NCBI GenBank assembly: GCA_949128115.1
Contig: OX421968.1
Coordinates: forward strand, 30,780,877 to 30,844,876
Length of the DNA stretch: 64,000 nt
From: Anaspis maculata
Taxonomy: Eukaryota > Arthropoda > Insecta > Coleoptera > Scraptiidae
Direction of reading: 5' to 3'
Under the pieces are notes generated by a model. The model did not search any database. It was not told where the DNA came from and saw nothing but the letters and a program-made list of their open reading frames with translations. This document shows positions 1-64,000 of this stretch, one piece after another. The position numbers were made by a program, and so were the translations under genes. How positions within the stretch are numbered: the stretch's first letter is position 1; each line of letters begins with the position of its first letter.

Positions 1-1084
1 CAAACAAACTTATGAGTTACCACCAGTGTTTGAGGTTTGTGAACCATCAATGCATGCAAAATATAGATTTGACTTCGTATCAGCGATGTAGTGGCTTGGG
101 AATTGCTCCTCTTCGCTGGGATTGATGAAGTCACAAGGACAGGAGTTAGCGAGTTATAGTTATAACTTCAATATGTTTCAGAATATTTTTCACGCGGAAA
201 TATTCAGAATTTTTTCTTAATTTCTACGCAAGTGCTATTATTTTTAAACAGACAACAGGTTTACATGATTCAATTCCAATTCTATCGTTATTCGTTATAT
301 GAAATACTAACTTGAACTGAAGCCCCTTTAGAGCAATATTAACTGAATACTGTGACCTATGGCACTGCCTCCGTGTCATTTTTTGTCACTCGATGTTTGA
401 TTCAAATCGCATAAAATCAAGACTTTTTACGTTGATGATTTATTTACTGATGCACGAATGTTAGGAACGGAACGAATGTTCAGTTTGCGCGCATCAGCTG
501 TCGTTATTTTTCATCCAAAAAAATTCAAATAAAACCTTTGATAGAAAACTGAATCAACTGCAGCCCAATCCATTTTATTTTTTTTCAATATTTCTCGAAT
601 CATGATTTATCTTACCTAGGCTCCGTTTGTGGTGCATGAATGGGAAATCAAAAACATACCAAAATATACAGCCAATACTCAGCTTGATGCTGCTACCATT
701 GGTTTTCAAAGAGTTCTTTTGGTTTTAATTTGTGATGAGTTAAACCCAACCTTGTTTTCCGATTTGTGTGTAAATCAGAAACGCGCGTAAAACCGGGGCC
801 GGTTAGCGATCTCTGGCCATTAAAAAGTGTGGCTTTCGTCTGTCGTCGCGGATATGTCGTCTGCTGCCATCATTTTGGTCTATCTCGACCTCAATATTTT
901 GATGAATTTTGTCGCTTTCGGTGTCATACTGTCGTGTGCATTTGTCGGAACTCGTGTCACCTAGCAACGCGTGTGCCAGCCTCCGACAAATAATACGCTG
1001 CCTGTCATTAACGCTGGGTTACTCGAAGTAGCTCTTTTTTGCAAATCTAAAGCGCCTGTGGAACTTATCAATTTATCATTTAAA
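1..1084. other. Intergenic, no gene recognised
   Basis: AT-rich DNA with stop codons in all frames. The short open frames near 766-993 and 961-1173 have no recognisable domain. I see no repeat or RNA gene here. Confidence 0.6.
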
Positions 1085-1450
1085 AAAACCGATGCCGCCC
1101 CTGCCCTGACGCAAAAAACGTGAAGCAGGTAAGTTACAGAGTCGAGACAAAAATCACTGTGCTTTCTGTCCATTCGACATCACAGGAAGAATAGTTCCAA
1201 TCGCCGCCCTCATACGCCGCCCCCGACAAAAAAAGAAACAGGACCAAAGAAGTTACAGGCACGGGATCGGGATCTGAATCATCATGTTCCCTGTCCATTT
1301 GACATCACAGGAGAAATAGTTCCAGCCGATGCCCCCGTACGCCGCCCCCGACAAAAAAGAAACAGTACAGACACGGGACCAAATCATCGTGTCTCCTGCC
1401 CCTTTGTCATTACAGAAAAAATAGATTCAACTGACGCCGTCCCCACCGGA
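1085..1450. repeat. Degenerate tandem repeat, about 104-126 bp units
   Basis: Three to four diverged units start near 1090, 1151, 1277 and 1381. Each contains the order 'AATCATCRTGT', 'CCTGTCCATTTGACAT', 'ACAGGA', 'ATAGTTCCA' and then 'CGCCGCCCCCGACAAAA'. Spacing is about 126 and then 104 bases. The CGCCGCCCCC word recurs in the tandem repeats inside the family-Y elements at 11.4-12.5 and 23.1-24.2 kb, so a distant relation is possible. No coding capacity. Confidence 0.65.
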
Positions 1451-2904
1451 CGAATCACATTATAGTGCAGTAAAGATAGGTTTTGGAGTTGAAAAAATTA
1501 ATTCATGAAATTTTAAAGCTGTTATCGATTCAGAATTTCATCATCTACCATGTACTCAAAATCCCCGAAAATCCCATCTGAGCATTTTTTTGCGGCGCTG
1601 TCAAAGTATATCATGTTTGCTGCAACAAGTCCGAAAATTTTATCCTCGCTTTTGTCACATTAGAGCTATATTGTTAGTTCAGAGCTGTTGGTATTAGACT
1701 CCAGGGCATGACCAGAACGTCATCTGAACCGCTGAAATCCTATTTCCCGCAAAAGAAAACATGTAACTTGCTTTTATCTGCAATTACCAGTGGTAATCAA
1801 GTGTAGTTCGGGGATTAGTGACCAAATTTAATAAAAACTGTTCTTTTTGTGATAAAGGCATGAAATTTGGTATGAGTGGTCTTCATGGTCTTCTTTTCAA
1901 ATGTAGACATGGCGTCTTGCCACATTTTGGTTAGGGGGGCTTAGGGACCCCCTTGAAAATTGAAGTTGCAGAAACTCATGCAAACCACCATTAAAATAAT
2001 TATTGTCACGCATCTCAAAAAGTAATCATTTGACTCTCCGTTGAATCTCAAGAGACACACCAGTTGTCACCATGTACGCACTGTTCTTCATAATGAAAAG
2101 AAAAATTCTTCGGAATGTCAAAAAAAATCGGGTTTTTATAATTTTTTCATGTAATAGAGGAATAAATTTATCTTCCGCATATCATTATCCACTAATTCGT
2201 ATCTGCCAAAGCCAGTGATGAAGTCCATTTCTTCATATTGACATCTAGAAGCAACAATTCCAGATGAAACCAGCCAATTCAAGTGCTTAGTTCAGCAGCG
2301 TTTTCTTCAGTGTTACCAATTGATATGAATGACAATTCATAAATGAGTGGATAGCTTCAACTGTTTTATAATTTTATTGAGTATAACTAGATGACAAGTG
2401 ATGCGCGAAAGGCCCGAAATTTTTTTCTTAACCGCCACCTATCACTTTTAGAATTGCACCAAATTTCATGCTACTTTGGCAAAACAACAGCAAATACAGA
2501 CTAAAGAGTATAGACAAACGTCCATACGATCTGCAGTTGTAAAGTAGAAGGCACGAAGAATAAGGATTGAGGCGTGGAATACTTCAAAGCACTCAGTTCA
2601 AGTAAATACACGGTATAAAAATATTTGCAACATACCCTAGGGGCACAATTTTTATGATGGTGAGTGACGCGAAAAAATTTTTTTTCTATGCTTTTGCGAT
2701 TGGTTCCGCGTGTAGTCATATAAAATTAAATCACGGAACAGTTCCAGCTATTCATCCATTCATAAATTGTGAATCATATTGATTTGGAACAATTAAAAAA
2801 CGCTGTTGAACTTCACACTTGAATTGGCTCATTTCTTCGGGAGCTGTCATCCCTACAATGACAATATCAAACAAGCGAATACGCCTCATGGGCATGAGGC
2901 TCAG

Positions 2905-4812
2905 TAGCGCACTTCCTTTTTGGAGGATTAGTGAACGCAAGATGTTAAGTGATTAGGGTTCTACCGTCTTGGGCAAAAAATTCCAATATGGCGGCCAAAA
3001 TATCGACAGAATCATGAAATTCGGCTTGAAAATCAAAATGATCGTACTAGACAAGGGTAAGTTCCAAGTTTCATGAAAATCGTTCCACTAACAAGAGATT
3101 TCAATATGGCGGCCAAGATGGCGGCGGAATTATGAAACTCAGCTTGAAAATAGGAATGATCGTACGAGACAAGCGTAACTCTCAAGTTTCATGAAAATCC
3201 TCCCACTTATAAGAGATTTCAATATGGCGGCCAAGATGGTGGGGCAATCATGGAATTTGGCTTGAAAATAAGAATGATCGTACTAGACAAGGGTAAGTTT
3301 CAAGTTTCATGACAATCGTTCCACTAATAAGAAATTTCAATATGGCAGCCAAGATGGCGGTCGAATTATGAAAGCCATTCTGCCTATTTGGTCCTTGAGA
3401 ACCTAAGCTATCCACCGGATAAAGTTCAATCTTCAAGGGCTGTAGCTTTATTTCCCGAGGAGAAGTTCAACTTCATCGAAGTGCACAGGAGATCTCTGTT
3501 TTTTGAGAATAATGATAACGATGTATGGATAACAAAAATAGTGCCCATTGGCCACCCTTGGGGACATCAGCTATTAATCGGAAAAAAGTTCCAAGACTCT
3601 TGTTTCAATTCTCGAGAAGGAGTACAGCGTCTTAATTTCTGCACGGACTCGGACGGACAGACAGACAGACAGACAGACAAACCGGCCACATCAGCGTCAT
3701 TCTGTTACTTATATAAAAAAATGTTCTCCAACTGATTTCGACCTCCTGAACACGAATATCGGGTTCAGTTTTGAATTGGAACATTTCTTTTTTTATCGAA
3801 AAACCGAAAAAATGGTAGCCTGTCACATGATTTTTAGTGATACCTACCTACTTTTTTTTGTTATTGAGCGAACATGTTTCGTAATTTGAGTGCCATTATC
3901 CTTTAGGTACCTAGTATTGGCTATTTCAAAATGGTCAATTACTATTTCGGCACGTCTGATTTTAAATTTGTAGGGTCGTGTAATATGCGCCGAGCCGTGG
4001 CTTTGCGGTCGTTTTCAAAAATTGATAACAATTGACCCGACGGTCGGATCGAAGTGGGGTTTTTGTCAAAAGAAAGTTCAAATTGTTCTTTAAATATAAT
4101 GCCGTACATGCAGTGATGTATTCCATTAAGAAATTGTAGTTGCCTGCATATCGCAACTTTCTACATCTTACCGCGAATGCCAGCACTTGATCGGCGAAGC
4201 CGCCCTACACCAAAATGTTATTTTTGTAATTGTTCATGATTATTTCGGCAAAATTTTTCTTGATTCGCGTACCAAGGCCATGAGCTACCCATTCGAGTTG
4301 AAATATTTTCTGTATTGAATTTCGTTTTGTTCGGAGGAAAGGATATCAAGCACCAGCAAGCAACGAATAAATCATTTGCGGCCGAGCCGTAATTTCGGAG
4401 TCATTTTCAAAAATTAATAACTATTGGCCTGCACCTCGCACCGATGTGAAATTTTCATTAAAATAAAGTTCAAATCATCCTCTAAATATAACTCCGCATA
4501 TGTATTATGGTAAAATGATAAGATCGGGTACTTCCTCGCATGTGATAACTTTCGAGATCAGGCCGGCTTCTGAAATGCAGCATTCAACGGCGATGCCGCG
4601 TCACACTAAATTGTTATTATTGTCATTGTTTATTATTATTTCGTCGAGATTTTTCTTGGTTCGGGACACAAGGTCATGAGCTACCCAATGGAGTAAAAAT
4701 TTTTCGCAAAAACCTTTTCGTCTAGGACTAGATGCTGTGACGGACGGACGGACGGACGGACGGACGGACAAAGCGAGGACAAAAGCGCCTTCCCGTTTGG
4801 AAAAGTGCGCTA
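2905..4812 (-). mobile_element. Family-X element with TAGCGCA termini and GGAC repeats
   Basis: The ends are TAGCGCACTT (2905) and AAGTGCGCTA (4812). Read on the minus strand it begins TTTTTAGCGCACTTTTCC, then a spacer, then CGCTTTG and a (TCCG)n run (4740-4770). That head layout is shared with family Y (11173, 22886 and 9185 reversed). Inside are an approximately 119-bp tandem array (2975-3385) and an (ACAG)n run (3655-3680). A second copy lies at 50041-53635. No intact coding frame; probably a non-autonomous DNA element. Superfamily not assigned. Confidence 0.65.
2975..3385 (+). repeat. 119-bp tandem repeat carrying YY1/Pho-like motifs
   Basis: About 3.5 units begin near 2980, 3096, 3214 and 3333. 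Each starts TTTCAATATGGCGGCCAAGA, followed by TTGAAAATA, ATGATCGTAC and TTTCATG. AAGATGGCGGC fits the known YY1/Pleiohomeotic site, whose core is GCCAT on the other strand. The array is repeated in the copy near 50045-50330. A regulatory role is inference only. Confidence 0.75.
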
Positions 4813-5598
4813 AAAACAGACTTTATGAGTAGCTTCGGCAAATACAAATTAGTGAATAATGATACACAGCTGATTAACTCACCGTTTCTTAGATTAAAAA
4901 ATCATTAAAAACTGTTTTTTTTTGACACTCCGAAGAATTTTTTTTCCAACACGAAGAACAATGCGTACATGGCGACAACTGTTGTTGTCTCTTGTGAAGG
5001 TTTGATGTAGAGTCAAATGATTACTTTTTGGAATGTGTGACGATATTTACCGGTAGTTTGTGAGAGTTCCTGAGAGTCCTGAGACTTCAAATTTTTAAAG
5101 GGGTTCTTAGGCCCCCCTAACCAAAATATGGCGAGGCGTCATGTTTATATTTGGAAAAAAGACCATGAAGACCACTCATACCAAATTTCATGTCTCTATC
5201 ACAAATCAAACAGATTGTAATAAACTTGGTTACCAACCCTCGGATTATACTTAATCAACACTGTTAATTGGACATTAAAGCGACTTCCGTGTTTTTTTTT
5301 TCGGGAAATACGAGTTAAAGGTTTACACGAAGGTCTGGTCATGCCCTGCAGTATATACTAACAGTTCTAAGCCAACAATGTAGCTCTAGTGTGACGAAAA
5401 CAAGAATATTATTTTCGGACTAGTTGCAGCAAACATGATATACTTTGACAGCGCCGCAAGAAGAATGCTCAACTGGGATTTCCGGGGATTTTGAGTATGT
5501 GGTAGAGAATGACATTTTGAAACGATATCTGCAATAAAATTTCATGAATTAATTTTTTCAAGGTTTGGGGTCTTTTTTGACTAACTTTACTGCACTAT

Positions 5599-6979
5599 TA
5601 CTAAAGCGCAAATTCTATCGTTTCTGAAGATCCAAATGATGCATTGAACTTCCTCGTGAAGTTCCTTAACGATGATCAAACACCTTCAGGCATGTCCCCC
5701 TCATGTCTCCTCGCTAGAAAGGATCAATAATCATGCTATCAAACAACTAAGTCAGGCACCGTTTTCGCTTTTCGTTACTCGATGCCGTAGATACGATACG
5801 GCCTGTGCGGTGGTTCATGTGATTGTCCTTAAATTAAATAATTATGAAAGTACGTAAATTATGAAGCACGACATGGTGGATGAAGTAGAAGAAACCATAG
5901 ACTAGGGAAGAAACATGCAGGATCGCCCCGGAGCCTGGCGCTTTGGTGGTCATGCCATCACCGTCACGGCGAATTCGGGTGTTCGGTTTGAATAAAACTC
6001 GTGGCGCGTCCACTCCTCTGAATTATGGCGTGAAAAGTTCGGTTTTGCATCGCGAAACGTGATTTATTAAATGCACAAAAAAACGTGCAGTGCAGCGTTA
6101 AAAGCGCCTATCAAAAGCAAATTGGAGTGTCGCAAAATGTGTAAAACAACATTTTTGTCTTGTGGGCAATATCATAAGGTCAGCCAAGGAGAGACTGGTC
6201 GGTTGAGCTTTATATTAACTTGTGTTGGTCGTGCAGGCCGGCCGGGGCCGGTCGGCCAAAGTTGAGCCGCAGGAAGTAAAAATGCAAATTTTACAACTAC
6301 ACATGTGAGGAGCAATTTTATTATTTCGCCAGCAATTACCCGTGTACCAAAAATAATTACGCAGTATAAGTAGTCATATACAATACACCTACTGCACCGA
6401 ATGACACCACTACTTGCTCGAACTTTCGAACCACTAAGCCGACAAGTTTATTACTAGTTCATACCTACGCCTACGCACACGCACGCACATTTTTCTAAAA
6501 TGTTCATTCGTAGAAGGGCAATGATGTCTTTCCTGGAATTTATTAAGCAACTTTTAGTCCGGTGTATGCCAATTACGGCATAATACCGTCCCAGTAGGTA
6601 AATCGAAAATTTCACATGTCACATATCACATGTAGTTCCGTAGAAACATCGTCCATTCGTAATAGGCATCCGCAACCATCTGACAATAATAATGACAATA
6701 ATTATTCAGGTAGTTTTGCTACTTGGGTCATTTTCCAAAATGGGGACAATATAATGTAACTGCTGTATAAAAAATATAAATTAAGCTAGTGAAGAGCTAG
6801 AAACACAAACCGTAAATTCCACAAAAAAGATGAAACGAGATCAGTTGATTCTCGATTTTTGTTTGCCAATTTGTAGCTGACTGATCAATGGAAATGTCGG
6901 TTCATCCAATCCTGTTGAATAATGCACGCATTTTCACGCGCATACATGCCTGCATTTTTTAATAAGACTGGATAAAGCA
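5599..6979. other. Intergenic, no gene recognised
   Basis: No domain-bearing frame. Short open frames at 5672-5857 and 6071-6265 look random. Microsatellite-like ACGCACACGCACGCAC occurs near 6475. Confidence 0.55.
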
Positions 6980-7113
6980 TGGTATTCTACTCGCGGGTAA
7001 TGGCTATTACTCATTCGGATGCTTTACGACACTCGCCAAGGCTCGTGTCGGCAAGCTGCATCCTCATGAGTAAAAAGCAATCATTACCCGCTTGTTGAAT
7101 AATATACTATTAT
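6980..7113. repeat. Imperfect hairpin, MITE-like
   Basis: GCGGGTAATGGCTATTACTC (from 6993) is inverted at 7060-7091 as GAGTAAAAAGCAATCATTAC CCGC. The middle contains paired GGATGC/GCATCC and CGACAC/GTGTCG words. Flanking TAGTAT-type words also pair. Compact, non-coding and hairpin-forming, similar in style to the MITEs at 17.4 and 18.6 kb. Confidence 0.55.
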
Positions 7114-7699
7114 CTGTCAATAGTGGAAAGATAACGGGTCTAGTACAGATTTCAGGCATTTTTTTGTTATAATCGACTAGCATTCAGCAGAAAAAGGTCA
7201 AGTTAATCTGCAATCAGCCTGATCACTGATCATCTTTCTTTGTGGAACTGACGGTAAGGTAAGGTAGTTTATGATTTGCTTTGGATGAATGTAGGAAGAA
7301 ATATGAAATTTTTCCATTGATTATCCCTTTTTTTTGCTAAACTACACACTGAAGTTACCTCCATGGACTGTAACTAAATCAAAGCGGTGAGTGAAAACCA
7401 TGATAAAACCACAAAAAAATATTTTTGGATAAGGGTCTACACCATCTTCTTTTTTGTCATAAGTTCAGCAGTAATAAATCAACAAGAAAAAAGAAAGGAA
7501 AAAAAAATAGAATGTAAAACTACAGAAATTACATGTGACCCCTTTTCAGAACTCGACTTCATTTCAAAACTCAACTTCATTGACCCTTGATCCATGTTAT
7601 TTTTGCTAAAACTGGTAATAGGTAGATGTCGGTGGCGGTGGATGGAAGATATAAGTGGCAAAAATGAAGGAATTTCAAGAAAAAATTAACAAAGATGTG

Positions 7700-10600
7700 G
7701 AGAATATATTATGATCGACAGTGAAGAACAGATGACCGCCAAAAAATGCCAGGAAGTGATAGCAAAAGTTTGTAACCACACTTTCAAAAAACGCTACGAT
7801 GATGGAAGGAACCGAGGACCAGTTTATTGGTGAACAAGCGAGGTAGCTCTGATTAAGAAGGAATGCTTCCTAAGGAAAAGGAAAGTGACAAGAATGAATA
7901 AGACAAAAGCAGGCTGGGAAGAAAAGGTTAAAGTGTACGAAAAATATAAAAGCCAAAAGAAAAGAGTTGACGCTCATAATTCAAAAAGAGAAACGGAAAT
8001 CATGGGAAAAGCTATGCGAGGAGGTCAACGATAACTCATGGGGCCAAGGATACAGGATTGTCTGCAAAAAAACAAGGAATACGCAGAAAGTACAGATGAC
8101 CGACGAAAGTTAGACGTTGCACAGAATTTCTTCCCGAAGAGTGGAAAACTGGGATGGGGAAAGAGGAAAAGTGCATGAAAATATAAGACTATTTTCAAAA
8201 GATGAGTTCAGAAGTGCCCTCGACAAACTAAAAATGAAGAAATCTCCAGGGCCAGATTAAATTCCGGCAGAGCTAATAAGAGTGATGGGAAGCGGATATG
8301 AGACTTTTTGTTTAAACATGATGAACAATCATCTGATGGAAGAAAAATTCCCAGGAGAATGGAAGGAGTCCAGGTTGGTACTGATAGATAAACCAAACAA
8401 GTAGCAAAGTCTTCACGGGGGTGAGTCTCATTAGCGCATTTTCGGAGCGCAGATGAGTACACTGTTCACTGTTACCTGTAAACAAATTGTCTCAAAACTA
8501 AAACTAGAATATATCCTGAATGAGTGAGATTTATACCTATATCGATCACAAGCACGGAGCCAGAAGCAGCTTGTTGAACCACAGCGCCGCGACTTGAAAA
8601 TCGCATCCGCATATAAGTGCATAAGTATAGATTCCGCATAAAAATAGAGATATCTTCCTTGAGAATAAATCTCCATTTCTTTCTACATCTTTCGTTCGCT
8701 GGATGTATGCATGTATCTAGAACAGTTTGCAAGATTCCTCGATGTAGAAGTTCACACTGTAGCGTTAAAAACCGACAAATGTGGAATCGCGGGGCGAAAC
8801 CTTTTCTTAAAAAAATTATATCTTCTATTGCAATAAAGGAATCAAAATGATTCTTTCACTAAAAATGTATCCATCAATTTCCGTATATTTCGTTCGCTGC
8901 ATGTATGCATGTATCTAGAACGGTTCGTAAGATTCCTCGATGCAGAAGTTCACACCGTAGCGTTGAATACCAAACCTTTTAAACATTTTAATTTTTTTTT
9001 CTTGCTATCGTGCGGTCTGACCAAATATTTTTTGTGCCTATTCCCATCCGCAGACAGTCAGCATCAATTTGCGAAAAACCCGATACCGCTACGACTTTTT
9101 GTTTAGGAGGAGTTCAACTACAAGACGGACAGACGGACGGACATCAAAGCGCGGCTAATGACGTATTTCCTACGAAAATGCGCTAAAAAGGGAGCAAACT
9201 CAAAAACCACGTACAGACCTCGGTACAGACCAATATGCATAATCAATTCAATAGGGAAGTTGATGGGGTCCCTGATCAATAAAAGATTACTTGACCAACT
9301 GGACGAGAAAGCGAAGCTATCAAAGAGCCAGTATGGTTCTAGAGCACGCATGTCAACAATTGATGCCATGGAAAGGATAAAGACGATAGCCAAAAAACCA
9401 AACGAAGGTGTTTATCGGAAAAGAAAAGTGTGTCTGCTGCTTACACTGAACGTCCAGAACGCTTTCACTACGGCGCGGCGTCCTGGAGCCTAATATTGAT
9501 GAAACTGAAAAGGAGGAGGATATCGCAAATAATGGTGAACATTCTGAGCAGATATTTTGATAACAGAAAGCGCTACGTGGGAAAAAAAATCCTGAATTTG
9601 AGCAGAGGAGTCGGGCAGGGCACCATACTGGGCCCTAATCTGTGGAATATTTTCTATGATGGGGTGCTCGCACAGACTCAAGATGCCGAATAACGTGGAA
9701 GTGGTCGGATATGCTGATGATCTGAGATCGTTGCGACCAGGTACGGCGGGAAGGAGGTCGAATGGAAGGCGAGCGAAGCGGCTAGACGAATAAGCACGTG
9801 GATGGAGGCACATGATTTGAAGCTAGCACCGCAAAAGAGGGAGGAGTTATACTGAGGGAAAAAAATAAAAACTGGAGAGGCAATAAAATACTTGGGGGTC
9901 ATGTTTGACCGAAACATGAGGATGGTGCAGCAAGTCAAAACGGTCACGTTGAAATCAGAGAAAACAGTCGTAGCCTTAAAAAAAACTGATGCCAAAAATG
10001 AGGGGGTCAAAAACAAGCAAAAGGAAAGTACTGGCAGCGGTTGTGTATTCAACAATACTATACGAAGTGCCCATATGGGTAAAAGTGCTGAAGATGAAGG
10101 AAAACTGGGACATGCTTAGGAAGGTACAAAGACAAATAGAGATAGGAGTATGCTGTGTCTATAGGACCGTTTCTACAGAGGCTCTTTTGGCAGTGTCGAG
10201 TCCCCTACCAATCGAATTGATGGTAAGGGAAAGAGCGATGTTGCATCATAAAGGGATGACAAAGGGATGACAAAATCTGAAATAAGAAGTGAGATGAAGA
10301 CTGTCTGGCAGGAACAGTGGAACAAACTGGAGAATAAGGCACAGTGGACGAAGAGGCCTATACCGAATATCGACAAGTGGATCGGCAGAATGTTTGGCGA
10401 CGTGAACTATCATGTTACCCAGATTCTGACTGGACACGGCTGTTTCCAGGAGTTTTTATAAGAATTAAAAGAGCGGACAGCGATGAGTGCAACTATACTA
10501 TGAAAATATAGATACGGCGGAACACACTGTGTTTGGTTGTATTGGTTGGAAGGAACAACAAGAAGGATTGGAAATTTGGAAAGTAAACTGGGAGTAAGGC

Positions 10601-10945
10601 TGACGGTGGGTAACCTCATAACCACGATGATAAGGGACGAAGAGAGCTGGAACGAGGTGTCTATGATGATTGGGGAATAAATGAGCAAGAAGGAGATGGA
10701 TAAACGAGAAAGACAAACGCAACAACAGAGATAATTCCGGAAACGAGGAGAGAAATTAAGACCAACCGCCCCCCGAAGTAATGCTAGCGCAGTTCCAGGG
10801 GGCGGATGACCACGAGGTCTTTGAGGAGGTGGTTTAGTGGGTAGGGGTTTAGCTGAAGACGCTTGCCGAGTCCCACACTTCCCCGGTGTTCATCCAGCCG
10901 GGGCGTGCGTAAAAAGTATTCTCCTCCTCCCGAAAAAAAAAGATG
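7700..10945 (+). pseudogene. R1-clade non-LTR retrotransposon remnant
   Basis: Decayed LINE ORF2 with many stops and frameshifts. Recognisable pieces in order: the endonuclease-RT linker (RNRGPVYW near 7810; SWGQGYRIVCKKT near 8040); the RT palm start (KLKMKKSPGPD near 8230); then after a foreign insert YRPICIINSIGKLM near 9230, SRGVGQGTILGPN near 9605 and VVGYADDL near 9695, which keeps both catalytic Asp; then IKYLGVMFDRNMRM near 9890. The C-terminal part includes a TGHGCFQEFL motif near 10430. The 3' UTR has GTGGTTTAGTGGGTAGGGG near 10830 and a short A-run near 10935. The order is typical of R1-like elements. The 5' part is missing. The copy is inactive. Confidence 0.85.
8432..9185 (-). 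mobile_element. Family-Y-like element inserted in the R1-type LINE
   Basis: It separates two halves of the RT frame (KPNK near 8400 and YRPICI near 9225). Ends are TAGCGCATTTT (8432) and AAAATGCGCTA (9185). On the minus strand it reads TTTTTAGCGCATTTTC, then CGCTTTGATG, a (TCCG) run (9120-9142) and GAACTCCTCC, as in the copies at 11173 and 22886. The outer word GTGAGTCTCA just before 8432 also matches the far end of the other copies, so the true edge may lie near 8398. Two ~100-bp direct repeats (about 8675-8780 and 8885-8970) lie inside. No coding frame. Confidence 0.65.
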
Positions 10946-11172
10946 TTGGTGGCGGTCAGTGTTTAAACGTTTCATCATTTTAAAAATAACTGTTTGTTGA
11001 TATCGGTTGATAAAAGTCCGACATTGTACAAAACTATTATTCAATTCCAAGCCGAAGTTACAAAAGTCGGTGAGTATTTTTATTAACAATCAATTCCATG
11101 TCATATCAATAACAAGCAGAATAAGTCCAAACATGGAATTGTGAATCTACATGCTGATTTTCCCGACTTCAA
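10946..11172. other. Short spacer, nothing recognised
   Basis: AT-rich sequence between the LINE 3' end and the next element. No coding or repeat signal seen. Confidence 0.5.
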
Positions 11173-11349
11173 TTTTTAGCGCATTTTTCATCTTGATGAA
11201 AATCGCTATTGCAACCGCTTTGTCCGTCCGTCCGTCCGTCCGTCCGTCCGTTCCTCGAACTCCCCCCAAACTAGACGCCCTAGCTTTCTAATTTTTTCGC
11301 TGTTACATAGCTGTCACTCCCCAAGAAGGGCTAGGCTATATTGAATGTC

Positions 11350-12480
11350 TATATTACGCCGCCAACACAGAGAAAACCGCCCCCGATAAACTTAAAATAA
11401 CATGATATTGCAATTTCTTCCAGACCTACTGCTCTGGTGTTCTCATTTTATGAATAATACATAGTTGCCACTTATAAACGTAAGCACAGAAACATTCCGC
11501 CTTCAATATGCGCCGCCGATATGGAAAAATTGCTAAAAACCGCCCCCAATCACTTTAAAATGAAAAACATAAACCCGAAGACATAGCGATCTAATTCTTT
11601 CGGTATATGAACAGCTGACTACAAATGGAGAAGGATAGGCTACATTTGGTTAGTCGCCGCCCCCAGATTCCGCCCCAAACGACAAATAATGCAACTTTCA
11701 CAATTTTACTGATTGCGATGTTCTTTCAAACATTTAGAAACTGCGAGAGAAACTGCCAACTCAAATTGTGCAACATTTGCTTAGCCGAACGATGCGGCTG
11801 CCACACGCCGCCCCCAAAGTAAGAGATAAATGAAAAACATGAACCCGAAGACATAACGATCCAAGTCTTTCGCTATATAGATAGCTGACTAAAAATGGGG
11901 AAGGATAGGCTACTTGTGATATGGCGCCGCCTCCAGCTTCCGCCCCCAAAAGAAAAAAGTGTTTCAACAATTTTCACTGATTCAGATGTTGATGTTACCT
12001 CAAACATTCAGAAACTCTTAACTCAAACTGTGCAAGAATTTCTTTGCCAAACTCTGCCACTCCCACACGCCGCCCCCAAAGCAAGAGATAAATGTAAAAC
12101 ATAAACCTGAAGACATACAGATTTAATTCTTCCGCTATATAGATAGCTTACTGAAAATGGGAAAAGATAGGCCACTTTCGAATAACCGCCGCCTCCAGCT
12201 CCCGCCCCCCAAACAAAAAAAAACAACTTCCACAATTTTCATTGATTGTTATATTTTCTTAAACATTTGGAAACCCCAACTCAAACAGTGCTACAGTTAC
12301 TTTCCCGAATGCTGCCGCTCCCACACGCTGCCCCCAAAGTAAGAGATGAATGAAAAACATCAACCCGAAGACAAAACGATCTAATTCTTTCGCTATATGG
12401 ATAGTCGATTGAAAATGGGAAAGAATAGGCTACTGTTGATTAGTGGCTGCTCCCAGCTTCCGCCTCCAAACAAAAAAATA
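11350..12480 (+). repeat. ~265-bp tandem repeat inside the family-Y element
   Basis: Four to five units repeat the order ACGCCGCCCCCAAAG, AGAGATAAATG, AAAAACATRAACCCGAAGAC, TTCGCTATAT, AATGGGRAAGATAGGC and CGCCGCCTCCAGCTTCC. Unit anchors fall near 11545, 11810, 12068 and 12330. The short frames at 11625-12588 are this repeat read in register and are not genes. Confidence 0.8.
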
Positions 12481-12607
12481 TTGATGATTGAAAGAATTTT
12501 CATTCAAATCTGTTTCATTGACAAGTACCCCATTCTGATAACAAAAAATCACAATGAGTTTCGACTGAAGAGAGTGGGCAAAGAATGATGTTTCTCCTTC
12601 AACCAAA

Positions 12608-13897
12608 GGACCCCGCACAAAAAGTAGGCAAAAGTGGTCTCGGTGAATTTTGCTGAAAATTGGCAGACTTGTAGATCTTTACTTTCTGATCGAATACTCA
12701 AACTTACAGTTACTTTCTATGTACAGTTTTCCAGCTATACAGGGATTTGTACAGGATGTGCGGAAAATTTGAACCTCTTCGGGGGCTTACTTTTTGTGAT
12801 AATTTCAAGGTTGAAAAGTTTATCCAAGAGAGTTTTTTACAAAGAAATCAAATCTCCTCAGGAATTTTTATATCTCACAGTATACAGGGTGTGCTTTTTT
12901 TTCGATTTTCAACAACGATTTTTTTATCGACAGTGAATTGGATATCTTTTTAGCCCATTTTCCTTGGAAATGGCACTCATATGGCCAGTTTGTCTGTCTG
13001 TCTGTTTGTCTGTGTGTCTGCCTGAGTGTCAATTTTAATTGAGTATGTATCGACTTTTCCATCGACATATGATCGAGTTTTTTCTGATTAACAAAATAAA
13101 TACTTTTTAGCCTCATTTATTTATCATTTATTATCATTGTAGCCTCATTCAGCTACAACCTGTCAAAAAATTGGTGAAACTATATAATCGCAAGAATTTT
13201 GTGTTGAGCAAATACATTTTGTTGTCAGGTGTGAATAAAACATTATACATTAAACAAAACAAAAAAGGTTGATAGTTTGCTTTTTGAACCAATAAGAAAA
13301 GTAGAAAAATGGTTATATCGCTCCATACGATCAATTTCCTGGGATATTAGAAATCAAGTTATCTACATGGTGTATTTTAAAAAGTACCTAAATATTCGTA
13401 CTATCTGGAGCAACAATCAACACGAGTTTGACTATAAAGTTGGCGATTTTTATGTCGCTGAAATGTGTATCTATATTTGTTCGATAGGTAAGGCCAAGAT
13501 AGCAACACAGTCATGAAGTTCAGTCTCAAAATAAGAATGTTTATACGGGACAAGAGTAACTTCCAGTTTCATGAAAATCGTTCCACGAGTAAGAGATTTC
13601 AATGGCCAGATGGCGGAGCAACTATACCATCCAGCCATTGGCCATCATTGGAGACATAAGGTTCTATTCGTCGGGAAAGTTACAGATATCTACGTTTATT
13701 CCTCGAAGAAGAGTTCACCTTATTATTGTAGAGAAAAACTTTGGTTTTTGATGATAATAATAATGATAACTATGTATGGATTTGTTCCCATTAGCCCTTG
13801 GCCACCCTTGAATTCATAAGCTATCCACTGGAAGACGTTTCAGGGCTCTAGCTTTATTCCCCAAAGAGAAGTACAACTTTTTAGTTTATACACGGAA

Positions 13898-13934
<37 letters not shown>

Positions 13935-14354
13935 CACAGACAGACAGACACACACAAAGACAGACAGACAAACTGGCTATATAAGTGTCATTTCCAAGGA
14001 AAATGTGGTTAAAAGATATCCAATCGACTGTCGATAAAAAAATCGTTGTTGAAAATTGAAAAAAAGCACACCCTGTATACCGTGAGATATAGGAAGTTCC
14101 AGAGGAGAGATTTGATTTTTATGTGAAAAACTGTTTCGGATAAGTTCTTCAACCTTCAAATCATCACAAAAATTGGGCCCCCAAAGGGGTTCAAATTTTC
14201 CGCACATCCTGTACAAATCCCTGTATAGCTTGAAAACTGTACATAGAAAGTAACTGTAATTTTGAGTATTCGATCAGAAAGTGAAGATGTACAAGTATGC
14301 CAATTTTCAGCCAAATTCACCGAGACCACTTTTGCCCACTTTTGTGCGGGGTCC
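12608..14354. mobile_element. Long-TIR transposon inserted precisely between AAA and TTT (Spy-like, non-autonomous)
   Basis: Termini GGACCCCGCACAAAA (12608) and TTTTGTGCGGGGTCC (14354) open inverted arms of about 400 bp (12608-13020 and 13945-14354) at roughly 85-90% identity by eye. The arms end in (GTCT)n-type runs. The collinear family-Y copy has an empty site CCAAATTTCTTTAC at 24318. Here the same bases read CCAAA-[element]-TTTCTTTAC, so the host AAATTT is split with nothing duplicated or lost. Absence of target duplication with AAA|TTT preference is the published hallmark of the Spy group of DDE transposons. No transposase is encoded, so the assignment rests on the insertion junction. 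Confidence 0.7.
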
Positions 14355-14396
14355 TTTCTTTACATTCATAATATGCCTCTTTGAGAAAATGCGCTA

Positions 14397-15110
14397 CTGA
14401 GACTCACGCACGTGAAGGCATACTCACTTGTTTTAGTTCATGAGTTGGAATTTTTGATTTTTCGATCACCTGTGTACGGCGTCTGCACGGACCGACATCT
14501 TATTGGCAACACCTCTTGAAATTAAATCATGTTTATGTACAACATTCGTACCAAACATCACTGCTTAATCATTAAATGCAAGGTGGTTGGCGCCTAACAT
14601 CCGGACTATGAATCAACTTGCGGCAAGAAGTTTTGGCGGCGGCAAGCTAAATTAAAGCACCATCCTACTTGCCCACTATTGCCAGAATCATTGCATTCAA
14701 CAATGAATGAACAAGACAAACCAATAAATAAATAAATGACACCCTTCCACTCTTGACTTGATATTCAGACTTCGCGGTTGAATAGTTTTCATTTTTCAAG
14801 TTTCACAGATTACTTCAATTACAGCATATGGGAAATGGATATGAAAACTTAAGGCACTGAGTGATTTATCTGATTTAAGTATCTCAACAGCCGCAGCTTG
14901 AATGCTTGATGCGGTTTTTGCAGTTCCTTGCCACCGCACCGGGGTGGGCCTCGTAGTTACACAGCGAAATCGGTCAAACTGGGGTTGTAATTGCCGATAG
15001 AGCGGCTCAGATTGGCTGGGTATGTCGTATGTATCATCATTATCCCTCCGTTTGAAATTTGCATCGATTTGTGTTTGTGCGGTGTATGTTGTTTGATTCT
15101 AATTGCATTA
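14397..15110. other. Intergenic; one orphan TIR end and the 5' part of the downstream intron
   Basis: The segment at 14575-14610 (GCAAGGTGGTTGGCGCC, then ATCCGGACTATG) matches the right terminus of the palindrome at 32373-34396, with no partner end nearby. On the minus strand the part just below 15115 is the start of the intron after the NtA exon. No gene otherwise. Confidence 0.5.
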
Positions 15111-15117
15111 CTTACCT
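15110..15117 (-). other. 5' splice donor of the NtA exon
   Basis: On the minus strand the sequence reads TAAAG|GTAAGTAATG, a near-perfect donor. It leaves a phase-1 junction after codon 163. No acceptor could be assigned in the window. Confidence 0.75.
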
Positions 15118-15605
15118 TTAGTAGCGGCGCTAACTCTGTCGAGATTAGTTAGCGTAACTGGCACAGGACTAATGGTAAGATGAACATCCGCTTCCTTGAA
15201 ATCCTGTGGTCTGCGACCTATGAAGATCGCAGTGTATTTCGGCCGCAAAACCTGCCGGCATGTAACACCCTCGCCCTCGTAAAGAGTTTTCAACACTTGC
15301 ACCTCCTGGTCGTCCTTTAGACCGCCATTGTTCCTGAAGTAGCGCTTGACGTACACGGAAAACAACACGGTGGTTGAGTTTAGATAGCGTATATTACTTG
15401 TCACTTTTCCGGTGAAAACAAAACTGGCCGACGCGATCCGAACATTGAGCTTTTCGTCACTTTTGATCGTGTGGTCGTCGAATTTGCAACGGGGCAAGAA
15501 AATTGTCGACGTTTGACGACGCGTAGGAAAACGGTGGACGTTATCGGCCGCAGCGAGGCATAGGGTTGCAACTGAAAGTGCCGCCAAATGTATTCCAAAG
15601 AGCAT
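15116..15605 (-). CDS. Agrin-like protein, first coding exon (signal peptide + NtA domain), partial
   Basis: Host exon of 163 codons plus one base. Residues 1-20 form a hydrophobic signal peptide (MLFGIHLAALSVATLCLAAA), so the product is secreted. Residues 40-160 resemble the laminin-binding NtA domain of agrin. C40 and C116 are spaced like the NtA disulfide pair. FVFTGKV, FSVYVKRYFR, YTAIFIGRR and PVTLTNLDRV follow the beta-strand order of the OB/TIMP-like fold. N75 is in an N-S-T sequon. The reading frame ends at a consensus donor AAAG|GTAAGT at 15116/15115, so the ORF stop just beyond is intronic. Unlike nearly everything else here it is intact, GC-richer and not repeated. In vertebrates NtA anchors agrin to laminin in the basement membrane. 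The remaining exons must lie downstream on the minus strand, and none is recognised in 1-15 kb. It could instead be another NtA-containing matrix protein. Confidence 0.72.
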
Positions 15606-16262
15606 GCTGGAGCGGCTGGCACGTGGCCTTCCTTTTCGTTAACCAGCTTTTGTGCATACAAGAAACACGCACGGCTAAAGACGCGGCATGACTGGCCGAC
15701 CACTTTACCACCACGCACGGTACCGCTCCTTCCTTCGGTTCTAAGCTGAACGCTACTACCTACTACTAACTCTTGAGAACTTGAGATTTTCTATCATAGC
15801 CCCATTGGTCACAAACTCACACCAGCCTCAACCTATTCGTCCAGATTAAAATTTAATTAGCCGTCCCGTGTTTACACGCTTCTCACTTTCAAAGAATCCT
15901 TCGCCCGTGGACCGGCACAACGCCAAATAGACCCCCCATCAATCAAAACCATGACCCTACTTACAATCGACATCGTCATAACTCTAATTTCATTAACCAC
16001 CAGCAACACTCTGTTACATACATCAAGCTGCTGGTATAAACAGGGTGTTCACGCGTCACGCGAGATGGATAACCCTCATTCAAAAAAAAAAACTCCCTTC
16101 ACACGAGCCTTTCACACTAATTCTCAAAAGAAAAAACTTTCCTTGAACGATTTTTTCTGTAGCATGTGAATATGTCAAGCACAGTTTTCCATCACATGTG
16201 TCACACACAGGGCCGGCTTCAGTGTGGCGAGCGAGGCCGCTGCCGGTGTCCGGAATTGTGAT
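15606..16262. other. Presumed 5' UTR/promoter side of the NtA gene; no other gene
   Basis: Upstream of the start codon on the minus strand. An overlapping minus frame (15401-15718) is a shadow. No clear TATA element seen. The first exon may extend further, since the UTR cannot be delimited by eye. Confidence 0.4.
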
Positions 16263-16770
16263 GTCTTACCTCAAAATAGTTTTGGAATTATCCGGATTGG
16301 AAGTCTAACATCGAAGATATAAATTTTTATTTTGAATATTACAGATTTGCCTTGTTGGCACGCGAGATTAAGTCACTTCTGATGAATGGATGTTGACATT
16401 GAGCAAGATTGTTCGTACAACAGTCCAAAACAATTTAACTTTCAACACAACCCGAATATTGGGTTTGGGGCCAAGCAGGGGGCACTTTTTTGAGGGGTTG
16501 TCCCTGCCTCTTTTTCGTACGTTGGATTTCGTCAGAACTTCATCAGAATTTTAGATATGGAACATGTTCTATTTGCAGATTTAAACCCCTGAACATGGTA
16601 ACGATGTGAAACTTCAGTGTCCGAGTGAAGTAAAGCCCCCCTGGACGTTATACTTCTTGTGCTTGTGCTATGCCCGAGTTTCGTAAATCTGCAACATTCA
16701 ACATAAAAATTTATATCTTTAATGTTAGACTTCCAATCCGGGAAATTCCAAAACCGCTTCGAGATAAGAC
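16263..16770. mobile_element. Inverted-repeat element with ~90-bp arms
   Basis: GTCTTACCTCAAAATAGTTT at 16263 is matched in inverse at 16770 (ends CGAGATAAGAC). Both arms continue through ATTGGAAGTCTAACAT and ATATAAATTTTTAT to the word around GCAGATTTRC. The interior has no coding frame. Non-autonomous; family unknown. Confidence 0.6.
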
Positions 16771-17424
16771 ACCACACTTCATAATTTTTGTATTAGAATA
16801 CATAAAAAAAATTTTTTTGACAAATGGGGGTATGATGAAGTCGTTGCAATTTTGCAGCATTTTGCGTATCACCCTGTAGAAAATTTACATACAGTTTCTC
16901 AACATTAGTTAACGCAACAAACAAAATGGAAATCGCAATCGGCAATCGAGAGATATTGACCTCCAAAGTCGGACCATTTTTCCGACACCGACAACTTCGT
17001 TGTCCAGCAGTTTAGTTTATGGTTACGCAGAAATTATTTCAATTATGGTTTGTATTTTGTTTTATTACTTTTTCAAAATAAAATTACTTTTGACACAATA
17101 CTAAACATGTGCACAACAATATGGTTTGAAAGTTAGCCGTTGAGGGCGCCACCAGTATCGTTGATGAAATTAAAATTTGGCCTGCCAATTTTGCCGCGTT
17201 TGTCTGTGTAGGCAACACTAGAGACTTAAAGAGACTTGGCATACTGAAACCAGCTGGTTTCATCCTGAAACACTTCGTCCTGTTCTAACACTTGGTGCGC
17301 TTGAACCACACGATTCGATCAGTCGTAAGACAATGTATGCGGTTTCAAGTTTCTTTTGTATTTCGTCTAGAGCGTGCGTTCGAAGCATCGAAAATTGATG
17401 CCCACTGGTGAAAAATAGTATATT
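16771..17424. other. Intergenic, no gene recognised
   Basis: AT-rich. No domain-bearing frame or further repeat recognised. Confidence 0.5.
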
Positions 17425-17530
17425 ATATACCAAGGTTGAGAAGTGAGCTATTATAGCGTGAGCACCGTTTAAATAGCGGCGAGGGAGATACGTGCCAAGG
17501 CTATAATAGCCTTCTCAAGCGCGGTTTATA
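17425..17530. mobile_element. MITE, copy 1 (TATATACCAAGGTTGAGAA family)
   Basis: About 105 bp. The left end TATATACCAAGGTTGAGAA and right end TTCTCAAGCGCGGTTTATA are imperfect inverse copies. AGCTATTATAGC / GCTATAATAGCC pair further inside. A second copy with the same ends lies at 18576-18692. Confidence 0.7.
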
Positions 17531-17539
17531 TTAGCTATT

Positions 17540-17660
17540 TACGATACGAGTGTTAAAAGTGACAGGTATTATTTTGTGAGCGGGGACGCTTGCGAAACGA
17601 GCATTAGCGAGTAGAGCAACCTCGCGAACAAAATAAGACACTTTTAACGCGTGTATCGTA
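17540..17660. mobile_element. Hairpin MITE with TACGATAC termini
   Basis: TACGATACGAGTGTTAAAAG at 17540 is inverted at 17660 (CTTTTAACGCGTGTATCGTA). The following GTGACAGGTATTATTTTGT pairs with ACAAAATAAGACAC. 121 bp, non-coding. A partial relative occurs near 17768-17800. Confidence 0.7.
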
Positions 17661-18575
17661 CAGGATTTTATCTACAATGGTCTTTGAAATGTTTGGTAAA
17701 TGTCAGAATTTATTGAAAATATGACAGGAATGCGCAGAATCATCATTTTTTCACGTCGCCCATGACGACGTGCTAAAAGTGACGGGTATTATTTAACGCT
17801 TGTAGATAAACGATTTTTTTCACTAACTAGCAAAGCAGATCCGATCTGTGAAGTTCCAAAATTTTACAAAAAAGCACTGCATTTATTGTAGATGTCAAAT
17901 TAATACCAAGTAGACTTCGAGCATTTTGAAAGTTTTCAACTTCAAATAATATTCGCCGGGGTGATGATGACAATGAATGACGGTCGCAAGACACCTTTCG
18001 AATTGTACGAGGCAGCAGATAAGGTCACCAATGACTTCTGTCAGCAAAATAAAAAACCAAAACCGATTTAGGTACATGAAAACGTATGCAACTTTCAAGA
18101 ACTGGTCCCTTTTGAGAAAACTGCATACTCTAATAATAACAGATTGTAAATGATATGTGTGCTGATCGAGAAGTGAACACAGGTAATTGGGAATAATTTG
18201 TTATTATGTCGTATGTACTGACCAACTGACCATTCGGCCTTTAGCTGCTTTTTCACAAAACCAACCAAATTCACGTACACCACATCAAGTTCTTCATTGA
18301 ATAAGACCCGGTCAAACAATTTCTCGACCTTTTCGTGTAAATGAGCTGCCGTTGTCCAAAATTTGATGAGATTCAAACGCCAAGTCGCCAAACGTCAATC
18401 ATACGAAGCGGTTGATAATATGGACGGCCTGTTTGATTGTGTACGTTAATCGGAGGAAGCGGTTAATAATATGCCCGGTCTATCTGATTTAACAACAGGT
18501 TGTGAAATTTCACTTCACGACCTCTTAACAGGTCAATAATGGCATACTTCACAGCTAGTAGTGAAATAGTATATT
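17661..18575. other. Intergenic, no gene recognised
   Basis: Includes a decayed relative of the TACGATAC MITE near 17770. The minus frames at 17895-18098 and 18095-18391 have no recognised domain. Confidence 0.45.
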
Positions 18576-18692
18576 ATATACCAAGGTTGAGAAAGTATTA
18601 TTATAGCTGAAGCGCCAGTTTAGATCCCGAAGCGCAGCTGAGGGATATAAGGCGCTGAAGCTATAATAATTTTCTCGACCGTGGTTTATATA
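18576..18692. mobile_element. MITE, copy 2 (TATATACCAAGGTTGAGAA family)
   Basis: Same termini as the copy at 17425 with a diverged middle. AGCTGAAGCGCC pairs with GGCGCTGAAGCT to form the stem. Flanks carry the word CTAGTAGTG on both sides. Confidence 0.7.
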
Positions 18693-19099
18693 GAATTTTT
18701 TTTACTACTTGAAAATCGCCATCCTAGTCGAGGGACAGGTTAATAATGATGTACTTCACGGCTAGTAGTGGAAAAAAAATATTATTGACACCTACTTGAA
18801 AATACATAAAGGAAAACAAAAATAAAAACGAACAATTTTTAAAACTATTGAAAGTCATGTTTTTGGTACTATTATTATCAACATTATTATTATCTCGAAG
18901 CAATTTCGGCTGCTGCGCTAACTTACTCGCAATTTGTACAATTTTTAATTATCATCAATATTACTGTTACCATTTTAAAAAAATCGCTTGCGGTGCTATC
19001 TTTTCATTCATAAAAGGGCGCATTCATTACAGCAGAACTTCGCCTTGGGCGCCAAAACCTGTAACCATGTCTATAGCTCAGGCTAAATCAGTGTTGCCG

Positions 19100-19245
19100 C
19101 GAGATGAGACGAGACGAGACGAGATTAGACGAGACTTTGGTATGTCTCGTCTCATCTCGAGGTCCCGAGACGAGACTCAAGTCTGGTCTTGTCTCGAGGC
19201 TTGCGAGCCTCGTCTCGTCTCGTCGCGTCTCGAAAAGTCTCGACT
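19100..19245. repeat. GAGAC/GTCTC hairpin-forming cluster, copy 1
   Basis: Runs of GAGACGAGAC are followed by GTCTCGTCTC and alternate at least twice, so the segment folds into one or more strong hairpins. A similar cluster lies at 24756-24872. It interrupts an otherwise open but meaningless frame. Confidence 0.8.
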
Positions 19246-19352
19246 GGTCCACATACGATTTTCATCAGAATTTGTAATAATGCATAGCTATAATGCTGAA
19301 CTTTAGTTGATCATGTAGATCATGTAAACCAAAATGCAAATTCTTGATGCAA

Positions 19353-21293
19353 GGTTAGGCCAGGCGATAGGTCATTCTAGATAGGAAAAATTTCGACCAA
19401 AGCTTTTATGGTGTTGAACTCTTTGTAAGGTCAGTAGGTATCTACCACTGAGTTTGCGCCCAAAAAAGAGTTGTGCTGATTTCTCCACATCTGCGCAAAG
19501 GTAAACGATGTCTTGAAGGTGCAAAAAAACCTGTTAAGCCCCCGTACTTTTTCGTTATATTTGCCATCAATGAAAACTTACATCTCTTACGCAAACATTG
19601 GAAGCATTTGTCAGTATCTCTGTATGAGTCTTACTCTTGAAAAAAATATTTCTTTGTGCGGGTCAGATAAATCACATTCAATTGTTTTTCCATACAAGAG
19701 AATCATCGAGAAACATGTATTTTGGTTGTTTCCTAATAACTCGTATTCATTGAACCCATTTATGCCGTTAAAATTTCAATAACAGCATTTTTGAAGATGT
19801 TGCTCGCTAAGAAGTGAATATTTTTTATTACCTGTTCAGCAGCAATTTTTCCAATTTCACCAAACACCGTTTGTGGAAATATTATAAGGAATGACAAGCT
19901 AAAACTGTTTGCTAACGATATTATGTCTGGCTTTACCGCGGCACACACTTGAAACTCGAGAAAACTGATTTCTTTTCGAGCGCTTCTATTTCACCCGCGT
20001 GCTGCCGTGCCGATGCCGTGCCGCCGTGCCTACTTGACATACTCTCTTCCAGCTTTAAAACATGGCCATTATCAATGAGGTGATATACAGGGTGTTTCAT
20101 TGACCTTGCATAATACTTCGGGAGGTGATTCCTCTAAAAAAAATAAGTCAAAAAGTAGGAGTGAAATTTTCTCCTCAAGTGCTCCCTGAGGGAGTTACAG
20201 CTCCTCAAAGGTACAAAATCCAACAACGTTTTCAATTATTTGCTCAAGAACTGTCCAAGGTAAGAGCTTTAAATTTGATTTTTTCGATAGATTCGTTCAA
20301 TCCAAAACTTTTATTCCTCCTGCATTTTTTCCGTAGGATGCATCATTCTGAAGTAAAAGTGGAAAAACACGGACGTGTCATGAATAATTTTCAACATAAT
20401 CACAATCCCCTCTAATTTCGCCGCCACTGGTTAGATTTGTTTAGAACTTGACATGTACATTTACACTGTTGAGAAACTTCTCTATACCATTTTGAAGTTC
20501 CTACCTTTGATGGTTTCCCAGCAAATAATTAAAACCTTTGTTTAACTTCGTACCTTTGAGGGGCTGTAACTCCCTTAGGCAGCATTTCAGGGGGAAATGT
20601 TACTCTTACTTTTTGACTTATTTTCTTGAGAGGAATCACCTCCCGAAGTAATATGCAAGGTCACCGAAACACCCTGTATAATTTCTTCATGAATCAATTT
20701 ACAAAGTTTTGATAATAATGGTCGTGTTTTAAAGCTGGAAGAGAGTGCATTTCCAAGCTCGTCTATTCAGTCCGGTCTATGTCAAGTAGGCACGGCCGCA
20801 AGCGGGTAAAATAGAGCCGCTCGAAAATAAATCAGTTTTCTACAGATTCAATTGCGTGCTGTGATTGAAATTTCAACGTCAGAAATGGGTTCAATGGATA
20901 CTATTTATTAGAAAACAAGCAAAATACATGTTGTCCGATGGTTTTCTTGCATGGAAAAACAATTAAATGTGATTCAACTGACCCGCACAAAGGATTTTTT
21001 TTCAACAGCAAGACTGGCACAGAGACAAATGCTTCCAATGTTTGCGTATGAGATGCAAGTTTGCATTAAGGCAAATATAACAAAAAAAAAATGCGGGAGT
21101 TTTACAGATATTTTTGCACCTTCAAGGCATCCTTTACCTTTGCGCAGATGTGGAGGAATCAGCACAACTCGTTTTTGGGCGCAAACTCAATGGTAGATAC
21201 CTACCGATCTAATGAAGAGTTTGACACCATAAAAGCTTTGGTCGGAATTTTCTCCAGATTGTAATAATTTTACCGACATACCGCCTGGCCTAG
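19353..21293. mobile_element. Large inverted repeat with a nested ACAGGGTG element
   Basis: Outer arms pair 19353-20080 with 20700-21293. TTAGGCCAGGCG, AATTTCGACCAAAGCTTTT, GAACTCTT, TGAGTTTGCGCCCAAAAA, GCAAACATTGGAAGCATTTG and TTTTCGAGCG recur inverted in mirrored order. The apex holds a separate TIR element (20086-20678). No transposase. The small frames inside are arm sequence. Confidence 0.75.
20086..20678. mobile_element. TIR element with TACAGGGTGTTTC ends
   Basis: The left end TACAGGGTGTTTCATTGACC is inverted at 20678. Arms of about 150 bp share ACTTCGGGAGGTGATTCCTC, AGTCAAAAAGTA and GGGAGTTACAGC. The 593-bp element has no coding frame. The ACAGGGTG terminal word is shared with several other repeats here (27838, 34990, 39125 and others). 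Confidence 0.75.
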
Positions 21294-21904
21294 GTAGAAA
21301 GATCCCAGGATTTTTTCATAATTTCGAAAAGTGAAATGTTTTGAAAACAGTTTCACCAACACTTCGAGAATTTCATTGCGAACAACGGGACTTTGATTAT
21401 CAAACGACGGAAATACACGGGAGCTTGAGTAGGTACCTAGTTTGATTAGTAACTGACAGTGAAATCAGTGTTACGTCAAACTTGGAAACGTCAAGCAAGG
21501 AAAAGAGGTTATCCACATTCCAAATCAACGCGTCAACTTTGTCAAAAATGTAAAATTTGCCTTTATACGGTTGTGACGCCCTCAGCGTGTGGAAGTTGCA
21601 TTGCATGGGCCCATGAGGTATGCGTATTCAATTCGCTCTTCCAATTTTCCGCAAAAAACTATTTGAGAAAAAAATCAAAAATTAAAATTTTGAGATTTGA
21701 TTTTACAATTAGGCTAAACACTCCCCCGACGGACGGGACTAATAATTTAAAATTTACAATAATCTCTAAATCTTGATGAGAAACAAAAGTAATCCAGGGT
21801 ATCCCAGGACTCGCGCCCCAGAGTCAAGTTCAGTTTAAAAAAAATGCGAAATAATGCTTCAAATGTGCCAGAAAAATGTTTAAAAAAATTGGGCTTTCAT
21901 TATA
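21294..21904. other. Intergenic, no gene recognised
   Basis: Open frames at 21400-21606 (minus) and 21459-21776 (plus) show no domain. A C..C...C..C-like spacing in the plus frame (CQKCKICLY) is too short to call. Confidence 0.45.
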
Positions 21905-21958
21905 TTAAAAAGACAACAAACACGCAAATATAAATTTGCGTGTTTGTTGTCTTTTTAA
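21905..21958. repeat. Perfect 25-bp hairpin with a 4-nt loop
   Basis: Arms TTAAAAAGACAACAAACACG plus CAAAT and their exact complement, separated by ATAA. A perfect 54-bp palindrome lying 200 bp upstream of the hammerhead stem. Confidence 0.9.
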
Positions 21959-22119
21959 CATTGCTCTACTCGGCTTGAGTATACATGTGTACACCTACCA
22001 TCGATGCTCTATTACTTGGCGACGGTGTTGCTTTACATGGAATTCTGGTAATTCCCTCGCATGCCTGATGCCTTGAAATATAGCATCTGCGGAATGCCTT
22101 TGATAGATGGCGCCGCTTG

Positions 22120-22144
22120 GAGGACTCACATATTAGGAGTCCTC
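22120..22144. repeat. Small perfect hairpin (8-bp stem, 9-nt loop)
   Basis: GAGGACTC (22120) pairs exactly with GAGTCCTC (22144). It lies between the perfect palindrome at 21905 and the hammerhead stem and may belong to the same element. Confidence 0.6.
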
Positions 22145-22162
22145 TTGGGTGTATATTACCAT

Positions 22163-22298
22163 GAGTTCTCTGACTGCCACAGCATCGGATGGTTGAACTG
22201 AGCACGCCTGCGCACTGATGAGCCCCCAGTAGGGGCGAAACACGTGTCTGTGCAGTTGTTCGGTTCGACCGTCTGATGTTGTGGTAGTCGGAGAGCTT
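22163..22298 (+). ncRNA. Type I hammerhead ribozyme with a long extended stem I
   Basis: The catalytic core spans 22208-22255. Stem I inner strand CTGCGCA (22208-22214) is followed by CTGATGA (22215-22221). Stem II is GCCCC-CAGTA-GGGGC (22222-22236), then GAAA (22237-22240). A short stem III starts at A22240 (AC, loop ACGT, GT) and the cleavage-site C is 22248, preceded by GT. The other stem I strand is TGTGCAG (22249-22255). All core residues fit the hammerhead consensus CUGANGA...GAAA...UH. After an internal loop (CGC against T) stem I continues for 42 uninterrupted pairs, 22163-22204 with 22257-22298. Ten of these are G-U, and there are no A-C or other mismatches. Short stem III is known from retroelement hammerheads, which often act as dimers. 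Predicted self-cleavage is 3' of 22248. The host element is unknown. Confidence 0.85.
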
Positions 22299-22321
22299 TG
22301 TTCCATTTTCATTATATTGCC

Positions 22322-22727
22322 GATATTATGGAGGCCGAGGGGTGGGACTTCGCCCCTTCTTATTACTTTTCCGACTCCCGACTAATAGGACGGGAAAGTA
22401 TTATGACCGTGCGGAAAAAAAATTAGATAACGCCGAGGATAACGCCGGATTTATTGTACTCAAAGGGGGGCTCAAAAATCCTGAAATACAGTTTTCATCA
22501 AAATGGCCTGTGGAAGAGTTCTATGAAAACGAATCATTTTACTTCCTGTCTTACATCGCATTGGAACGTCTATCTGTATGAACGTTTAGTGTATGAAAAT
22601 TCAAGACCCACTCAAAAGTTTCAATCCTTTTTTTGTCCAGTCCATTATAAAAATTTTCACTGATGTCTAATCAGATAATGAAAATAAGAGGTGGCAAAGT
22701 CCCACCCTTCGACCCCCATATCTTCAA
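22322..22727. repeat. Inverted repeat with ~45-bp arms
   Basis: GGGGTGGGACTTCGCC near 22338 and TCTTATTACTTT are mirrored as AATAAGAGGTGGCAAAGTCCC near 22685-22705, followed by CCCCCATAT. Interior frames (22342-22663) have no recognised domain. Probably another non-autonomous element. Confidence 0.5.
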
Positions 22728-22885
22728 AAATAAAATTCCAACTGTTTTTAAATAATTTTTCTGACAAATTTGAAGCATTTTTCTGAACTGTCTTCGACTC
22801 TGATGCGCGAGTCCTAGGATATCCTGTAATCAGTAATTCTTTCAAACATACATAGGTCTACAAAGGGGCAATATTTCACCTCGGG

Positions 22886-24366
22886 ATTTTTAGCGCATTT
22901 TCCATCTTGATGAAAATCGCTATTGCAACCGCTTTGTCCGTCCGTCCGTCCGTCCGTCCGTCCGTCCGTTCCTCGAACTCCTCCCAAACTAGACGAACTA
23001 GCTTTCTAATTTTTTCGCCGTTACATAGCTGCTACTCCCAAAGGAGGGCTAGGCTATATTGGATGTCCATATTGCGCCGCCAACATAGAGAAAACCGCCC
23101 CCGATAAACTTGAAATAACATAATATTGCACTTTCTACCAGACCTGATGCTCTGGTGTTCTCATTTTTTGAATAATACATAGTTGCCACTTATAAACGTA
23201 AGCCAAGAAACATTCCGTCTTCAATATGCGCCGCCGACATGAAAAAACTACTAAAAACCGCCCCCAATCACTTTAAAATAAAAAACATAAACCCGAAGAC
23301 ATAGCGATCTGATTCTTTCGGTATATAAATAGCTGACTAAAAATGAGAAAAGATGGGCTACTTTTGGTTAGTCGCCGCCCCCAGATTCCACCCCCAAGCG
23401 ATAAAAAGTGCAACTTTCATAAATGTTACTGATTGAGATGTTCCCTTAAACATTTAGGAACTGCCAACTCAAATTGTGCAACATTTGCTCAGCCGAACGC
23501 TGCCGCTTCCACACGCCGCCCCCCAAAGTAAGAGATAAATGAAAAACATGAACCCGAAGACATAGCGATCCAAGTTTTTCGCTATGTGGATAGCTGACTG
23601 AAAATGGAAAAGGATAGGCTACTTTTGATATGGCGCCGCCTCCAGCTTCCGCCCCCAAAAGAAAAAAAGTGCAACTTTCAACAATTTTCACTGATTTAGC
23701 TGATAATGTTACCTCGAACATCCAGAAACTCTTGACTCAAACTGTGCAAGAATTTCTTTGCCTAACTCTGCCGCTCCCACACGCCGCCCCCAAAGTGAGA
23801 GATAAATGTAAAACATGAACCTGAAGACATAGCGATCTAATTGTTCCGCTATATAGATAGCTGACTAAAAATGGGAAGAGATAGGCCACTTTTAATTAGC
23901 CGCCGCCTCCAGCTGCCACCTCTAAACCAAAAAAAATGCAACTTTCACAATTTTCACTGATTGTTATATTCCCCTTATATTTAGAAACTCCCAACTCAAA
24001 CTGTGCAACAGTTACTTTGGCGAATGCTGCCGCCCCCACACGCTGCCCTCAAAGTGAGAGATGAATGAAAAACATAAACCCGAAGACATAACGATCTAAT
24101 TCTTTCGCTATATGGATAGCTAACTAAAAATGGGTAAGAATAGACTACTGTTGATTAGTCGCCGCTCCCAGATCCCGCCCTCAAACAAAAAAATATTGAT
24201 GAGTGAAAGAATTATCATTCAAATCTATTTCATTGGCAAGTACCCCATTCTGATAACAAAATATCACAATGAGTTTCGAATGAAGAAAGTGGGCAAGGAA
24301 TGGTGTTTCTCCTTCAACCAAATTTCTTTACGTTCATAATATGCCTCTCTTTGAGAAAATGCGCTA
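22886..24366 (+). mobile_element. Family-Y element (copy 2), uninterrupted
   Basis: Left end TTTTTAGCGCATTTTCCATC, then CGCTTTG and a (TCCG)n run (22935-22968). Right end GAGAAAATGCGCTA followed by CTGAGACTCACGCACGTGAA. About 1.48 kb, mostly ~265-bp tandem repeats (23060-24170). It contains CCAAATTTC at 24318-24326, the undisrupted target of the insertion seen at 12608. No transposase. Confidence 0.7.
23060..24170 (+). repeat. ~265-bp tandem repeat inside family-Y copy 2
   Basis: Same unit as 11350-12480 (CGCCGCCCCCAAAG, AGAGATAAATG, ATAGCGATCTAATT, TATAGATAGCTGACTA). Anchors lie near 23265, 23518, 23790 and 24050. Apparent small proteins such as 23446-23721 (minus) are this repeat read in register. 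Confidence 0.8.
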
Positions 24367-24755
24367 CTGAGACTCACGCACGTGAAGGCATACTCGCTTG
24401 TTTTTCTTTGAATTTGATTACCTGGGTTATTTCACTTTAAGACAAGTGCATTTTTATTGTTCCCTTGATTGTTGCTGTGACGTTTATCTTCATGTTGAAG
24501 TTGAAAGTTATTCTGGGATAAATACCTACCCTGGTTTCTAGACGGTCATTTCAAATAATAATAACATTGTATCATATATTTAGTTTAATTACAATTCGCG
24601 CTCTCATTGGCTGTAAGTGCCACTTATTTACCAAAAAATTGAGCGTGGTTTAGCGATTAACTCGAATTGAATATTTGATTCAGAGTCCGAGAACCGAAGA
24701 AGAGTGTTCTTCCCATTTAATCTTCCCGAAAAAAAATAATTGATTATACCTACTG

Positions 24756-24872
24756 GAGACGTCTCGTCTCGTCTCGAATTTTCGAGTCGAGATTCTCACA
24801 TGGTCTCGTTTCGCCGAGACGAGACGGGACGAGACACGAAGCTAGTCTCGTCTCGAAAATTCGAGACGTATA
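24756..24872. repeat. GAGAC/GTCTC hairpin-forming cluster, copy 2
   Basis: GTCTCGTCTCGTCTCGAATT pairs with a downstream CGAGACGAGAC series. A second hairpin uses TCTCGTCTCGAAAATTCGAG. Same repeat type as 19100-19245. It ends about 50 bp before the tRNA-like sequence. Confidence 0.8.
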
Positions 24873-24922
24873 ACACCTTGTGGCGGCTCTCATATGGGCA
24901 TGTGGCGGAGGAACTGTTGTCT

Positions 24923-24995
24923 CTCCCGATAGCTTAGTGGTCAGAGTATCCATCCGGCAAGTGGAAAGACCCGGGTTCGAGTCCCGGTCAGGGCG
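24923..24995 (+). tRNA. tRNA-like sequence (SINE head or tRNA pseudogene)
   Basis: A cloverleaf can be drawn. The D-arm/A-box region is TAGCTTAGTGGTCAGAGTA. The anticodon arm TCCAT-CCGGCAA-GTGGA gives anticodon GGC (Ala-like), but position 33 is C where U is expected. The T-arm is CCGGG-TTCGAGT-CCCGG, a perfect B-box. The acceptor stem CTCCCGA/TCAGGGC has two mismatches. A T-run follows at 25001-25005. The defects argue against a working tRNA. A tRNA-derived SINE promoter is likely, although the tail is not defined. Confidence 0.55.
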
Positions 24996-25005
24996 GACAC
25001 TTTTT

Positions 25006-28000
25006 CTCCGTCACATCGCGCCATAACCTCCTTGATGTTGACGATGAATACGCGGTCTTGTATTTGTTATGTCGGTTAAAACATTGCCACAGACCACACT
25101 CATCGTAATTCTCCTTCTCCTTAAGGCAAGCCTTACAAGACAATGACAATATAACACATCCACAAAATAATTTTCAACACAACACTCACAACAGCCGAGC
25201 CGACTGAAAACAACAAACATAATGAAGAAACCGAGAACAGTGAAAGTATACGAGTGAGGTAATCAGGAGACGGACGCTTTGGAACCAGGGTCCAGGGTCA
25301 ATTTGTGAACTTTCGACAGAGGAAGGCGACAAGGGTCAAGGGTTATCAGAAGATAGTCCAGCCAAAAGTATTGAGCCGAGTGGCAAATTGAGTTCCGCAG
25401 GCGGAGAATGCCTGCTCAGCACAATTAACTAATTAGAGTAAAAATGAACGAAGAATATACCTACATGGTGCAGGTTGTATCCTCGGTTGTATCATGTTGG
25501 ATAATATTAATGGAACTTAGGTGTTAACAAAGGTTTAGCGTACATCAGAGGTGATCTAATAACTAAAAGTTAAGAGTACGATGGAAGCAATAAAATATAC
25601 CGCCTCCGAAGGGTTGATCTGAGTGAGATGTTTGTCGCTTTGAAATCGGAACTGAATCACGTAAGACAACAGTGGATGAAAGTAGGTTAGTCATAGGTTA
25701 CTACATGAGAAGGGCCGCCCGGCAGTCGAGTATGAACTCTTTGGTCCGGTCGAACTTGAAAGTTTGGCGGCAGGAACACGTAACGCATAGCATCAGCACT
25801 ACACATCCGGCCGAAGTGATCGACCCTGAGAGCAGGAATTCGCTGAGTCGACGGTCCAACGACCGATTGCGCGCGGGAGAAACGGATGCATGATGTACAG
25901 GTCTGAGATTATAAAGGGGAGGGAACATGACAAGGGCAGCTTTGATGGGTTGGCAACTAGAGAAACAAGATTTATTACGTAACGGGATAACTATTACCAA
26001 AACACATTTTATTATTCTACTGTAAGGTGTACGTTTCCATGCACCTACCAGTTTCGTTATAGCTTGGCGATAATAATAAAAAAAAATGAAACTTCTTTCT
26101 GGAATAGAGGGGTCCTAATCCGAGTCGACCACTAGCTATTCCTAATGAATGGTTACGTCCACGAGCAGGGTCGTGTGGCTGTTCCACCAAGTACAAACGC
26201 CAAACTCTCCCTCCAATTAGAGTGACAGTTGCGGTATAATATCGCAACTGACGATGCTTTAAATAACGGTGCAAAATTAATTCGGAGTGTATTCGCGATC
26301 ATCCATCGGTAGATATCAATTAAACTGCGATCTGGCATTCTTGTCATCTTCAGCTTCTTGATAACGCAGCTGTTGACCAAAGACAAACAATCCGCTTCGT
26401 CGGTATAACGAAACCTAGAGGGGGTTTATTAACTAGTAAGTCTCTTCTCTCATCCCCTGCTATCGGAATAGAGTTCATAAACCCTCTATCCACCCGGTAT
26501 CTTGCATTTACGAGGAGACCGAGATAAATTTATGATTCGGCTGGAACTAGTGGAACCTCAGATAATATCACCGATGCGCCAGAATCGAACCAAGAGACCG
26601 ATGGCAAAATGGAGTGACAGTCGATCAATGTGATGGTGATCGGAAACAAAAGCCATCGTTAAGACTGAATACACGACACACGCGGCATCGTTGTGCACTA
26701 GACTTTCCCTGGAACGAAATAAAAATTGCCGGAGCACTTATTTGAGTAGGTACCTACCTACACTACATTGCGGCATATTACTGTAAATTTAGTCTTATCC
26801 CCATTGTAAACCGCCACAGACAAATATTGTGCGAGTGTTAAAGATAACTAAATGACTTTCCTCCGTTTACTACAAACACTTCATTATTTACAATCAGCAA
26901 TTACGATCGTAAAATTCCGATAAAGGTAATTGAATTGAATTTTTCCCGGTGCATTTAGACATGTAGGTATGATTTATTTGACGGATATTGATTAGTCCAC
27001 AAATCACAATAATTGAAGTTTGTCACCTATACCATAATAATAAATAGCCCATCATAAACCATGCCAGAGAGTTGCGAGTTGAATTTGTTTTATTATCAGA
27101 AATTTTCTGGCAATGTAATGGGCCTTACGATTATGAATAAATTATGAAGCAACTGCTTTTGCTTGATTTTTTGTTTCTAAAAAAATTCTCAAAAAGCTCA
27201 GAAACTTCAAGTAATTCATAATTTAGGTTTTACTGAACATTTCAGTACCTGATTGAAATCAGAATAATGGTTTAATTCAAAGTCTCATTTCCGAATGTTT
27301 CTCCGTTTTTTGCTGCTAGGTATATTTCAAGCAAAAGCAATTGCTTAATTCACAAGACCCAATGAGTAAGCAAAAGCCCAGTGTGACATTTTTAAAAGTA
27401 AAAATGAGGTTGTTTAAACCAATTAGCTGAGTATGGAGTGGAAGTGGACTTAAAAGCGATCGTCTACGAAAAATCAACACACACGGCCGTAAATATCGTA
27501 ATAGCTTAATTATAAAAGCCCGAGGATGTGCTCCAGATTTTCCGAAAGCACACCTGTACTCCTGTAGTTCCGATTAACCCATATTATTATAACAAACTTG
27601 GATAGTTTTTCAAGTGCACTACAGATTGACACGTTTCGCGTTGAAAGAATTACCCGCAGAATGCGAGCGTGGCGCGCTATTTTATTGACATCTCTGTTAC
27701 AAATTGTATATAGCCGCGTTTGACGTGGTATTTAGGTATATGATTATATGTTGGATCTATGCAGCGAGCTCTGCTGCCGTAATGCAGAGTTCAGAGTTCA
27801 TGCTCATTTACATAATGTCCATATTTCATCTATTATACAGGGTGATTCATAAGCAGTGTGCCAGATTCAAATGCCAGGTAGGGGAAGTCAAGGCGAGTCA
27901 AAATCAATAGGTTTTGTTTTTTTTTCGTCATCCCTCACGGAGATACAGGGTGAGTTATAAGTATGTTGTAAAATTTCGAGAGACAATATCTCAGCAGCGG

Positions 28001-28207
28001 TTCATGATAGCTCAATAAAATTCACCATTTCGTTACTCTGGTCAAGCTCGCCAAAATGCCGTACAATAAAAAAAAATTCCAGGACCGGACTAGAAAATTA
28101 TTTTTTTAAGTTTTGGCCCTAAAAGTATAATTTTTGTGCGTTTTTTTTTAAATCTACCAGAAAATTGGGAAAGTTCAGAAAAAATGCTTTAAAAATGGCA
28201 CTTCGAT
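25006..28207. other. Intergenic, no gene recognised; orphan ACAGGGTG ends
   Basis: About 3.2 kb without a convincing gene. Frames at 25672-26386 have no domain I recognise. TACAGGGTGATTCATAAGC (27838) and TACAGGGTGAGTTATAAG (27945) are left-end words of the ACAGGGTG repeats. A TTTA-rich run (28220-28262) precedes the LINE. Confidence 0.5.
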
Positions 28208-29917
28208 TTGGGCGGCACATTTATTTATTTTATTTATTTATTTAATTTAATCGACTTATTTAACGAGGCGACATTCAGCTATCAGCTGCATCGTGATGTT
28301 GCCAACTGCTTCGCACGTTATTTCTCAGGTGTCTATGCGAGCAGTAACAATCCGGCTTACTCCTGTGGCGACCTGGGGTCGACTGACTACCTTTGCATTA
28401 CCACTTTCAGCGAGAGTGACGTCGTGGCAGCCTTGGTCAAGCTGAAGGTTGGTAATGCTGTCGGGCCGGACCTCGTTCCATCATATCTGTTAAGGGACTG
28501 TCGTTCTGCCCTTGCTCGCCCCCTGCAATTGATTTTCAACAGATCTCTTGCTTCCTCCACCTTCCCTGAATCATGGAAAATCTCTTGGTTGTGCCCTATT
28601 CACAAGAACGGCCCTAGGAACTGCGCTGAGAACCATAGACCGATCGCTATCTTGAGTAACGTCAGCAAGGTGTTCGAGATTTGTTTGCATAGGGTTATCT
28701 CGGGGTTTGTTGAACGGAAAATAGTTAGCGAGCAGCACTGTTTCATAAAGGGAAAGTCAACAGTCACGAACTTGATGGAGAAAACGCAATTTATATCTGA
28801 TTGTATGAGCGAGCGTAAGCAAGCCGATGTCATCTACACCGATTTTTCAAAGGCTTTTGATCGCATAAGCCACGACATACTCTTGAGGAAGTTGGAAAAT
28901 TTAGGGTTTTCCCCCGATCTGGTCAGACTGTTCAGGTCCTATCTGGTCGGTCGAAGGCAGTTTGTCAGGGTTTCAGGTCACAGTTCCGAGAGCTTCGAGG
29001 TTTTGTCGGGGGTCCCGCAGGGATCTGTGCTGGGTCCCCTACTTTTCATCATTTTCATAAATGACATTGGGCTAAGCCTCAGGAGCTCGTTCCTCCTCTA
29101 TGCTGCCGATTTGAAGATCTTTTCACCTGTGAATTCTTCTGGGGACTGCTCTCGCCTTCAGGAGGACATCGATGCATTGGTGGGATGGTGCGCTGCGAAC
29201 GGTCTTGACTTGAACGTGACGAAGTGCATGGTCATGTCCTTTTCGAAGTCATCTGGACCCCTGGAGTTCCCATACAAGATTGGCGATCACATTCTGGCCA
29301 GACCCAGTGTCATCAAAGACCTTGGCGTGTACTTCGACCCAAAGCTTTCTTTCTCAGAGCACATTGGTTACGTGCACAGGGCAGCCTACACTACACTGGG
29401 TTTCGTGACACGGAACTCCAGGGACTTTTCCAACATCGAGACATTGCAGCGTCTCTTTTCGTCCTTGGTTTTGCCACGGCTGGAGTATGCATCCGTCATC
29501 TGGTGCCCCTACTACGAGAAATATGTGTCCTTTCTGGAGGGTGTGCAGCGGCGTTTCCTGAAGCTACTGGCCCTCAGGGTCGATGGAGTTTACCATTGTG
29601 TTGGTTTCCCGCAGCAGTCGTTGCTGGCTAGCTTTGGTCATCGGTCCTTGGAAAGCCGAAGAACGGTTGGCTACCTTCTCTTCCTGCATAGGCTTGTTTC
29701 GGGTGCGGTAACCTCCCCCAGTGTTCTTTCGAGGATTTCCCTGAATGTTCCGAGACAGGGCCTAAGGCGGAGTGATGTTTTCTATGTAAGGCCCACACAA
29801 AAGCTCTTTTACTTCAATTCTCCAGTGAACCGCCTTGCCCTGACATACAAAAGGTTCCAAGAGAAGTTCGACATTTTCAACTGCAGTGCGGCGGATGTCA
29901 GGCGAGTTTTTGATTGA
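28208..29917 (+). pseudogene. 5'-truncated non-LTR retrotransposon reverse transcriptase, YADD changed to YAAD
   Basis: An uninterrupted 569-codon frame; true homology starts near 28265, after a TTTA-rich run. RT motifs in order: GPDLVPSYLLRDC (about 85-100), FPESWKISWLCPIHK, YTDFSKAFD (about 210; catalytic Asp kept), SGVPQGSVLGPLLF (about 267), then LLYAADLKIF, where Y298-A299-A300-D301 replaces YADD. Next come GLDLNVTKCMV and KDLGVYFDPKLSF (thumb region). The C-terminal part ends with a NSPVNRLALTYKRF block. The apurinic endonuclease domain is absent. A short 3' UTR runs into (AAT)n at 29966-30000, a LINE-style tail. Loss of the first Asp of YADD (GCC in place of GAC) should abolish polymerisation, although the rest of the frame is intact. 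Clade by eye: Jockey/CR1-like. Confidence 0.88.
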
Positions 29918-29999
29918 GATGCAATCGACGCATTGTTCTTGTCTGTAGTGTTGCGTGCCCGTATATAATAATAATAATAATAATGATAGTAATAATAAT

Positions 30000-30295
30000 A
30001 AATTGAAAAGATACGGTTTCTCGGAACCGTTGCTGAAATTTTTCCAGTCCTACCTCTATGACAGAAAATCCTACGTGCAGCTCTTGGGACAGAGGTCTGT
30101 GAGCTTCACTCCTAGCTCGGATGTAAGGTATAAGTCAGGGGTCAAACATGGGACCTTCACTGTTTTTGACTCGGTTTTCGATTTTCATCAATGATGATGT
30201 ATCAATGAAATCTATCACCGTATTTTGTCAACTGACGATTGCCTCGTTTTGCAGGATGATCGAAACTTCTCAAGGATCGACAGTAAGTAGGGGGA
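30000..30295 (+). pseudogene. Second LINE reverse-transcriptase fragment, decayed
   Basis: Directly after the (AAT)n run a different RT piece begins: YGFSEPLLKFFQSYL, DRKSYVQLLGQRS, a damaged SGVKHG (from SGVPQG), FIND, and then in another frame TDDCLVLQDDRNFSRIDS, the remains of the YADD motif. At least one frameshift and codon losses. Only ~100 codons remain. It belongs to a different LINE copy from the 569-codon frame. Confidence 0.7.
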
Positions 30296-31303
30296 AAACT
30301 TTCCTTTATGTGGCAATAAAAAAAAATTGGTAAGGGTTTGGGGTGATTCAGAAGATTTCAAAATATGTTTGACAGAAAGAGAATTTCATTACCTTTAATT
30401 TGATGTTTTACACACGTATACCGTGCACCGTATGTATTCACTTTTAAGTACTAATCCCTCGACTAATCCAATGTACTTATATCTCATTATCGATTAGGGA
30501 CGCTATCAAAATGCTGGTTAACATTATGAAACTTTGGCTCTATAAAAAAAATCGTACGTCTATAGATAGATTACCACATACAATGGGGTAGTGTGTGATC
30601 ATGAAAATTCCCCTATAGTAAATCTCGCTTTATCTACCTTATTCTACGGTGAGGTCCCGGAGGAAACATTGATAACCGCGTTTGACCAAAAGCCGCATAA
30701 ATAACCTTGAGGGTTATAGCTGTATTTAATTTTGTTAAAGGTACCTACACACCTACACCTACTCATACTATGGACGTCTAAAAACTGTTCGAAAGCTATA
30801 GATGATGCGCAGCGTCATTTTATTAAGAATAAGATTTATAGGTAGGTAGGTACCTAACCCAAAGAATCCCTAATATTGTGCCCTGTGCCCTGTGAGTAGG
30901 GAGGACGCATAACTGAAATTAACTGTTTGCAATTAAAATTGAGACTCTGGCAGTGACAGTGAAATTTAATGAAATCTAATTAAATTGGATATTATATTAT
31001 ACTTATACACTTCAGTGCGAGTGAATAGAGCACCTATATGTGTTTGTACATGAATTTATTAGATGTTAGCAAACGTTTCATAGTTTAATAATTCAACGTA
31101 AATTGCGGCTGTAAATATTTCAAAGGGGGTGAACTATATCATTGTCGCGTATTATAATGACGTAATTGTAATTTGTAAATTAGTAAATTACATTCAGTTA
31201 TACATACCGCGTGTCTGCGCGAAAACTTTCACTGGTAATAATTTCCACAATAATTTTCAACATACATATAAACCAGGAATTTATTACTTACTGAGTGACA
31301 ACA
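30296..31303. other. Intergenic, no gene recognised
   Basis: AT-rich with a GGTAGGTAGGTACCTAACC microrepeat near 30840. No coding or RNA gene seen. Confidence 0.5.
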
Positions 31304-31373
31304 AACATTGATTTCTGTTGAGACAAACGTTTGTTTCGAGCTTGTTAGCTCTCGTCAGGGGCAGATATATGTT
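31304..31373 (-). ncRNA. Hammerhead-like core, probably degenerate
   Basis: Minus strand. CTGACGA (31358-31352), stem II GAGCT-AACA-AGCTC (31351-31338), GAAA (31337-31334), then stem III in which ACAA and TTGT pair around ACGT, ending GTC with the cleavage-site C at 31322. Core, stem II and stem III fit the CUGANGA...GAAA...UH consensus. Stem I is weak. CCC faces TCAA beside the core, and only CTG/CAG and AACAT/ATGTT can pair further out. The ribozyme may therefore be decayed. Hammerheads of this compact type occur in Penelope-like retroelements, but no such coding region was securely found nearby. Confidence 0.5.
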
Positions 31374-31660
31374 GGAATTGAGCTCTAAATCACCAGAAAA
31401 TCAAAATCGAATAGAAAATGTCAAAAAAAGGGGTGTTAACGAAGTAAATTCATTTAATTTATGGCGTTTCAAGAATACCTCAATAATGATGGAGTCCATG
31501 CGAGTCCTTGTCCTTGTCCTTGTCTTGCAGGCTTGCAGCCGTAGTAAAGCGGCTTTTTCAGGTCTGGATTCGCAGCCTGAATCTTTCAGTAAGTGTTTTT
31601 CCTCTTTACCTTTGGATTTCCTTTGGACCTTTGGGTTCAGCAACGCAGGAGACGTAACCG
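31374..31660. other. Unassigned; possible retroelement C-terminal remnant on the minus strand
   Basis: The minus frame 31401-31643 (KSKGKEEKHL, SIIIEVFLKRHKLNEFT) lies just upstream of the hammerhead-like core and faintly recalls the end of Penelope-type proteins. The similarity is weak and I do not call a gene. Confidence 0.25.
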
Positions 31661-31700
31661 TGGATAGATAGATAGATAGATAAGTTTATTGTTCCTTAAT
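31661..31700 (-). repeat. (GATA)n plus AATAAACTT: LINE-type 3' tail in reverse
   Basis: On the minus strand the sequence reads ACAATAAACTTATCTATC followed by TATC repeats. An equivalent tail, CAATAAACTTTACTTAC plus TTAC repeats, lies at 38150-38180. This suggests 3' ends of related LINE copies. The LINE body upstream (31700-32100) is not recognisable. Confidence 0.45.
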
Positions 31701-32372
31701 TGTTCCTTGACACTTATTCCTTGAGAGAAATTTACCATTCAAGTCTCTTTCGAAAGCTATGAATATAATGTTACGAGCGGCGATTCTGGAGAGCACGCGA
31801 TCTTTCTAGACTCTTCCCATTAGTTCGCACTGTACAAGTGCGGAGCTCTGGGCATTTCCAGAATATACGCGATGGCTTGGCATTGGAATACATGGGGAGA
31901 TTTCAACTGTCTATCAGGAAACATCAGCCGAATTGGCGGAGGTGATGACATTCCAGAACACACGAGAAGCACGCGAAAGGTGTGTGATAATTCGGGAGTC
32001 GCAAGTCGTCTAGAAATCATATGCCAGCTCACTGTGGAATTGGCCGGAAGACCCATGGAACATTCGAGAACACTAATCGGAGCCATCTATAAAGCACCGA
32101 TCGTCGGCTTACGAGCAGTATTAAATTGGAAGTGATCGAGTGCGATAGAAGCGAAGTAGTCTGTAGTAAATAAATTGTTGGCGTGTATTTTTGTAGTACG
32201 CAGTAATGAACAGTGTGTGTTTCAAAACGATCGACTCAATCATAAACGAACCCGTACAATATACTTTGGTTTGAGCATTTCCAAGATCCAATAATTTTTT
32301 CAAATGTCAAAATTTCCAATTTTATTTAGATTTTGGAAATGTCAATGGGCTCAAACCAAACTACATTCTTGT
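31701..32372. other. Unassigned, possibly LINE 3' region
   Basis: Open on both strands at about 31820-32135 but without a recognised domain. Confidence 0.4.
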
Positions 32373-34396
32373 TAGTCCGGACGTTAAGCTACATATATAG
32401 GACCCACCTTGCATTTTAGAGACAAGCGACGAAATTTGGCACACTTGTTCACTAGACCCTACTCTTCGATTCAAGAAATGTTGCCACCATTTGCGGAAAT
32501 CGTGCAGACTTTTTATACAGGGTTCAGTAAAAAAAAAAGTTGAAAAATCGTAAATCGTGAACCATAACCGGTGGACGTATGTAAATCAAAATATTGATGA
32601 CTGATTCCATGCCCATGAACATGCTGCAAACAGTTTTGAAATATCTTGAGGCGTTTCTGAAATACGCTGGAAGAAGTAAAATTTCTCCACCTTTTTTCTT
32701 TTTTCAATAAATCAGTTGTTTCTGGAGATATTGAGCTGCAACTTGATATTCCGGCAAACAAATATGTTTTTCATGGAACGCGATGTAAAGCCATCGACAA
32801 AGCCTGCTAGATTCGAAACTAAGATCTTCAACTTTTTTTCCATCGTGAGCGCCATCTTCAAATTGCCCTTCGTGAAATTGTTGAAAAAACAACAGGTAAC
32901 GACTTAATTAGACACACGCGCTCATTTTATTTTGAGAAACCAGTTCCTGCATTGCAGCAATGACCTCTTTGGTCAAGAAACGTTATTAAGTTAGTTTTTC
33001 TTGATTTCTCTCAGCTTAGGTGATAACCTAACCATCACCAAATGAAACCTTGGATCGATTAGATGTTGACGACATTATAATCCACATTATTTTGTGCAGC
33101 CAGTCACTGAATTTCATCCTCATCAGCTGAGTGGTGTTCTTTTGGCAAACAGTTGAAAAAAAAAGTTTGCTTCGATTTTTGTGAAAAAAACAAAAACGGC
33201 AGGTCCACGTCGTCCCTTCAAACCAGATTAAAGAAAATCTGTTACCAAAAATGCTACCAATTGATACTGGAAGAGTTTGGAGGAATGTCTGCTGTAGTTT
33301 CAAGTTGAACCGAAATGGATTTTCCCATGCTACTTCGGCAGGAGGGACGTCGAAAGTATTGCCACAGCTTAATATTTGAAACGTTTTTTGTTGAATATTG
33401 CCAGAAACGCTCCAAATATAAGCTGTAGCAACACTTTTCACGTCCCTCCTGCAAACTAAAATGTAGCAATCAGTTTGAGCTTGGCTTTAAACTACGGAGC
33501 ACATTCCTCCGAATCATTTCAGTATCAGTTGGTAGCACTTTTGGGTACATATTTTCTTCAATCGGGTTTGAGGGCAGAAGGTGACCCTGCATTTTTTGCC
33601 CTTTTCACAAATATTCAAGCAAACTTTTTGTTCAACTGTTTGCCAAAAGAACACCACTAAACTGATGATGATGAAATTTGGTGACTGACGTTGAAAAACA
33701 ATGTTGATTGAAATATCGCAAACATTCATTTGATCCAATGTTTGATTTGGTCATGACCGTCACGTAAGTTGAGGAAAAACAGGAAAAACGAACTTGATAA
33801 CGTTTCTTGGGCGAAGAGGTCATTGCCACAATTGAGTACCTGGTTTTTCATGATAAAACATCGTGTGTGTCCAATAAAGTCGTTATCTGTTGTTTTTTCA
33901 ACAATTTCACGAAGGGCAATTTGAAGATGGCGCTCATGATGGAAAAAAAGTTGAAGATCTTAGTTTCGATTCTAGCAGGCTTTGTCGATGGCTCCACATC
34001 GCGTTTCATCGAAAACATATTTGTTTGTCGGAATATCAAGTTGCAGCTCAATATCTCCAAAAACAACTGATTTATTGAAAAAAGAAAAAGTTGAAGAAAT
34101 TTCACTTCTTCCAAAGTATTTCGGAAACGCCTCAAGATATTTTGAAACTTTTTGCAGCCTCTCCATGGGCATGGAATCAGTCATCAATATCCTGATTTAC
34201 ATACGTCCACCGGTTATGGTTCACGATTTACGGTTTTTCAACAAATTTTTTCTACTGAACCCTGTATTAAGTGTCTACACGACCGCAGATGGTGGCAACA
34301 TTTCTTAAATCAAAAAGTAGGGTCTAGTAAACAAGTGTGCCAAATTTCGTCGCTTGTCTCTAAAATGCAAGGTGGTTCCTCTTAACAGCCGGACTA
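32373..34396. mobile_element. Near-complete 2 kb palindrome (fold-back element)
   Basis: Termini TAGTCCGGACGTTAAG (32373) and CTTAACAGCCGGACTA (34396). The arms mirror each other almost to the centre near 33395. Paired words include TTGCATTTTAGAGACAAGCG, CGGTGGACGTATGTAAATC, AAGATCTTCAACTTTTTTTC, GGCAAACAGTTGAA and GGAGGGACGT. Open frames on both arms are mirror images and not separate genes. Orphan ends of the family occur at 14575 and 45325. Inside the arms TATACAGGGTTCAG recalls the ACAGGGTG word. No transposase. Confidence 0.85.
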
Positions 34397-34989
34397 TGTA
34401 GCTTCCCAAAGAGATCTGAATGATGAATTTCTGTCAAGGAATAAGGCATTAGAACTTGATTTCGCAACGGCTGATTCCACAAATTTAATTTAGTTCTTGA
34501 AGTACAAACATTTCAATGGTGGTCATCTCCTCAACCCCCCGGAGACCTTAAAGGGGGTTCCTGATACCACTCAAAAAGTGAACTAGTAGAATACTGGAAC
34601 CTTTATTTTGAGAATAGAAAATTCAAATTTGGCATGCGACTTCCTCAAAGTGCCAATGGGCAATGCTATGATCTTTTCAAATTAAAAAAAATACAGAATA
34701 AAAAATTAAGAATCTTGAGAAAATTTTGGAAAATATGAAAAATAGTAAATAGCATTGCCCATACATTCACGGAGTCGCACGCCAAATTTTTATGTTTGCA
34801 AAATTAAGGTACCAAACGTGTCTTCTACTAACAGTAAGCATTCAAGCGTTTTAAGATTATTGCACACAAAAAGTAATTCAACTGTGATGCACTTAGCAGA
34901 GAGCTTTTCCCAATTAAGCACATTATGTCGTCATGTTGTGAAATTGCGGCTGGGACGTGGGGGCCCACATGTTCCATCATAAAATCACA
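34397..34989. other. Intergenic, no gene recognised
   Basis: No domain or repeat recognised. Frames at 34755-35058 are uninformative. Confidence 0.45.
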
Positions 34990-36915
34990 ACAACATAAAC
35001 AGGGTGTCCCACGAAGTAACCGACATAAAGTGCTCGCCAATTGAAATGGTCCACCCAAAAAATTTAGTCACATTCAAAGTGACATAACTCTTGAATGACT
35101 GAACTATTTTGAATCGCTTTACGTTTTCTGATTAGCACACAGATTGGATTACAACATGTTTTGGGCCGTTTTTGGTACAGGTGTTTTGTATCAATTATAC
35201 AGGGCGCTCAATCAGGTACTGCAAAAATGGAAAAGTTTGAACTGGTCCCATTTCACAAAAAATGGTTTTTGGTTTATTCCAAGTCTTTTAGGTGAGATGT
35301 TGTTCCTATACCTTGAGGTAAATTTCAAAATGTTGAGTCTATCTCCTCCAATTACACAGTGATCTCAAAAATGCAACCTTTTGATCAGGCATTTATATCT
35401 TTTTCAATTGTCGGCCGATTTTTGAAAATAAGGACTCTTGTTGAAGCTTAAGACTCAGATGAGGAGGCTCGAGGATCGGAACTGACTGGAGACAAAAATT
35501 TTGAAAAAGCGAAGGAATCAAAAGTGACCTAAATATGAAGCACCCTAGAAAATCAGGTTCAGGCAAAGAACTGAATAAAAATCAACTTGCCTTTGAACAG
35601 ACTCTTATTTCCGAACATTTTGAGGTATTTTCCGGTTTGAGGTAATGAAAATTGTCGATGCGGGACCCATTTTACAAATTCACTATTCAGAAGATAATAA
35701 CGGACCTTCCTCGACTGAAAATGCACGTAACCTAGGTTACCTTCTTATTGTCGAATGTTTCCTTCACATTTAAAGAAATAGGCACCAGTTCTGATCTTCG
35801 TAACCCAGGTTTCGTCTATTTTTAGGTGGAAAACGTCCAGTATTCTTCGTTGGAAGCATCCATTTCTGATTTGGATTCATTGCTACAATTTTCGCCCCAT
35901 ACAAATGGAAAACACCTTAAAATGTTCAGAAAGGATGGTTTGTTTGAAGACAAGTTTTTATTTGTTTAATACCATCCCTAAACCGGATCTCTAGCAAGTT
36001 TGTCCTTCAAGTCACTCTTGATTCAATCCCTTTTCCAGAATTTTCATCTTAAGTCAATTCTGATCCTCGATCCTTCTGACCTGAGCCGTTAGCTTCAACA
36101 AGAGCCCTCATTTACCAAAATTGGCCAACAACGAATAAAGTTATTACTGCAAAACTAAAAGGTTACATTTTTGAGATCACCCTGTAATTAAAGCAGATAG
36201 GCAAAAAAATTTGAAAACGATTCGAGTTATGGTTATAACAACTCCCCTGGGACATTTGGAGAAAACCAAAAACCATTTTTTGTGAAATGGGACCTGTTCA
36301 AACTTTTCCATTTTTGCGGTACCTAATTGAGGGCCCTGTATAATTATTACGAAACACTTATACCAAAAATAGTCCATGACGTGTTGTAGTCCAATACGTT
36401 AGCTAATTCGAAAACATAAAACGATTCAAAATAGTTTATTTATTCAAAAGTTATGACACGTTGAATGTGACTGTATTTTTTTGGTGGACCATTTCAATTG
36501 GCGAGCACTTTAGTTCAAAGGTTAAAGCTAAATAGTGCCAAACAATTCAAGCATCGCATTTTGTAGCATTTTTTATGCAGTTTGCGAATATGACATCCAA
36601 TTAAAAAAATATCTATACAGGTGACTTTTTCAACAGAAACTCGAAAATCAAAATTTTGAGTACGGTCCTTTTTATAAGTGAATAGGGCGCGACAAAGGCC
36701 CTTGGTGTTATAATATACTTGCAAAATGTCCATCGATTTAATAGATCTATTCGTGAGATATGGCCAATCAAACTTTTCGGTTGAACACATAAATCACCTT
36801 GTATATCGGAAACGGCGGACGTCGAGAAAATTTCGAATGCAGATTCTAATTTGCATCGAAAAAGTACCCCACATACCCTCAAGGCATGTCGGTTACTTCG
36901 TGGGACACCCTGTAT
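34990..36915. mobile_element. TIR element with ACAGGGTGTCCCACGAAGTA ends, hosting a nested element
   Basis: ACAGGGTGTCCCACGAAGTA (34999) continues to ACCGACAT and is inverted at 36886-36915. ATAA precedes the left end and follows the right end, a possible 4-bp duplication. After removal of the nested element (35030-36508) about 0.43 kb remains. One end of a second copy lies at 55678-55820. Confidence 0.65.
35030..36508. mobile_element. Nested long-TIR element flanked by AAA and TTT (candidate second Spy-like insertion)
   Basis: Termini GTGCTCGCCAATTGAAATGG (35030) and its complement (36508). Arms are about 490 bp (35030-35520 and 36010-36508), sharing TGGAAAAGTTTGAACTGGTC and CACAAAAAATGGTTTTTGGT. 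The base triplets outside are AAA (35027-35029) and TTT (36509-36511), giving CAT-AAA|TTT-AGTTC when the element is removed. No empty copy is available to prove this. No transposase. Confidence 0.6.
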
Positions 36916-37704
36916 AATGTAGTTATTATAATTATGTGTATAAATGAATAATTAAGTCTGTAAAATCAATCTGTGACACGTACTTAGTCATATATTTGCA
37001 TGCCTCTCACATGGTCTCGATTGAAAATTCATACATAGAGTGTTCTGGTTTTTGCGGCCATTTCATGCTCGGCTTCCATCATGCTGATGCTTCTTCGCTC
37101 CGCGATCTTATAATTATGCCGAGGATTGAGTTCGGCAGAAGTTTGTTGGGTACATTAGTTTGAATTTAGTCGGAATCGTGGAAACTGTGCCTTGGGCCAG
37201 TTTTGGAACACCCGTGTTGAAAAAAGTCACGTTGAGTGGGTGGTGCATAGTAGTTATGGAAAACCTCTCCTCGTGGGCCTGTACTCTTGAGTATATTGGA
37301 GAAATGGAAATTCCGGGCATATATCTATGACATGACAATCAATTAACCGTATTAGACAAGGTGCTTTGAATAATTCCATATATAGGAAAGGTAGTAGTTT
37401 AAACGATCACACCTCTAAAAATTCGATATTCATGAAGAGGGCTTTGTAAACACGTACTGTGGTGCCCACTGCCCACACAAGCCAGCATTGACAAATAAGA
37501 TCACCACCACAAACTCTTCTCATACGTAAGTATATGTCCCATGGATAAACTTGTTAATTTTTTATCTTACACCCTTTTGTCCTTTTTTTTATTTTTTGTT
37601 TTTCAAATTCTTGCACGGGTGAAAGCGCACACACTTAAAATTTCAGAAGACAGAGATTTTTATGGGGTAATTAAAATGAAATGTAATATACGATGGACGC
37701 CAAT
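36916..37704. other. Intergenic, no gene recognised
   Basis: No domain or RNA gene. A frame at 37541-37783 has a hydrophobic N-terminus, and its end (LDKLTWSSDINRRHF) is conserved in the right arm of the giant repeat near 54250-54330, but its identity is unknown. Confidence 0.4.
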
Positions 37705-38990
37705 AATATATCTTGACAAACTGACATGGTCATCGGACATCAACAGGCGCCACTTTTATCACAAGCCTAAATCTTTCTCCTAAATAACACCTGAATGTTG
37801 CCTAGCTAGGTAGATCATCCTGGATGGAGTAAATTCCACAACAAGGAAACTTCGCTGGTCGATTGATTTCAAGCGCATCCGAAATTGCATTTGAATACGC
37901 AAGGTAGGTACTTGACAATGCGATGCAAATTGCAAAAGTAGTGGACTAGCAAAAAAAGCAAAAAGCAAAAATTAGCTTTGAATGTTCGGATTGAACCGCT
38001 TAACTGTGCGTTTAAATCAAGCGTCTCATCGATAAATAAATGCTAATCGAACGGCACCATAAAACTCCGCTTCCAATACTTCGGTTAGACCAGGAGGACT
38101 AAGGAATAACAACTTCAACACAGGTTCCACAAAAGAATTTAGTAAGTAAGTGAGTAAGTGAGTAAGTAAGTAAAGTTTATTGGTGCTCCCAAAGGCATAC
38201 AATTGTAAGACACATGAATTTTAAATGGTAAATTTTGGTATTAAAATGAAAATTATTCAAAACACAAAATGCATAAACAGGTGCACATTGCGGAGAATTC
38301 CAATCCACGCATCCTCTTGACTAAAACTCTCGAGCTTTCGGGTGGCGAAACCGGGTCACGCTGATTTCATGGGCTTTCCGGTCCTTTGGGTCGGGTGTGT
38401 ATTGATACACAATCAGAAGAGCGCATTAACGCAAAAGAAGTCAAACAGAGAAGCTGTGTTGTTGTTTTGTGCATTATTTTGTGTGAATCACTGTGTGAAT
38501 CGAGTACTACGATTATTAGGTGGGTTTATCTCATTGAGCATATCCTTTTGTTTGTATTGTTCCGAGTATCATTGCGTACGCGCATATTTAAATGGCATAG
38601 TCTTCAGCAATGCTCTTGCGTAAAGAAGTACACATTCTTGTTGTTGTTTGTCTTGTTAGTGACAGGAGAGAACTACCTAGGGGTGCCATTATTAGCCTCT
38701 GTAGCTTCATTCGCACACTCTGCACTAGCTCTTGTAGCTGGAGCGGTACTTTGCTTGACCACGAAGAAGTACCATTGCACCCTTCAGTACAGGTTAAGTG
38801 GCGTCCAGGCTGATCACCTGGTTGTTGACAAATTTGGTTTTTACTAGAGCTGGTCCGGGACCATTGCACAGCCCGCTGTAAATACTGGTCATGTATGTGA
38901 CGTAGCCTAGAGTTGTTGGGCTGGTGTACGCTTCAGGGGGGGATTGCCTGTACTGAGTTGAGAGTACACACCCATTGCACTACCGAAGTT

Positions 38991-40240
38991 ATAGTATATT
39001 GGAAATAGAATATCTGCTGGAATTAATTCAAACAAAAACGATTTTTTTTACCATGGCTATCTTTCAGTTCCCTCTTCAACATATCAAAAGTCCTCAACTC
39101 TGGGACTGCTACAAATTAGTATACAGGGTGAAAGGTTATTATTTTTCCCTACTTCCTTTCTTTCTTGAAAAACTGATTACTGAAAAAAAATGGTTTCAGG
39201 CTAGTTTGATAGGCCATAGTCTTCCAATAAACATATAAAAAATATACCACCCAGCCACTGCTGTGTATCAAGTTACAGGGTGAAAGCTACTTTTCATCTC
39301 CATTTTTTTTTTCTTGGTGGAACTGATCTATATTGAAGCCGGTTCCAGTTCTTTTGCAAACTTATAATGTCATACTGAACATATAAAAAGGATACATCTC
39401 TGCAACTTCTGCTTTTCAATTTACAGGGTGAAAAGTCATTTTCACGTTTTATTTTTTTTCTTGGTGAAATTGGCTCACACAACAATTGCGACTGATTTTT
39501 CTGTAAACTTGAAGTTTCTAGTCAAACATATCAAAATAATACATTCTTGCTACAGCTACGTTTTTTTTAATTAATTAATATGTTTGGGTATATTTGGGTA
39601 TATTGCATCAAAAATTCAAAAAATCTTGGAACGCAACCAAATATTCAAATTAGTAAATAAAAACGTAGCTGTAGCAAAAATGTATTATTCTGATATGTTT
39701 GACTAGAAACCTCAAATTTACAGAAAAACCAGTCGCAATTGTTGTGTGAGCCGATTTCATCAAGAAAAAAATTGAAACGTGAAAATAACTTTTCACCCTG
39801 TAAATTGAAAAGCAGCAGGTGCAGAGATGTGTCCTTTTCATATGTTCAGTATGACATTATAAGCTTGCAAAAGAACTGGAACCGGCTTCAATCTAGATCA
39901 GTTCCACCAAGAAAAAAAATTGAAGATGAAAAATAGCTTTCACCCTGTAACTTGATACGCAGCAGTTGCTGGGTGGTATATTTTTTATATGTTTATTGGA
40001 AGACTATGACCTATCAAACTAGCCTAAAACCGTTATTTTTGGTAATCAGTTTTTCAAGAAGAAAATAAAGTAGAGAAAAATAATAAACTTCCACCCTGTA
40101 AACTGATTTGTAGCAGTCGCAGAGTTGAGGACTTTTGATATGTTGAAGAAGGGACTGTAAGCTTGCATTGGTAAAAAAATCGTTTTTGTTTGAATTAATT
40201 CCAGCAAAGCACCTATTTTTTTCTATTTCCAATATACTAT
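38991..40240. mobile_element. 1.25 kb fold-back element
   Basis: ATAGTATATTGGAAATAG (38991) is inverted at 40240. The arms, 38991-39566 and 39659-40240, mirror along their whole length and leave a 92-bp loop. Each arm carries three ACAGGGTGAAAG-like words with a spacing of about 140-150 bp (39124, 39274, 39424), so the arm itself may be built from an internal tandem repeat. No coding capacity. Confidence 0.85.
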
Positions 40241-40266
40241 TACTCTTACCTTGCTCTGCGTAACAT

Positions 40267-41993
40267 TAGTGGACGTGGTAGGAAAAAACAAGTTGCAAAT
40301 GATGATAAAGGCAAACCACTTTGCAGGATCGTAACTAAGACTTAAATAAACGATTTGACCCGCAGTGCTTTTTTTTCCGTCCCTTAGGATTTGAATGGCG
40401 CCCCTTTTCCAAAATGGCGGATTTTATCTAGGGGCAGAAGGTATCGATTAGCCTGGTGATGTCCAGCTTTGTTAAAATATATGGAGCTATGTCTCGATCG
40501 GTTTCTGGGACATCAAACACTATTTAAAAAAATTGTGGAACATTGACATCTGTCGCAGGCAAATTTGGTGGAGGCGCCAAAATGAATTTAGTACGGTCCT
40601 AAGAAAATCGCTGTAACATTTTTATTTTCCAACCGATTTTAACACAAGACATCTAATTTTGTAGAAAAGTGAATTCTTCTTGTTATCTCATACCTACCTC
40701 TCATAAAAAAGACATTGAGGAATGTTGAAAAAAAAAAGAAAAATAATTTGAAAAAAAGATTTTTTTTATTTTTTTATTTTTATGAAAATTGCCTCATTTG
40801 TAGATTTCGATGTGCCCTTTCTAAATTTGCATTTCTCCGATTTATATCTTTGCAGTGCGCACCGCCATCTTGGAAAAATGATATCTGAAAAGAAGTTTTT
40901 GACAATATCTAAATTTTAGTCCATGCAAAATCAAAATGTTTATATACGTATGAAAGTACATTCAATTATCCACGATTTGACACCTGAACCATCTTTGTGC
41001 GACTCGGGGCTCTTGAGCTAGAGCTTCCGGAAGTATCAATTTTCGGTGTTAAATAGTGACCGCGCCTACCGGTTTTCACCACTGGATCACCACCATGTCT
41101 AAATCAAGTTACCCATCAATAACGCGTCGTCATTTATCACAAATCATGAACATTGGTGGACCTGGCACAGCCCCAAGAGGTGATTTTCAATTCTTTTGGA
41201 ACCGAAAATTGATACTTCCAGAAGGTCTAGCTCAAGAACCACGGGTCGCACAGAGCTGGTTCAGATGTCAAACTGTGGAAGATTGAATGTGCTTTCATAT
41301 GTACATAAACATTTCAATGTCACAAAGGCCAAAGTTCAGATATTGTCCAAAACTTCTTTTCAGACATCATTTTTTCAATATGGCGGCGCGTGCTGCAAAG
41401 ATAGAAATCGGAAAAGTACAAATTTAGAAAGGGCACATCAAAGTCTACAAATAAGGCAATTTTCATGGAAATGAAAAAATGAAAAAAAATCCTTTTTTTT
41501 CCAAATTATTTTTTAATTTGTTCTTCAACATTCCTCAATGTCTTTTTTTATGGAAGATATGAGGTAACAAAAAAAATTTTTTTTTCTACAAAATGAGATG
41601 TCTTGTGTCAAAATCGGTTGAAAAATAAAAATGTTACGGCAATTTTCTTATGAAAGTACTAAATTCCTTTTGGCGCCTCCACCAAATTTGCCTGCGGTAG
41701 ATGGCAATGTTCCACCATTTTTTTAAATAGTGTTTGATGTCCCAGAAACCGATTGAGACATAGCCCCATATATTTCTACTAAGCTGGACATCACTAGGCT
41801 ATTCGATACCTTCTGCCCCTAGATAATATCCGCCATTTTGAAAAAGGGGCGCTATTCAAATCCTAAGGGACGAAAAGAAAAGCACTGCGGGTCAAATCGT
41901 TTATTCAAGTCTCAGTTGTAACCCTGCAAAGTGGTTTGCCTTTATCATCATTTGCAACTTATATTCCCTATTTCGGTTGTACCACGTCCACTA
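40267..41993. mobile_element. 1.73 kb fold-back element
   Basis: TAGTGGACGTGGTA (40267) is inverted at 41993. Arms of about 790 bp share CAAGTTGCAAATGATGATAA, ACCCGCAGTGCTTTT and GTGTTTGATGTCCCAGAAAC. The spacer is only 41065-41190. The arms contain AAAATGGCGG / ACCGCCATCTT words. No coding capacity. Confidence 0.85.
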
Positions 41994-42680
41994 CATGGTG
42001 TCGTGAAATGATTAGCATAAATTGTGACTAAAACGCTAAGAATGAAAGGGTTGCTCACAGCGGTTTTAATTTTAGGTAAACGCAATCCCGAGCCATCCTG
42101 AGTTCAGTCCTGTCTTCCACGGGCCTGGTTATCAAGTATTTTTAGTATTAACGTAATTTTAGTCATTGAGTTACCCGTGCATTGCCATTTTCATTAATAG
42201 AGTTGAATTAGCGAAAGTGATTGCATTTATTATTTTTGATTATCTGCAGTCATCCTGACACATCGACAGTAATTAATTCACATTTATTGGGTATCAATTA
42301 AATATGTTGCCTCTGCAAGTTTATTTGCGCTGCACAATTAATGCATTTTCACAGGTCAAAAGTCAAACAGTTTCCAAAAATATTGCGGAAAACCCATAAC
42401 AGATAATCAGTGCCGAAGATAATCACATCACAGTAATTAACAGCGGTTCAAGCTAAACCGAGATTAAACGGATTTTTCTCTGGTCAATGCTAGTAGACTT
42501 ACTACGGAAAATACGTTAAATCGCAAGTACACCACCCTTTCGTTAATTACTCAGCGTGAAACCTAAATTACATTGATCATTTGGCCAAAATATTACTGTT
42601 TCGATTATATTTCAGTTCTTAAGTAAATGATACGGCTACCCGTCGTAATACTGTTCGTTGGAAATCGGCAGGCCAGCTAT

Positions 42681-43602
42681 ATACCGGTTGATCATTTGAA
42701 AACTATCCACCTGCAATAACTCCCGATTCCTAGTGAATATTTTTTCGAGCGAAAACAGGTTGATTTTTATATCGGGGGGGACATCTAAAACATACATTGG
42801 CAAATTTCTATATTCACCTCCCTCGCCCAACTTTGAAATTTCAAATGACACTACCTACCTTGCGATACATCAAATTGAAGAGAATTAAATTTTCTTTCTG
42901 AAAAAAATGTTTCCAAAATTTTTAACCCCACCCCCTTTTCCCTAAGAATTAAGAATTCTCTGACTGTCCCATTTTATATTCTGGACCCCTCATTTTCTCA
43001 ATTTAGTCGGCGTCATCCTAGATCGCATCGAAGAAGAAAATGTTCGGTGGAAAATGTGCTACCCAAATTCACCCTTTTGCCCCCCCCCACACCTCAACTC
43101 CCAAATTTAACAAAACACCACCTACTTTGTGATACATCAAATTGAAGGGAATTGAATTCTTCTTCTGAAAAGAATTTTTGCGAAATTTTCTACCCCTCCC
43201 CCAATAAATTGGCTATTTGGAGTATTCTAGGGGGGAATGGGGGGCTTTGAAAATTGTGAAAAAATCTTTTTCAGGCAGAAAATTAATTTCCTTCAATTTG
43301 ATGTAGTACAAAGTGGGTATTAACATTTTAGATTTTTTTGGTCAGGTGGGGGGGGAGCGAAGGGGTGAAGGGAATTAAATTCTCTTCAATTCGATGTATC
43401 GCAAGGTAGGTGGTGTCTTCTGAAATTTCAAAAGTGGGGTGAGTGTGGGCGGGGGGCCTCAAGATATAAATTCTCCAATGTATGTTTTAGATGTCCCCCT
43501 CGATATAAAAATCGACCTGTTTTTGCTCAAAGACATTTGCACTAGGAATCAGGAGACATTACAGGTGGATAGTTTTCAAATGATCACCCGGTATGTAGTT
43601 TT
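42681..43602. mobile_element. Inverted-repeat element with CCGGKTGATCATTTGAAAAC ends
   Basis: Inserted in the left arm of the giant repeat. The right arm near 49440 reads GCCAGCTATATAGTTTTAG uninterrupted, while here TATA and TATGTA flank the element, compatible with a TA-type duplication. Termini CCGGTTGATCATTTGAAAAC and its complement with CCGGG. A direct copy of the left part lies at 46868-47100. No transposase. Confidence 0.65.
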
Positions 43603-44505
43603 AGTGTATAGGTATCACTTGTATAATATTACAGATAATAGTTCACAGAATCAAGCCACGGATCCATGATTTTCTGAGGCGCGGCTGCAGACACACGGCA
43701 TCGCATCAGGAGTTATGTGCTACAAATTTTTCTTTCAAAAGTGGTTCATTAAAAAAAAACATCAAAATGAAGAAAGGTTCGAATTTCACCAAGAAAAATC
43801 GGTTGTCACCTCAAAACATTCCCGACTAGTATCCAAGAACCTATGGAAATTTTTGTTCGAAACGTCCCTTGGGGTGAGACGTTGGAATTAGAGAAAGATT
43901 GAAAATAATTTGCAATAAATTGAAAATTTTGACAGGAGAATTTGAATTGTCAAGGAAAACCCCAAATTTTATTCCAAAAATCATCTTATTGTGAAAATCG
44001 TCAATTGAGGCTTCACTTCAAGCTCCATCCATCATTCAAGTCCGGTCTCGAAAACCCAAGCCGATTTTACATTTTCAACCAAAAAATTCCAACAAATGTT
44101 GGAAAATATTCAAGAAACCTCTTATTAAAAAAAAACAGTAAAAATCTGTTCACGGGATGAAAAGTTGGAAAAATGGCAATCAATTGGAAAAATTACAGTT
44201 TTTTCAGAGAGGAAAACTTGAAAACCGTAAGTCCAATTTCAAAAGTTTTTCCTCCAAAAATCAATTCAATATTTTCTCCTACTTTCATTCTCAGCATATC
44301 TGCACCTACAATGAATATTTCGTGGGGCTCATCGCATGTCGAGTTTGCACTGCAGTTGTTTCAAATTTACGGAATGTGCCAATTTCATTTTGAAAAAATT
44401 ACCGTCGGATAACTGGAGCCGTGTCGATTTTGAGAATGGGTGTCTACACGACGCCCAATCCAATCTAAATACTTTGGATATAAGTTGGAATTATTCGAAA
44501 AAATT

Positions 44506-45590
44506 CGATCCCCGAGCAGGAATGGATTTTTGAGTGAAGTCCTGCATCAAAAGCGAGTCGTCCTAGTCAAAACCCGGGTGAGAGGCCCTCTCGGGTGGCA
44601 ACCGCTAGAAGAAATTTCAAAATTCATAACGCCCGACTGGAAAATGGTGGCAAACTGCAACTGCAAACTTAATTTGACTCTTTTGTTGTGTTGCTTCCTG
44701 CCAAATTTGGTTCCAATCCATCGGATATATTTATATTGAATAATAAAATGATAAAGTTTTGAACTTTTTCAATACTTGACATATGACAAAATTTCAGAAG
44801 CTTTGATAGAGTTTTTGAGGGCTTTCAGCAGGTGACATACTGCAAGTCAAGTTCTGTGATATATGGGGGTTTAGGTTTTAGTAGAAATTTTTTTATGTCG
44901 ATAGAGGATTAAAAAAGAAGAATACCTGTCCAAAAACCTATTTATCTGGAGCGCATAATAACGAAAAATATAAGGCCTTCAAAGTTGAGCAAAAAATTTA
45001 GTTTTTTCCAAATAACTTTTTAACCATTGATTGAACCGATTGACCCCAAATTTTGCACAGATATTCGTGAAATAACATACCAAGCTAGTACTCAGAATGA
45101 ATTCTTTGAAAATAGTTCAGTGCTGTAGGTGGAAGGGGGTGGGGCCCTGTTTTACCAAATATCTTCGACGCCACTGGATATTTTTGAAAATGATCAATTT
45201 TTTTATTCCCCGATCAATTTTGAAGGGAAAACTTCCATGATTTTTCCATGATTGGAGCAACCGTTTTAGAGATATGATTTCAGTTTGATTGAATGAACAA
45301 AAGCAATTAAATTGGCAACTTTCTAGTACGGACGTTAGAGGAACCAACCTTGCATTTCATCCCGATGCAAAACGCTTTCGCACGTTAGTAGTAGTTACCT
45401 ACAGGTAATTTTTAAGAAGTGGTGCCCCGATGGGACCCGCGACTGGCTTGCTTCCTAAGAGGTCAAAGGTCCAAAAAACTACCATTTTTCGAATCCTTGC
45501 TTTTTTCATACTTTGTTCGCTGGACTACATATTTTCAATGTCGAGAAACACAATGCAATAAGTTTCCAGAATAATTCCAACTTATATCCA
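44506..45590. other. Spacer of the giant inverted repeat
   Basis: No gene. An orphan AGTACGGACGTTAGAGGAAC end at 45325 resembles the termini of the 32373 palindrome family. Confidence 0.45.
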
Positions 45591-46217
45591 AAGTATTTAG
45601 ATTGGATTGGGCGTCGTGTAGACACCCATTCTCAAAATCGACACGGCTTCAATTATCCGACGGTATTTTTTTCAAAATGAAATTGGCACATTCCGTAAAT
45701 TTGAAAGAACTGCAGTGCAAACTCGACATGCGGTGAGCCCCACGAAATATTCATTGTAGGTGCAGATATTCTGGGAATGAAAGTAGGAGAAAAGATTGAA
45801 TTGATTTTTGGAGGAACAACTTTTGAAATTGGACTTACGGTTTTCGAGTTTTCCTCTCTGGAAAAACTGTAATTTTCCCAATTAATTGCCATTTTTCCAA
45901 TTTTTCACCCCGTCAACACATTTTCACTGTTTTTTTTTAAACAAGAGGTAACCAGGGCTGGTCCGAAGGGGGGGGGGTGTGGGGGGTGTAACACCCCCTC
46001 AGTCGCGAACATCCAGTCGGCAAAATCGAGCTCAGTCGGCAAAATCGAGATGAACTGAAATATTGTACGTAAAAACTATTTGAAAAAAAAAAAATAGGTG
46101 CTCAACTATCACGCTCAAGTAATGCAAAAGAAACTTTGTTGGTAGGTACCAAATAACTTTGTGGTACCTTATATGCCAAATCAGAATTGGAAAAAAAAGT
46201 TTGTGGTTATTGTGTTG

Positions 46218-46384
46218 CAGTGGCGTAACTAGAGGGGGGGTTTCAGGGTCACCCCCCCCCCCCATTGGCCATCGAATCCCCTGAAAAAACTTCAAATGCG
46301 ACGCTTTTTTATTCGTTTTGCTCGCATATTCGCATATTTTTCAGTTGTGACCCCCCCCATTGGACACTTCTAGTTACACCACTG
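46218..46384. mobile_element. 167-bp hAT MITE with 8-bp duplication TTGTGTTG
   Basis: TTGTGTTG at 46210-46217 and 46385-46392. Ends CAGTGGCGTAACTAGA and TCTAGTTACACCACTG. C- and G-homopolymers lie just inside. Nested in the larger hAT element. Confidence 0.9.
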
Positions 46385-46589
46385 TTGTGTTGTATTGATT
46401 GTGATAGAACTACTAACGTGAAGCCAGAATTGAAGTTCAGAAAGAAGTCTGATTTGCGGAAACATGGGTAGCATTGTGCTAACTAAACTGCTCAACAATG
46501 AAAGTGTTACAAAGCAAAAATTCACCCAATTTTGAACCGCTGTAACTTTTGATTGGCACAAACGATTCTGATTTTGTTAAAAGTACTGA

Positions 46590-48080
46590 ATAGTCCAATC
46601 TCCTGGCTATCTTTTTTGTTAATATGAAATGCATAGAACATCTCATAAAATTTCTACAGGATGATGAACAGAGCAGTGCAAAATTGATGAAAGTTCAACA
46701 TACCCCCGTATTCGTAAAAAAATAATTTCAGGACCATCAACACCAAATCTATGAAGAATGATGTGTTCCCTCGAAACGGTTTTTGAATTTTCGGAATTCC
46801 AGTCAAAACAGCCAAAATGTGATTTTTTATTGTGAATACTGTTACTGTTACTGTTACTGTTACTGTATCAGATGATCATTTGAAAACTATCCACCTGCAA
46901 TAACTCCCGATTCCTAGTGAATATTTTTTAGAGCAAAAACAGGTCAATTTTTTTATCAAAGGGAACATCTAAAACATACATTGGAGAATTTCGACCTTCA
47001 GCGCCCTCGCCCCCACTCACCCCAACTTTGAAATTTCAAATGACACCACCTACCTTGTGATACATCAAATTAAAGGAAATTGAATTCTCTTTCAAAGAAC
47101 ATTTTTTCTGGAATTTTCAACCTCTTTCCAAATAAATCAGACATTTGGAGAATTTTGTGAGGAAAATGGGGGGTTTCAAAAATTTGGAAAAAATTTTATT
47201 CATGGAGGGAATTCAATTAGCTCCAACTTGATGTATCACAAAGTAGGTATTGCCATTTTAGATTTTTCAGATGAGGTGTGGGGAGCGGAAGGATGAAATT
47301 TGGGTGACATTTTTTTCACAAGAAAATTGCATTGAGAAGAATTGAGAGGTCAAGAATATTAAATTGGACATTCAGAGATTTTCAGGAAAAAGAGGGGTGG
47401 GGTTGAAAATTTTATAAATATTTTTTTCGGAAAGAGATAGACAAACAGATAGACAGATCTTATTGACAGAGTCCCATTCAGAGAACCAACATTTCAAGAA
47501 ATGATACCAACATGCCTATGTTTTGAAATTTGAAGTAAAGGCAAAAAATTCCAAAATGGCGGAAATGTGGTCAATCCAATTCTGATAACGTAGTCCCATG
47601 TGACTAAAGAGAGTAAAAAATATCCCTTTTTCAATGCTGAAAACCCGAATTTTAGGAGAAGTACCAAAAAGTCCGCTGCCAATTGGACTTTTCTTCACCC
47701 CTACACTGGACAACAGAGACGTGTTGCGAATCAAATTGCTCAGAATTGTTCAGTGAACAAGCCTACCAAGTGGCGTCATCTTGATATGAAAAGTTCTAAT
47801 GTTTTTGCGTTGCTACAGGAATAACATTTAGTATTCACAGTAAAAAAACATTTTTGCTGTCTCGACTGGAATCCCAAAAATTCAAAAACCGTTTCGAGGG
47901 AACACATCATTCTTCATAAATTTGGTGTTGAAACTCCCGAAATTTTTTTTTTAACGAAAACGGGGGTATGTTGAACTTTTATCAATTTTGCACTGCTCTG
48001 TTCATCACCCTGTAGAAATTTTATGAGAGGGTCTATGGATTTCATATTGAAAAGAAAGATGGCCAAAAGATTGGGCCAAA
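46590..48080. mobile_element. Inverted-repeat element nested in the hAT copy
   Basis: Arms of about 250 bp (46590-46845, 47830-48080) share CCAATCTYYTGGCYATC, AATATGAAATSCATAGA, TTTTGCACTGCTCTGTTCAT and CCCTCGAAACGGTTTTTGAA in inverse order. A (TTACTG)n run lies at 46843-46866. The middle includes a copy of part of the 42681 element. No coding frame. Confidence 0.75.
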
Positions 48081-48369
48081 CAATCAACAGTGGTCAAACA
48101 ATTTTGACCACTGCGGATCTGTTCGTGACATTAGTTTTTTGCTGTCATTATAATTTTTCGACGGATGACAAATTTTTCTGACATTTTTTGAAATTTTTAT
48201 TTTCGTTCACAGCAATAAAAACCACGTGTTTTTCCCCGTAAGGTAACATATTTTTTTGTTCCCTCATTACTCAGATAAATTCTGCAACTAAATTAGAATG
48301 AGTAATAATTCATTATTGAAAAAGGAAAAAAAAAACGTTTTTCCTCAAATATAATGCAAACTAGAAAAT

Positions 48370-48849
48370 TTATCTCAGATGTTCAAATTGTCTGCCTCCA
48401 AAATCGCAACGAAGGCGTTTTTGAAAGCCCCTTGCAGAATGTGAAGAAAAATCTGCAGGTATTCTTCCGCATACCTCAGCCGCTGTTAGTTTTGGGGCTG
48501 TGCCTATACTCGCTCTTTCAAGTATCCCCACAAGAAAAAGTCAAATGGGAACAGGTCAGGTCACTCAATTTCCCCTTTTCGAATGATCCATCTTTGTGGA
48601 ATGCCTGGAATGCATCTAGGAACTCCCGCGCGGCCAGCGTAAAGTGCAGTGACCGTCTTGCTGGAACCAAGGCTGAATTCGTCCTTCCGGAGAAAAAATG
48701 AAACTGATGGCTGGAACAATGAAATTTTGTAAAAGCTCTAAATAGCTATTCCCGTTCAAATTCCCGTCAATAAAGAACGGTCCAATGATTTGCTGTCCCA
48801 CAATAACAGTCGGCATTTTGAGATCTTTCACCCCCCCCCCCCCAAGCAA
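48370..48849 (-). pseudogene. Tc1/mariner (IS630-type) transposase C-terminal remnant
   Basis: The frame from 48849 down to 48616 shows IIGPFFIDGNLNGNSYLELL and WFQQDG (second catalytic Asp), followed by a degraded region. In other frames DFFLWGYLKERV (third acidic position and hallmark) appears near 48520 and GGRQFEHLR just before a stop at 48370-48372. Order and spacing fit the catalytic half of insect mariner-like transposases. At least two frameshifts and the missing N-terminal DNA-binding half make it dead. It lies just inside the right end of the hAT element. Confidence 0.8.
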
Positions 48850-49742
48850 ATCGGTTGTGGTCCGGCCCTGGAGGTAACTGTTTCTTGAATATTTTCCAAC
48901 ATAATTTGTTGGAATTTTTTGGTTGAAAATGTAAAATCAGCTTGGGTTTTTCGAAACCGGACTTGAATGATGGATGGAGCTTAAAATGAAGCTTCAATTG
49001 ACGATTTTCACAATAAGATGATTTTTGGAATAAAATTTGGGGCTTTCCTTGAAAATTCAAATTTTCCTGCCAAAATTTTCAATTTATTTTCAATCTTTTT
49101 CTCTAATTCCAACGTCTCACCCCAAGGGACGCACGCACGTTTCGAACAAAAATTTCCATAGGTTCTTGGATACTAGTCGGGAAAGTTTTGAGGTGACAAC
49201 CGATTTTTCTTGGTGAAATTCGAACCCTTCTTCATTTTAATGTTTTTTTTTAATGAACCAATTTTGAAATGAAAATTTGTAACACATAACTCCTGATGCG
49301 ATGGCGTGTGTCTGCAGCCGCGCCTAAGAAAATCATGGATCCGTTGCTTGATTCTGTGAACTATTATCTGTGATATTACACAAGTGATACCTATGGGTAC
49401 ACCATCTGTGGGGTACACTAAAACTATATAGCTGGCTTGTCGATTTCCAACGAACGGTATTACGACGGGTTGCCGTATCATTTACTTAAGGACTGAAATA
49501 TAGTCGAAACAGTAATATTTTGGCCAAATGATCAATTGATCAATGTAATTTAGGTTTCACGCTGAGTAATCAATGAAAAGGTAGTATACTTGCGATTTAA
49601 CGTACCTATTTTTCATAGTAAGTCTACTAGCATGGACCAGAGAAAAATCCGTGTAATCTCGGTTTGGCTTAAACCGCTGTTAATTTTATTACTGTGATGT
49701 TATTATCTCCGGATTCTTCGGCACTGATTATTATCTGTTATG

Positions 49743-50040
49743 GTATGTATTTGTATTTGTATTTGTATTTATTTGTACGTTTCATTATAATTGTACACGT
49801 CATAGAAAAAAAATAAGAATAAAAATTATAACAATAGTGACAATTAACACTAGCATAGCCACCAATGAACAATAACGTCGTACATAGTTACACAAGCATG
49901 TTACAACACATCACACATCTTAAAATTGTAGTTCAAGTACTCATCCCAGCTGTAGAAGGCTTTTTGTATTAAAAAGTGCTTTATTCTTGCTTTGAACTGG
50001 GGAAGGGTCAAGCTCCTGACGCTCTCCGGCAGAACATTAA
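49743..50040 (-). mobile_element. 3' end of a LINE (C-terminal codons, UTR, AAATAC tail)
   Basis: On the minus strand a frame ending FNVLPESVRSLTLPQFKARI, then HFLIQKAFYSWDEYLN resembles the terminal domain of Jockey/CR1-type RT proteins. It is followed by ~150 bp of UTR and an (AAATAC)n run (49743-49775). 5'-truncated, abutting the family-X copy at 50041. Confidence 0.65.
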
Positions 50041-52453
50041 ACAAGAGATTTCAATATGGCGGCCAAGATGGCGGCAGAATTATGAAACTCAGCTTGAAAA
50101 TAGGAATGATCGTACGAGACAAGCGAAACTCTCAAGTTTCATGAAAATCTTTCCACTTATAAGAGATTTCAATATGGCGGCCAAGATGGTGGGGCAATCA
50201 TAAAATTTGGCTTGAAAATAAGAATGATCGTACTAGACAAGGGTGAGTTTCAAGTTTCATGACAATCGTTCCCATAATAAGAAATTTCAATATGGCAGCC
50301 AAGATGGCGGCCGAATTATGAAAGCCAACCTGCCTATTTGGTCCTTGAGGACAGAGGCGTATCTACGGGGGGGCAAGTGGGGCACGTGCTATGGGCGCAC
50401 TTTGATTCTGAGGGCGCAATTGAGAGGAAAAGTCCAAAACTTGGAGAAATAAAAAATTAAAAAACGGAAAAACTGAAGGAAACTCGGAAGAAAATAATCA
50501 AAAGCAAAGCTTTTCGACTTCATATAATTATTTAGGTGATGTAGGTACTTGAACTGTTGGGCATACGCAATTCGTATGAGCAGTAATTGACAAGAGAAAT
50601 GGGATGAGAAGAAAAGGCGAAGAACAAAACCAAAGCAGTCGAATTGGTCATTTTTCTCAGTTTCCAGTCGGCGTTTTTATTAGGTGGTGACCTCATCCCT
50701 GTCCCCTCTCGTCAATTCATCATTGTTTTCATTATTACTACCCACATATTAGATTAATTAGCCTTTTTTGCGCCCTTTACTACATTTACCTCGAGTTCCA
50801 CCAAACTTCTATCAACGCGATACTCCATCACTCTCATAGTAACTATGCAACTGGCTATCCCTATAAGGGTGATTGCATGTAGAGGAAGTTTATGGCAAAA
50901 TGTCGGTAGTGTCACTGTCATGTGTCAACTTTCATCCATGTCGAAGTCAACGTCAACCGGACTTACCTCACTAAATACTGTAATTTTTACGCGTTTTGTT
51001 CACACATACTGTTTTGTTCGGCGTTTGCAAGATCGAGATTGTGATTTCTAATCATTCTAGCCTCGATCCTAACCATGCCTTACACCTGTCACCTGTTATT
51101 TGCCCCAATACAATAGACCTATTAATTATTCTCACTTTCCCCTTCCACTAGTCATTTGTAAGTTAGGTATGTGCCTGTGACCATGCGCACTGCAGTAGAA
51201 GATCTCGCGCGCCACAGCATGCATAGAAAACGGAACTTTGCTGTCGCTGTCAGAATTTACGACTTCAAGGTGTTTTCTTGATTCTTGGGACGTTTTAACC
51301 TTTTTAACCATACTTTTACGTGACGGCTGACGCTCGGTTCGCTTTCAAGCGCTGTCAAAATTCTCGTTAGCGGAAGTTGTGCAATAAAATATGGCGGGTA
51401 ATTTGAAATTGTTTTGGATTCAAAAACCCCATTCTAAATTGCTTCACATAAACTTCACAGCAAGATTTTCCATTTCATTATGGTAAAAAGTAGATCAGGT
51501 ATTTCTTTTTACACACTTGCTATGTTATACATTCGTTGAAATTGTCAATTTGTACCTTGAATTGATCATTTTACAAAGTCATTCAACATGCATATTCTTA
51601 TGGGAGTTTCAACCCAGCACATGTGGTTGTCTCTCTCCCCGATCTGGGACTGCGCTCTGAATAATTAATATGGTCAATTCTCTAACAAACGTCAAAACAT
51701 AACTCGATCCTTGCGCTGCCTGCCGGTGATCAGGTGAACAAATTCCATGCAATCACCCTATTGGCTGGTGCATAGCAACTATCAGCGTGATACATTAATT
51801 CTGCTCTTAAAATTTTGGTGGAATCCGAGGTTAATGGACTGGTCGTGTGAGAATAGTACGTCTTAGGAAACTCGTATAATAATATGCAGTACTATTGTGG
51901 TTTTCGTTTGCTGTTGTGTTATCAAAATATTAAGACCATCCAATATTATGGTTATGGTATTCAGGTATTATATTTATGGTCAATCAACTTGAACTTTCGA
52001 CTTTTTTTATCTGACCCCATCTCAGGTATAGCTTAAGAAGGGGGTCCAATATGTTGTTGGCCCACCCAAATTCTGGGAAAAACTCACCTGCGGCGCATTT
52101 CCCAGGGGACTACACGCTAGCTCCAATACATTTCTAATTCAGGGGCGCAATAGTTATGTTTTGCCCTAGGCGCAATTTGCCCTTGATACGCCACTGCTTG
52201 AGGACCTAAGCTATCCACCGGATAAAGTTCATCTTCAACGGCTGTAGCTTTATTTCCCGAGGAGAAGTTCAACTTCATCGAAGTGCACAGGAGATCTCTG
52301 TTTTTTGAGAATAATGATAACGATGTATGGATAACAAAAATAGTGACCATTGGCCACCCTTGGAGACATCAGCTATTAATCGGAAAAAAGTTCCAAGACT
52401 CTTGTTTCAATTCTCGAGAAGGAGTACAGCGTCTTAATTTCTGCACGGACTCG

Positions 52454-52496
<43 letters not shown>

Positions 52497-53635
52497 CGGC
52501 CACATAAGCGTCATTCTGTTACTTATATAAAAAAATGTGCTCCAACTTATTTCGACCTCCTGAACACGAATATCGGGTTCACTTTTGAATTGGATCATTT
52601 CTTTTTTATCGAAAAACCGAAAAAATGGTAGCCTTGTCACATGATTTTTAGTGATACCTACCTACTTTTTTTTTGTTATTGAGCGAACATGTTTCGTAAT
52701 TTGAGTGCCATTATCCTTCAGGTACCTAGTATTGGCTATTTCAAAATGTTCAATTACTATTTCGGCACGTCTGATTTTAAATTTGTAGGGTCGTGTAATA
52801 TGCGCCGAGCCGTGGCTTTTCGGCCGTTTTCAAAAATCGATAATAATTGACCTAACGGTCGGATCGAAGTGGGGTTTTTGTCAAAAGAAAGTTCAAATTG
52901 TTCTCTAAATATAATGCCGTACATGCAGTGATGTATTTCATTAAGAAATTGTAGTTGCCTGCATATCGCAACTTTCTACATCTTACCGCGAATGCCAGCA
53001 CTTGATCGGCGAAGCCGCCCTACACCAAAATGTTATTTTTGTAATTGTCCATGATTATTTCGGCAAAATTTTTCTTGATTCGCGTACCAAGGCCATGAGC
53101 TACCCATTCGAGTTGAAATATTTTCTGTATTGAATTTCGTTTTGTTCGGAGGAAAGGATATCAAGCACCAGCAAGCAACGAATAAATCATTTGCGGCCGA
53201 GCCGTAGTTTCGGAGTCATGTTCAAAAATTAATAACTACTAATCGGCACCTCGCACCGATGTGAAATTTTCATTAAAATAAAGTTCAAATCATCCTCTAA
53301 ATATAACTCCGCATATGTATTATGGTAAAATGATAAGATCGGGTACTTCCTCGCATGTGATAACTTTCGAGATCAGGCCGGCTTCTGAAATGCAGCATTC
53401 AACGGCGATGCCGCGTCACACTAAATTGTTATTATTGTCATTGTTTATTATTATTTCGTCAAGATTTTTCTTGGTTCGGGATACAAGGTCATGAGCTACC
53501 CAATGGAGTAAAAAATTTTCGCAAAAACCTTTTCGTCTAGGACTAGATGCTGTGACGGACGGACGGACGGACGGACGGACGGACGGACGGACAAAGCGAG
53601 GACAAAAGCGCCTTCCCGTTTGGAGAAGTGCGCTA
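50041..53635 (-). mobile_element. Family-X element (copy 2), interrupted by a hAT element
   Basis: Nearly identical to 3083-4812, including the 119-bp tandem units (50045-50330), an (ACAG)n run (52455-52492), a (GGAC)n run (53555-53592) and the end AAGTGCGCTA. The left end is missing. The copy at 3385-3400 reads TTGGTCCTTGAGAACCTAAG; here a 1.8 kb element separates the two halves. No coding frame. Confidence 0.75.
50352..52196. mobile_element. hAT-superfamily element, non-autonomous, with 8-bp duplication CTTGAGGA
   Basis: CTTGAGGA at 50344-50351 and 52197-52204. Termini CAGAGGCGTATCTACG and (inverse) CAGTGGCGTATCAAGG. The undisturbed site is visible in the family-X copy near 3395. 1,845 bp without a transposase frame. 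Confidence 0.88.
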
Positions 53636-54330
53636 AAAAACTGATGCCGAGGCAATTTATGCCCTGACGAGACCGCTCAATCCTGTGATAGGAAACGGCT
53701 ATCTTTTGTCGATTTCTAGTGGTATATCCGTGATACGAAGCATTTGTCCTGAAACTACTATGTACAGTATTGCTAGGGTTTTCCGCAATATTTTTGGAAA
53801 CTGTTTGACCTTTGACCTGTGAAAATGCATTAATTGTATGCCTTTGGGAGCACCAATAGACTTTACTTACTTTCCTACTTACTTACTAACTAAATTCTTT
53901 GGTCGAACCCGTGTTAAAGTTGTTATTCCTTCGTCCTCCTGGTCTAACCGAAGTATTGGAAGCGGAGTTTTATGGTGCCGTTCGATTAGCATTTATCGAT
54001 GAGACGCTTGATTTAAACGCGAAGTTGAGCGGTTTAATCCGAACATTCGAAGCTAATTTTTGCTTTTCCCAATTTTGCTAGTCCACTACTTTTGCAATTT
54101 GCATCGCATTGTCAAGTACCTACCTTGCGTATTCAAATGCAATTTCGGATGCGCTTGTAATCAATCGACCAACGAAGTTTTCTTGTTATGGAATTCACTC
54201 CATCCAGGATGATCTACCTAGCTAGGCAACATTCAGGTGTTATTTAGGAGAAAGATTTAGGCTGGCGATAAAAGTGGCGCCTGTTGATGTGCGATGACCA
54301 TGTCAGTTTGTCGAGATACATTATCCAAAA

Positions 54331-55448
54331 GTTCAGCTTCAAGTGTAGCCACCAGTTTTTCATAAAATGAGGTGCGTACAGGCGTGCTCCCCTTATCATG
54401 GGATTTGATTATAATCATCATCTCTCGGGTGCAGCATTTCGACCACTTTTATCCAAAGAACTTTATCCTCGATTTTGTGAAACGGGAATGTATGCCAAAA
54501 AAGTACCTCCCAAACTTTTCTAGCTGACCTAGAATTATTACAACAAAACAAACACTGCAAGGCCAAGAGACAACAATTTTGAACTTGGGGCTGAATGCTG
54601 AGTTCAGTCGACGTCATGTTGATACTTGACATCACTGTAATTTTCAAACTTACACCTGTTCGCGCATTGCTGAAACTACCAATCAGGAGCTATTATCACA
54701 TAATACAACTAAAACTAAAAGGTTCTATTGTGTATGGTATGCAATCCGCAACACACGAGCCATTCGGGCTTGACCTTGACTTTGAGCTTGTTCGAGGAAT
54801 AAACCGGATTGAAGTTCTTTGGGACCGCGATAAATTTGAGATTAAAGCAACTGAATTTTAGTAGGTAATGATGCTTTCAAAAATGTTTTCACTCAGTAGA
54901 TAACAATTTTACAACCCATTATTCCAATCCAAGTTCCAGCAGAGATGCTCCTCTCTTATTCTGTGACAGCGAACGCTCCTCTTATCTCATGCTGTTACTA
55001 ATATTAGCAACAAACATGACCTGACAATCATCTAGAAGGTTTGAGGTTTGTCACTTTATTTTGTTTAGTATATTGGAGGCTGCTCGTGACGTCACAAGGC
55101 TTCATTTTTCCAGCTTTTACTCCATCTTGCTACTATAACCTTCTTGGGTGCAAGTGAACGCAACCGAATAGAGTTTACCCACAAACGAATTTCGTCAAAC
55201 ACCATTTTCATGTCTCGATCCCTCTTAAATGTATGACTAACTGGAGTAGATGACTGAAGTGCGAGGAACTACATTTTTGGGTAGCTGCTTACGTACCTTA
55301 CTTAAGGTTTTGCTAACACCGCAACGGAGCGTTTATGAAATGTCTTTTTTTACAGAATCGCACTACTGATCCGTCTTTCGTGTGGGTGAATAGTAGCTCC
55401 CCCTTAATATAGCCTTAGTCAAAGTAGGTAATCAACAGAAATTAATCA
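54331..55448. other. Intergenic, no gene recognised
   Basis: The plus frame 54595-54861 has no known domain. Nothing else seen. Confidence 0.45.
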
Positions 55449-55622
55449 ATGCAGTACTTATGCAGTACCATGCAGTACTATGCAGTACTTACGCAGTACC
55501 ATGCAGTACTATGCAGTACGTATGCAGTACGTGTGCATTACTTGCATCACTATGCAGTACATGTGCATTACTATGCAGTACTCAGCATTACATGTGCAGT
55601 ACTACGCAGTACATGGCATTAC
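55449..55622. repeat. Minisatellite based on TATGCAGTAC
   Basis: About 15 imperfect 10-12 bp units (ATGCAGTACT, ATGCAGTACC, ATGTGCATTACT). All three plus frames are open through it, so the overlapping short frames are artefacts. Confidence 0.9.
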
Positions 55623-55677
55623 ATCAAGTTTGTGCAATACTTGTACAAAAAATTGGGTAGTGAGATACCCCTCGGGT

Positions 55678-55820
55678 TGAACACATAAATCACCTTGTAT
55701 ATCGGAAACGGGGGACGTCAGGAAAATTTCGAAGACAGATTCTGATTTGCCTCGAGAAAGTAAATCTACCCTTGAACTATGTCGGTTACTTCCAAGGTTA
55801 CTTCGTAGGACACCCTGTAT
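55678..55820. mobile_element. Solo end of the ACAGGGTGTCC element
   Basis: TTGAACACATAAATCACCTT through GTCGGTTACTTC to GGACACCCTGTA matches 36779-36913 closely, with a short internal duplication of the GTTACTTC word. The other end is absent. Confidence 0.65.
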
Positions 55821-57107
55821 TTCCAAGTTGATAATAATTGTTGGCGTGTATTTATTATATAGTACCACGCAGTAATAAACAGTGTGTGTTATAAAACGAT
55901 CGTCTCAATTATATTCGAACCCGTACGCGAAATACGTAACAATATTCAACTAAGCTGACGAAGTTGAAACCCACAACATTGAATAACTGAAGAAGAACTG
56001 AACCGATTTCATTTTACATCGGCAATGATATTTCACTTGCGCGATTTATTCACCTCTATCTTATTATCGATGTTCAAATTTAGGCGATCGGCTTCGATTG
56101 TGTTGTGTTACACGCTCGAATCCTTTGATTATAAGCAATCGATTCATTAAAAGCTGCCTTGTTCCTCTAAAAGCTGCATCAGTCGGGTGCTTCTACATTA
56201 TTCAGCAACTTTCTAATTTAATACACATTACCCCTTGCATCGTGTGATCGAAGTCATTAGGAGGGAACAATTTGTAGCGCCGCTTCCTAGGTATTTGGCC
56301 CATCCACCTGTGTTTGCGTTTTGTTCGCTACGTAGCTGTTCTAATTTGTGGGATTCAATTTTTACGCATTATTCATATGTTGTTTGACTACAGTTGTTCT
56401 TTTTTTTAACGGCGGCGGACGAACTCTCCCTAGATATAAGTAAATTCGCAAATAACGAACTTCCTTAATGGGCAAGAGATACATGGATTTATCTGTACAT
56501 ATACTGTACATATACTTTCATACATATCCACCTTTATTTGTTTTAGTGAATGTCGTGGGAATTCCGCATGTAAACCTAAATTAACGCAAATTAGGCTCGT
56601 ACGTACCGCATTCTAAACAGCTTCCGTTTGAATAGCTTTCTTTGTACTTACTTAAGAGTAAATAATGTTATTCCAGTTATTATTACACAAAACAATTAAG
56701 GGAATCACTATTGCAGCGTGTTGGTAAAGCCATCAAACTATTTATTTGTCGGGTACCTATGCACGGAAAATGGGGTAGTTATGTTTTAAGCTGATACGTC
56801 ATATCGTTTGCCCTTTTGAAATTTGATGTATCTACCTAACTTTAAATCACTACGAGGATTACTACGACCACTCTGAATTATGTTAAAGTGTTTGCTGGCA
56901 TCAGAGAGTTAGAGCAAGGCTTGATACGCATATCGTACGAGTGGTATTGACTTATTCACATCCAGTTCCACCAGCGAATTTAATTATTGTTAGCTAATTG
57001 AGACATTTTCTCTGATGGATTCTAGGTCAGTGCCTGGTTGAATGACCACGGAAAATGCATACAAGCTGTTGTGGTCCAAACATTTTTCCATAATCTTTCC
57101 TGAATAT
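55821..57107. other. Intergenic, no gene recognised
   Basis: The segment TTGTTGGCGTGTATTT near 55840 recurs near 32176, so a small dispersed repeat is present. No gene. Confidence 0.45.
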
Positions 57108-58214
57108 ATTTATTTATTGAAGAAATTCAACATCCTACCACCAATTGTGGTCTGTATAACAAGGAATAATTAACAATAATAATATTAAAGACTTGAAAAG
57201 TATAAGTAACGAAGGTGAATATTTAAATACTCGGGGTATAATAGTAGGGTGTAGATCGACCTTAAAAGTTTTATCTTGCATAGTTGGTGTATAAATAGTT
57301 TTTAAAAATTAAAACGGAATATTTCAAGGTTTCTTAAACAATTTGTCTGATTAAATTTTTTTGAATACAGAATTTTTTTATAAAGTCAATGAAAAATTTT
57401 GAGATGGCTCCGCGAGCTCCTATAAAAAGTCCAATAGTGTCGATGTTACTGATTTTGTATTTGTCTTTGAGAAACGTTTTTGTCGGTTCGTATTTTTTTT
57501 TTCTCAATGTCGACGTTCGTTTGGTTGGTCTCTGTTAATTTCAAAACGTATTGTCGGGTCAATAATGTAGCCAATGTCATTTTGTCGGTCTAAAGCTATG
57601 ATGTATACTCGTCTGTTGCTGTCGTTGTCACCAGTACATGTCACTTCCTCATATATTTCTAAATTTTTTGGTGAAGATTTTGCAATCAGACTACGTATTT
57701 GATTGTGTCTAGTGATTCTTAACAGGCCGCCATATGGACAGGATCCCAAGACATGAGGCAATGTTTCTGTCTCAGCGCAGTGTCTGCACTGGTAGCCGTC
57801 TTGGGACCGTCCTGGAATTCCTCGAACGTTTGACACGTGGCCGACCATTTTGATGGCTTCTTTCCATTCAGTGGTGGATAGGCCGTCTGGTGATCTGATC
57901 CAGAAGTTGGCTGGGGTATACTCACCGAACAATTCAATGCCGCGGCCTTTTTGTTTAAGTTCTTTCCATTTGTCAAATTGATCTTGGCGAAGGAGTTCCC
58001 TTATTCGCTTACCAATCAAATTCCAGATGTCGGTTTCTTTGAGGATAGATTTAGTTTTTGAACACAATTTGGCTTCTACTAGACCTCTGAAGTGTTCAAC
58101 AAATTGGTTCTTTTTCTCATGTAATTTCTTACAGATATTAAAATTTTGGATGAAGGCTAGTAGTATAGCTATGGCAATTCCAGCGCACTTCAAGGTCATC
58201 TGCAGTAGCGCCAC
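57108..58214 (-). pseudogene. RLE-type (R2/R4-like) non-LTR retrotransposon, C-terminal remnant
   Basis: A 236-codon frame (58214-57504) carries the CCHC knuckle C143-x2-C146-x7-H154-x4-C159 and then the restriction-like endonuclease region EIYEEV...SNRRVYIIALDR...GYIIDPTIRFE. In this family the position of Y204 is normally Asp (RRVDI), so a catalytic residue appears lost. Beyond the frame stop, a shifted frame across an A10 run continues with YEPTKTFLKDKY and IGLFIGARGAISKFF to a stop at 57334. A 3' UTR ends in AATAAATAAATATA near 57108. The RT domain is missing (5' truncation). Upstream residues 1-50 may be unrelated flank. Confidence 0.82.
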
Positions 58215-58236
58215 CTAGCGGCGCGCAGAGGAGCTA

Positions 58237-58420
58237 ACATTACCGACATTTACAGAAACCTGCACTACCGGCATTTACAGGAATCTATCTATATTTACAG
58301 GAACCTGTATTACCGGCATTTACAGGAATCTATCGATGGAATCTGCATTACCGGCATTTACAGGAATCTACCGATATTTACAGGAATCCGTATTACTGGC
58401 GTTTACAGTAATCTATTGAT
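58237..58420. repeat. Minisatellite based on ATTACCGGCATTTACAGGAA
   Basis: About seven imperfect units of a CATTACCGGCATTTACAGGA core with variable CTATCGATATT-type linkers. Non-coding. Confidence 0.85.
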
Positions 58421-58711
58421 AGTGGCAGTAACGCAATCTCCCGGTACAACTGCGAAGCTTCATTTAACATAGATACAAACCTATATTACCAACATCTGTT
58501 AGCACAGATACGAACCCGCATTACCATTGAATCTGGGGATTAATTGCTAGGTGTACATCTGGTTGCATAGTTCCCCTCCTCCTCTCAAATTCAGCATAAT
58601 CAGGGGTGTAATCAGGATGGTGAGGGAAAAAAGACAAAATGTAAACAATTACTGCTTTATTGGCGTATATAGGCATACATGTAAGAAAATTATTATAATT
58701 TTTTCATATAG
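58421..58711. other. Flank between minisatellite and satellite, nothing recognised
   Basis: No coding or RNA signal. Confidence 0.4.
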
Positions 58712-61260
58712 GTAAGAAAGGGGGGTTGCGTTGCTTCCAACTACCGTGTTTCAACTACTTTTTCAAGGTCAAGCCATAGGCGCAAATATTTCTGGGTCAA
58801 AAATTGAATAAATGCACGAGAATAGCCCGTCTACTCTTTACTCTTCCAGGATGTATGCGAGAGGTTTCTACAAAGAAAAATACTCATTAGTCATTGCACT
58901 TTTTATTTATTTTAGTGAAAAATATTTTAATACATATTTTAATTCAAGTACACAAGACACTACTCACTCTCTATTTTTACTAGGGGGTTGTTTTGATTCC
59001 ATCCAACTTAATTCTCATTATCATTGCAACATGTGACGTTTTCGAGTGTTCACCTCGAAAAATCTAGAAGAAGGCTAGCAAGGTTCCCAAACAAGTGTAA
59101 GTGCTCTCATGGACAAGTCCGGAAGTTATTGCGTAAAATTGCGCAATAGTTGATAAAAGTCTAGAAGAGTGTTACTAAATGACACAATTGTTTAAGAAAT
59201 TGTTTACCAATTATTATGACCATTCATTGTTTTTTTATGGGGCCCTTAAAGGGATGGAGCTCTAGTGTGTAGTAGTAGGCAAACTTACGCATGAGTTGAT
59301 AGTAAGTTATTGCGTAAAATTGCGCAATAGTCAAGAAAAGTCTAGAATAGTGTTACTAATTGACGCAACTGTTTAGGGAATTGTTCACCAGGTCACGTGA
59401 TGATTCATTATATTTTAAGGTTGATGTTGCAACATGCGACGCAATAAGTGTTTATCTCGAAAAACCTAGAAGAAAGCCAACAAGGTTCCAAAACAACGGA
59501 AGTGCTAACACGAACAAGTCCAGAAGTTATTGCGTAAAATTGTGCAATAATTAAGAAAAGTCTAGAATATTGTTACTAAATGACACAACTGTTTAGGGAA
59601 TTGTTTACCAGGTCACGTGATGATTTATTGTATTTTAAGGTTGGTGTTGCAACATGTGATGCAATAAGTGTTTGCCTCGAAAAAAATTCTAGAGAAAGCC
59701 AACAAGGTTCCAAAACAACGAAAGTGCTAACATGAACAAGTCCAGAAGTTATTGCGTAAAATTGCGCAATAGTTGAGAAAAGTCTAGAATATTGTTACTA
59801 AATCACACAACTGTTTAGGGAATTGTTTACCAGGTCACGTGATGATTCATTGTATTTTAAGGTTGGTGTTGCAACATGTGATGCAATAAGTGTTTGCCTC
59901 GAAAAAAATTCTAGAGAAAGCCAACAAGGTTCCAAAACAACGAAAGTGCTAACATGAACAAGTCCAGAAGTTATTGCGTAAAATTGCGCAATAGTTGAGA
60001 AAAGTCTAGAATATTGTTACTCAATCACACAACTGTTTAGGGAATTGTTCACCAGGTCACGTGAGGATTCATTGTATTTTAAGGTTGGTGTTGCAACATG
60101 TGATGCAATAAGTGTTTGCCTCGAAAAAAATTCTAGAGAAAGCCAACAAGGTTCCAAAACAACGAAAGTGCTAACATGAACAAGTCCAGAAGTTATTGCG
60201 TAAAATTGCGCAATAGTTGAGAAAAGTCTAGAATATTGTTACTAAATGACACAGTTGTTTACAAAATTGTTCACCAGTTATTATGACCATTCATTGTTTT
60301 TTAAGGTTGGTGTTGCAACATGTGACGCAATACCTAAGTGTTCACCTCGAAAAATTTAGAAGCAAGCCAACAAGGTTCCAAAGCAACTTGAGGGTTGTCA
60401 GAAACAAGTTCCGGAAGCTATTGCGTAAGATTGCGCAATACTTTGGAAAAGTCTAGAATATTGTCACTAAATGATGCAATTGTTTACTAAATTACAAACG
60501 AACTTGTTTACCAGTTATTGTGATGAGTCATGATATTTTAGCGTTGTTCTTATATAGGTAAAAAAGGAGGGTAGGGTTGCTTTCAGCTGACGTGTTTCCG
60601 TTACTTTTTCAAGGTCAAGTCATAGACACAACTATCTCTGGGTCAAAAAATCAAACAAGTGCGCATGCGTAGTAGTAGGACAGCGCATCCACTCAACTTT
60701 AAGAATGTATGAGAGAGGTTTATACGAATAAAAATACACATTAGCTGTTATCGGTTGGAGCTTTATTTAGTTTAGAGTTCAGAGTAAACAGTTTTATGCA
60801 TACTTATTTTAATACACACAGAACACTACTCGCTCTTTATGCCATACCGGCAGTCGTTTCAATTCTATCCATCTTGATTCTCAACTGGAGGGGTCCTAAA
60901 GGGGACGGAGCCCTAATGTGTAGTAGTAGTAGTAGTAGCAGCCAAACTTACATATTAAGAGTTAGGAGCTAGGTATTGCGTAAAATTGCGCAATGGTTTG
61001 GAAAAATCTAGAATATTGTTACTAAATGACACAACTGTTCAGGGAATTGTTTACCAGGTCACGTAATGATTCATTGTTTGTCAAGGTTAACGTTGCAACA
61101 TGTGATGCAAATAAGGGTCTACCTCGAAAAATCTAGAAGAAAGCCAGCAAGGTTCCAAAGCAACTGAAAGTGCTGACATGAACAAGCTCTGGAAGTTATT
61201 GCGTAAAATTGCGCAATATTTGGGAACAAGTGTTACTGATTAATGACATTCTAGAACATT
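58712..61260. repeat. ~222-bp satellite array inside a ~1.84 kb higher-order unit
   Basis: TTATTGCGTAAAATTGCGCA recurs near 59126, 59309, 59528, 59751, 59971, 60194, 60418, 60973 and 61197; central spacings are 219-224 bp. Units also contain AAAGTCTAGAATATTGTTAC, TTCACCAGGTCACGTGATGA, TTTTAAGGTTGGTGTTGCAA and AGCCAACAAGGTTCCAAAAC. A leader block (GTTGCTTYCARCT, TTACTTTTTCAAGGTCAAG) occurs at 58720 and again at 60560, about 1,843 bp apart. The array ends near 61260. Confidence 0.9.
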
Positions 61261-61419
61261 CTAAAGAAGTGAACAAAAAAAACTATGCAGTCTCGGGAAA
61301 TAAAACAAGCGAATCAATAGGACAGAGTTTATTTGGGCAGTTAAGTGATTAACCAAGTATAAAGTAGCATGCAATTATTCAAAGAACAAATACGGGGTTT
61401 CAAAAAATGGTGATTACAC

Positions 61420-62016
61420 TGTGGTAATATCTTATCAAATTTTATCACACTATCCTCCTCTCCAACTGTTCGGTACCGATCGTACCTAGTTTAAAGTTTA
61501 TTGTTTGATTTATATTTTTTGTATATAGTTTTCGTATGGTAATTGCATATATATATTCGCGTTAGATTCTAGTAGATATAAATAGTTTAATTTGTAACTT
61601 TGCCTTCACAATGTGTGTATTTCGTTTGGACCTATCCCTTCGTACGATGGTCACTCACAAAACACATGTGGAATTTAACTACCCTTGGCTCTCGTCTGAA
61701 AAGGAACGAGAGAAGACTTACCACTTGCCACCCAGTCGTGAAAGACCAAACAACTCGTGTCCTAATAGAAAGTGCAAGGTGCATCCATCGGTACCTAATC
61801 GTAATCATGTAATCAAAGAACTTTAAAAGTGACCTTACGGCTGAAACAACATCTCATCGGTAAGTCCTCGTTTGCACTAATTGTGGAGGTCACTTTGTTC
61901 TTTTTTTTGTCGTATTTTTTCGTATTTATTTTCGATCGTTTTAATCGGTCCTTTGGAGGTTTAATTATTGAAAATTAAACCAGCTGGACAAAGTCAACTG
62001 TCAGTTGGCGGAAACA
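61420..62016 (+). repeat. 5' LTR of the BEL/Pao retrotransposon
   Basis: The right edge is set by the primer site: GGAAACA|TGG. The left edge TGTGGTAATATC is a guess, since the 3' LTR is outside the window; TG...CA ends fit LTR rules. A TATA-like GATATAAATAG lies at 61576. The small frames at 61600-61826 lie inside the LTR and are not genes. Confidence 0.6.
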
Positions 62017-62037
62017 TGGTCCTTCGATAGCCGGATA
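62017..62037 (+). promoter_or_regulatory. Primer-binding site, tRNA-Tyr type
   Basis: TGGTCCTTCGATAGCCGGAT equals the complement of an insect tRNA-Tyr 3' end (TGG-TCCTTCGA-GCCGGAT) with two extra bases (TA) after TTCGA. It lies directly after the LTR. tRNA-Tyr priming is known among Pao-type elements. Confidence 0.6.
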
Positions 62038-62629
62038 GTCGTTGTTTGACTAGAGTAATTAGATAAATGTATGCAATTACCACTTCGATAAAATTTGTGT
62101 CGAATTAACGAAATATTCGATTTCGCTAATTCAACTTCGTCGCATTTTTAGGCAAGTCGTGCCTTTTCGTCTCGAGGAAAAATTAATTAGAAACAATCGG
62201 TTTCCAAATTAATAATTCCAAACCCTTTCGTCGTCGTCGTCGTCAAAAGTTTAGCTTGCATTTTGTTACTTGTTCGATAGTTTAATTTAATTAGCGCATT
62301 CGGTTCTAATTAATTAAATTTGTATTGTCGTTGTAAATTATTTAAAACAATCGGTTTTTAAATAATTCATTGTCGCTTCGTTATTAGTTCATAGAGCAAT
62401 CGGCTCTGATTCTTGTAAATGCGGATCTTTCTTCCAAAGGTCCCTTTGTTGCACGAAGAAACGGGAAGTCGTAAATCTTCGACATCTGTGGGTCAGTCTT
62501 TAGGAAAATTTGGCCGGTCAGCCGCTGGAACTTACAGCCCCAGTTTAATATCGGTTTCGCTTTATTGTTGCGCCTCATCGTCGTGAAGACACCATTTAGT
62601 CTCGTAATTATCGAAAATTTAGCCGCACA
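62038..62629 (+). other. Untranslated leader of the BEL/Pao element
   Basis: 592 bp between the primer site and the gag start, without an open frame of note on the plus strand. Probably holds packaging signals, which cannot be recognised by eye. Confidence 0.5.
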
Positions 62630-64000
62630 ATGGCTACAAAATATAAGGAAAATCGCGCCATTAGGGAGAGTTTGATAAATCAATTGAACGAAGCACTTGA
62701 CCTGGCTCAAAGTGCTAAGGAAGAAATATCATTGCGTGCTTTGTTTAAGCGGAGATTCGTTCGCGCCCAAACGGCATTTGAGAAATTTGAGATCGTACAC
62801 GGTGCAATTGTCACCTACATAGCAGGTACGCCAGACCCGGATTTCCAGGCCGAAGAAGAAATACGAATAGCTTTCGATAAATGCTTTTCGGATATCGAGC
62901 ATTGCTTTACCCTTTGGTTCCCAGAACCAGCTGGCGAAGCTTTGTCGGATACGCCTACATCATCGTTGACGTCTATGTCAAATTTGAAATTGCCGAAACT
63001 TTCACTTAGGCCATTCGATGGCAGTTTCGCGGAATGGACGGTCTTTAAGCAGTTTTTTGACAACGCCGTTCACGAACAAGCACACCTCGCTAACATAGAA
63101 AAATATCAATACTTGATCAGTTCGTTGAAGGGTGAACCGTTGAACCTTCTAAACTCTTTAACCCTTTCGGACGCTAATTACCCCATAGCGTACAAAACGC
63201 TCACCGAACGGTATGAGAATAAACGAAAATTGGCCTCGTACTTTTGGACGAATATCCAAAATATACCGCCCAACAATTTCGAATCCGCAAAAACGCTGCG
63301 AGATACTTTGGATAAATTTCGGGAGAATCGCTCCGCTTTAAAGGCTTTACAAATAAAGGACGTCGAGGACTTCCTTTGGGTTAATAGCTTACTCGATAAA
63401 TTAGACCACGAAACTAGACGTGCTTTCGAATCGCACTTCCGAACCACAGATCCTACAAAAATTCCTAGCTTTGAGGAACTATCGTCGTTTATCGAGAGCC
63501 AGTGTCAGGTACTAGATTCGATTAGTTCAAGTGACACTGGTTCAAATTATCGTAATCATCCCGTGGCATCAGAGCCGTGTAGTTTCAAATCGAATTTGAA
63601 CCCTACGCGAGCGGCCTTTATGGTCAAAACGTCGACATCCCATGGTGATGATAAATGCATTGTGTGTGAGGCCTCGCATTTCGTAGCACAGTGTCCTAAG
63701 TTTTTAGATATAGCACCATATGAACGCTTCGAAATCGCGAAGAAAAACAAATTATGTATAAATTGTCTAAAGCCCTGGCACCAGCTTCGCGAATGTAATG
63801 TCGGGCAATCTTGTGACACGTGTGTTGGAAAACACCACACCTTGTTGCATTTCGTTAAAACTTCAAAACAGGCAAAAAACGCGGATTCTACCCAAAGAAC
63901 GGTGATGACCACATTAGCACGGTGTAACGACCTGCCAATAGTTTTGTTGCCAACAGCCCTGATCCAAATTAGGGACATAAATGGAACATACCACCAAATT
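62630..64000 (+). CDS. BEL/Pao LTR retrotransposon gag-(pol) polyprotein, 5' part, runs off the window
   Basis: Open for 457 codons from ATG at 62630 to the end, no stop or frameshift. Residues ~120-290 match the DUF1759 gag-like region (LKLPKLSLRPFDGSFAEW, YQYLISSLKGEPLNLL, YPIAYKTLTERYENK). Zinc knuckles follow: CIVCEASHFVAQC (from C343), CINCLKPWHQLREC (from C376) and a third CDTCVGKHHTLLH. The last ~30 residues (TLARCNDLPIVLLPTALIQI) are the usual lead-in to the retropepsin domain, whose active site would lie just beyond the window. Gag packages the element's RNA; in this group gag and pol are usually one frame. The start ATG follows CACA with no upstream in-frame coding. The intact frame, LTR and primer site suggest a young copy. 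Confidence 0.9.
   Translation, partial: MATKYKENRAIRESLINQLNEALDLAQSAKEEISLRALFKRRFVRAQTAFEKFEIVHGAIVTYIAGTPDPDFQAEEEIRIAFDKCFSDIEHCFTLWFPEPAGEALSDTPTSSLTSMSNLKLPKLSLRPFDGSFAEWTVFKQFFDNAVHEQAHLANIEKYQYLISSLKGEPLNLLNSLTLSDANYPIAYKTLTERYENKRKLASYFWTNIQNIPPNNFESAKTLRDTLDKFRENRSALKALQIKDVEDFLWVNSLLDKLDHETRRAFESHFRTTDPTKIPSFEELSSFIESQCQVLDSISSSDTGSNYRNHPVASEPCSFKSNLNPTRAAFMVKTSTSHGDDKCIVCEASHFVAQCPKFLDIAPYERFEIAKKNKLCINCLKPWHQLRECNVGQSCDTCVGKHHTLLHFVKTSKQAKNADSTQRTVMTTLARCNDLPIVLLPTALIQIRDINGTYHQI

Follow-up and report, generated by a model that had tools for sequence, protein, structure and literature searches.

A type I hammerhead with a long, conserved stem I in a probable retrozyme insertion of Anaspis maculata

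We analysed a 64-kb stretch of the Anaspis maculata genome, hereafter referred to as the window, in which sequence inspection and folding identified a complete type I hammerhead on the plus strand at 22163-22298. The motif lies within a 400-bp retrozyme-like insertion, which is itself placed inside an element with terminal inverted repeats (Table 1), whose arms are imperfect, ~100 bp long and start with CAGGGTATCC. Elsewhere in the window, a 574-aa frame at 28193-29914 carries an RVT_1 domain (best protein match, 48 percent identity over 94 percent), and a LINE protein search confirmed a common RVT_1 family. A 467-aa frame with DUF1759, which we take to be typical of BEL/Pao-type elements, is cut by the window end (62600-64000); the frame at 15111-15638 gave no match to solved structures, and a tRNA-like gene at 24923-24995 scored 46.4 bits in Rfam and was called tRNA-Ala(ggc) by ARAGORN. 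One repeat occurs twice (11222-12514 and 22936-24229), composed of a (GTCC)n run, ~300 bp that are 92 percent alike and an array of 259-262-bp units, and a tandem array without a hammerhead core was found at 59304-60486 (period 222 bp, 5.3 copies). The 259-262-bp and 222-bp arrays were considered as retrozymes and rejected, since a pattern scan of the whole 64 kb found no second core.

Table 1. Coordinates of the hammerhead, the insertion that carries it and the surrounding element
Feature	Position	Strand	Pairing or basis
Distal stem I, 5' arm	22163..22204	+	42 pairs with 22257-22298
Stem I internal loop, 5' side CGC	22205..22207	+	opposite U22256 (3x1 loop)
Proximal stem I, 5' strand	22208..22214	+	7 bp with 22249-22255
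Catalytic core CUGAUGA	22215..22221	+	sequence and RF00163 alignment
Stem II, 5 bp, loop CAGUA	22222..22236	+	strands 22222-22226/22232-22236
Core GAAA	22237..22240	+	sequence and RF00163 alignment
Stem III region ACACGUGU	22240..22247	+	alone 2 bp and tetraloop; perfect palindrome, 8 bp between two copies
Predicted cleavage site, 3' of C22248	22248..22248	+	position within hammerhead motif
Proximal stem I, 3' strand	22249..22255	+	fold
Distal stem I, 3' arm	22257..22298	+	fold
Retrozyme-like insertion, 400 bp	21907..22306	+	boundaries from same-genome copies and flanking direct repeat
Left target-site duplication TTTCATTATATT	21895..21906	.	12 bp
Right target-site duplication TTTCATTATATT	22307..22318	.	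12 bp
Perfect palindrome, 25 bp, 4-nt loop	21905..21958	.	window sequence and copies
Terminal-inverted-repeat element around insertion	21795..22826	.	arms 21795-21901 and 22729-22826; TAATC on both sides

A preliminary description of the site had claimed a full core with stem II, a minimal stem III, and, for stem I, 7 bp followed by an internal loop and 42 further pairs, and both the sequence and the fold agree with it. Beyond the end of the stem, 22162/22299 are T-T and the following positions are also unmatched. RNAfold, the program that the description had named, gave -97.3 kcal/mol for 22140-22320 (z -10.4), and 0 of 200 shuffled sequences was equally stable. The hairpin fold reached -93.6 kcal/mol on the plus strand vs -54.3 kcal/mol on the minus strand, and the hammerhead conformation (-91.0 kcal/mol) was less stable than the best fold by 2.6 kcal/mol. 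A permissive hammerhead search, requiring 4 bp or more in stem I, returned one match in the window; such a match was found in 1 of 200 Markov-shuffled windows, and a match with a 7-bp stem I in 0 of 200. The score against the Rfam type I model, which the description had also singled out, fell short: the motif covers all 45 positions of RF00163 and forms every model pair, but at 25.6 bits it misses the curated gathering cut-off of 34. An Rfam scan of the window at the gathering cut-off reported a tRNA alone and no hammerhead, and the hammerhead was also absent from the matches of a whole-window scan with E up to 1.

We further searched the A. maculata assembly (757,842,296 bases, 50 contigs) for copies. 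A 351-bp query gave at least 54 matches, with 40 of 1,671 candidates scored, and the hammerhead core pattern matched 1,135 times in the 758-Mb genome (581 forward, 554 reverse), compared with a single match for the reversed-pattern control (0 forward, 1 reverse). Viral contigs and prokaryotic genome contigs gave no match to the hammerhead patterns. We also rejected a prokaryotic or phage source for the window, given how few frames it has, the presence of RVT_1 and DUF1759 among them and the 758-Mb size of the genome. Units are arranged head to tail at locus L009 (421 bp apart) and as six successive tandem units at L091 (spacing 419 bp), which agrees with the many-copy tandem repeats of 150-450 bp described for retrozymes; the window copy is a single unit. 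The GC content was 0.48 for one unit and 0.464 for 21902-22306, below the 50 percent limit given for retrozymes. Two further arrangements were observed. At L109:1401-6092 (contig C1:34567000-34574500), two direct units that are 98.6 percent alike are separated by 3.9 kb, and this spacer holds a frame with a hAT dimerisation domain, apparently left by a DNA transposon that inserted into the tandem. L110 (contig C1:30085500-30092000) is a large palindrome, several kb long, whose two strands carry identical frames and whose halves each contain one retrozyme copy.

The ends of the element were examined in 25 insertions, comprising 20 loci from the best matches of the 351-bp query, four others and the window copy. 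The ends were taken from this analysis because match ends at 22302-22313 are fixed by the end of the window-copy query. A flanking direct repeat of 9-17 bp was present at 20 of the 25 insertions (12-17 bp at 17), counted without a shuffle control and often some bases off the automatic boundary, and five had no flanking repeat of at least 9 bp; these repeats exceed the 4 bp above which retrozyme duplications are expected, and the one at L091 sits in a simple AT-rich stretch. Read by eye, one outer end lay at GTTGTCTTTTT or a variant of it in 19 of 25 insertions, and 21 of 25 ended on one side at GAGCTTTGTTT, in inverted sense, or shortly beyond it, as would be expected if second priming favours this site. 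The hammerhead might have been native to the 1-kb inverted-repeat element, but this reading was dropped because the copies delimit an insertion of 400 bp that has a 12-bp duplication of its own. Relative to the family end motif GTTGTCTTTTT, we read the window copy as a mostly inverted segment joined to ~25 nt of direct end, and the perfect palindrome listed in Table 1 as the place where this short direct end meets the inverted body; only the right half of the palindrome is present in the tandem units examined. By most features that could be tested, the element fits a metazoan non-LTR retrozyme, and we consider it very probable that this hammerhead belongs to an insertion of a non-autonomous retroelement of that kind. 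The likeness to retroelement hammerheads that the minimal stem III had initially suggested is supported.

An antisense frame also runs through the retrozyme unit (minus strand, 21969-22325; 119 aa in the window copy). Similar antisense frames occur at L109:1430-1780 and 5765-6094, and their length ranges from 109 to 119 aa across copies. The window frame had no Pfam match, and no Pfam domain was detected in the stop-free pieces tried that overlap the window copy. The frame may be a by-product of base composition; given its presence, the element may or may not be non-coding.

Segments were present in both orientations in 19 of the 25 insertions, in direct orientation only in five and in inverted orientation only in one. 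This matches the arrangement of Penelope in PMC3846280, which describes published insertions that combine pLTRs in direct and inverted orientation, with a palindrome where the inverted part joins and duplications of 8-10 bp; internal starts of reverse transcription and head-to-head copies are likewise noted for Penelope-like elements in PMC11167929 and PMC3846280, and hammerheads of these elements also form double structures, according to PMC6466107. The unit might thus be a part (a pseudo-LTR derivative) of a Penelope-like element with minimal hammerheads in its terminal repeats, in which case there would be no separate retrozyme family. We regard this as rather unlikely, because no reverse transcriptase or GIY-YIG domain was present among the stop-free stretches searched close to the window copy, and the core has the 2-bp stem III with a tetraloop that PMC7229834 states for invertebrate hammerheads. 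Moreover, the two spaced unit pairs examined are a pair spanning the hAT dimerisation-domain frame (L109) and a large palindrome (L110); both were viewed as candidates for a Penelope pLTR-frame-pLTR arrangement and neither resembles one.

Returning to the hammerhead itself, G-U pairs make up 11 of the 49 pairs of stem I (10 of 42 distal, 1 of 7 proximal). The pair listing agrees with the earlier statement that all 11 non-Watson-Crick pairs are G-U or U-G and none is A-C. We compared this with the mismatches in 49 inverted repeats found by self-BLAST of the window, which, each counted once, held 384 G-U, 402 A-C and 653 transversions. No control repeat was strongly biased (smallest P = 0.087 among the 29 with at least six transitions), and the arms of the host inverted-repeat element contained 5 G-U, 7 A-C and 5 transversions. 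Under the inverted-repeat spectrum of the window, the chance of 11 of 11 G-U was 3.9e-4 if transitions alone are considered and 4.3e-7 if all substitutions are (from 502 G-U, 523 A-C and 879 transversions, with 8 self-palindromes counted twice and proportions nearly identical to the single count); the value given previously was near 1 in 2,000. These probabilities argue against the view that an inactive hammerhead was recently caught up in an inverted duplication, which then decayed neutrally and gained its G-U excess by chance; the single hammerhead core of the window would suit such an origin, which we nevertheless regard as extremely improbable.

We then asked how far the long stem I is a property of the family, using 80 loci that were the first places listed on contig C1, chosen regardless of stem and excluding the last four sites and the C1:55.18-Mb cluster (the latter already in L010). 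They yielded 91 cores, of which 82 were distinct with 52-nt arms, 85 with 60-nt arms and 86 with 80-nt arms. When folded with the core held open, 54 of 85 distinct cores reached a stem I of 40 pairs or more vs 11 of 425 with shuffled arms, and the median was 42 pairs in real cores vs 16 with shuffled arms. By arm sequence, the distinct cores fell into groups A (25), A' (17), B (16) and C (5), and a further 19 were left unassigned; groups B and C are unlike A along most of the arms, yet have a similar long stem. The unbroken run of 42 pairs is private to the window copy: 22202/22259 is U-U in most close copies and A-U or G-U in others, and 22197 is G in most close copies. A stem I of ~40-50 pairs nonetheless recurs in several diverged groups, with strand-specific conservation of its pairs.

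For the mismatch count, the 5' arm of each copy was aligned to the reverse complement of its 3' arm, with G-U and A-C treated alike. The 63 assigned copies held 515 G-U, 53 A-C and 287 transversions (G-U:A-C of 248:17 in A, 140:11 in A', 102:17 in B and 25:8 in C), so that the outcome that the preliminary description had set against itself, A-C as frequent as G-U among the copies, was not seen. G-U exceeded A-C in 62 of these copies and equalled it in one, which again speaks against neutral decay, subject to shared descent. The 19 distinct cores without recognised arms, counted apart, held 50 G-U, 34 A-C and 165 transversions, and the column majorities gave G-U:A-C of 11:0 in A, 9:0 in A' and 10:1 in B. 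Because the G-U pairs are largely inherited together, the copies are not independent trials, and the counts perhaps represent two or three independent lineages, not 63.

Pair conservation was assessed in two alignments, for which a row qualified if its arms resembled those of a reference copy, irrespective of pairing. One held 42 copies of A and A', made up of the window copy, 5 rows out of the 20 loci found with the 351-bp query and 36 of the 42 distinct A and A' rows; the other held 13 of the 16 group B rows. In the former, 94.0 percent of pair cells were kept vs 33.5-43.7 percent with slid partners, and both sides had changed in 23 cells vs 10.3 in shuffles (0/500). There was no excess in the number of pairs with double changes (6 vs 5.0 shuffled, 163/500) or of pair types (52 vs 50.9 shuffled, 167/500). 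One stem pair was A-U in 25 of 42 rows and G-C in 13, and a 2-nt insertion was shared by the two strands in 17 of 42 rows, whereas four rows had it on the left alone and none on the right alone; of the two pairs that it adds, one was C-G in 17 of 17 rows and the other was paired in 8 and unpaired in 9. Group B showed pairing in 91.5 percent of cells and 5 double changes vs 2.2 shuffled (16/500), with pair types (155/500) and covariation score (141/500) inside the shuffled range.

The selection on the RNA fold proposed previously is supported by the G-U excess in copies, the 94.0 percent of pairs kept and some compensatory changes, but the bases next to the G-U pairs are also those that RNA editing would leave. 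A-to-G editing at A-U pairs yields G-U and never A-C, and ADAR disfavours a 5' G. In the window stem, a 5' G preceded 0 of 11 G of G-U pairs (0 of 10 in a second count) vs 9 of 17 A of A-U pairs (Fisher P = 0.009), and the same context in group majorities gave P = 0.003 (A), 0.080 (A') and 0.099 (B), with A and the window not independent. The excess could therefore stem largely from editing (A to inosine), or from another strand-specific deamination of double-stranded RNA before reverse transcription, in place of selection on pairing. Editing, however, leaves unexplained the A-U to G-C double changes, the paired 2-nt insertions and the long stems of differing sequence in groups A, B and C, and wobble stacking preferences could produce the same base context. 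We consider this account improbable as the main cause; editing and selection can act together, so that selection on the RNA fold is the better reading of the excess and RNA editing may add to it.

The stem III region is also maintained in the family, being ACACGTGT in 68 of 86 distinct cores and capable of self-pairing in 71 of 86. We folded one and two copies of seven cores minus their long arms (the window and six from A, A', B and C). In 7 of 7 cases the best two-copy fold was a double hammerhead whose cores stayed open, with a gain of 5.1 to 11.1 kcal/mol over two separate copies, and the best one-copy fold paired some core bases. By these predictions, the palindromic stem III is suited to a double hammerhead. 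Such structures have been described for ASBVd, newts and Penelope-like elements (PMC6466107, PMC6155905, PMC3088659).

Based on this anatomy and on published retrozymes (PMC7229834, PMC7761336), we infer a cycle in which the RNA is cleaved, closed into a circle and copied. A tandem transcript would self-cleave at every hammerhead, probably through double hammerheads formed when two ACACGUGU loops pair over 8 bp; the single window copy would make at most one cut of its own transcript. The 5' end of a freed monomer (the 3' arm) could re-pair with its 3' end (the 5' arm and core) over the long stem I, which would hold the ends for a host ligase and form the rod of the circle. Taken as a circle, the 421-nt L009 unit was predicted to be 66 percent paired at -167.1 kcal/mol (z -4.0 vs 60 Markov shuffles), and its minus-strand circle reached -123.7 kcal/mol. 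The reverse transcriptase of another element would then copy the circle, starting at motif GUUGUCUUUUU, and insert the copy, and a second priming event would often leave a head-to-head inverted segment. More tentatively, and as a possibility that we do not favour over its negation, selection may keep the strand-specific stem I of ~45 pairs as a closing clamp that re-pairs the monomer ends for the ligase, the palindromic tips of two rods may kiss into the active double hammerhead, and the fixed insertion ends and head-to-head segments may come from a Penelope-type reverse transcriptase moving the circles. Penelope-like insertion ends, if true, would help decide which enzyme moves animal retrozymes, a point that PMC7229834 leaves open with LINEs or PLEs among the candidates. 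Diverged groups within one genome keep both the long stem I and the 8-nt palindromic stem III, and the copies form a natural data set for testing which features, apart from the catalytic core, retrozyme RNA requires.

Among the titles and abstract openings covered, no type I hammerhead with such a stem I was encountered, and one may still be reported in figures, supplements or subscription papers, which lie outside that coverage; the combination of 'long stem I' and hammerhead led to one viroid paper. We finally compared the Anaspis element with known systems. The consensus stem III of RF00163 (Hammerhead_1) is loop-free, as in the window copy. Amphibian satellite and ASBVd hammerheads have the same short stem III lengthened between two copies (PMC6155905, PMC6466107, PMC3088659), in other hosts and sequences than the Anaspis element; this comparison is one of stem III. 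Penelope-like and Terminon hammerheads share the type I fold, the weak stem III, reported dimer use and head-to-head copies (PMC7761336, PMC6431247, PMC11167929 and PMC3846280); as described there, they are minimal motifs in the terminal repeats of elements with a reverse transcriptase, whereas no reverse-transcriptase frame accompanies the Anaspis unit within the pieces searched. Metazoan non-LTR retrozymes, as presented by Cervera and de la Pena (2020; PMC7229834), have the same type I hammerhead in units that measure a few hundred bp (150-450 in the published cases) and lie in tandem, the same GC content below 0.5, duplications of more than 4 bp and a highly self-paired predicted circle, and the same two-pair helix III with a tetraloop that is stated there for invertebrates. 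Set against the text descriptions of these retrozymes, the Anaspis element may differ in its stem I of ~40 pairs past the internal loop, which the preliminary description had called unusual, and in the head-to-head inverted segment found in many insertions.
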